In this document: piece by piece, positions 1 through 28,124 of the stretch
Numbering within the stretch: the stretch's first letter is position 1
Layout of the letters: every line of letters starts with the position of its first letter
Virus record (IMG/VR): IMGVR_UViG_3300017950_000045
Coordinates: 1-28,124 of that record
Strand: one strand, 5' to 3'
Origin: a virus
Length of the DNA stretch: 28,124 nt
Notes under the pieces: model-generated
The model's database searches: none
What the model was told of the DNA's origin: nothing
The model's input: the letters and a program-made list of their open reading frames with translations, nothing else
Made by a program: the position numbers and the translations under genes

Positions 1-10
1 GTCAAAACAC
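1..10. repeat. 10-bp terminal direct repeat, left copy
   Basis: The first ten bases, GTCAAAACAC, are identical to the last ten (28115-28124). A run of eight C follows at 13-20. If the ends are joined, the repeat lies about 50 bp upstream of the putative small terminase gene, where phage cos sites usually sit. It may be a cohesive-end sequence, a short terminal redundancy or an assembly overlap, and the sequence alone cannot decide. Confidence 0.6.
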
Positions 11-37
11 CTCCCCCCCCTCGCAAGAATTTACACA

Positions 38-409
38 CTACCTCTCTCCATACTCGGCCAAGATTTTTATCTGGACTCGGTCGATAGTGTTTACATTATT
101 TCGTCCATTCCAGTATTTAACCGCGTTAGCCATCTCGGGGAATGTCGACATAGCCTCGGCCAATAATACCAACGGAGAACGATTGGATAACCGGGAGAAT
201 AGTTGACACAACTCGATAAGCCCAAGTATTCGAGGAGCGTTGGAGCCATCGAGCCAACAATCCACAACCGAATAAGATATTCCCAACTGATGATTTAAAT
301 CTACTTTCGCTAAAGAATATTGTTGGCAATACTTAGCTATCCAATTCCCAAAATCACAATAAAACTCATTCGGAGAGATTATCTCCTTCTTCCTTCCTAG
401 TCGGCCCAT
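38..409 (-). CDS. Small XRE-like helix-turn-helix protein (paralogue A)
   Basis: A 123-residue protein with a likely DNA-binding helix-turn-helix at about residues 20-60: FGNWIAKYCQQYSLAKVDL, then LGISYSVVDCWLDGS as probable turn and recognition helix. The same plan recurs in the genes at 1512, 4736 and 26561: an FG-x-W start, an HTH, then a short helix with S-P-x-x-x-L-L. The ATG at 409 has AGGA eight bases upstream and overlaps the end of the RusA-like gene by 44 bp, so the two are co-transcribed. It is probably a regulator. Its target is unknown, though phased repeats at 1766-2051 are possible operators. It is the last minus-strand gene before the genome end and terS. Confidence 0.75.
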   Translation of the reverse strand: MGRLGRKKEIISPNEFYCDFGNWIAKYCQQYSLAKVDLNHQLGISYSVVDCWLDGSNAPRILGLIELCQLFSRLSNRSPLVLLAEAMSTFPEMANAVKYWNGRNNVNTIDRVQIKILAEYGER

Positions 410-785
410 CGTCTTTATCCTGTTTATTTATTATTTCGATAATAATACTATAACAGAATATTCCTTTATCATACACCTTCTCGGCTGAGATTTTTTCTAT
501 TTGCGAATCATCGTCATAGACTACACCATTCAGCGCGTCACATACCGAGCCAAAATAGTTCTGGACATCTCTCCTCCTCTTGTCTCCTTGAACGGCTTTT
601 AAATGGAGAGAGACCGGCTCGGAGATGGGAGATATATCTAAGGCTGACATAATAGTTAGAGCCTTGAGCCTTAACTCCGTCTCGAAGTCCTTTACTCCTT
701 TATCCTTAACCATTCGATTCCCATAGACTCTCATTCTATTTTTTTTTGAGGGAATTTTCCCTTCTCCGGAGATAATTATCCTCAT
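366..785 (-). CDS. rusA: RusA-like Holliday junction resolvase
   Basis: A 139-residue protein of the RusA endodeoxyribonuclease family, which cleaves four-way junctions with Mg2+ and in phages resolves recombination or replication intermediates before packaging. The family signature is clear: GDKRRRDVQNY at residues 67-77, then DALNGVVYDDDSQIEK at about 83-98. These supply the acidic metal-binding residues (D68/D73 and D91-D93). The N-terminal IPSKKNR stretch is also typical. I chose the ATG at 785 over an upstream in-frame codon at 830, because it forms a 4-base ATGA overlap with the preceding gene's stop and begins exactly at the conserved MRIIISGEGKIPSKKN start. Length is normal for the family. 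An exact gene name is by homology only. Confidence 0.88.
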   Translation of the reverse strand: MRIIISGEGKIPSKKNRMRVYGNRMVKDKGVKDFETELRLKALTIMSALDISPISEPVSLHLKAVQGDKRRRDVQNYFGSVCDALNGVVYDDDSQIEKISAEKVYDKGIFCYSIIIEIINKQDKDDGPTRKEEGDNLSE

Positions 786-1063
786 GTTGTTCGTCTCTTT
801 CGTCTTTTCCAAAGGGACTCGCAAGCCCAATAACGGGCCTCAAGTTTTCCAGCTGGATCGGTATCACATCTCATTCGAGCCCTAAAGTTTTCATTGGCCT
901 TCGCTGAATAGTTATGCTTATAGCCAACGGCTCCGAACTTGATAAGTTTTTGTTTCTTACCTTCACAAGCTAAGACAACTCTCTTTTTTTCTCCGAATCC
1001 CGGCTCTCCTCTCTTGAGCGGCCGCGGCTTATTACAAGTCATTTTTGATTTATCTATAGCCAT
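782..1063 (-). CDS. Small basic Cys-containing phage protein
   Basis: A 93-residue, strongly basic protein. Its pattern (KSKMTCNKPRP, then VVLACEGKKQKLIKFG, then ENFRARMRCDTDPAGK, then ARYWACESLW) resembles a small protein common in marine and environmental tailed phages, whose function has not been established as far as I know. Cysteines sit at about 10, 33, 66 and 80 and might bind a metal, but the spacing does not match a standard zinc finger. The C-terminus is KRRKRR-rich, which would suit nucleic acid binding. It is translationally coupled to the RusA-like gene by an ATGA overlap. No function is assigned. Confidence 0.75.
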   Translation of the reverse strand: MAIDKSKMTCNKPRPLKRGEPGFGEKKRVVLACEGKKQKLIKFGAVGYKHNYSAKANENFRARMRCDTDPAGKLEARYWACESLWKRRKRRTT

Positions 1064-1064
1064 A

Positions 1065-1454
1065 TTATCTCCTCGTCACTCGTTTTCTAAGTCTATTGGA
1101 ACGCGTTGGTTTATCCATCTGGACTCGGGCCTCAAAGGGAGACTCGTAAACGTCGCCTTCGTAATCGCTCGCTTGGCGAATCTCGGTTCTTTTGGCCGTC
1201 TTATTTGTTTTCATCGCGGCCAATACTTGAGCGATGATGGCCGGAGGAGGAACCATTAAATTCCCCATTGGGTCTTTTACTTTGTTGATTGGGGAGCCAT
1301 CTATCTCCAGCCGTCCAAGACTTTCGAGGCGAATGGCTACGGCCGTCGCTTGGTCTTTCTCCATTCCAAAGCGAGACATAAACTCCGGAATCGCTCTCTC
1401 TATTCTTTGATTTCCGGCTCTGGAATCTATAATGATTTTTTGAGGCTTGGCCAT
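1065..1454 (-). CDS. Hypothetical protein of the RusA operon
   Basis: A 129-residue protein I do not recognise. It is charged and mostly helical in character (RIERAIPEFMSRFGMEKDQATAVAIRLESLG), with a PPP turn near the middle and a very basic end (RSNRLRKRVTRR), suggesting nucleic acid or protein contact. The ATG at 1454 is preceded by AGGAG five bases upstream, far better than the in-frame GTG at 1508. The 57 bases between this start and the stop of the upstream HTH gene hold the start of an out-of-frame ORF with a dense cysteine pattern (see findings). It lies in a leftward run with the HTH, small basic and RusA-like genes. Confidence 0.75.
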   Translation of the reverse strand: MAKPQKIIIDSRAGNQRIERAIPEFMSRFGMEKDQATAVAIRLESLGRLEIDGSPINKVKDPMGNLMVPPPAIIAQVLAAMKTNKTAKRTEIRQASDYEGDVYESPFEARVQMDKPTRSNRLRKRVTRR

Positions 1455-1511
1455 AATTACTCCTAAACATATCCTCACAATCACAAGGAGAACATTCGCA
1501 TATATCACATA

Positions 1512-1754
1512 TCATAACTTATCATTTTTTAAAATAGTCTGTTTTAAACAATCGAGAACTAAAGAGTTATAGTCGATATTCGTCATATCTGAGAGACATT
1601 CCAAAATCCAAGCCCAATCCTCGAGCTTAATCTTTACTTCTCCGGTCAACATTCTATAGAGGCTCCGGATTCCGATTCCGGAATAATCGCTTAAGTTTTG
1701 TTTTGAGATGGAATATTTATCTAGATATTCTTGAACCCAATCTCCAAAAGTCAT
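1512..1754 (-). CDS. Small XRE-like helix-turn-helix protein (paralogue B)
   Basis: An 80-residue protein that is almost entirely a helix-turn-helix domain: FGDWVQEYLDKYSISKQNL (helices 1-2), YSGIGIRSLYRMLTGE (turn and recognition helix), then two C-terminal helices (WAWILECLSDM and LVLDCLKQTIL). It aligns along its length with the proteins at 38, 4736 and 26561. It starts at ATG 1754 with GGAG just upstream (AATGGAGATTTTATG). Its 5' leader contains three phased TGGGATAA repeats, so autoregulation through them is plausible. Its stop overlaps an out-of-frame ATG at 1515. This is the first gene of the leftward arm next to the candidate origin, so it may be a regulator or an origin-binding protein. 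Confidence 0.78.
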   Translation of the reverse strand: MTFGDWVQEYLDKYSISKQNLSDYSGIGIRSLYRMLTGEVKIKLEDWAWILECLSDMTNIDYNSLVLDCLKQTILKNDKL

Positions 1755-1765
1755 AAAATCTCCAT

Positions 1766-1796
1766 TGGGATAAAGTGGGATAAAAATGGGATAACC
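1766..1796 (-). repeat. Left iteron array: three TTTATCCCA-type repeats
   Basis: TGGGATAAA-type units start at 1766, 1776 and 1787, spaced 10 and 11 bp, or one DNA helical turn apart. Read on the minus strand they are TTATCCCA, the inverse orientation of the right array at 1987. They lie 12 bp upstream of the ATG of the HTH gene, overlapping its leader. Confidence 0.8.
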
Positions 1797-1986
1797 GACC
1801 TCTCTTTTATATCCGTTTTATCGAGCCTTCGTTTGTTTTGTATAGTTTATTTTGTATATTTCCAATTTTAAAAACTATATACTCTTAAATATATAACCTA
1901 AAAAGTTTTTTATATACATATTATATAATTTAGTATATAATACTATAAGAATCCTCCGAGTTTATGGGAGACTTAGAGAATTTTAC

Positions 1987-2051
1987 TATCCCACTTTTAT
2001 CCCACTTTATCCCACCTTTATCCCATATTTATCCCACCTTTATCCCACCTT
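1987..2051 (+). repeat. Right iteron array: six TATCCCAcNTT repeats
   Basis: Six direct TATCCCA units start at 1987, 1998, 2008, 2019, 2030 and 2041, with spacings 11, 10, 11, 11 and 11 bp. Most continue as CTT or CCTT; the fourth is TATCCCATATT. The array ends one base before the GGAG ribosome-binding site of the plus-strand gene at 2067. Spacing of about one helical turn places every unit on the same face of the DNA, as expected for cooperative binding of a protein. Confidence 0.88.
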
Positions 2052-2066
2052 TGGAGACAATATTCT

Positions 2067-2417
2067 ATGAATAAGACCTTTATAGACGTAATAAACACTC
2101 TTTTAAGAGGCATAAAAAGCGATACTCCCATAGACCCTATCGAGGCCGCTGAGCGATTCTCCGAGATGGTCTCTCGGTTAGATTGTGAGTTCCATCATAT
2201 CCAAGGCTCCGGATATGTTTATCACGATCAAAACTTAGAGATTATTGTCCTCTGGAGAGATGATGGAGTATATTTTAAAGACCATCAACTCAATATTCGA
2301 ACCCTTCCCATAATCCAAATGGCTTTAACGATTATCTCCGACTTGGATAACGAATATTTTAATTATGAGGAATCGGAGGAAGAGAGCTCCTCGGATACTG
2401 AAGATATATGGCTCTAA
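2067..2417 (+). CDS. Hypothetical acidic-tailed protein next to candidate origin
   Basis: A 116-residue protein I do not recognise. The first 90 residues look like a compact mixed domain (FIDVINTLLRGI helix, then strands around GSGYVYHD, LEIIVLWRDDGVYF). The last 20 are very acidic and end in hydrophobic residues: EESEEESSSDTEDIWL. An acidic C-terminal tail with a hydrophobic tip is typical of single-stranded DNA-binding proteins, and its position opposite the primase-helicase genes would suit that. However, no OB fold can be claimed from sequence alone. A DNA-mimic or anti-host role is also possible. The GGAG RBS at 2053-2056 follows directly on the iteron array. It is one of only three clear plus-strand genes here. 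Confidence 0.7.
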   Translation: MNKTFIDVINTLLRGIKSDTPIDPIEAAERFSEMVSRLDCEFHHIQGSGYVYHDQNLEIIVLWRDDGVYFKDHQLNIRTLPIIQMALTIISDLDNEYFNYEESEEESSSDTEDIWL

Positions 2418-2426
2418 AATAAAAAA

Positions 2427-2444
2427 GGACTCCAATCGGAGTCC
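2427..2444. terminator. Intrinsic terminator between convergent genes
   Basis: A perfect 7-bp stem, GGACTCC / GGAGTCC, with an AATC loop, lies between the plus-strand gene ending at 2417 and the helicase gene ending at 2474. On the minus strand the stem is followed by TTTTTTATTTT, a good U-tract, so it mainly ends the primase-helicase transcript. On the plus strand it is followed by CTTTAATCCCTTT, giving weaker bidirectional use. Confidence 0.85.
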
Positions 2445-2473
2445 CTTTAATCCCTTTGTCTCTTGGATGAGAG

Positions 2474-3796
2474 TTATCTAAAGAATAACTTTCCTCCGCG
2501 AGTAATTTGTTCGAATTTCAAGTCGCGGCATATCTTAGAAATTCGTCTTGCGTTTCCCGAGTGCCTATGGGCTATAGGTAAATCCAATTCTTCCATAATC
2601 TCGGCCGTTGTCGCTCCGTTTCGTTTGGTTATGGCCTCGATTATTCCTTGACTCCAAGGATCGTCCACTAAGAACGATTTTTGATAGACTTTTAACTCCT
2701 CCTCCAAATCTCGAATAGAGCCATCATCCATCTCCAGCGAGGAAGGGAGCCACCACTCCTCTCCAGCTTTAAAGTGGTGAACGGCCTCGGCCCATATTTG
2801 ATCCCGGTTATCTAATATATATTTTAAATCAATCTTATCCATAATCTTGAAAATCCAAAACCTACGCTCCGGGCCATCGTCCAAGAATTGATAATCGTTT
2901 GTAGTTCCCACAAAACAAGTCAACCGCTTTCTCAATAATGGCATTTTTCCGTAACTCGGCCGATAAATATCCTCGGACGTAGTTAAAAATTGCTTTGCCA
3001 AGTTAGCCGATTTTCCTTGTAAATCTTTTAGTTCGGCCATCTCCCATATCCATGCTCCGGCTTGATGGATTTTCTCTAACGAGTCTTTGTGGCCGATTGG
3101 CATATCCGAGCGCGAGAACCATTCTCCTCCCAAAATCTCAAACGTGACGGACTTTCCACAACCTTTCGGGCCTACCAAAATCGGCATAGTATGAACCATC
3201 GAGCCTCGATTATAGACTCTTGAGACCATCGAGATAAAAGTCATGGCCGACATATATTGAATTAACAATCGAGTCGAATCCGTTGTCTCAGCCTTCCAAA
3301 CCTTCTCGGCTATCTCAGCGATTCGCCTCTCTCCATCCCACTCCAGCGATTCCAAATAGTTTAAAACTGGAGTAAATGGCCGGAGATGGCTAACTCGGAG
3401 GATAGCTCCCTCAATCATATTATTAGAGACCTTAAACCGATAACGCTCCTCCAAATCTAACCCGATTGTCTCATAATCTACAGTCTCAACCATTCTCCCA
3501 TTCAATAAGATTCTATCCGCTGACTCCCAATAACAAAGGCTCGAATATTTGGGGTCTACTTCCAAAATCAGATTTACATTTGAGCGATTATTCCTTGGAT
3601 AAATCGGAGCGGTTAAATTTCCATCCTTATCATACTTCCGAACGTGAGATAAACGAGCCCAAGTTCCCATATCGGCTCCCTCTGGAGGCTCCTCGAACCT
3701 ATCCAAACCGGCTCGCTCTACTTCCTCGTCAACGATGGCGATTCCCAATTCTCTAGCTAAGTCGATTAACTTCATTTTTTGTTCTTTCGATGTCAT
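2474..3796 (-). CDS. VirE-like / SF3-type replicative helicase (P-loop NTPase)
   Basis: A 440-residue protein of the virulence-associated E (VirE) family, a P-loop ATPase group found in phage and plasmid primase-helicases. Walker A is GPKGCGKS at about residues 209-216. It is followed by the family blocks GAWIWEMAELKDL (Walker B region) and VGTTNDYQFLDDGPERRFW (sensor and arginine-finger region). The N-terminus has no primase motifs, because that activity is in the upstream gene. The C-terminus (about 385-440) looks like a winged helix. The ATG at 3796 overlaps the primase stop as ATGA and has AGAGGA upstream. It likely unwinds DNA at the candidate origin just to the left, and ends at the terminator at 2427. 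Confidence 0.88.
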   Translation of the reverse strand: MTSKEQKMKLIDLARELGIAIVDEEVERAGLDRFEEPPEGADMGTWARLSHVRKYDKDGNLTAPIYPRNNRSNVNLILEVDPKYSSLCYWESADRILLNGRMVETVDYETIGLDLEERYRFKVSNNMIEGAILRVSHLRPFTPVLNYLESLEWDGERRIAEIAEKVWKAETTDSTRLLIQYMSAMTFISMVSRVYNRGSMVHTMPILVGPKGCGKSVTFEILGGEWFSRSDMPIGHKDSLEKIHQAGAWIWEMAELKDLQGKSANLAKQFLTTSEDIYRPSYGKMPLLRKRLTCFVGTTNDYQFLDDGPERRFWIFKIMDKIDLKYILDNRDQIWAEAVHHFKAGEEWWLPSSLEMDDGSIRDLEEELKVYQKSFLVDDPWSQGIIEAITKRNGATTAEIMEELDLPIAHRHSGNARRISKICRDLKFEQITRGGKLFFR

Positions 3797-4656
3797 AATA
3801 AATCCTCTATACTTCCATACCAACTACATTTATTTTTTCTTGTGCAAGTTGCCCAAAATGTCGAATTCGGAACATTTAAATCTATTGTAAAATATACCGA
3901 TTGTTCTCCGCATTGAGGACAATTTATTTTATGGACATAGGAGCCCATAATCACTCCTCCCGATTGATAAGCTATCTTTTGACGAACGGAATATTCTCTC
4001 AGCAAGTCATTATATTTCCTCGGAGCGTCTTTGGCCGGAGGAGTCCATTTTTTATCCTCCTTCTTTGGGAGTTTTATATCTTTGTAATAAAGCGACAATG
4101 GAGCTCCGATAAAATAATAAGTCTGAAGGAGATTATATGGAGACATAAAATGGCTTTTATCGGTTATATCGCTCATCGGATAAGCGAATCTAAAATAGAC
4201 TCTCGCTATATCTTTTAAAGCCTTTAAATCCGGCTCTCCAACTCCTACCACGTCATTCCAAAGTCTTAAACCGGCTCTCCAACCCTTTTCCCAATCCTCG
4301 GCCTTTATTGGCTCATACAATGGCAAAATAAGACGATACTTGGGAGTAGTTATTGAATGGCTCATGCTGGAATGCGCGAAAACAGTCATTCCCGATTGAG
4401 CGAATAATCTCCACGTCTCAATATTCGTTAATCCATCGTCTATATCAAACACAAGACAAGAGATGGAGACGGCATGCGCCATTGAACGCGAGCCGTTAAA
4501 GGTAGTTGGAGACCATAAAGGCAAATCTAATTTAGCCTTCTCTCCATTGGAGACGGCCGTTAAAAGACCTCTCCGTAATTCGTCTACAGAACCCTCGAAA
4601 TTCTTTGGATTCTTTTGGCGAATGTTATCAAATAATGATATATTGTATTTAATCAT
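3793..4656 (-). CDS. Archaeo-eukaryotic-type (AEP) DNA primase with zinc ribbon
   Basis: A 287-residue protein. The AEP catalytic signature is visible: motif I VFDIDDG (D71, D73), motif II around SSMSH with H100, a KYRLILPL strand (R108), and an acidic D149 in KDIARVYF as candidate motif III. A C-terminal zinc ribbon follows: CPQC at 246-249 and C271/C277 within TCTRKNKCSWYG. Such primases lay down primers and are often fused to the helicase. Here the two are separate but coupled by a 4-base overlap. The ATG at 4656 has TGGAG six bases upstream. Only a short gap containing a hairpin (4689-4727) separates it from the regulator gene upstream, so its expression may depend on readthrough. Confidence 0.82.
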   Translation of the reverse strand: MIKYNISLFDNIRQKNPKNFEGSVDELRRGLLTAVSNGEKAKLDLPLWSPTTFNGSRSMAHAVSISCLVFDIDDGLTNIETWRLFAQSGMTVFAHSSMSHSITTPKYRLILPLYEPIKAEDWEKGWRAGLRLWNDVVGVGEPDLKALKDIARVYFRFAYPMSDITDKSHFMSPYNLLQTYYFIGAPLSLYYKDIKLPKKEDKKWTPPAKDAPRKYNDLLREYSVRQKIAYQSGGVIMGSYVHKINCPQCGEQSVYFTIDLNVPNSTFWATCTRKNKCSWYGSIEDLL

Positions 4657-4688
4657 TGATACTCCAGTGATAGCATTAGAATAATCTT

Positions 4689-4727
4689 AAAAGCCGAGAA
4701 CTCTACTCCGATTGGGTCTCGGCTTTT
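4689..4727. terminator. Terminator/attenuator between HTH regulator and primase
   Basis: The inverted repeat AAAAGCCGAG / CTCGGCTTTT encloses a 19-base loop. It follows the stop of the HTH gene at 4736 (minus strand) and precedes the primase start at 4656. Downstream on the minus strand is TTTTAAGATTATT, a moderate U-tract. As no clear promoter lies between it and the primase, it probably acts as a partial terminator that lowers replication-gene expression. Confidence 0.7.
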
Positions 4728-4735
4728 ATTTTGTT

Positions 4736-5218
4736 TTACATATATTTGTTAATCTCTAACAATACTTGAGATAACTCTCGGCCGGAGATGTCGCTAACAA
4801 TTCGAGCGATTTTAAATAGATTCCGGCTATCTGGAATTCCATTATTATTACACCAATTCGAGATAGTCACTCTTGAGACCTTCAAATAATCTCCCATTTT
4901 TGCTTGAGTCAAATCATATCTCGTAATTTGTTTAGAGAACCATTGGCCGAATTGGTCTCCTCTCCCTTGGAATTCATCGTATTTCTGAATAACCCAATTC
5001 TCGGCCGCCAAATCAGAATAGAACTCCGAGCTATAAACCTCATTATTCCACTCTATAACTCCTTTGGACTTCCAACACGTTTGATAACTATCCCAATAAG
5101 TCGAGACGGCTCCAATATTGCGGCCATTGAATTTCACGTCATTAACTCTATTTTGAGACTTGGCCTTAACTCGGCCCGATTGTCTCTCCATATCCCTTCC
5201 AGTCTTATTTAATCTCAT
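4736..5218 (-). CDS. Two-domain XRE-like regulator (paralogue C)
   Basis: A 160-residue protein. The C-terminal 75 residues hold a helix-turn-helix: FGQWFSKQITRYDLTQAKM, then YLKVSRVTISNWCNNNG (turn and recognition helix), then LFKIARIVSDI and LSQVLLEI. It matches the proteins at 38, 1512 and 26561. The N-terminal 85 residues are extra: a basic stretch (RQSGRVKAKSQNR) and an aromatic, strand-rich part (VSTYWDSYQTCWKSKG, AAENWVIQKYDEF) that may sense a ligand or contact DNA. I do not recognise it. Start ATG 5218 has GAGGAG upstream and forms an ATGA overlap with the preceding gene. As the longest member of the family, placed just before the replication genes, it is the best candidate for an early regulator. 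Confidence 0.8.
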   Translation of the reverse strand: MRLNKTGRDMERQSGRVKAKSQNRVNDVKFNGRNIGAVSTYWDSYQTCWKSKGVIEWNNEVYSSEFYSDLAAENWVIQKYDEFQGRGDQFGQWFSKQITRYDLTQAKMGDYLKVSRVTISNWCNNNGIPDSRNLFKIARIVSDISGRELSQVLLEINKYM

Positions 5219-5427
5219 TTTAATAACTCCTCAATCTTGGACATAGTCTCCAAAACTCTAAATATTCCGTTTGTTGTATAGATAACGATTGTCTCCTCTT
5301 TGAGCCATTTATCCCACTCTGGAATAATGGCCGTTATGCATGATTTATTTAACATTATGGAGAACTCATAATAATCCGAGACATCTCCTTTACTTCCACA
5401 AAAATAACTAGTTAATTTAATAAACAT
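5215..5427 (-). CDS. Small hypothetical early protein
   Basis: A 70-residue protein, unrecognised. It appears to alternate strands and helices (KLTSYFCGSKG, YYEFSIMLNKSCITAIIPEWDKWL, ETIVIYTTNGIFRVLETMSKIEELL) with no membrane segment. It is translationally coupled (ATGA) to the HTH gene downstream, so the pair may work together. Its RBS (CGGAGAGAATATG) is part of the duplicated hairpin-RBS cassette at 5432-5471. Confidence 0.72.
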   Translation of the reverse strand: MFIKLTSYFCGSKGDVSDYYEFSIMLNKSCITAIIPEWDKWLKEETIVIYTTNGIFRVLETMSKIEELLK

Positions 5428-5431
5428 ATTC

Positions 5432-5471
5432 TCTCCGATTAAAGATGGAGGCCGATTGGCCTCCGGTTAGT
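5432..5471 (-). repeat. Hairpin-plus-RBS intergenic cassette, copy 1
   Basis: This 40-bp segment recurs at 5706-5745 with one difference, in the hairpin loop. On the minus strand it reads: a 7-bp stem GGAGGCC / GGCCTCC (5447-5464), then ATCTTTAATC, then CGGAGA, which serves as the ribosome-binding site of the gene at 5427. It may be a weak terminator or processing hairpin followed by a fresh RBS. Confidence 0.85.
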
Positions 5472-5472
5472 A

Positions 5473-5601
5473 TTATCCTTCTTGGACTATTTCAAAATAT
5501 TCTATAGATTCACTATTAAAAGCGATTTTATCTAATGTCTCGATTGTATAAGGGAACCACTTTTTCTCCCCATCATAAAAGTAAACAATTACGATTTTCA
5601 T
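5473..5601 (-). CDS. 42-residue hypothetical peptide
   Basis: A short gene read on the minus strand, starting MKIVIVYFYDGEKKWFPYTI and ending SIEYFEIVQEG. It looks like a small strand-rich acidic domain. The ATG at 5601 shares a base with the stop of the upstream membrane-peptide gene (TAATG) and is preceded by AGGGGGTG five bases away, so the two are coupled. The stop lies just before the first hairpin cassette. No function is recognised. Confidence 0.6.
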   Translation of the reverse strand: MKIVIVYFYDGEKKWFPYTIETLDKIAFNSESIEYFEIVQEG

Positions 5602-5699
5602 TAAACACCCCCTACCATTAAAACAGCTACAAAACTCAAGGCCTTTAAAAAAGAGTAAACTCCAGCAATAAAGACAACTATATAAACATTATTTTTCAT
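5601..5699 (-). CDS. 32-residue single-pass membrane peptide
   Basis: A very short minus-strand gene encoding a hydrophobic peptide that starts MKNNVYIVVFIAGVYSFLKA and ends SFVAVLMVGGV, enough for one transmembrane helix with a short polar N-terminus. An in-frame ATG at 5705 would add two residues, but GGAG is only one base from it and seven bases from the ATG at 5699, which I prefer. The stop overlaps the next start as TAATG. Tiny phage membrane peptides include holin partners, superinfection-exclusion factors and host inhibitors. Its location in the early region argues against a lysis role. Confidence 0.6.
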   Translation of the reverse strand: MKNNVYIVVFIAGVYSFLKALSFVAVLMVGGV

Positions 5700-5705
5700 T
5701 TTCAT

Positions 5706-5745
5706 TCTCCGATTAAAGATGGAGGCCTATTGGCCTCCGGTTAGT
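5706..5745 (-). repeat. Hairpin-plus-RBS intergenic cassette, copy 2
   Basis: Second copy of the 40-bp segment at 5432-5471. The stem GGAGGCC / GGCCTCC is at 5721-5738 with loop TATT instead of GATT. It lies between the gene ending at 5756 and the small membrane-peptide gene, to which it supplies the CGGAGA ribosome-binding site. The single difference in the loop and the intact stem indicate that the hairpin is kept by selection or is a recent duplication. Confidence 0.85.
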
Positions 5746-5755
5746 TATTTTCAAA

Positions 5756-5986
5756 TTATACTTTTCGACTTGCTCTCAAAATTGGACACATAGAATATTT
5801 CCCTGTAGGATATACAAATTCGTCATCCGGTGAAGTTTTGATTCTACAGCTAACTTTTTCACCATTGTTAATTTCAGTCAAGTAAACAGTTTTTTCAGTT
5901 CTTTTTGTCACTTTATAGAAAGAAAACAAATTAGAATCTCCGGGCCAAATCATTTTATAAGTTTTATTGATTTCAAATTTAGTCAT
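5756..5986 (-). CDS. Small conserved-looking phage protein
   Basis: A 76-residue protein: KFEINKTYKMIWPGDSNLFSF, KVTKRTEKTVYLTEINNGEK, then EFVYPTGKYSMCPILRASR. The order (a short strand, a T-x-R-T-x-K strand, a charged turn, then YP-x-G-x-YSM-x-P-x-LRA) is one I associate with a widespread family of small phage and plasmid proteins without a known function; this is from memory of the family. It probably forms a small beta-barrel. It is the first gene behind the consensus promoter at 6029-6057, so it should be expressed early and strongly. Its RBS is CGGAGA about eight bases upstream of ATG 5986. Confidence 0.75.
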   Translation of the reverse strand: MTKFEINKTYKMIWPGDSNLFSFYKVTKRTEKTVYLTEINNGEKVSCRIKTSPDDEFVYPTGKYSMCPILRASRKV

Positions 5987-6028
5987 TTTTATTTCTCCGA
6001 TTATTTATCCTTCATTGGATATATTATT

Positions 6029-6057
6029 ATTATAAACAGTTCTTTACACTATGTCAA
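6029..6057 (-). promoter_or_regulatory. Consensus sigma-70 promoter for the early leftward operon
   Basis: On the minus strand the -35 TTGACA (6052-6057) and -10 TATAAT (6029-6034) both match the sigma-70 consensus exactly and are separated by the ideal 17 bp. It would fire into the small early genes from 5986 leftward to the HTH regulator, and perhaps on into the primase. Such a perfect promoter suggests immediate transcription by host RNA polymerase on infection. A weak rightward promoter (TTTACA at 6043-6048, 17 bp, TAATAA at 6066-6071) overlaps it and could serve the exonuclease gene. Confidence 0.9.
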
Positions 6058-6109
6058 TAACTATTTAATAAAATAATGAAAAAAAATGATTGAGGACATT
6101 AAAAGACCG

Positions 6110-6160
6110 CTAAACTCGGAGCCGTTTAGAATAGATTAAACTCCCATAAAAGAGGAGTTT
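6110..6160 (+). promoter_or_regulatory. Leader with competing hairpins before the exonuclease gene
   Basis: In the rightward leader, CTAAAC (6110-6115) can pair with GTTTAG (6124-6129), and AAACTCC (6138-6144) with GGAGTTT (6154-6160). The alternative GTTTA (6124-6128) with TAAAC (6137-6141) is incompatible with both. The last hairpin hides the GAGGAG ribosome-binding site and is followed by five T just before ATG 6163. It could therefore act as a terminator or block ribosome entry. This resembles an attenuator, inferred from complementarity only. Confidence 0.45.
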
Positions 6161-6162
6161 TT

Positions 6163-6798
6163 ATGAATACTATCTACCCAATTCATTTTGTGGACATCGA
6201 GACAACTCACCTCCGGCCGGAGATGGGAGAGATAATCGAGATAGCCATTTTAACCAGTAAAGACGGAGGATTAACTATAGACTCCGTATTCGAGACAAAG
6301 ATAAAGCCGGCCCATCTTGAAAAGGCCGACCCCAAGGCTCTCGAAGTAAACAACTATAAAGAGAGCGAATGGCATTCCGCTCCGACTTGGGAGGAGATGG
6401 CTCCAAAGATTCACAATATTCTTTATTATGGTATTGTGGCCGGCCATAATGTTTTTTTTGATTGGAGTTGGCTCGATTACCACTTGAGGAGGACTATTGG
6501 CAAAGGAATATCATATCTAAAACTCGATACTCAAGCTCTAGTTTGGGAACATCTAAACACTAAGTCGGCCTCTCTTAAATCTATCCGGAATCTTTATGGC
6601 TGGAGTCACGATGGAGCCCACTCCGCTCTAAAAGACATCGAGGACACTCACAAATTATTTAAAACTCTTGTTTATCCAGATAGACCCATAAAACAGACTC
6701 TCCAGAATAAGATAAAACGAGCCCAAAATCACGACTTGAATATTATTGGGTTAACTTTGGAGGAGGCCCGAGAATTATTGGCCGCTCTTGGCTCTTAG
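6163..6798 (+). CDS. DnaQ-like 3'-5' exonuclease (DEDDh)
   Basis: A 211-residue protein with all three exonuclease motifs of the DnaQ/RNase T superfamily: ExoI FVDIETT (D11, E13), ExoII GHNVFFDWSWL (D100), and ExoIII GAHSALKDIEDT (H153, D158). The histidine in ExoIII marks the DEDDh subgroup, which removes nucleotides from 3' ends using two metal ions. No DNA polymerase gene is present, so it works either with the host replisome, in nucleotide scavenging or host DNA degradation, or in recombination with the RusA-like nuclease. The last 30 residues form an extra helical tail. It is on the plus strand, convergent with the lysis operon, and its final 24 bases overlap a 44-residue gene on the other strand. 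Confidence 0.9.
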   Translation: MNTIYPIHFVDIETTHLRPEMGEIIEIAILTSKDGGLTIDSVFETKIKPAHLEKADPKALEVNNYKESEWHSAPTWEEMAPKIHNILYYGIVAGHNVFFDWSWLDYHLRRTIGKGISYLKLDTQALVWEHLNTKSASLKSIRNLYGWSHDGAHSALKDIEDTHKLFKTLVYPDRPIKQTLQNKIKRAQNHDLNIIGLTLEEARELLAALGS

Positions 6799-6909
6799 TC
6801 TTTGAGCCGCTTTTATGGCCATAAGTTGTCTCATAGCGTCTCTTTTACGTCTATGAATAGTTGGAGTATTTTGGACTTGATAACCGCCTTGAACTCTTAA
6901 TATAGGCAT
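6775..6909 (-). CDS. 44-residue basic peptide at the end of the lysis operon
   Basis: A minus-strand gene starting MPILRVQGGYQVQNTPTIHR and continuing as an arginine/lysine-rich helix (RRKRDAMRQLMAIKAAQRLR) to AKSGQ. The ATG at 6909 shares a base with the stop of the upstream membrane/coiled-coil gene (TAATG) and has AAAGGG eight bases upstream. Its 3' end overlaps the convergent exonuclease gene by 24 bp. It is basic and probably helical, so it could bind nucleic acid or act on membranes. The function is unknown. Confidence 0.6.
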   Translation of the reverse strand: MPILRVQGGYQVQNTPTIHRRKRDAMRQLMAIKAAQRLRAKSGQ

Positions 6910-7229
6910 TATGAGACCCTTTGAAAACGTGCTTTTATATCCGATACAATTTCTTGAATTTGCTCTATCTTTTGTTCGAGAATGGTTAATCGCTTATCGA
7001 ATTCGTGTAGTTCTTTAACCATAGACTCTCGGATAACTTCCTCTTTCTTTTGGTAGTCGGAGATAACCTTCTCGTATTTATCACGAATCATTAACTCTCT
7101 TTCTTCGAGTTTTTGTTCTCTTTCATCAGCACGAACTTTTAATTCCTTATTCTGAAAATATAGGAATGCCGCGAATGCGAGATTGGCTCCTCCGTTTATG
7201 AGGAGATTTAGAGCTTCTTCTTCCATCAT
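6909..7229 (-). CDS. Holin-like or accessory lysis protein (TM plus coiled coil)
   Basis: A 106-residue protein with one hydrophobic segment near the N-terminus (ALNLLINGGANLAFAAFLYF, about residues 6-25). A long, highly charged coiled coil follows, with heptad-like ELKVRADEREQKLEERELM and KRLTILEQKIEQIQEIVSDI. One TM helix and a charged tail directly downstream of an endolysin gene fits class III or BhlA/UviB-type holins, or an inner-membrane spanin-like component. There is no lipobox. RBS support is weak (AAGGA about 13 bases upstream, within the previous gene). ATG codons at 7229 and 7226 are both possible. Confidence 0.6.
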   Translation of the reverse strand: MMEEEALNLLINGGANLAFAAFLYFQNKELKVRADEREQKLEERELMIRDKYEKVISDYQKKEEVIRESMVKELHEFDKRLTILEQKIEQIQEIVSDIKARFQRVS

Positions 7230-7235
7230 AACGAA

Positions 7236-7442
7236 TTACAAGTCCTTAATAATCGGCTCGATTTTTTTTGGAAGATCGAGGAGATTGTCGATAATAATCT
7301 CTTGACGTTCTTTGGCCGTAATCTTAGAGCCGCCATCGCTATCCTCGTCTTTTGCCTCGATGATGTCCTCAACGATATTCCAGATAATCGGCTGAATGGC
7401 CTTTAAAATCTCGGCCACAAGTTTAATTTTTTTCCAATCCAT
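7236..7442 (-). CDS. Small hypothetical protein of the lysis module
   Basis: A 68-residue protein with two amphipathic helices (KLVAEILKAIQPIIWNIVEDI and ERQEIIIDNLLDLPKKIEPII) joined by an acidic-glycine linker (AKDEDSDGGSK). The first helix could insert at a membrane surface. Placed between endolysin and holin-like genes, it may be a lysis accessory, but no family is recognised. The start at 7442 has GGGAGA six bases upstream. Confidence 0.65.
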   Translation of the reverse strand: MDWKKIKLVAEILKAIQPIIWNIVEDIIEAKDEDSDGGSKITAKERQEIIIDNLLDLPKKIEPIIKDL

Positions 7443-7453
7443 AATAAATCTCC

Positions 7454-8041
7454 CTATTGAGTCATATCTAAATATTTTTTTATACCATGAGCCAAAGCAA
7501 TTCCCACCATCTCGAGCCCTTCCTCGTTTAATAAATCTACGTGGGCCGGAGAGTCGATAAAGAATGGCTCAAAACAAATCGCCACCGGAGCATTCACTCC
7601 CTTTATACAATAATAAGCGTTTTTCGTCCAATCATTCGGATTCGCTGGAATGGCCTTGGTTTTACTTGGGGAGGAGAATATATTCTCCATCCAGCGAGCC
7701 ATAAAATGATTGATTGAGGAGGCCAACGTTAAACCTTTTGAGGAACGATAATCATAAAAACTCGCGCAATAATCACCCTTTCCAGCGTTGATATGGGCCG
7801 AGATATAAACCGCTTTATCATATCCTCTCGAATATTCGTTTACTCGTTTATGCCGTTCTGCATAGGTTCCATCGGAGATTAAAACGACTGTTATTCCCAT
7901 CTCTCTTAACTTCCACTCCGCAAAATGGAGATATAAGGAGGTTAAATGGGCCTCAATCGCTCCATTATAGGCCGCTCCTTGAGAATCGAAGTTTTTTGGA
8001 TTCCCGAGATGTTGTCTATCTAAAAATACTATATTGCTCAT
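7454..8041 (-). CDS. N-acetylmuramoyl-L-alanine amidase endolysin (Amidase_3)
   Basis: A 195-residue enzyme of the Amidase_3 zinc family, which cuts the bond between N-acetylmuramic acid and L-alanine in peptidoglycan to release progeny. Candidate zinc ligands are H11 (FLDRQHLG), E30 (GAIEAHLT) and H83 (ISAHINAGKG); the candidate catalytic glutamate is E158 (ICFEPFF). The whole length is the catalytic domain, with no signal peptide and no cell-wall-binding domain, as is usual for phages of Gram-negative hosts. It therefore needs a holin, probably one of the two genes downstream. The start at 8041 has only a weak SD. It follows the last tail gene in the late operon. Confidence 0.88.
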   Translation of the reverse strand: MSNIVFLDRQHLGNPKNFDSQGAAYNGAIEAHLTSLYLHFAEWKLREMGITVVLISDGTYAERHKRVNEYSRGYDKAVYISAHINAGKGDYCASFYDYRSSKGLTLASSINHFMARWMENIFSSPSKTKAIPANPNDWTKNAYYCIKGVNAPVAICFEPFFIDSPAHVDLLNEEGLEMVGIALAHGIKKYLDMTQ

Positions 8042-8088
8042 AATGTCACTTTATCATATTTTTTAAAATGGGTTTATGTCGGTTAATG

Positions 8089-9726
8089 TCATTGTCTCAT
8101 AATAGGATTATTCTCGAATGCCATAGTCCAACTCCAGCCGGAGCCATTAAAAGTCTTGGACATAATAATCATTTTTTGAGATACCAGATAAAGATAATCG
8201 GCTTGAGCCGTCACAATGTCTCCAACCTCTAGCCACCCCATCTCGAGAGAGGACTCAAGATTTATTAAATAAGTCGGGAATGCATTGGCTCGAACTTTAT
8301 CTATCGCCACTTTTTGAGCTGTAGTTCTATCGTAAATATAGGAGGCCTCCTCCGTTTGAGGTTTGGTTCCGAATCTATTGATAGAGGTTATCGAATAATC
8401 AGATAGAATATCATAGGTCTCAGTCTCGATATTCGTCACTCTTATTTGAGAGGAGAATCCTTGGTCATATCCTCTCTTCGCCCATTTTAAAGTATATCTA
8501 TTAACTATATCGGCCGTTGTCTTTTGAGTCTCAATGGCTCCAACTTGGATAAATGGTTTATTATCTCCAATCTCGATATTCGCTCTTGAGGCCACTTCTC
8601 CAAGAGCCCACAACTCCAATAGAACCGGCCGGAGTCCCTTTGGGCCCATTCGGATAGAGATTGGAAGGAATGGGAGGATATTCCCTTGCAACCACTCAAA
8701 AGCCGAGACTCCATCGTCATTTATATAACCACTGAAATTATATTGATTGAGGAAGGGAGAGAGGCCGGCCCACGAATCATCGTCTACATTTTGGCCGCTC
8801 CGAGATAAGGCCCATCGACATAAATCTCCAGCTTTAGAGAGATAGCCTTCTCCATAGGGATTCTCGATTCCTCCTCCTCCAGTCACATAAAACCACCAAG
8901 AGCGAGAGTCTCCAGAGCCACTATAATTCGGCATGGCTACATTATCGGAGGTTTTTAATTCGATATAGCTATAAAAATTTCCTCGGCCATCGGTATCCGT
9001 TAAAACAGTTTTCGAGGCCGATTTAAAGTTATCGTCTTGTATTGTAGCACTTGAGGCCGTTATTATCCCATCGGATAACATCATTCTACAATCATCGTGA
9101 CTATCGTAGCGATGAACACAATAGGCCGGAGCTCCAAATATGCTCTTAGTCGAGCCGGCCGTCACAAATATTTGTCCTCCTCCATCTCCAATCAAAATCG
9201 GATAAGGCTTTCCGTCACTTGTATCTAAATCTCTATGATGGAATCTATCGTCTATATATTTATTTGAGTCCAATAATAATCTATCCGAGTCGTATGGAAT
9301 AGCCTCGATGGAGATGGCGACAATTCCCTCTATCTCGTTTGGGTCTCCAAATGTCGGCTCTTGAATTTGGCCACGATATAAAATAACTCTCTCCTCATAG
9401 GATACGAGAGACCGGCCATATTTTGTCAAGACATAAAAAAACTCAGCGTTTAAACCTTCCAAGGAGTCTCCTTGGGCCCATCTCTCCAAAAGGTTTATAT
9501 CGTCCATTTTGAGATTCATCATAACAACATTCGATTCTATCTCCGTTGAGGAGAATTCTATCGACTCCGTAAAATCAAATTCCAGAATACCGGGATTAAA
9601 ATTATAGACGATATTCTCCGAGGAGAGTTGGAGAGACTCGGTCGAATATCTATGAGTTCGGCCTCCCCAATCAAATTCGACACAAAAGACTATCTCAGAG
9701 CCTCCGAATTCCTTTTGAGTAAACAT
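8089..9726 (-). CDS. Distal tail / baseplate hub-like protein
   Basis: A 545-residue protein, immediately downstream of the large tail protein and upstream of lysis. The N-terminal half is strand-rich and includes DGKPYPILIGDGGG, a segment like those in tail-tip proteins where a short linker leads into a second domain. The C-terminal half (about 380-545) contains ADIVNRYTLKWAKRGYD and a final strand block (LEVGDIVTAQADYLY, MIIMSKTFNGSGWSWTMAF), which resembles baseplate hub or tail-associated adsorption proteins. No lytic motif is seen. The start has GAGAGG eight bases upstream and abuts the preceding stop. Function is inferred from position and composition. Confidence 0.6.
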   Translation of the reverse strand: MFTQKEFGGSEIVFCVEFDWGGRTHRYSTESLQLSSENIVYNFNPGILEFDFTESIEFSSTEIESNVVMMNLKMDDINLLERWAQGDSLEGLNAEFFYVLTKYGRSLVSYEERVILYRGQIQEPTFGDPNEIEGIVAISIEAIPYDSDRLLLDSNKYIDDRFHHRDLDTSDGKPYPILIGDGGGQIFVTAGSTKSIFGAPAYCVHRYDSHDDCRMMLSDGIITASSATIQDDNFKSASKTVLTDTDGRGNFYSYIELKTSDNVAMPNYSGSGDSRSWWFYVTGGGGIENPYGEGYLSKAGDLCRWALSRSGQNVDDDSWAGLSPFLNQYNFSGYINDDGVSAFEWLQGNILPFLPISIRMGPKGLRPVLLELWALGEVASRANIEIGDNKPFIQVGAIETQKTTADIVNRYTLKWAKRGYDQGFSSQIRVTNIETETYDILSDYSITSINRFGTKPQTEEASYIYDRTTAQKVAIDKVRANAFPTYLINLESSLEMGWLEVGDIVTAQADYLYLVSQKMIIMSKTFNGSGWSWTMAFENNPIMRQ

Positions 9727-12700
9727 CTATCTAACCTCTCTTAAAATCATCGTTGAGATTCTAAAGACTTCTCCTCGATTTTCGCTCTCCAGCTCATCTC
9801 CGATAACATGGTCTATGTTTATCTCGGTTCCCAAAGTCCCTAGAATATGATTGTGATAACGATTATAGACTAGATGAGAGGAGGATAAAGTCTCTATTCT
9901 TGGGAGATAGACGATGGCCTCAACGGAGCCCGATATATAACTTACTAAACCCATCATCGAGGACGGAGCCGAGCCGAATGCCGCTATTGGAGAGCCACTA
10001 AAGAGATTGTAATAACTCGGATTGGCTGAATCTTCGTTTAACTGACTTGTATCTACTCCATCCGTCCAAGATAAGCGAATCAACCGGCCGGAATTCCCTC
10101 TCCTCGATGAGAATAGAGTTCCGTTATTTTGTTGATTCTCGATAACATTGGCCTCGAAGGATATGGAGCGGCCTCTCCCATATTGAGGAGACGCAATAAC
10201 CACGAATCCCATAACCATCGTTCCGATAGTAAAATAGCCCTCTTGGGTCTTTTGGGAGTTAACGATTATCCGGACTCCAGCGAACTCACTCTCATCTATT
10301 AAAACAGTACAAGAGGAAGGAATCAGATAGGCCGTTCCGGAGGTTGGGTCTCCACTTTGAACCCCTTTTAAATGAATATAAGCTCGTTTGGAGGACGTTG
10401 AGCCGAGGACTCCATCTCCGGAGGACTCGATTCTCCTTTGGACTACATTCCCGAGACCATCATCTAAAAGAATATTCCAATCTTGGCATTCGTTTAAATG
10501 GAGATAAGGCCCACTCGGAGCCGTTGACACGAGAGCCGCTCCCAATCTCGAGAACGCGAACCCTCCTCCGATTGTATTGTCTACATTGGCGACACCTTTC
10601 CAGCCACTCCCGGCATTATATATTTGCACTTCGAATGATTTAAAGTTTATCCCTGTTAAATGGATTCCCATCCCTTCGGAGGATATATGAGTATTCGCGG
10701 TTCCTTGGAGAGTTGTATCCATCATGAAAGCCAACGTTTGAGACGAGATGGCCGTCAAGTCGGGATCGGCCACTTTATCACTTCTCCAACCTATCTCCGG
10801 AGATGGAGAGACGCTATGGAGAATTCGCTCGATTGGGGAACCATATTGAGGTTCGATGGAATATAAATCTCCCTCTCTAGCCGGCCCATCTATCGAGGAG
10901 ATGGAGAGGCCGTCTTTAACTTGACTCCAGAACCCTTTTGAGGAATATTGTTTTGGAGTTATTTGGCCGTCTACCCACTTTAGACCGGCCTTCGAGCCGA
11001 TAGAATAAGAGAAGAATTGATAATCTACTTCTCGCGTTCCTCCGTTGGAAGTTGGAATTCCCCAATAAATCGACTGAGTAATATTCGCGGCCGTTGTCAA
11101 AGTTGCACTCATCGAGAACCATTGGCGAGGGGAGGAGCCATCGCAATAATAGATAACTAACGCTCCATTAGAATTATCAAAGTGAACCAATAACTCTAAC
11201 GGATTGAGATTGGCATTTATGGCCGAGACAATAGGAGAGGAATAACCGAGATGGACGTCATAGACATAAATAGAAGGCCCATTTAAAACTATCTCGAAGT
11301 GATATGTCACGATAGCCGAGGTTTGAGGCTGAATCTCTACTCCAAAAGCGATACCACGAGAGGAGGAGCCCCCGGAGATGTCTTTTATTTTGGTATGGAG
11401 TATAATTCCATTTGTTTTATCGGTTATCGAGTTTGAATATTCTATCGTATCACTACCAGAGGCCGAAAGATAAAGAGAATCTCCTCGGAGAGTCTCAGTC
11501 GGAGAGCCTCCGGCCGTCTTAGCCCATACCGAACCCACGCTTGGCAAATCAAAAGGAGAATAGTCCTTTGTATTATAGGCCCATTGATTATCGTTGGGAT
11601 ATGGCTGGAGTTTTGGATATTGCTGAGTTCCGTATCCTCCCAAAGTTGAGACGAGGAGAGAGTCTTTAAAAGAGTTCGTTCCGGCCGAGCTCCAGTTATG
11701 GAATAATAAATTCTCACCTTGGCCAGCGATACCGACAATATTCTGAATTCCTCCGGAGGTTCCAAACGTCAACGCTCGAGAGTTGTTAAAAGTAGTTGTA
11801 TCGCTCCAAAAATACCATTTATAGCCATACTCCGAGACACCGGCTCCCGATAGGTCGGAATATCCGCCATAAACGATATATTTATTGACATTGACAACAT
11901 AAAGATATATCCGGCCATCGGTATCTATAAACATTGTCTTATCTCCACCAATAAGACGAGAGCCTCCTCCTCCAGTTGCAAAGGTTCCGGAGATGTTTTG
12001 AGGAGCGATTATAGCCGATTTTGCGAAAATACTATCAAAAGCATTCCCAATGTTTAAGACCTTGAGAGAATCGGTTGAGTTGATATAACTCGCTATAAAA
12101 ATATCATTCCAGACCACCAAATCGGGCATATAAAACCGAGTCGAGGAGGAGGAAGTCGCTATCTCTTGAAAGGATAAGCCTCTATTTGAGGAGGCATATT
12201 GGATAACATAAGATTGATTAGAAGAACTTGTATCGTGAGAATCTAGGGAGGCCAATAATAAAACTTGATGAGAGTTGGCCGCTACAGTTATCTTTTGAAG
12301 GAGGTTCCCCGGATTACCCGAACCAAAAGTCGAGGACACGTCTATATCATCCAATAGACATCGAGACGAGACCTCGCTCCAACTATCTCCCTCGTCAATG
12401 CTTCGATAACAAAAGATATTCGCCTTTTCTTTATTATCGTCTATAACCCAAAAATATAATAAAATTGAGCCGTCATTCATTAAACATAAAGCCGGGAATC
12501 GTTTATTCGAGACGAGTCCGGATATGTCTACAGTATTTACAATAACACTCGAATAATTCCCATCTTTGCTTATTTTGGAGACGATAATCTTATTCTCCGT
12601 TATATTTGTAAACTCTACAGCTATTAAAACATCTCCGGAGTCTAGTCGAATTGAATCTCTCGGATAATAGTTTTGATTTATTCCACTCGTCTCTAACAAG

Positions 12701-12996
12701 TTTATATCATAGAGTTTATTGGGAGTCTCCACTCCATAATAATTCAAATCGTTTTCATACTTCCAAGCGAATCCGGCTCCGTCTTGGATATGGCCTCTCC
12801 GAATGGTCTTTATGTCTATAGATTGAGATTGAGGCCCTTTGGCCACAAGTTTAAGACTGGAGACATTTTGAGCCAATGGAACTCCGGCTAACTCTCCATT
12901 TTGAGTCAAGGAGGATTCGTTCGCCCAAAAGTTTTCAGCCGTAAATCTAAAAGGAGCCAAAAATCCTCGAATTATATTTGGTGTTAAATCGGCCAT
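9727..12996 (-). CDS. Large tail protein with beta-propeller and lectin-like regions (receptor-binding candidate)
   Basis: A 1089-residue strand-rich protein, the largest in the genome. An Asp-box, SIDEGDSW (about 199-206), and a degenerate one, SSNRGLSF (about 270-277), lie in a stretch of repeated strand-turn units from about 100 to 430, suggesting a sialidase-like beta-propeller. At about 520-670 a concanavalin/LamG-like sandwich is likely (IILHTKIKDISGGSSS, TYHFEIVLNGPSIYVYDVHL). The C-terminal 350 residues are also strand-rich. Such modules bind glycans, so it may recognise the host surface. ATG 12996 overlaps the tape-measure stop (TGATG) with GGAG seven bases upstream; the TTG one codon earlier is not needed. 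No hydrolase active site can be claimed. Confidence 0.65.
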   Translation of the reverse strand: MADLTPNIIRGFLAPFRFTAENFWANESSLTQNGELAGVPLAQNVSSLKLVAKGPQSQSIDIKTIRRGHIQDGAGFAWKYENDLNYYGVETPNKLYDINLLETSGINQNYYPRDSIRLDSGDVLIAVEFTNITENKIIVSKISKDGNYSSVIVNTVDISGLVSNKRFPALCLMNDGSILLYFWVIDDNKEKANIFCYRSIDEGDSWSEVSSRCLLDDIDVSSTFGSGNPGNLLQKITVAANSHQVLLLASLDSHDTSSSNQSYVIQYASSNRGLSFQEIATSSSSTRFYMPDLVVWNDIFIASYINSTDSLKVLNIGNAFDSIFAKSAIIAPQNISGTFATGGGGSRLIGGDKTMFIDTDGRIYLYVVNVNKYIVYGGYSDLSGAGVSEYGYKWYFWSDTTTFNNSRALTFGTSGGIQNIVGIAGQGENLLFHNWSSAGTNSFKDSLLVSTLGGYGTQQYPKLQPYPNDNQWAYNTKDYSPFDLPSVGSVWAKTAGGSPTETLRGDSLYLSASGSDTIEYSNSITDKTNGIILHTKIKDISGGSSSRGIAFGVEIQPQTSAIVTYHFEIVLNGPSIYVYDVHLGYSSPIVSAINANLNPLELLVHFDNSNGALVIYYCDGSSPRQWFSMSATLTTAANITQSIYWGIPTSNGGTREVDYQFFSYSIGSKAGLKWVDGQITPKQYSSKGFWSQVKDGLSISSIDGPAREGDLYSIEPQYGSPIERILHSVSPSPEIGWRSDKVADPDLTAISSQTLAFMMDTTLQGTANTHISSEGMGIHLTGINFKSFEVQIYNAGSGWKGVANVDNTIGGGFAFSRLGAALVSTAPSGPYLHLNECQDWNILLDDGLGNVVQRRIESSGDGVLGSTSSKRAYIHLKGVQSGDPTSGTAYLIPSSCTVLIDESEFAGVRIIVNSQKTQEGYFTIGTMVMGFVVIASPQYGRGRSISFEANVIENQQNNGTLFSSRRGNSGRLIRLSWTDGVDTSQLNEDSANPSYYNLFSGSPIAAFGSAPSSMMGLVSYISGSVEAIVYLPRIETLSSSHLVYNRYHNHILGTLGTEINIDHVIGDELESENRGEVFRISTMILREVR

Positions 12997-15302
12997 CAAT
13001 ACACTCCAGAACCAACTCTCCGAGAGGTTCTTTTATTAACTACTCTCGAATATCGGTCTATATGTTTAAAAGGTTGGATTATTATTGGTTTATTATTCAT
13101 ATTTTGGCCATTTTGCAAGGCTCTAACACCTTCCTCGCCTCCGATTCTTTGAACTGTCGACCGGTCTAAAATGGCCTCTCCCTTTAAGAGATTGGCCCGA
13201 ACCATATCCGGAGCCGAATCGGTTGAGTTGCCCACCATACCTCCAACGTCAAATTTAGGAGGAGACTCGCTCTTAATGGCGGCTAATTGGAATCCTGTTT
13301 GAGCCGCTGATAATCCAGCCATAACAAGACCGGCCGGAATACCATAGTCAGCGATAGCGCGAGCGGCCGCTATAGCACCTTGGAATATTACCTCCGAGAC
13401 GGCTAACGCTTGACGAGCTTTAAAACTCTTTAATTCTCTCTCGTTTATTTGTTGATTATATTTGGCCTCTATTTGTTCTTTTAATCGAGCCGATTCCTCT
13501 TTAGAGATAACCTCGGAGGCCTCTCTCTTATCTATAGCCTCTATCTCCGCGTCCATTTTATCTTGTATACTGGAGATTTCAGCGTTATTTTTTGCCTCGA
13601 CCGCGTCCACAATAGAGCCATATAAATCGAATATTCGAGAATTGAATTCCTCAAATAAACCAAAGTTCTCCATATAACTCGCTCGAATAGCCTCTTGAGC
13701 CGATAACTCGGCCTCTTTTTGTTCATCTATTTGTTCAAGTCGGAGATTATTTAACTCGGTATATTCGGCCAATCTTTGAGAGACATATTGGCCCTCCATC
13801 GAGTCTATTTCATTCGTTAAAAATAGAATATTTCCTTTTAACTCAGCGATTCGCTCAAAATCTTTTATTTGTTGTTCGGTTAAATCTCCGGAGTCTTGGT
13901 TTACTCCTTCATTTTGAGCCTCGAGGAGTCTTAACTCCTCCTCTCTACTCTCTTTAATGGTCTCCAAATGCATTATATGAGATCGGAGCTCTTGGCCAAT
14001 CTCTTTTATTTTGTCTTTTTGGAGCTCGTATTTATCAAGGAGACTCTCATTAACAAAAGAGTTAGACTTTTCCCAAAGTCCAAAAGACTTCTCCATTAAG
14101 TCTCCGGTCTCATCGAATAAGTCGGACGTTGTCTCCTCTAATGTTTTCATTTCCTCATTAAGATTTGAGACGCTTTCAATGGCCGAGATTGTAGCCTCCT
14201 CAACATCGGCCATAACCTTCGGAGCCGTCGAGGAGGAGGATAGTTCGTTAAATCTATCCACTTCGGCCGAGGCTCGAGAGAATATATCTCCGAGATTGTA
14301 AACGCTTTGTTTAGTCTCCTCGCTTTGAGTTTGCATTAACTCTAAGGCTTGAGCTGTTTTTCCTTCAAACATCAGCATGGAGGCCGCGCCAATCGTGAAA
14401 ACACTCTCGAACCCTTCTCCAACTACTCTCATTATATCTTGAGCGATACTCCCAAAATAAATCATTAAGTCGGAGGCTCCTTGTATAGCGGCATTTAATG
14501 AATTGGGGCCGGCTATCGAATTGATTGTCTTTTGCATAGTCCCATCAAAAACAGTTCCAAATTCGGCCATTTTACGCTGAAAATCTCCCATAGAGCCTAT
14601 CGCTGATTCGTTTATAGCGATACCGAATTCACGCGCTAGAGTCGTCATTCCTTCGAGATTGTCTAAGGCTCCAGATTGTATTAAAGCCGGCCCCGATTGT
14701 CGGCCGAATAACTGCATGGCCAAAGCGTTTCTCTCGGTTAAATTCTCCATCGAGGAGAGAGCCTTTATCGAGTCCAAGAATACCGAGTTAGAGTCTCTTA
14801 ACTCTCCATTCGAATCTTTTATGGATACTCCTAATTGGCCGAATGTCATTTGGAGATTTTTTGAGCCTCGAGCCGCGTCAAGAATGGAGCCTTGGAATTT
14901 GATTAAACCTCCCTCAAGATTCGCAAAGGCTAGACCAGAACCCTCGGCCGCCAATCGTAGTCCGGCCAAAGTCTCAACGGCTATTCCGGTCTTTGTGGAC
15001 GCGTCTACTAACTCATTCGTCAAGTCAGCGAATTTTTGAGATAAAGCGATAACTCCAGCAATAGCGGCCGAGGCCGAGGCTCCCACTATTGCGAACGATT
15101 TTCCAATAGTTTTCATTTTAGAGGAGATATTCTTTGAGGTTTTCTCAGCCGAGGACTCCATCTTTTTAAAGTTCTTGTCTATCTCTTGAGCTGCTTTATT
15201 GGCTTGAGCGTCCGTTATGTTTGGGATTCGCTTTAAAGCCTTCTCGAGCCCTTCAGTCGAGGCCGTATAATTTATCGAGACACTCTTGTTAACGTCAGCC
15301 AT
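12996..15302 (-). CDS. Tail tape measure protein
   Basis: A 768-residue protein that sets tail length and passes into the host envelope during DNA entry. Features are typical: an N-terminal coiled region, a hydrophobic segment (AIVGASASAAIAGVIAL, about 71-87), a long alanine/serine-rich helical body, extended coiled coils (about 430-640), and a hydrophobic Ala/Gly-rich stretch near the C-terminus (IAAARAIADYGIPAGLVMAG). By the rule of about 0.15 nm per residue, the tail would be near 115 nm. It follows the frameshifting chaperone with one gene between. The start at 15302 has GAGGAG six bases upstream; the in-frame ATG at 15320 lacks such support. Confidence 0.9.
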   Translation of the reverse strand: MADVNKSVSINYTASTEGLEKALKRIPNITDAQANKAAQEIDKNFKKMESSAEKTSKNISSKMKTIGKSFAIVGASASAAIAGVIALSQKFADLTNELVDASTKTGIAVETLAGLRLAAEGSGLAFANLEGGLIKFQGSILDAARGSKNLQMTFGQLGVSIKDSNGELRDSNSVFLDSIKALSSMENLTERNALAMQLFGRQSGPALIQSGALDNLEGMTTLAREFGIAINESAIGSMGDFQRKMAEFGTVFDGTMQKTINSIAGPNSLNAAIQGASDLMIYFGSIAQDIMRVVGEGFESVFTIGAASMLMFEGKTAQALELMQTQSEETKQSVYNLGDIFSRASAEVDRFNELSSSSTAPKVMADVEEATISAIESVSNLNEEMKTLEETTSDLFDETGDLMEKSFGLWEKSNSFVNESLLDKYELQKDKIKEIGQELRSHIMHLETIKESREEELRLLEAQNEGVNQDSGDLTEQQIKDFERIAELKGNILFLTNEIDSMEGQYVSQRLAEYTELNNLRLEQIDEQKEAELSAQEAIRASYMENFGLFEEFNSRIFDLYGSIVDAVEAKNNAEISSIQDKMDAEIEAIDKREASEVISKEESARLKEQIEAKYNQQINERELKSFKARQALAVSEVIFQGAIAAARAIADYGIPAGLVMAGLSAAQTGFQLAAIKSESPPKFDVGGMVGNSTDSAPDMVRANLLKGEAILDRSTVQRIGGEEGVRALQNGQNMNNKPIIIQPFKHIDRYSRVVNKRTSRRVGSGVY

Positions 15303-15383
15303 TTTTATTTCTCCTCTCAATCAAAATATAATATATCACACAATAGATAACTATGAGCCACTTTAACCAAAACGAGACTCGCA

Positions 15384-15815
15384 TTATATCTTTCTCAAGT
15401 TCTTTACTGTTTGGATGGCTATCTCTTGTAAGATTTTGTCAACTCGTTTCCTCGCTGGAGTCCATAAAACTTTATCCGCCAATCTTTGTCCTTCGCGGAG
15501 ATTCGTTGAGGACTCTCGGCCGATTTTAATAGCCCACGCATATTCGGCCGTATTCTCTACAAAAGCCTGTATAGTGTAAGGAGGAATAATCCGGAGGCCG
15601 GTCGAATGTTTATACTTTGAGCCTTTACTCTCTCCATATTTTTTCTGACGAACAAGCCATTTATCCTCGGAGTCCTTGGCTAACTTCTCCGTCTCTTGCT
15701 CCAAAATGGAGATAATAGTCGGCTCAGCTTGGCGAATAGTCTTTAAGATTAAATCCTTTTGGATTCCATCTATCTCTATCGAGCCGCGGCCCTTACCATA
15801 TTTTAACTTAGTCAT
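15384..15815 (-). CDS. HK97 gp10-like neck/tail-completion protein
   Basis: A 143-residue basic protein. The segment FVENTAEYAWAIKIGRESS followed by LWTPARKRVDKILQEIA matches the pattern of HK97 gp10-like proteins: V-x-N-x-x-x-YA, a glycine, then an A-R-rich C-terminal helix. These act at the head-tail junction or in tail completion. The family usually lies before the tail tube gene; here it is between the tail chaperone and the tape measure, which is unusual. ATG 15815 has GGAG five bases upstream and lies inside the end of the -1 frame of the chaperone gene (overlap 15808-15815). The upstream in-frame ATG at 15908 would read through that overlap and is unlikely. Confidence 0.55.
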   Translation of the reverse strand: MTKLKYGKGRGSIEIDGIQKDLILKTIRQAEPTIISILEQETEKLAKDSEDKWLVRQKKYGESKGSKYKHSTGLRIIPPYTIQAFVENTAEYAWAIKIGRESSTNLREGQRLADKVLWTPARKRVDKILQEIAIQTVKNLRKI

Positions 15816-16358
15816 TCTCTCTCCATTTTTGCAACTTGGCCATTTTTGCCGAATGGTCTTTGCGCTCTTTGTCCTTTTTGGACTCGTTAGACATAATCCA
15901 ATCAACATAAACGCGAGTCTTTAAATCTTTATCCAAGGACTCGAACCAAGTTGGCTCCTTATTCCAAAATCGAGAGATAGCGAATCCGGCTCGCTCTAAA
16001 TCTCCGGATTTTGTGGTTCTGTAAAATTTTCTGTTTCTGAGACCTCTTGGCTCGATGGAAGTTTATCGGCCATCTCATAAAGACAAATCATTCCAGATTC
16101 CAAAATTTGAGCGACTGGAACTCCGGCTCCCAAAAGGACATTTAAACAAGACGAGCCATATTCCACAATATTCGTCAAATGTCTTTTTTTGGGTAGTCTA
16201 TCGTCTTGACAACATAGACAAATAGCCATAGCGCAAATTCGACCCAATTCCGAGCGGTTATTATTGTCACTCCACAAGGAGACCAAATCAAAACAAGTCG
16301 AGAGAGATGGAACTTGGACTCCCATCTCCCCGAATTTATTTATAGTTATCTTTTTCAT
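15808..16358 (-). CDS. Frameshifted tail assembly chaperone (-1 product, GT-like)
   Basis: This is the extended product of the gene at 15996-16358. Ribosomes that slip back one base at A AAT TTT (16023-16029) continue from 16023 to a TAA at 15808, giving 112 + 71 = 183 residues. The -1 frame encodes a convincing protein: YRTTKSGDLERAGFAISRFW, then NKEPTWFESLDKDLKTRVYV, then a lysine-rich helical tail ending KLQKWREND. It has no start codon of its own. Siphoviruses commonly make G and GT chaperones by -1 frameshifting upstream of the tape measure gene, and the position fits exactly. The predicted role is to hold the tape measure protein and recruit tail tube subunits. Confidence 0.82.
15983..16029 (-). 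promoter_or_regulatory. Programmed -1 frameshift signal (slippery site plus stem-loop)
   Basis: On the minus strand the heptamer A AAT TTT (16023-16029) lies in the zero frame of the tail chaperone and fits the X XXY YYZ rule. Twelve bases downstream a perfect 7-bp stem, AATCCGG (16004-16010) with CCGGATT (15983-15989), encloses a 14-base loop that contains the zero-frame stop. Slippage moves ribosomes into the 71-codon downstream frame. Confidence 0.82.
15996..16358 (-). CDS. Tail assembly chaperone, unshifted (G-like) product
   Basis: A 120-residue protein directly downstream of the tail tube gene, the standard place for the tail assembly chaperone. It reads KKITINKFGEMGVQVPSLST at the start, has a central helical domain (ELGRICAMAICLCCQDD, NVLLGAGVPVAQILESG), and ends in a polar tail (SETENFTEPQNPEI) that contains the slippery site. 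The cysteine-rich ICLCC patch is unusual but need not bind metal. The start at 16358 is preceded by AAAGGGA, a form of SD also seen before the genes at 19212 and 23132. The short form is normally made in excess over the frameshifted form. Confidence 0.8.
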   Translation of the reverse strand: MKKITINKFGEMGVQVPSLSTCFDLVSLWSDNNNRSELGRICAMAICLCCQDDRLPKKRHLTNIVEYGSSCLNVLLGAGVPVAQILESGMICLYEMADKLPSSQEVSETENFTEPQNPEI

Positions 16359-16383
16359 ATTATTTCCCTTTGTTTAAGATAAT

Positions 16384-16881
16384 CTAGGTTTGAGAATAAG
16401 TGACACCACCATAACACTCGCCCGAGACTTCGATTGTATTTCCATCGGATCCCTCGGTTAAGTTAGTGACTTCTAAATATACTTTTGCATAAGTAGCTGT
16501 ATAAATCTTACCAGAACCAACGCCACTCGTATCGACCGCGAATTTAACAGTTTGGAGGAATTGTTCGTATCCATCGCCACCCGTTGAGGCCAACGGAGAG
16601 GCCGTATTAAAACCACGATTATAGATTCTATCCATAATGTTATCGGCCGTTGTATCAGTCAATGAACGCATGTGGACTGAGAAGGACAAGTTAATAACTG
16701 GATCGTCACCTTTACGAAGGCCCACGATGGCTCCTCGGTCTCGGATTACTACTCGGTCGGCTCCCGGCTCGGACGCTGAAAAGTCGCCAACTTCAAAAGA
16801 TACAGTATAAGAAGATAACGCATTATCCTCGATAGTTATGGTTCCGTCGCGTCTCGTAGCGACTACACTTGAATCGGCCAT
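16384..16881 (-). CDS. Major tail tube protein
   Basis: A 165-residue beta-rich protein with the length and position of a siphovirus tail tube subunit, which stacks in rings around the tape measure protein. Strands such as GTITIEDNALSSYTVSFEVG, VINLSFSVHMRSL and AKVYLEVTNLTEGSDGNT, with a final NTIEVSGECYGG strand, fit the tube fold. The ATG at 16881 has the strong SD AGGAGG four bases upstream, one of the best in the genome, as expected for an abundant virion protein. It precedes the chaperone and follows the terminator protein. Confidence 0.82.
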   Translation of the reverse strand: MADSSVVATRRDGTITIEDNALSSYTVSFEVGDFSASEPGADRVVIRDRGAIVGLRKGDDPVINLSFSVHMRSLTDTTADNIMDRIYNRGFNTASPLASTGGDGYEQFLQTVKFAVDTSGVGSGKIYTATYAKVYLEVTNLTEGSDGNTIEVSGECYGGVTYSQT

Positions 16882-16896
16882 ATCGCCTCCTATTGA

Positions 16897-17340
16897 TTAA
16901 GTTAAATAAAGATAGTGTAAAACTGAAAAATTTAGAGTAAAAGTGAGCCACTCTCCAGAATCGGAGAGCTCGTTATCTAGGCCCATAAAACGAATTTGTA
17001 AATCATCATGTAAAGGAGCCGAGCGAATTGTCAAGGCCTCTATAACCTCTTGAGCTACATCGAGAGATTCGTCATAACTATCGAGTTGGTCTTTGGGTCT
17101 TACTCGATAAATAAACCGAACTAAAATCTCCGATTGAGACATAACTCCAACTCCTCTCCGTTGTCTATCGTCATCTCTTGATTCTACTCGGCCAACGCCA
17201 ATCGAGAATAGTTTATGAGAGACTGTATTTGGGGAGCGGCCATATCCATCGAATGGATTCCGAGATTCGTGAAAGCCATCCAAGGAGGAGACTTTATCGG
17301 CAAATCTTGAACGAATGGCTGAGAGATTAACGGCTGACAT
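16897..17340 (-). CDS. Tail terminator-like protein
   Basis: A 147-residue protein just before the tail tube gene, where siphoviruses place the tail terminator (lambda gpU / HK97 gp10-neighbour type) that caps the finished tail. The layout fits: an N-terminal helix (LSAIRSRFADKVSSL), a strand with VSHKLFSIGVG, a charged loop, a strand MSQSEILVRFIYRVR, a helix LDVAQEVIEAL, then final strands DLQIRFMGL and EWLTFTLNFSVLHY. The identification rests on this order and on context, since sequence similarity in the family is low. Confidence 0.65.
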   Translation of the reverse strand: MSAVNLSAIRSRFADKVSSLDGFHESRNPFDGYGRSPNTVSHKLFSIGVGRVESRDDDRQRRGVGVMSQSEILVRFIYRVRPKDQLDSYDESLDVAQEVIEALTIRSAPLHDDLQIRFMGLDNELSDSGEWLTFTLNFSVLHYLYLT

Positions 17341-17343
17341 AGA

Positions 17344-18099
17344 CTATAATCTCCTATACCAGATAGGAGGAGCCGAAGTGTAAATAACTCCGAGATTCGC
17401 TCTCCGTCTATTTTTATCGTCTACCTTCCCATCTTGATTTAAATCATATTGGAAGTTAAGCCGCTTAAAATCGAATTCGAATTGTTTTCTATGCTCTCTC
17501 GCTAAGTCCAGATAGCGACCCTCTCCCAATCCGGAGGAGTCCATATCTTTAAAGATGAGATAAAAAGTTAGATTTTTATGGCAAGCTCTAAGACTTTGAG
17601 GAGACATAATCAAATATTCTATATTCCCCAAGTCTCGGATTCGCTGGATAAGTTGAACCCAAGCTTCGTCTATATAGGTTTGATAACTTGAGCCGAGACT
17701 CGATGGACGAATAGAGGCTAAGTCGGAATATTCCGCCTCTAAGTCCAAATCGGAGATAACCGGATAAAGAGCCGAGCGAGCGATAGCCGTTGGCTTTTTA
17801 AAGGTATAAACCGAGCCGGAGATAGTTAACTCCCATTCTTGCATATAGCCATCTCCGAGAGCCAAAGAGGAAGGAACCTCGCTCGGAGAGATAGAATAAG
17901 TCGCTACATTGGCCACAATAGAGACGGCCGTTCGAGCGATTACCTCCTCCCCATTGGGATCGGTTAAGCGAAAATAGGCCGAAGTCGGAGAGACTAAAGC
18001 ATTATCTCTATAGATTGGTAAATCTACAGTAGCCGAGCGAGTTCTCTCCAGAACTTCATGTATCCTAATTCGAGGACTATATAATCGTTGAGTCGCCAT
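17344..18099 (-). CDS. Head-tail connector-like protein with EF-hand-like loop
   Basis: A 251-residue protein between head and tail genes. The N-terminal half is a beta domain (RSATVDLPIYRDNALVSPTS, then EEVIARTAVSIVANVATYSI). The C-terminal half is helical and resembles connector adaptors (AEYSDLASIRPSSL, AWVQLIQRIRDLGNIEYLI). Near the end is DLNQDGKVDD (about 219-228), which matches an EF-hand or dockerin calcium loop (D-x-N-x-D-G-x-V-x-D). Calcium may stabilise the neck. The combination of a beta domain with a helical connector-like part is unusual. The assignment is by position; the SD is weak (AAAGAGATAAA). Confidence 0.55.
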   Translation of the reverse strand: MATQRLYSPRIRIHEVLERTRSATVDLPIYRDNALVSPTSAYFRLTDPNGEEVIARTAVSIVANVATYSISPSEVPSSLALGDGYMQEWELTISGSVYTFKKPTAIARSALYPVISDLDLEAEYSDLASIRPSSLGSSYQTYIDEAWVQLIQRIRDLGNIEYLIMSPQSLRACHKNLTFYLIFKDMDSSGLGEGRYLDLAREHRKQFEFDFKRLNFQYDLNQDGKVDDKNRRRANLGVIYTSAPPIWYRRL

Positions 18100-18113
18100 T
18101 TTATCTCTTTATC

Positions 18114-18428
18114 TTAGAATGAATGCCAGTCGGAGCCATCACTCACAATCCAAGCCGAACCACCGGCCGCAATAGTGACAACTGTAGCCGCGGCCACGTC
18201 TTTAACCACAAGAGCATTCGTGGAACCTGTATTTTTAATATGATATACTCGGCCATTTTTCTCGGCTGGAAGATTTATATCTCTATCGGCTAAGCCTCCA
18301 TCAATAAACAAGAACAATGAGCTCTTATCGTCTAAATCTACGTCTCCCGATACTGTAGCCGCCTCGATACCACCCTCTAACAAGAGAGGACGGGGAATTT
18401 TAAAGAATGGTTTACCATTATAGGCCAT
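18114..18428 (-). CDS. Small beta-rich head decoration-like protein
   Basis: A 104-residue protein with short strands separated by turns (VSGDVDLDDKSSLFLFIDGG, GRVYHIKNTGSTNALVVKDV, VVTIAAGGSAWIVSDGSDW). The closing GGSAWIVSDGSDW is common in phage surface and fibre beta domains. It lies in the head region and has a very strong SD (AAGGAGG four bases before ATG 18428), suggesting an abundant virion protein, probably a decoration or head-surface protein. Confidence 0.6.
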   Translation of the reverse strand: MAYNGKPFFKIPRPLLLEGGIEAATVSGDVDLDDKSSLFLFIDGGLADRDINLPAEKNGRVYHIKNTGSTNALVVKDVAAATVVTIAAGGSAWIVSDGSDWHSF

Positions 18429-18437
18429 AATGCCTCC

Positions 18438-18581
18438 TTACTTTTGTTTTTTGTTATCAATACGTTGTGCTCGTTTTACCAACTCGGCTCGAATGGTCTC
18501 TTTGGAGACATCTTTCCCGGCTTGGCGATTTTCGATATATAATTTTTGAGTTAATCTCTCGACTTGGTCTCTAGTTGGCAT
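18438..18581 (-). CDS. Small helical protein in the head module
   Basis: A 47-residue protein starting MPTRDQVERLTQKLYIENRQ, a charged helix, followed by a second helix (KETIRAELVKRAQRID) and a lysine-rich end. I chose ATG 18581 over 18629 because AAGGAG lies seven bases upstream. The longer form would add a proline/arginine run (RPRPRPKRPKRR) that overlaps the lysine-rich 3' end of the upstream gene in another frame. It overlaps the upstream gene by 11 bp. Function unknown. Confidence 0.6.
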   Translation of the reverse strand: MPTRDQVERLTQKLYIENRQAGKDVSKETIRAELVKRAQRIDNKKQK

Positions 18582-19212
18582 TAGACTTCTCCTTTTTGGT
18601 CTTTTTGGTCTTGGTCTCGGTCTCGCCATTGTAGGCCGCTAACATTCGAGTTCTGAGAGAATACAACTCGTCTAATTCTTTCTTTACTTCCGGAACATGC
18701 TGGAATTTGATTTTTCGGTCTATCTTTCTATCCAATAATGCTCTTTTCGCCTCGATAACTTCAATCTCCGGAGCGTCAATAACTCCAGTCTCGATTAACG
18801 ATAATCTCCATTTGTTAAACTCGGTCTCATTGAGGTTCCAGAATACTTTATTCCCGATAATCTTTGGAACGTCCCATATTAAACGATAATGATAACCGCC
18901 AAATTTAGTCTCGTATCGAGTCAAATAACCGAATTCTCTAGGGAGAACTAAAATCCCCTTATCCTCTAACCTCATTCGGGCCAAAGTAGAATCGGGGCCT
19001 TGTCTTGTCTCCTCAACGCCATTAACTCCAGCCATCTCGTAAAGTTCCCCAAATGAAGGGAGCCATATCCACTCTCCCTCTAACTCTACCAATTCCCAAG
19101 AAAATGGAGAATGTAATAGATAGAATGGAGCGTTGGCCACGATGGGCAATTTAGGAGCCTCGTCTCGATTTTGTTTACCTGTCCACGATGTCGGAGTAAA
19201 AGTTTGATTCAT
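18571..19212 (-). CDS. Hypothetical head-module protein with lysine-rich tail
   Basis: A 213-residue protein that I recognise only as a type often found just after the capsid gene in environmental phages. The N-terminal half reads like a small tryptophan-rich beta domain (FYLLHSPFSWELVELEGEWIW), with GVNGVEETRQGPD before a longer mixed region (LTRYETKFGGYHYRLIWDVP). The C-terminal third is a charged helix ending in KTKKTKKEKSNAN. It may be a head-completion or capsid-inner protein. The RBS is AAAGGGA, after a 114-bp gap containing the hairpin at 19246. Confidence 0.6.
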   Translation of the reverse strand: MNQTFTPTSWTGKQNRDEAPKLPIVANAPFYLLHSPFSWELVELEGEWIWLPSFGELYEMAGVNGVEETRQGPDSTLARMRLEDKGILVLPREFGYLTRYETKFGGYHYRLIWDVPKIIGNKVFWNLNETEFNKWRLSLIETGVIDAPEIEVIEAKRALLDRKIDRKIKFQHVPEVKKELDELYSLRTRMLAAYNGETETKTKKTKKEKSNAN

Positions 19213-19245
19213 AATATTTTTTCCCTTTGTTTTTTTGTTTAAAGA

Positions 19246-19281
19246 TTATCCCCACTCTCCAAAAGGAGAGGAAGGGGATAA
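19246..19281 (-). terminator. Long hairpin downstream of the capsid gene
   Basis: An imperfect stem, TTATCCCC-A-CTCTCC paired with GGAGAG-GAA-GGGGATAA around an AAAA loop, sits between the capsid gene stop (19327) and the next start (19212). No U-run follows immediately on the minus strand, so it is more likely a partial terminator or an RNA-stability/processing hairpin that raises capsid mRNA relative to downstream genes. The 19246-19316 stretch also repeats TATCCC-type sequences, the core seen in the 1766-2051 arrays. Confidence 0.6.
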
Positions 19282-19326
19282 AAGGAGAGACAAAGGGATA
19301 AAAACTCCCTCTATCCCCAAAATGTT

Positions 19327-20244
19327 TTAAGCGTCTGTAACAATCTTAACGATTCGAGCGTCCTCAACCAAAGCGGCTCCAGCATACAAATGGCCAACTA
19401 CTTCGGTCAAACCTTTACTCTCGTCACGTTGGAAGGCCACGATAACAGGAGTTCCAGCCGGACGAATCTCGACACCGGCTCCAGCCAATGGGCGAGGAGT
19501 ACCAACGGCATACGCCAACGCGCCTCGAGACATCATCGCACCGATTTTATTTCCGGCTGATTCTGTGACATAACTAGATTTAAAGATTTCAACTCCACCA
19601 AAACGGCCGGCATAGCCTTGGCCTTTAATGGCTAACATATCTTCAGTAGCTGGAGAGAATGCCAAAGCATTATTAGATTCACTTCGCAAAGAGTCACGCA
19701 AATCGGACAATTGTTGAGGATGAAGGACACAATAGAACTCACCCATGTTAGACTCGCTCTCCAATTGAAACATAGCGTCATAAAAATCATCCACGCTCAT
19801 ATCTACTCCAGAAGTTCCAACTGAGTTAGACGCTGAGGCAAATGTAGCCGCGATAATTTGGTTAATACGAGCCTCGGCACTCATAGCCATTTTTTGAGCC
19901 AATGAGAACGGGTCGACATCTTGGCCAAAACCTGTCAAAGCCGCCAAATCTGTAATGTCATAGCGTAAAGCCGAGCGGCCGATAGTGACGTCTACAGTGG
20001 ATTCGGTCAACGTGCTAGAGGCTACTTCGGCTCCGTCTGTAGCTGTAGCGAATGGAGTTGAAGCTCCCCAATCAGCAAAACGCATTCTCATAGATTTAGA
20101 GCCAACTCCGGCCAAATCTCCAGCGAACAAAAGCATTCCAGTATTGCGAATAGAGGCCATATCTGCCAATTTTGCGCGAACTTCGTTTTCAATCATAGCG
20201 GCCAAGCGTAAATCGCCCAAGCCTGAATAATCTATAGTAGTCAT
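19327..20244 (-). CDS. Major capsid protein (HK97 fold likely)
   Basis: A 305-residue protein with the composition, length and position of an HK97-fold capsid subunit: an N-terminal arm (LAAMIENEVRAKLADMASI), a strand-rich region with DVTIGRSALRYDITDLAALT, a spine helix (PFSLAQKMAMSAEARINQII), an A-domain with FYCVLHPQQLSDLRDSL, and a last strand LYAGAALVEDARIVKI. There is no long N-terminal delta domain, consistent with the separate scaffold gene. Codon use differs from the neighbours: more GAA, CGT/CGC and TTG, where most genes prefer GAG and CGA, as expected of the most expressed gene. Its RBS is AAAGGAAA, and it is separated from the upstream genes by a terminator and a plus-strand gene, so it must have its own promoter. 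Confidence 0.88.
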   Translation of the reverse strand: MTTIDYSGLGDLRLAAMIENEVRAKLADMASIRNTGMLLFAGDLAGVGSKSMRMRFADWGASTPFATATDGAEVASSTLTESTVDVTIGRSALRYDITDLAALTGFGQDVDPFSLAQKMAMSAEARINQIIAATFASASNSVGTSGVDMSVDDFYDAMFQLESESNMGEFYCVLHPQQLSDLRDSLRSESNNALAFSPATEDMLAIKGQGYAGRFGGVEIFKSSYVTESAGNKIGAMMSRGALAYAVGTPRPLAGAGVEIRPAGTPVIVAFQRDESKGLTEVVGHLYAGAALVEDARIVKIVTDA

Positions 20245-20311
20245 AATAATTTTCCTTTTTTCAAAATCAAATAGGTTTTAATAATAATAAAATCTCGGAT
20301 TAAACGCTATT

Positions 20312-20348
20312 TCGGGAGCGACCCTATCCGACTTTGAACCTCTCCCGA
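20312..20348. promoter_or_regulatory. Stem-loop in the capsid gene leader
   Basis: A perfect 7-bp inverted repeat, TCGGGAG / CTCCCGA with a 23-base loop, lies about 70-100 bases upstream of the capsid start, in the 198-bp gap shared with the divergent gene at 20443. It may form in the capsid mRNA leader. I could not find a convincing promoter on either strand here. Confidence 0.4.
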
Positions 20349-20405
20349 TTTAAAATAAATCTTGGACTCTTTAATAATATATCTCATAAAGTTTTATTTT
20401 GTGTT

Positions 20406-20420
20406 ATTTATGTCATAAAT
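20406..20420. promoter_or_regulatory. Perfect 15-bp palindrome (operator candidate)
   Basis: ATTTATG-T-CATAAAT is symmetrical around a single central base and lies 22 bp upstream of the plus-strand start at 20443 and about 160 bp upstream of the capsid start. A palindrome of this form in a divergent promoter region is typical of a dimeric regulator site. Any of the phage's HTH proteins could bind it, but this is inference. Confidence 0.4.
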
Positions 20421-20442
20421 CGACATTTTTTAAGGAGAGATT

Positions 20443-20760
20443 ATGGCCACTTTAGATTTAACTACAGTCAACGAATATCCACATATTAAAAGAATCACTA
20501 TCGGAGCGACCGCCCAAAAGATTTTAATCCCCACAACGGCCACTAAAATAACCTTTGGGAGCGTACAATCTTTATATTTTACAAACATTGGAGACGATGG
20601 AGACTCCTTCGGAGTCGAGATAAATGATTATGGATTCGTACCGGCTAATAATCTTTTTACTCTCCATCTTGAGACCGGGAGACAAGCTAATAAAAATATT
20701 CTTATTGGAGTCCAAAGCGGCTCCGGAGATTTATGTCTCATCATCGAAAAAGATAGATAA
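20443..20760 (+). CDS. Plus-strand decoration-like small beta protein
   Basis: A 105-residue protein on the plus strand inside an otherwise minus-strand late region. The body is strand-rich (KRITIGATAQKILIPTTATK, ITFGSVQSLYFTNIGDDGDS, NILIGVQSGSGDLCLIIEKD) and resembles small capsid-decoration or virion-surface beta domains. The SD AAGGAGA lies just before ATG 20443. It is bounded by the palindrome at 20406 and the terminator at 20766, so it forms a self-contained unit, as accessory (moron-like) genes do. Its opposite orientation blocks simple co-transcription of the fibre and capsid genes. Confidence 0.72.
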   Translation: MATLDLTTVNEYPHIKRITIGATAQKILIPTTATKITFGSVQSLYFTNIGDDGDSFGVEINDYGFVPANNLFTLHLETGRQANKNILIGVQSGSGDLCLIIEKDR

Positions 20761-20765
20761 TAAAA

Positions 20766-20787
20766 AAGGCTCCCATTCGGGAGCCTT
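20766..20787 (-). terminator. Intrinsic terminator after the head-fibre gene
   Basis: A 9-bp stem, AAGGCTCCC / GGGAGCCTT with a 4-base loop, is followed on the minus strand by TTTTTTATTA. It ends the portal-scaffold-fibre transcript and separates it from the capsid gene. It also lies just past the stop of the plus-strand gene, where the following sequence (TTAAAAC) is a poorer terminator. Confidence 0.88.
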
Positions 20788-20819
20788 AAAACATCAATTA
20801 GGTTTACTATGTCAAAAGA

Positions 20820-22181
20820 TTAAATTGATACTGCAATGTCGACACCGGTTAAGCCTACGGCTGAAGTAATGGTCACAACTGAAGAAGAAGTATAAACTAC
20901 TTTCAAGTCGATTTTCTCTCCATTTGAATCCATCGCGCTAACGTGAACCAATTGTTTCGCCAAGTTATGAGTTAACTGGAGGCCGGTGTTAGCCGTCAAG
21001 GTTTGATTAGTGAACTCTTTGCGGAATTTGTCAATGTTTACCATCAAATCTCCGCTCTGGTTCATGTAAGTCAACATATTTTTAGAACTTGGGTCGGCTT
21101 GGATACTTTGACGAGCTCTAGCTGTAGTATGATAAAGATTTACACTTCCTTCGGAGATGTCGTCCGTATCCGCTGTCAAAGAGATAACTCCACTAGCATA
21201 AGACAATCCAGCACCACTAACCGAGATAGCGGCTTGAGCTCTTGCGTCAGTATAAAATAAATTCGTGACACCTTCGCCAATATCATCGCTATCCGCATTC
21301 AAAGAGAATTGGCCCGCTGAGTAGGACAAGCCTTGGCCCGCGCTCAAATAAGCGTCTACCAAAGAATCAGCATAGAATTTGTTTGTAGAACCGGCCAATT
21401 GTTGTATATCGTCAGTATTGGCATTCAAGGAGAACTCTCCGCCACCATCCCAAGATAATCCGGTTCCGGCTGAGAATTGAGAGAACACATCGGCCAACTC
21501 TACACTCAAAACACCACCGGAATATTGTAATAACTGAACATTCGGGCCGGTCACACTTGCAACGGAGATAGCGGCTTGAGCTCTAGCGTCACTAAAATAC
21601 AAATTGGACGAACCTTCGCTCACTTGGTCGGAATTTGCGCTCAAAGAGAATTGGCCGGCTGAATAAGCCAAGCCGGTTCCGGCTGAGAAAAATCCCTGAA
21701 TCTCCGCTTGGTCGGCCGTAAATTCTCCAGTCGCTGAATTGTAGTTTACACCGGAGGAGGCTGACAACATCGCGCGAACTTGCGCTTGAGACAATCCACT
21801 ATTTACTAATTCCCAATCTCCAGCATCTCCAGCATTTCCGCCATTGTGGATATAGCATTCGGTAGGAGACATGCTTGTTAAAAATACGATGTCACCTTCT
21901 TGGAAGTTGGTTCCATTGTAAACATTATCCGCAAAATCATCTAAGTCTGTAGCTGTATTATTTACAGTTACGTCCGTAACTGTCAACGGCTTTAACTTTA
22001 ATTTATCTACACCACCATCGCTAACAACTTCCGCATAGTTTGCGCTATCTGGATGAATACCATTGATAACATTTCCATGCAAGTAGCCACGAGTAATTAC
22101 ATGTTCGTCATGGTTTACAGTTCCTTTTTGTTTAATCAATCCCTCGAAGGTTACCTCGGGAGCCAAAAATCTTTGAGACAT
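20820..22181 (-). CDS. Repeat-containing fibre protein in the head module (head-fibre candidate)
   Basis: A 453-residue protein. After an N-terminal domain (about 1-130) come four imperfect repeats of about 43 residues starting near 165, 236, 279 and 322. Each has a (S)AG-x-GL-x-Y/W start, an F/I-S-L strand and a T/S-DD-I-x-EG-x-x-NLYFTDARA block; a partial unit precedes them. Such EG-x-x-NLYFTDARA repeats are characteristic of phage fibres. The C-terminal domain (about 395-453, LQLTHNLAKQLVHVSAMDSN) resembles the 72-residue neighbour at 22218. Its place between scaffold and capsid genes suggests a fibre attached to the head. The start has AAGGAGAGA, and the gene ends at a strong terminator. 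Confidence 0.75.
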   Translation of the reverse strand: MSQRFLAPEVTFEGLIKQKGTVNHDEHVITRGYLHGNVINGIHPDSANYAEVVSDGGVDKLKLKPLTVTDVTVNNTATDLDDFADNVYNGTNFQEGDIVFLTSMSPTECYIHNGGNAGDAGDWELVNSGLSQAQVRAMLSASSGVNYNSATGEFTADQAEIQGFFSAGTGLAYSAGQFSLSANSDQVSEGSSNLYFSDARAQAAISVASVTGPNVQLLQYSGGVLSVELADVFSQFSAGTGLSWDGGGEFSLNANTDDIQQLAGSTNKFYADSLVDAYLSAGQGLSYSAGQFSLNADSDDIGEGVTNLFYTDARAQAAISVSGAGLSYASGVISLTADTDDISEGSVNLYHTTARARQSIQADPSSKNMLTYMNQSGDLMVNIDKFRKEFTNQTLTANTGLQLTHNLAKQLVHVSAMDSNGEKIDLKVVYTSSSVVTITSAVGLTGVDIAVSI

Positions 22182-22217
22182 AATCTCTCCTTTTATTTGT
22201 TTAGTTTGGTTTTAAAA

Positions 22218-22436
22218 TCATCTGTAATATATCACACCGGAATAAGTTTGATTAAAAGTGACTGTAAATGTCAGAGAATTATTATAGGTCACGTCAGCAC
22301 TACATAATTCACCATCAATAACAATCCAGACTTGAGGAATATAGCCAAGACCATGATTAACACTAACCGAGGACGCGTTATTAAAATCTCTTTGAGATGG
22401 GACTCCGGCTCCGTCACTAAATCGAAAATAAGCCAT
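22218..22436 (-). CDS. Small fibre-tip-like beta protein
   Basis: A 72-residue protein. The pattern VSVNHGLGYIPQVWIVIDG, then an ADVTYNN turn, then LTFTVTFNQTYSGVIYYR, is a common phage fibre domain (strand, H-x-L-x-x-x-P-x-V, strand, turn, strand). It aligns with the C-terminus of the downstream fibre protein (LTHNLAKQLVHVSAMD, then VVTITSAV). It may trimerise on its own or cap the fibre. ATG 22436 has AAGGAGA five bases upstream. The domain placed alone as a separate gene is unusual. Confidence 0.65.
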   Translation of the reverse strand: MAYFRFSDGAGVPSQRDFNNASSVSVNHGLGYIPQVWIVIDGELCSADVTYNNSLTFTVTFNQTYSGVIYYR

Positions 22437-22445
22437 AGTCTCTCC

Positions 22446-23132
22446 TTAGAACTTAAATGGACTTGTGGAATTACCTTTTGAGCGATAGAAGGCCTCCTTT
22501 ATGGCTTCTCTATTTTGAGCGTAAAAACTCGGGTCGGCCGCTCTTTGGAGTAAATCCGGAGCCGGTGTATTTTGCGATTGAGATTGGACTCCTTTATTCG
22601 ATGGAGGCTTTATCGCTGGAGATGGATTTTGAGCCGTCATAAATGGATTTTGAGCGGCTGGAGATGGCTCTTGGACACTTTGGACGGCTGGAGATGGCTC
22701 TTGGGTCTTATTCTCAAAATATGGACGGATAACAGTAGGAGCCGATTCGGGATTCTCTTTAATCTCCTTGAGCCAATCTCCTAAAGTGACTTGGTCTTTT
22801 TTGGCTCGGCCATTCATACTCCTATCAAAAGCCCACTCCACCGCGTCTCGAATATCGTTATCTGTAATTCCATAATTCGCGATTGTTGAATGTCTATCAT
22901 ATCGAGAATTCGCTTGAGTTAACTCTCCTTTGAGAGACTCTATTTGATTTTGCAAGGTATCAACTAAACCGATTTTACTTTGAGACTCGTCTATTTTACT
23001 TTGATATTCAGTTAATCGAGCCTCCAACTCTTGATTCTTATCAACATATTTCGATAATCTTTGGCGAACTATATCATCCACATGAGACTTCTCAACATAT
23101 TCGACACCTTCAATAATTTTTGTTTTACTCAT
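22446..23132 (-). CDS. Capsid scaffolding protein
   Basis: A 228-residue protein between portal and capsid genes, the normal place of a scaffold. It has a charged coiled coil (about 25-90, KNQELEARLTEYQSKIDESQ through LQNQIESLKGELTQ) and a helix NDIRDAVEWAFDRSM. A Pro/Gln/Ser-rich linker then contains three near-repeats of EPSPA/NPSPA (about 140-175), followed by a short C-terminal helix REAIKEAFYRSKG that could bind the capsid protein. No protease motif is seen, so the scaffold probably leaves intact or is cut by another enzyme. The RBS is AAAGGGA before ATG 23132. Confidence 0.8.
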   Translation of the reverse strand: MSKTKIIEGVEYVEKSHVDDIVRQRLSKYVDKNQELEARLTEYQSKIDESQSKIGLVDTLQNQIESLKGELTQANSRYDRHSTIANYGITDNDIRDAVEWAFDRSMNGRAKKDQVTLGDWLKEIKENPESAPTVIRPYFENKTQEPSPAVQSVQEPSPAAQNPFMTAQNPSPAIKPPSNKGVQSQSQNTPAPDLLQRAADPSFYAQNREAIKEAFYRSKGNSTSPFKF

Positions 23133-23154
23133 ATTTTATCCCTTTGGTTTTTAG

Positions 23155-24603
23155 TTAAAAGTTTAAATTGTCTTGTTGGATTCTTAATAACATTTTTCGA
23201 GCGTCCAAATCGTCTAAATCTGGATGGAGAATCTTTATCGCGTCCACTTTGGAGATAAGGCCGGCATTCAATAATGAGAGGATATTCTCTCTTTGCTCTT
23301 TTTGCTCTTGGGGACTTAATGGAATAGCATGATACTCAATCCGATAACCGCTCTCCGGATAATCGGCTCCCAAAAATCTATTGGCCATTTTTGCGCTTAT
23401 CTCAATCGTCTCTATATCACCACGTCTAAAACTCGGAGCGAATTTTCTTTGAGCCTCTCTAAGAGATGAGCGACTAATAGCGATGGCCGCTCCGCTCCTT
23501 GGGTCTCCACTCATTCTCTGAACGTCACTCGGATTTATACCCATATAGGCCGCTAAGCGTCTCTCGTAAACTGTAATCGCCTCTAACATCTTTGTGACAT
23601 CTCCTCCGGCTTGGAACTGTCCTATTTGGACTTGCTGGCCGGGTTGGAGATCGGGATCGGGAGCGAATATCAAAATGGAGGCTGGATCGCTCGCTATGGC
23701 TTGCCGTCTTGAATCAAGATTATTATCAAATGTATCGAGACCGGCCAAGTTCGCTCCAAGAATCCAGCGTTGGGGATGGCTACAATCTCGGGACAAATGA
23801 AGGAAGTAAGTATAAAGAACGCTGGAGCTTAAAGAACCCTCGACTACCTCTCTCAAGGTGAAAGCGTCAAATAGTTTCCCATGAATCTCAGCATGATATA
23901 AACTATATGGAAGGAAGGGAACTCCATTGGAATCTCGATAAGGATAGTTCTCTCCGCTCATATCTTGGCCAAGATACTTCTCCGTCACATCCTCGTCTTT
24001 CTCTCCATTCGAATTCACTGTATAGATTTTATATTCTGGATAATCTAAATCCTCGATACATAAATAGTCTACAGTCCATTCGTATTTATTACATTGGTCA
24101 CAATAACGGAGCCGAGTCTCTTTTATCTCGATAGGCCGAGACGGGTCTCCAGCCGAGGATTCGGCCTCAATCATGTCCGGAGTCACAATCCGATATAACA
24201 AGTCCTCTCCATCATCGGTTATATCAACTCGGATAAAACACTCTCTCATGCCGATTGTGAAGTATTGGACTCTTTGCATTAAAGGCCATAAACCGGCTCG
24301 ATTTATTAAACCACCTCGGCCAAGGAGAGTCTCGGTTTGGTTCTCGTATTGCTCATTAACCGCGATGGATGGCGGCTCGACATAAAGACCACAAAGAGCC
24401 TCTGTCGCGGCTTTAAATATATTGGAGGACATATCGGGAATCCCCCAAGCGGCTTGACGGCTCTCCGGGATATGATTGGCTATAGAGTCGATTAAATCTT
24501 GGAGCCATTCTCCAGTTAAAAGACGTTTTCTTAACGAGGAATGCTCTATTCGTCTTTGAGTCATGGGATTCGCGTTTATTGGCATTGGAGGAATATTGGA
24601 CAT
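23155..24603 (-). CDS. Portal protein
   Basis: A 482-residue protein directly after the large terminase gene. Its composition and several blocks fit an SPP1-type portal that forms the twelve-fold DNA channel: a wing region (IFKAATEALCGLYVEPPSIA), a stem helix segment (SSSVLYTYFLHLSRD), YERRLAAYMGINPSDVQRMS, and RSSLREAQRKFAPSFRRGD, followed by the C-terminal crown helices (ENILSLLNAGLISKVDAIKI). A C-x-x-C pair (RYCDQCNKYEW) lies in the variable wing. Start 24603 has AAGAGG seven bases upstream and follows the terminase stop by two bases. Confidence 0.85.
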   Translation of the reverse strand: MSNIPPMPINANPMTQRRIEHSSLRKRLLTGEWLQDLIDSIANHIPESRQAAWGIPDMSSNIFKAATEALCGLYVEPPSIAVNEQYENQTETLLGRGGLINRAGLWPLMQRVQYFTIGMRECFIRVDITDDGEDLLYRIVTPDMIEAESSAGDPSRPIEIKETRLRYCDQCNKYEWTVDYLCIEDLDYPEYKIYTVNSNGEKDEDVTEKYLGQDMSGENYPYRDSNGVPFLPYSLYHAEIHGKLFDAFTLREVVEGSLSSSVLYTYFLHLSRDCSHPQRWILGANLAGLDTFDNNLDSRRQAIASDPASILIFAPDPDLQPGQQVQIGQFQAGGDVTKMLEAITVYERRLAAYMGINPSDVQRMSGDPRSGAAIAISRSSLREAQRKFAPSFRRGDIETIEISAKMANRFLGADYPESGYRIEYHAIPLSPQEQKEQRENILSLLNAGLISKVDAIKILHPDLDDLDARKMLLRIQQDNLNF

Positions 24604-24605
24604 CT

Positions 24606-26042
24606 TTAACCTCTTAATTTTAATTTAGCTTGTTTTGGGCTTTGATACTGAACACTAATAATCTCTATTGTAGCATATCTTAAAGCGTCTATCGCATGTT
24701 TCCACTCGGAGAGCGTATCCATTCCGCCATTTGATTTCATACTCCAATACTTTAACGATTTTATTATTCTTTGGGCCCTTGGGAATATCTGGAATCTACT
24801 ATCACACATTAACTCATGCAACGATTGACAACCATAATAAACGGAATATTTAGGTTTATAGGCCGTTCGGATATGGAATGGGAGTTTCCCTTTGGGATAG
24901 CCTAAGACATGAGCAAAGGCCGCCATTAACATCGTATTCGACATTCGGCCTCCGTTATTTTTACTCCCACCATGGCTCCGGTCTCCAGTCCATCGCTGAA
25001 TATGAGCCAACTCAAGTCCGGCCCTTTTAATCATCGCGATAATACCCTTAGCATGATTCTCGGCCGAATCTCCGGAGGCTACGTATTCGTCAACTACATA
25101 AACGGCCGGCCGCTTTGAGTCGGTTATATCAACTGCACATAGAACCGCTACTTGGGAGGCTACATCGTGACCATGGTCTATCCCTATCGACCAAACATAT
25201 CTTCTATTGGGGTCGGGAGTCAAGTCCGAAATTAAATCGTCTGTAAACTTCTCGAATATTCTTCCCTCCGGAATTCCAACGTCCCAATCTCCAGCCATAC
25301 GAGCCGCTCTATCTATTCCAAGATAACTCCGAGATAACTCCTCTATCTCCTCCTCGCTCATCATGGGCCGCTTAACTCCTTTTGGAGTTGTATTCTCGAC
25401 ATTCATAACCCCAACATGCTCCGAGATAATTCCATTTTTGACCATTTCTTTAAGATAATCCACCGGAGCTCCAATGGGAGTCATAGTGAATAACATTCGG
25501 CCATTTGGTCTCCTCGTTATACGAGCTCTAAGTTCTCCAAATAGAGCCGGAGGAGGAGGCTCGTCAATCCATATAAAATCTACAGTCCCGGAGGCCACTC
25601 CGAGAGTTCCTTGATTCGTAGTTTTAAAACGGACTATCGAGCCATTCTTAAACTGAACCACCGGAGCTCCGGTTCCTCGATAGCCCTTGGCCGGAGAGAA
25701 TTCTACACTCGGATGTAATTCGTTCTTTGGAACTAAGTCGTGAAATTTGGCCATAATCGTTCTGGATTGTTCCCACGAATGGCAAATAACCCAAGCTTCG
25801 ATAGGAGCCGGAGGAACCGGCTTATATGGAGAGTAGCCGAGAACATGGCATATCGTTTCATAGGAGCCACAAAATGTCTTGCCAATTTGATTCCCTCCTC
25901 TCAATAAAACGAGCCTCGAGGAGTCTTTTAATACTTGCTCTTGAACCTCCGTAGGAGAGAAGAATCTTAATGGGTTGGTTTGGTGCTCTACGAGTAATTT
26001 ATTTGTGTTATTGGCTATCTTTTTTAACTTAGAGAGGCTCAT
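24606..26042 (-). CDS. terL: Large terminase (ATPase and nuclease)
   Basis: A 478-residue packaging motor. Walker A is RGGNQIGKT (about 48-56), and Walker B is FIWIDEP (D160, E161). The C-terminal RNase H-fold nuclease has acidic positions D289 (SIGIDHGHD), D354 (TGDRSHGG) and D452 (HAIDALRYA), the normal order for terminase nucleases. It powers DNA translocation into the prohead and cuts the genome. The start at 26042 has GGAGAGA upstream and overlaps the ThyX-like gene by 14 bp. Its partner is probably the TerS-like protein at 27514, with three genes between, an unusual separation. Confidence 0.92.
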   Translation of the reverse strand: MSLSKLKKIANNTNKLLVEHQTNPLRFFSPTEVQEQVLKDSSRLVLLRGGNQIGKTFCGSYETICHVLGYSPYKPVPPAPIEAWVICHSWEQSRTIMAKFHDLVPKNELHPSVEFSPAKGYRGTGAPVVQFKNGSIVRFKTTNQGTLGVASGTVDFIWIDEPPPPALFGELRARITRRPNGRMLFTMTPIGAPVDYLKEMVKNGIISEHVGVMNVENTTPKGVKRPMMSEEEIEELSRSYLGIDRAARMAGDWDVGIPEGRIFEKFTDDLISDLTPDPNRRYVWSIGIDHGHDVASQVAVLCAVDITDSKRPAVYVVDEYVASGDSAENHAKGIIAMIKRAGLELAHIQRWTGDRSHGGSKNNGGRMSNTMLMAAFAHVLGYPKGKLPFHIRTAYKPKYSVYYGCQSLHELMCDSRFQIFPRAQRIIKSLKYWSMKSNGGMDTLSEWKHAIDALRYATIEIISVQYQSPKQAKLKLRG

Positions 26043-26586
26043 ATTCTCTCCAGTTGATAACTCTATATCGGCATATCTGGAGGAGAGTCTCTTTTAACTC
26101 CTTCTCCAATGGGATTCGAGATGGGAGCCTTAAATAATCTCGGAGATTCTTTAAACTGATTGAGGCCATATATCGAATATATTGATTTTGAGGAAGTACC
26201 ATAGCGGCCGAGGACTCGTCTATTCCTTCCTCGATTAACTGATTAAATAGATTAAAAGACTTCTCACAATGGGAATAAACATCGTCCCGGATATGATAAC
26301 CTCTCCTCGATTTATTGTTATTCCAAAAATAGACATTATCATCGGAGTCCTTAGCCTTAAATCCTTTTGGGACATAGAACCGAGGCTCTTTATCTAGGTA
26401 AAATCTACAAAAGCCCCAAGAGCGATCCTCGAGATGGAGACGAGATAAAAAAACCGGAATATCGAATCGGAACGTTATCGAACAACTATTTAAATAGTCT
26501 ATATCGGACATAAACTCCGATAATCCATTATGGCTCAAATATTCTATAAAGACTATCTCATTAAACTCTACCATTATCTCTCTCAT
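26029..26586 (-). CDS. ThyX-like protein with degenerate active site
   Basis: A 185-residue protein that appears to have the flavin-dependent thymidylate synthase fold. The C-terminal half matches ThyX in order: FNLFNQLIEEGIDESSAAMV, LPQNQYIRYMASISLKNLRD, then YLRLPSRIPLEKELKETL. The N-terminal part has FIEYLSHNG and SITFRFDIPVFLSRLHLEDR. Yet key residues are missing: the RHR motif is EDR (about 53-55), the EARxVLP arginine is alanine (SSAAMVLP), the LR that binds dUMP reads LP, and no S-x-x-R-Y motif follows. Catalysis is therefore unlikely. It may sense flavin or nucleotide, or have been recruited for packaging. The alignment is from memory of the family. An in-frame ATG at 26574 has a better SD (GAGAGAG) than 26586. 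Confidence 0.6.
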   Translation of the reverse strand: MREIMVEFNEIVFIEYLSHNGLSEFMSDIDYLNSCSITFRFDIPVFLSRLHLEDRSWGFCRFYLDKEPRFYVPKGFKAKDSDDNVYFWNNNKSRRGYHIRDDVYSHCEKSFNLFNQLIEEGIDESSAAMVLPQNQYIRYMASISLKNLRDYLRLPSRIPLEKELKETLLQICRYRVINWREYEPL

Positions 26587-26872
26587 GCTTTTTGATTAAA
26601 TCTCGCCAAATAGGATAGAAATTCAAAATCTTTAATAAATGAACTTGGGGACTTTGTTTATCTATCTTGGATAAGAACTCCGAGACATCTATTAAACACG
26701 ACAATTTTAGAATATTATCGGTCTTGAACCATCTAAAGAGAGCCGTCTCGGAATATCTCATGCTATCGGCCAATGTTTTTATATTATCGTCTCCAGTTAT
26801 GGACATAACATATAATCCAAAATCATTTATCTCTCTCTTTCGATATGGTCTACATTTTTTATATCTGGCCAT
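26561..26872 (-). CDS. Small XRE-like helix-turn-helix protein (paralogue D)
   Basis: A 103-residue protein with a basic N-terminus (MARYKKCRPYRKREI), then a helix-turn-helix: NDFGLYVMSITGDDNIKTL, SMRYSETALFRWFKTDN, then CLIDVSEFLSKI and SPQVHLLKIL. It aligns with the proteins at 38, 1512 and 4736, including the shared Q/R-SP-x-x-x-LL motif with the first. It sits in the packaging operon between methyltransferase and ThyX-like genes, so it may control late transcription or bind near the packaging site. ATG 26872 has GAGGAGA upstream. Confidence 0.75.
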   Translation of the reverse strand: MARYKKCRPYRKREINDFGLYVMSITGDDNIKTLADSMRYSETALFRWFKTDNILKLSCLIDVSEFLSKIDKQSPQVHLLKILNFYPIWRDLIKKHERDNGRV

Positions 26873-26881
26873 AACATCTCC

Positions 26882-27517
26882 TCAAAATAAAGTTAGTTGT
26901 CTTTGATGGGCCTCAAGTCTTTTCGAGGCCATCTCAAAATAATCCGGGTCTAACTCAAAAGCCGTTAAATCAAATTTCATATCGTGACAAGCTATGGCAA
27001 TAGAGCCGGAGCCGAGATGGGTATCTAAGATTTTATCTCCCCTCTTTGCGTACTTATCGAGGAGCCATCTATAGAGAGCCGTTGGCTTTTGGGTCGGATG
27101 AATCCTCGGTTGTTTTTTAATAGGCCCTGTTCCTTTTAGATGATGCCATGTAAATTTTCTGACTGATGTCTCAAAACTAGTCCATGCCAATTCACAATCG
27201 GCCATATTATTTCCACCATTATTTTTATCCCATACTAACATACATCTAGTATTAGATAAATAATCTAAAAAATAATTTCCTCCCCAAATAATTTGATTTT
27301 TGGAGACTCTCATTAACTCTTTAAAATATTCTGGAGATGGAATCTCATTATCCCAATCTTTATTAACTGATGATATAATACAATCTGTTTTAAATCCTGT
27401 TTTTAATTGGCTAGTTATTTGTATCCCATAGGGAGGATCGACTATGGCCAAGTCAAAACTATTATCGGCCATCTCTCGCATGGCCTCCAAACAATCTCGA
27501 TTATATAGATTTATCAT
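26882..27517 (-). CDS. Orphan DNA methyltransferase (N6-adenine / N4-cytosine type)
   Basis: A 211-residue methyltransferase of the class with the catalytic motif first: DPPYG at 27-31 and the SAM-binding motif near the end (LDTHLGSGS, about 164-172), with HPTQKPTALY (140-149) between, a strong family marker. It would transfer a methyl group from S-adenosylmethionine to adenine N6 or cytosine N4. DPPY suggests adenine more often. No restriction enzyme is seen, so it is an orphan enzyme that may protect phage DNA or mark packaging sites. ATG 27517 overlaps the TerS-like stop by four bases (ATGA). Confidence 0.9.
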   Translation of the reverse strand: MINLYNRDCLEAMREMADNSFDLAIVDPPYGIQITSQLKTGFKTDCIISSVNKDWDNEIPSPEYFKELMRVSKNQIIWGGNYFLDYLSNTRCMLVWDKNNGGNNMADCELAWTSFETSVRKFTWHHLKGTGPIKKQPRIHPTQKPTALYRWLLDKYAKRGDKILDTHLGSGSIAIACHDMKFDLTAFELDPDYFEMASKRLEAHQRQLTLF

Positions 27518-28065
27518 TCTCCGGCTCCTTTGAATGGAATAACATTGGAATAGTCTCCTTCGATGATGTCCATTAACTTATCTTTGAGGAGAGGAGGAAG
27601 GCCGGCCACCGCTATCGCTATTTGGTGAAGAACCTCGTTCGGGTCTGTTAATCCCTCTAACTCCTCGCTCTCTCTTTTCATTGCGATATATTCGTCATGA
27701 ACCTGTAAATGGAGCCGGTGAAATTGTGGAAGGGAATGGAAGGAACCTCGCTCTCTGGTCTCTTGAATATCATCGCTTATCTCTACAAGTTTATTCCGTC
27801 TAAATAGTATCGGGTCATCATCTAAGGCCATATTTAAAACCGGAGTTCCCATCTTTGGAGATGGCTTGGCCTCCTCGATTATCTCTTGAGCTCTATTGGG
27901 ATCGAATTTCTTTTGGCCTTTACAAATTCTGCCTATCGTTGTTTTATGAACTTGATATTCGTTGGCCAAGTCTTGATAGGTACAATCGCCATTTTTATAT
28001 TTATCAATAATCTCGGCTCGCTCCTTCTCGGTTAACGCGCCTCTCTTTGTATTAGTTCGTCCCAT
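27514..28065 (-). CDS. terS: Putative small terminase / HTH DNA-binding protein
   Basis: A 183-residue protein. The N-terminus is a homeodomain-like helix-turn-helix: LTEKERAEIIDKYKNGDCTY, then QDLANEYQVHKTTIGRICKG. A middle helical region (HRLHLQVHDEYIAMKRESEE) and a C-terminal helix (VLHQIAIAVAGLPPLLKDKL) could form the ring and the terminase-contact part. Small terminases have exactly such an N-terminal HTH that binds the packaging site. The gene is the first of the packaging operon and next to the genome end. The alternative is a transcription regulator. ATG 28065 follows CAGGATAGACG, very like the start of the gene at 409. Confidence 0.65.
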   Translation of the reverse strand: MGRTNTKRGALTEKERAEIIDKYKNGDCTYQDLANEYQVHKTTIGRICKGQKKFDPNRAQEIIEEAKPSPKMGTPVLNMALDDDPILFRRNKLVEISDDIQETRERGSFHSLPQFHRLHLQVHDEYIAMKRESEELEGLTDPNEVLHQIAIAVAGLPPLLKDKLMDIIEGDYSNVIPFKGAGE

Positions 28066-28114
28066 CGTCTATCCTGTAGCAAATTTATTTTTAATCGAGA
28101 GAAAAAAAGTCGTG

Positions 28115-28124
28115 GTCAAAACAC
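28115..28124. repeat. 10-bp terminal direct repeat, right copy
   Basis: GTCAAAACAC, identical to bases 1-10. It lies 50 bp upstream of the putative terS start. On the minus strand it reads GTGTTTTGAC, so a TTGACC -35-like element spans 28114-28119, but no good -10 follows at the right spacing. Confidence 0.6.

Follow-up and report, generated by a model that had tools for sequence, protein, structure and literature searches.

Opposed, helically phased TATCCCA iterons around an AT-rich core form a probable SaPI/PICI-type replication origin in a VapE-encoding tailed phage

What is the function of two opposed, helically phased arrays of TATCCCA that face each other across an AT-rich intergenic core, beside the start codons of two divergent genes, in the early region of a tailed phage? 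A preliminary description of this locus had proposed either a phage origin with iterons or a large operator switch controlling both genes, and had added that replication and transcription could be coupled there. The analysis presented here indicates that the element is very probably a phage replication origin of the type known from staphylococcal pathogenicity islands (SaPIs) and PICIs. The window, that is, the whole stretch of DNA analysed, is an entire virus record of 28,124 bp that encodes a large terminase, a portal, a major head protein, a tape-measure-like protein, and an endolysin; whereas PICIs are satellites without a full structural gene set, the window has both structural genes and an endolysin. 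Its first and last ten bases (1-10 and 28115-28124) are identical (GTCAAAACAC), which, together with its size (relatives measure 27-28 kb), suggests that the genome is complete and has short cohesive ends; identical terminal bases were seen in none of the relatives' contigs.

Exact-match searches bore out the layout of three repeats on the left and six on the right. Set 1 (1766-1793, minus strand, distal to the VapE-family helicase gene) comprises three exact copies of TATCCCA at 1766, 1776, and 1787, spaced by 10 and 11 bp, and set 2 (1987-2047, plus strand, proximal to that gene; direct-repeat family D1) comprises six, at 1987, 1998, 2008, 2019, 2030, and 2041, spaced by 11, 10, 11, 11, and 11 bp. 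The whole contig contains 17 copies against 5.1 expected, and nine of the 17 lie within one 312-bp intergenic region, a density absent from 2000 dinucleotide shuffles of that region, in which no 7-mer exceeded four copies; clustering by chance is excluded. The core between the sets (1794-1986), previously put at about 190 bp, is a putative DNA unwinding element and measures 193 bp at 24.4% GC, and its inner part (1840-1955) falls to 14.7% GC. Duplex stability, one of the checks proposed at the outset, reaches its minimum for the contig within the core, where 1848-1947 are the least stable 100 bp (z = 4.7; runner-up z = 3.5). The companion check, GC skew, gave no inflection at the element (-0.18 and -0.19 on its two sides) and was discarded as origin evidence, since skew tracks the orientation of the genes. 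An Rfam search and a DNA similarity search of phages with this region returned no match, and the window contains no exact DnaA box (TTATCCACA), hence no cluster of such boxes as would mark a DnaA-dependent origin.

The flanking genes diverge from the element, and their ribosome-binding sites abut the two arrays, in keeping with the original remark that the repeats sit beside both start codons. To the left lies the gene for an 80-aa Cro/C1-type HTH protein (1512-1754, minus strand; weak Pfam HTH_60/HTH_26 and PHROG repressor matches), which starts ~12 bp from set 1, and to the right that for a 116-aa protein of unknown family (2067-2417, plus strand; GGAG before the ATG), which starts ~20 bp from set 2 and has no match in Pfam or PHROG. 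Two or three small Cro/C1-type HTH proteins occur across the early region (38-409, 1512-1754, 4736-5218), and a relative (L070) likewise carries three small HTH-like genes. Beyond the 116-aa ORF is the gene for a VapE-family AAA+ helicase (2474-3823, minus strand; Pfam VapE-like_dom, 2.7e-55), the proposed initiator, whose 3′ end faces the element across a gap of ~430 bp that holds this ORF; a primase-like protein (3793-4656, minus strand; PHROG DNA primase, 6.7e-7) follows in the same operon orientation.

The helicase is, judged by sequence and predicted fold, a relative of the SaPI initiator PriRep1. A VapE-family profile of 39 members matched 7PDS over nearly its whole length (E 2.1e-111), and the AlphaFold2 model (pLDDT 90.6), compared with solved structures by Foldseek, returned as its top match the same entry, 'The structure of PriRep1 with dsDNA' (E 9.4e-26). 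Its C terminus, about residues 382-440 of the folded 440-aa form, is modelled as helix-helix-helix-strand-strand, a predicted winged helix; the C-terminal 95 aa alone, used as a query, gave no match. By the same sequence and model comparisons the protein is an AAA+ helicase of the PriRep kind, for which self-loading would be expected from homology. The SaPI Rep protein uses its C-terminal domain to recognise iterons that lie immediately 3′ of the rep gene (PMC7581432), and by analogy with this family mechanism we infer that VapE reads the TATCCCA repeats. In this model, the C-terminal winged helix of the helicase would contact the iterons, whose 10-11-bp spacing would place the bound domains on the same face of the DNA helix. 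Two hexamers, oriented head to head, would be loaded at the opposed sets, the intervening AT-rich core would melt, and the adjacent primase would begin synthesis.

Single-protein scans of viral contigs with the VapE, HTH, and 116-aa proteins as queries found no relatives; alignment-based patterns recovered VapE relatives at 36-48% identity. Three of the relatives' contigs (G003, G007, and G008; 27-28 kb) carry structural genes collinear with those of the window at roughly 25-50% identity, and two are shorter (G001, 15.5 kb; G005, 8.3 kb). Each of the five contigs has its least stable 100 bp at an element of opposed repeats located 3′ of VapE, and within the runs of this element the phasing is 10-11 bp. 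The repeat word is TGACAGAT in G003 and G005, TGGACAT in G007 and G008, and TAACAGRTA, in a weaker set, in G001; in the 28.4-kb contig of G003, all 12 copies of TGACAGAT are inside the element. The search for the repeats in related phages thus recovered the opposed, phased layout and not the word TATCCCA, which the nearest relatives have not kept. The elements of G007 and G008 each contain six exact DnaA boxes, with no further exact box elsewhere on either contig, which is independent evidence pointing to a replication start there in these relatives. Exact DnaA boxes at 12-bp spacing directly adjoin phage iterons at two loci (L244, G008 27683-27805; L246, G007 26032-26154). In the G007 and G008 phages, host DnaA and a phage-encoded initiator may act together; the phage of the window, by contrast, has no exact DnaA boxes.

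A survey of 106 VapE clusters, defined at 70% identity, extended the comparison. Opposed 7-mer arrays with a score of at least 5 were present within 1.2 kb 3′ of VapE in 29 of the 106, an underestimate, as the score demands exact 7-mers, and one drawn from clusters that are not fully independent; the corresponding counts in control regions were 3 of 99 (upstream of VapE), 6 of 100 (farther downstream), and 3 of 107 (within the gene), and shuffled sequences gave 14 of 2120. Such arrays are strongly enriched 3′ of the VapE gene. The window ranked among the four best, and opposed iterons right behind VapE were found in the named phages Listeria phage LWP01, Synechococcus phage S-LBS1, and Marinobacter phage PS3. 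The reading of the element as an origin with iterons, one of the two initial proposals, is supported: five diverged relatives and many other VapE-helicase elements share the layout, and two of the relatives have full DnaA-box clusters. Counted against it are the position of the element, which is not directly 3′ of VapE as it is in G003, owing to the intervening 116-aa ORF, as well as the lack of TATCCCA in the nearest relatives, of an exact DnaA box in the window, of a GC-skew inflection, and of a significant correlation between iteron and helicase similarity (see below).

The other initial proposal was a large operator. In such a model, the TATCCCA arrays would be bound by the 80-aa HTH protein or a different HTH protein of the phage, which would repress the two divergent genes at an AT-rich promoter region common to both. 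The proximity of both gene starts to the arrays (~12 bp for the HTH gene, ~20 bp for its unrelated neighbour) fits such an operator, as does a sigma-70-like promoter match in the core (TATACA-17-TATAAT, 10 of 12 positions, 1913-1941, plus strand), which comes from a consensus scan and alone does not rise above background. The HTH protein further has a homologue (53% identity) whose gene begins next to the origin region of G001, the only relative with such a neighbour; G001, however, has no TATCCCA array, and the repeats it does carry are similar to the ones in G003 and G005. The homologue is absent from G003, a full-length relative with clear arrays, and G005, G007, and G008 give weak matches that lie away from the element, so arrays and HTH gene are not conserved together: G003 has arrays without the gene, and G001 has the gene with another word. 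The six DnaA boxes in G007 and in G008 indicate replication instead. An operator as the main function of the element is improbable, and this part of the earlier proposal found no support, as arrays persist in relatives without the divergent pair or this HTH gene beside them (G003/L072, G005/L074, G007, and G008). The distribution of HTH homologues and the repeat word of G001 favour the helicase as the reader, and the adjacent HTH protein is a poor candidate for that role. In Mantel tests across 28 loci, iteron similarity was not significantly correlated with that of the helicase C terminus (r = 0.08, p = 0.086) or of the helicase core (r = 0.12, p = 0.063); the two closest pairs in this comparison have iterons in common.

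If the element is an origin read by the helicase, it might additionally act as an autoregulatory switch, in which the array-bound initiator blocks both flanking leaders and origin firing and transcription are mutually exclusive. Since each array directly adjoins the ribosome-binding site of its neighbouring gene, any promoters must be in the core, where the 10/12 match faces the right-hand gene, and both leaders would probably be affected by initiator binding. G003, G005, G007, and G008, however, do not keep the position next to two start codons, which is therefore not general for the element and makes this addition rather doubtful. The suggested coupling of replication and transcription is thus possible in this genome and not conserved in the relatives, and since the arrangement is not kept in most of them, it is at most a local addition. 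A joint reading, which we put forward tentatively, is that the origin between divergent genes is a one-site switch, filled iterons opening the core while shutting both leaders, and that, more widely, SaPI/PICI-type origins are standard in a large class of VapE-encoding tailed phages, with fast-changing iteron words.

Helical phasing is also a property of partition sites: those of the ParR/TubR type use arrays of 10-12-bp iterons, similar to the present ones in phasing and array size. A centromere-like site of this kind is nonetheless very unlikely here, given that the proteins scanned included no recognisable partition ATPase or tubulin-like protein and that in the relatives the element comes after the replication helicase. 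Even less credible is an RNA leader element, in which a regulator would bind UAUCCCA repeats in both transcripts. The repeats are indeed sense-oriented in both leaders and adjoin both ribosome-binding sites, but sense orientation is automatic for opposed arrays around divergent genes, the Rfam search was negative, and in G003 neither array has a gene starting directly beside it.

A replication origin of the SaPI/PICI type, the preferred reading, can be compared with several known systems. The origins of SaPIbov1, SaPI5, and E. coli PICIs likewise have an AT-rich region with an iteron set on either side and lie 3′ of the initiator helicase gene, and their initiator is a self-loading helicase with a C-terminal DNA-binding domain, features that would apply to the present helicase by homology and prediction. 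They differ in belonging to satellites, in having no small gene between helicase and origin, and in their iteron word. At the SCCmec Cch2 origin, short direct repeats that lie 3′ of the gene for a related helicase are bound by the C-terminal domain of that helicase (PMC7581432), although the site consists of three 5-nt iterons and lacks a pair of opposed sets enclosing a long AT core. SV40-type viral origins, with which an analogy has been drawn (PMC9894130), share opposed recognition repeats around a melting region and two head-to-head hexamers, as proposed here, but belong to an unrelated virus whose DNA-binding domain is N-terminal. Listeria phage LWP01, Synechococcus phage S-LBS1, and Marinobacter phage PS3 resemble the window in having opposed iterons 3′ of VapE, in their case right behind the gene, and differ in their iteron words and in that primase and helicase form one long protein.

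This kind of origin is already known from SaPIs and PICIs; its presence in complete tailed phages extends its range beyond these elements. Phage origins of a similar sort may already have been described, for example in Streptococcus thermophilus phages. A 2018 paper regarded this origin layout as unique to PICIs (PMC6092414), a statement weakened by its occurrence in complete, full-size tailed phages, which also bears on how satellites and phages swapped replication modules. Few environmental phages have a known origin, and a simple rule, which looks 3′ of a VapE helicase gene for repeats in opposed orientation, phased at 10-11 bp, that flank the least stable DNA, provides a testable origin here and in many other phages.

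Several further observations concern the repeat word and the remainder of the window. Phased TATCCCA triples were considered as conservation evidence and rejected: they occur in 59 viral stretches, none encoding a VapE relative, and the control word TACTCCA gave at least 120 phased-triple stretches, mostly at 12-bp spacing. A family of viral contigs carries long, mostly intergenic 11-bp tandem arrays of the TATCCCAYGGC type, with up to 15 copies (L005-L008, L012, L019-L021, L023, L027, L033-L037, L040, L042, L044-L046, L049, L051, L053-L055, and L059), and no VapE relative was found on these loci. Short TATCCCAA arrays at 10-12-bp spacing occur in unrelated viral contigs (L018, L026, L039, L043, L050, and L061), several of them close before promoter-like sequences, and may be operators of another regulator. 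Towards the right end of the window, a gene for a divergent ThyX-like protein (26029-26586) overlaps the start of the large terminase gene, and a DNA methylase gene (26882-27517) lies nearby.

Follow-up and report, generated by a model that had tools for sequence, protein, structure and literature searches.

ThyX is an enzyme that makes a DNA building block, and phage ThyX homologues are read as thymidylate synthases by default; Pfam would label the protein described here in the same way. Passages of PMC11940539 describe ThyX as a nucleotide- and FAD-binding tetramer whose active sites lie between three subunits, and assign roles to H53, R78, S88, R90 and Y91. The RHR motif of ThyX holds FAD and dUMP, and S88, R90 and Y91 belong to an active-site loop. 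Here we examine a ThyX-like gene encoded beside the large terminase gene of a virus, in IMG/VR record IMGVR_UViG_3300017950_000045. The window, i.e., the whole stretch of DNA analysed, comprises 28,124 nucleotides and contains the following features.

1..10, no strand: 10-base terminal repeat, candidate cohesive end, same bases as 28115-28124
24606..26042, minus strand: large terminase subunit (TerL), downstream slot border (PF03237, E 7.1e-11; phrog_2, E 1.1e-19)
26029..26586, minus strand: putative ThyX-fold pseudoenzyme ORF, 185 aa (Thy1 match, predicted fold, lost key positions)
26561..26872, minus strand: putative XRE/lambda-repressor-like HTH protein, 103 aa, overlapping the ThyX-like ORF; counterpart at the same place in the related virus L012
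26882..27517, minus strand: DNA methyltransferase, N6/N4 type (PF01555, E 1.8e-14; phrog_67, E 3.4e-48)
27514..28065, minus strand: probable small terminase subunit (TerS), an HTH protein, upstream slot border (weak HTH and TerS profile matches)
28115..28124, no strand: 10-base terminal repeat, candidate cohesive genome end, same bases as 1-10

A plus-strand homologue of a DNA polymerase exonuclease subunit lies at 6163-6798; all other profile-matched ORFs of the window are on the minus strand. IMG/VR classes the window record as linear, a class that often denotes a fragment. Comparison of the ends of nine related records showed 10 shared bases in one (G036) and 8 in another (G019); three more (G014, G034, G025) have 7-10 bases common to both ends if one extra end base is allowed, as judged by eye, one (G024) has a 99-base repeat in a different place, and the remaining three (G032, G015, G009) have no shared end bases. 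Many related contigs start at one point, about 60 bases before TerS. The window termini are probably cohesive ends; on this reading the window, at about 28 kb, is likely to be a complete genome. A single Thy1 match was found in the whole window and no ThyA; this probable complete genome contains no other thymidylate synthase. Among 38 related records, Thy1 matches at E values up to 1 were confined to the three that carry the ThyX-like gene, and 8 related records of at least 28 kb had none.

Descent and predicted fold of the ThyX-like protein

The ThyX-like ORF overlaps both the stop of the 103-aa HTH gene and the start of the large terminase gene. Its fifth codon (26574) is likely the better start, giving a protein of 181 aa; a purine-rich GAGAGAG lies just 5' of this codon, and the start of the L012 homologue, itself preceded by GGAG, aligns with the codon next to it.

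A preliminary description of this DNA had proposed that the ORF encodes a ThyX homologue placed between an HTH protein and the large terminase, and had suggested a ThyX profile search together with structure prediction and superposition on Thermotoga maritima ThyX. The window protein matches the Pfam family PF02511 (Thy1) with an E value of 4.6e-9 and 36.8 bits, above the curated cut-off of 24.8, and the L012 homologue reaches 32.8 bits. PDB ThyX chains were also matched by sequence (E 3e-5), and profile-profile alignment against four phage ThyX with hhalign gave 98.1% and E 1e-13. The protein falls below the cut-off for the NCBIfam ThyX equivalog TIGR02170 (30 vs 87.9 bits), its identity to real ThyX is about 11-26%, and the VxNAARVSF stretch at the N-terminus is absent. 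The window ORF is a true ThyX homologue by descent, with a similarity beyond chance.

The AlphaFold model of the window protein (pLDDT 79.9, pTM 0.70) was built from an alignment that included real ThyX rows, and so it depends in part on the sequence result. Its match to solved ThyX structures spans 164-169 residues at Z of about 14, with T. maritima ThyX (3g4c) at Z 14.1, rmsd 3.5, over 168 residues; the best match, PolB (4p5a; Z 14.3 over 176 residues), is tied with ThyX. Homology and predicted fold were thus both borne out, as was the placement, with the small HTH gene upstream and the large terminase gene downstream. The top viral fold match in BFVD is a 185-aa ThyX-like protein of Gordonia phage Skog, which encodes two such proteins, of 185 and 372 aa (A0A6G6XKC7, A0A6G6XK98).

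Loss of active-site positions in a conserved lineage

To compare active sites, we number residues as in T. maritima ThyX and use eleven key positions: 75, 78, 79, 86, 88, 90, 91, 147, 174, 178 and 180. Where the literature passages give no role, a position was included as functional, as with R147, R174 and H178, or as a conserved column. The window protein and the L012 homologue have each lost 10 of the 11. The comparison set of 61 further viral ThyX rows comprised 7 annotated phage genes and 54 of 55 loci found by sequence patterns, one fragment being left out; of these rows, 47 have lost none, 12 one and 2 two. In the window protein, Q75 is replaced by L, R/K78 by E, H79 by D, S88 by C, R90 by F, R147 by A, R174 by P, H178 by P and Q180 by E, while E86 is deleted. 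Y91 is aligned to Y, ambiguously so beside a 3-residue deletion, and H53, where the alignment is poor, to F. The L012 homologue carries Y, L and D at the positions of S88, R90 and Y91. The RHR motif (viral K/R-H) is replaced by E-D-R in the window protein and by F-N-N in L012; both have P at position 174, and HAQ is absent from both. Strongly conserved ThyX columns are retained at 18 of 66.

Conservation at positions 178 and 180 is partly built into this comparison, since the search patterns contained HAQ[KL]EAQ and the W-[MV]-W-T stretch; positions 75, 78, 79, 86, 88, 90, 91, 147 and 174 lie outside them. Because K-H-Q stands for R-H-R in many phage ThyX, a missing R-H-R alone would prove nothing; it is the joint loss that does. 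The window protein is predicted to be catalytically dead, and the earlier observation that the RHR triad, the dUMP-binding arginines and the S-x-x-R-Y segment are altered or lost holds across the key positions. Elsewhere, an identical 176-aa viral ThyX at L070:258-785 and L071:2513-3040 keeps most of its active site but has leucine at 90 and cysteine at 174, and it may represent a different way in which ThyX becomes impaired.

The L012 virus provides a second, diverged copy of the gene at the same place. Identity between the two viruses is 93% for TerL, 77% for TerS, 59% for the methyltransferase, 45% for the ThyX-like protein and 37-39% for the HTH protein. For the ThyX-like pair, the NG86 method gave a dN of 0.49 and a dS of 1.63, hence a dN/dS of about 0.30, which is rough because synonymous sites are near saturation; for the TerL pair dN was 0.063 and dS 1.36. 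The amino acid identity of the ThyX-like pair is 0.45, with 81 identical positions, whereas 500 simulations that distributed an equal number of changes free of constraint gave 0.358 at the highest. In the tree, the two putatively dead proteins form one clade (100/100) with very long branches, on a stem of 5 changes per column from which no placement for the origin of the pair can be read. Their grouping in one clade points to a single lineage that stayed dead and intact.

This family is tiny, with three further IMG/VR records and two distinct sequences. The gene recurs at 100% identity in two records, 3300022927_000310 and 3300018036_001657, the latter with a fragment. When viral_contigs was scanned with the ThyX-like, L012 and HTH proteins, and with alignments of the two members and of a C-terminal fragment, known records alone were recovered, and scans of genome_contigs with TerL and the C-terminal fragment alignment gave no match. 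Phage tblastn searches matched 217 to 472 phage records, of which the listed rows and 11 retrieved regions were inspected. Among the phage and plasmid tblastn matches listed, all were thymidylate synthase-annotated or unannotated genes at most 31% identical, except one short match to a Burkholderia phage hypothetical protein (38% over 26% of the query, E 4). Searches of the open-licence PMC literature listed no report of a dead or repurposed phage ThyX. The pair would represent a conserved lineage in which the ThyX fold outlived its chemistry.

The TerS-TerL gap and its occupants

A homologue of the protein encoded at 27514..28065 directly precedes TerL in relatives of the window virus, and in the window the TerL start overlaps the stop of the ThyX-like gene. 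We surveyed 38 loci with a related TerL; TerS and TerL were both visible in 28, some of which are near copies and not independent events. No gene separates TerS from TerL in 16 of the 28 loci, where the gap measures 2-59 bases. A methyltransferase gene alone occupies the gap in 7 loci, a methyltransferase and a 217-aa gene in 1, the 217-aa gene alone in 2, and the combination of methyltransferase, HTH and ThyX-like genes in 2 (L011 and L012), L011 being the window's virus in another sample. Relatives with a TerL 59-77% identical are without the ThyX-like gene. In this small phage group the TerS-TerL gap is therefore an exchange site for swappable accessory genes, most of them DNA methyltransferases, with the ThyX-like/HTH pair as one occupant. 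PF01555 was matched by the methyltransferases of the window and of L012, L015 and L017, and neither the 217-aa gene nor the small HTH protein gave a Pfam match. Diverged methyltransferases or the 217-aa gene were seen in the slot of L015, L016, L017, L025, L028-L030, L033, L041 and L046.

The small HTH protein looks XRE-like in its predicted model, the best match being a weak one to the N-terminal domain of CapH (Z 8.2 over 63 residues), with many XRE folds at Z 6-7; the best Foldseek E value was 0.2. Its ORF overlaps the ThyX-like ORF, and the two are found together in both full loci (n=2). PADLOC, which covers defence genes and not counter-defence, gave no match for the ThyX-like or HTH protein of the window; for the HTH protein of L012 it gave only mads_1, weakly (E 0.028).

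Candidate roles and comparison with known systems

We tentatively favour the reading that the window protein is a ThyX-fold pseudoenzyme, carried as accessory cargo in the TerS-TerL slot and having a non-catalytic binding role. The gene would have descended from a ThyX-type thymidylate synthase, losing its flavin, dUMP and folate chemistry while the protein was kept for a binding-based job. It would now be cargo in a slot filled elsewhere by DNA methyltransferases, and its product would be made together with the small XRE-like DNA-binding protein, which probably regulates the ThyX-like gene in an effector-autoregulator arrangement. During infection it may bind a host or defence component, either a protein or a nucleotide-like ligand, and its role is most plausibly directed against the host or host defences. 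We infer an accessory effector with its own regulator because the fold is kept without its chemistry, the protein changes fast and is dispensable, a small HTH gene lies beside it and the slot is shared with methyltransferases. As for the new role suggested in the preliminary description, a non-catalytic one is probable, since the fold is kept and the catalytic and ligand-binding residues are lost, whereas a structural part in packaging does not agree with a gene absent from relatives and found in a variable slot.

Genes carried in slots of this kind do not necessarily serve counter-defence. A dead ThyX oligomer with its own HTH regulator, in a slot shared with protective methyltransferases, could sequester a nucleotide-type immune signal or jam a host defence protein; we regard this specific version as unlikely. 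If true, it would place a ThyX-fold pseudoenzyme in phage-host conflict, a role for which no earlier report was found in the open-licence PMC literature. Should the protein prove to counter a host defence, phages would have one more scaffold among their weapons, a new one, and the slot occupants would form a simple list of candidate genes.

A related alternative, possible although we would not expect it, is that a ThyX-fold oligomer, with its nucleotide- or flavin-like pocket retained, acts as a switch for the HTH repressor or as a sink for a nucleotide signal. The ligand-binding tetramer described in the passages of PMC11940539 and the overlap and co-occurrence of the two ORFs would suit such a partnership; yet the FAD- and dUMP-holding residues are among those lost, and the association rests on two loci.

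Inhibition of host ThyX through mixed oligomers seems doubtful. Since the active sites need several subunits, according to the same passages of PMC11940539, a dead subunit could poison the host enzyme, and some strongly conserved columns are retained. However, co-assembly is unlikely at the low identity to real ThyX noted above, and the scheme presupposes a ThyX-using host and offers a doubtful benefit to a phage needing dTMP. It is equally improbable that the gene is a decaying, functionless remnant: the long branches, the missing N-terminal stretch and the wholesale loss of key residues would fit decay, but the ORF remains intact in the window, in a second record with an identical copy and in the diverged L012, and coding constraint together with the identical positions kept by both lineages disfavours a pseudogene. 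We give little credence to an enzyme with changed chemistry using new residues; H19, D42, R49, W57, D65, H98 and R100 are common to both members and form, to our knowledge, no known motif, but both have lost the flavin, dUMP and acid positions. Finally, a part in the DNA-packaging machine beside TerS and TerL, suggested by gene position and the overlap with the TerL start, is very improbable and was rejected, since the gap is an exchange slot holding the ThyX-like gene in 2 of 28 loci and nothing in 16, with TerS directly before TerL, and 8 related records of at least 28 kb do without any Thy1 match.

The pseudoenzyme reading can be set against several known systems. With ThyX itself (PF02511; T. 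maritima TM0449), the window protein shares the predicted fold and several core stretches, P[IVL]F, FY[IV]P and A..[VI]LP among them, but it is without the RHR/KH motif, S88, R90, R174, H178 and Q180, and its N-terminal region is shortened. PolB, the UMP/dUMP methylase of polyoxin synthesis, is likewise a ThyX homologue with a changed role; it is an active flavin enzyme in the excerpts that describe it, whereas the window protein is without the catalytic residues. The atypical ThyX of Corynebacterium glutamicum (3fnn, 3ge9) is, judging by the entry titles only, not needed for thymidylate synthesis and in that respect comparable, although the window protein is phage-borne. Among KH-type phage ThyX, that of Vibrio phage VH-8 scored highest in the phage tblastn searches (31% identity, covering 75% of the query); unlike the window protein, the KH-type rows keep nearly all key positions, and the VH-8 gene lies among nucleotide-metabolism genes and not beside a terminase. 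By analogy, a variable slot in which a fast-evolving accessory protein is encoded beside a small HTH gene recalls the anti-CRISPR operons with their HTH-encoding Aca genes, whose use as bait is mentioned in the abstract of PMC11065993; in the window, however, the HTH gene lies upstream of the ThyX-like gene.
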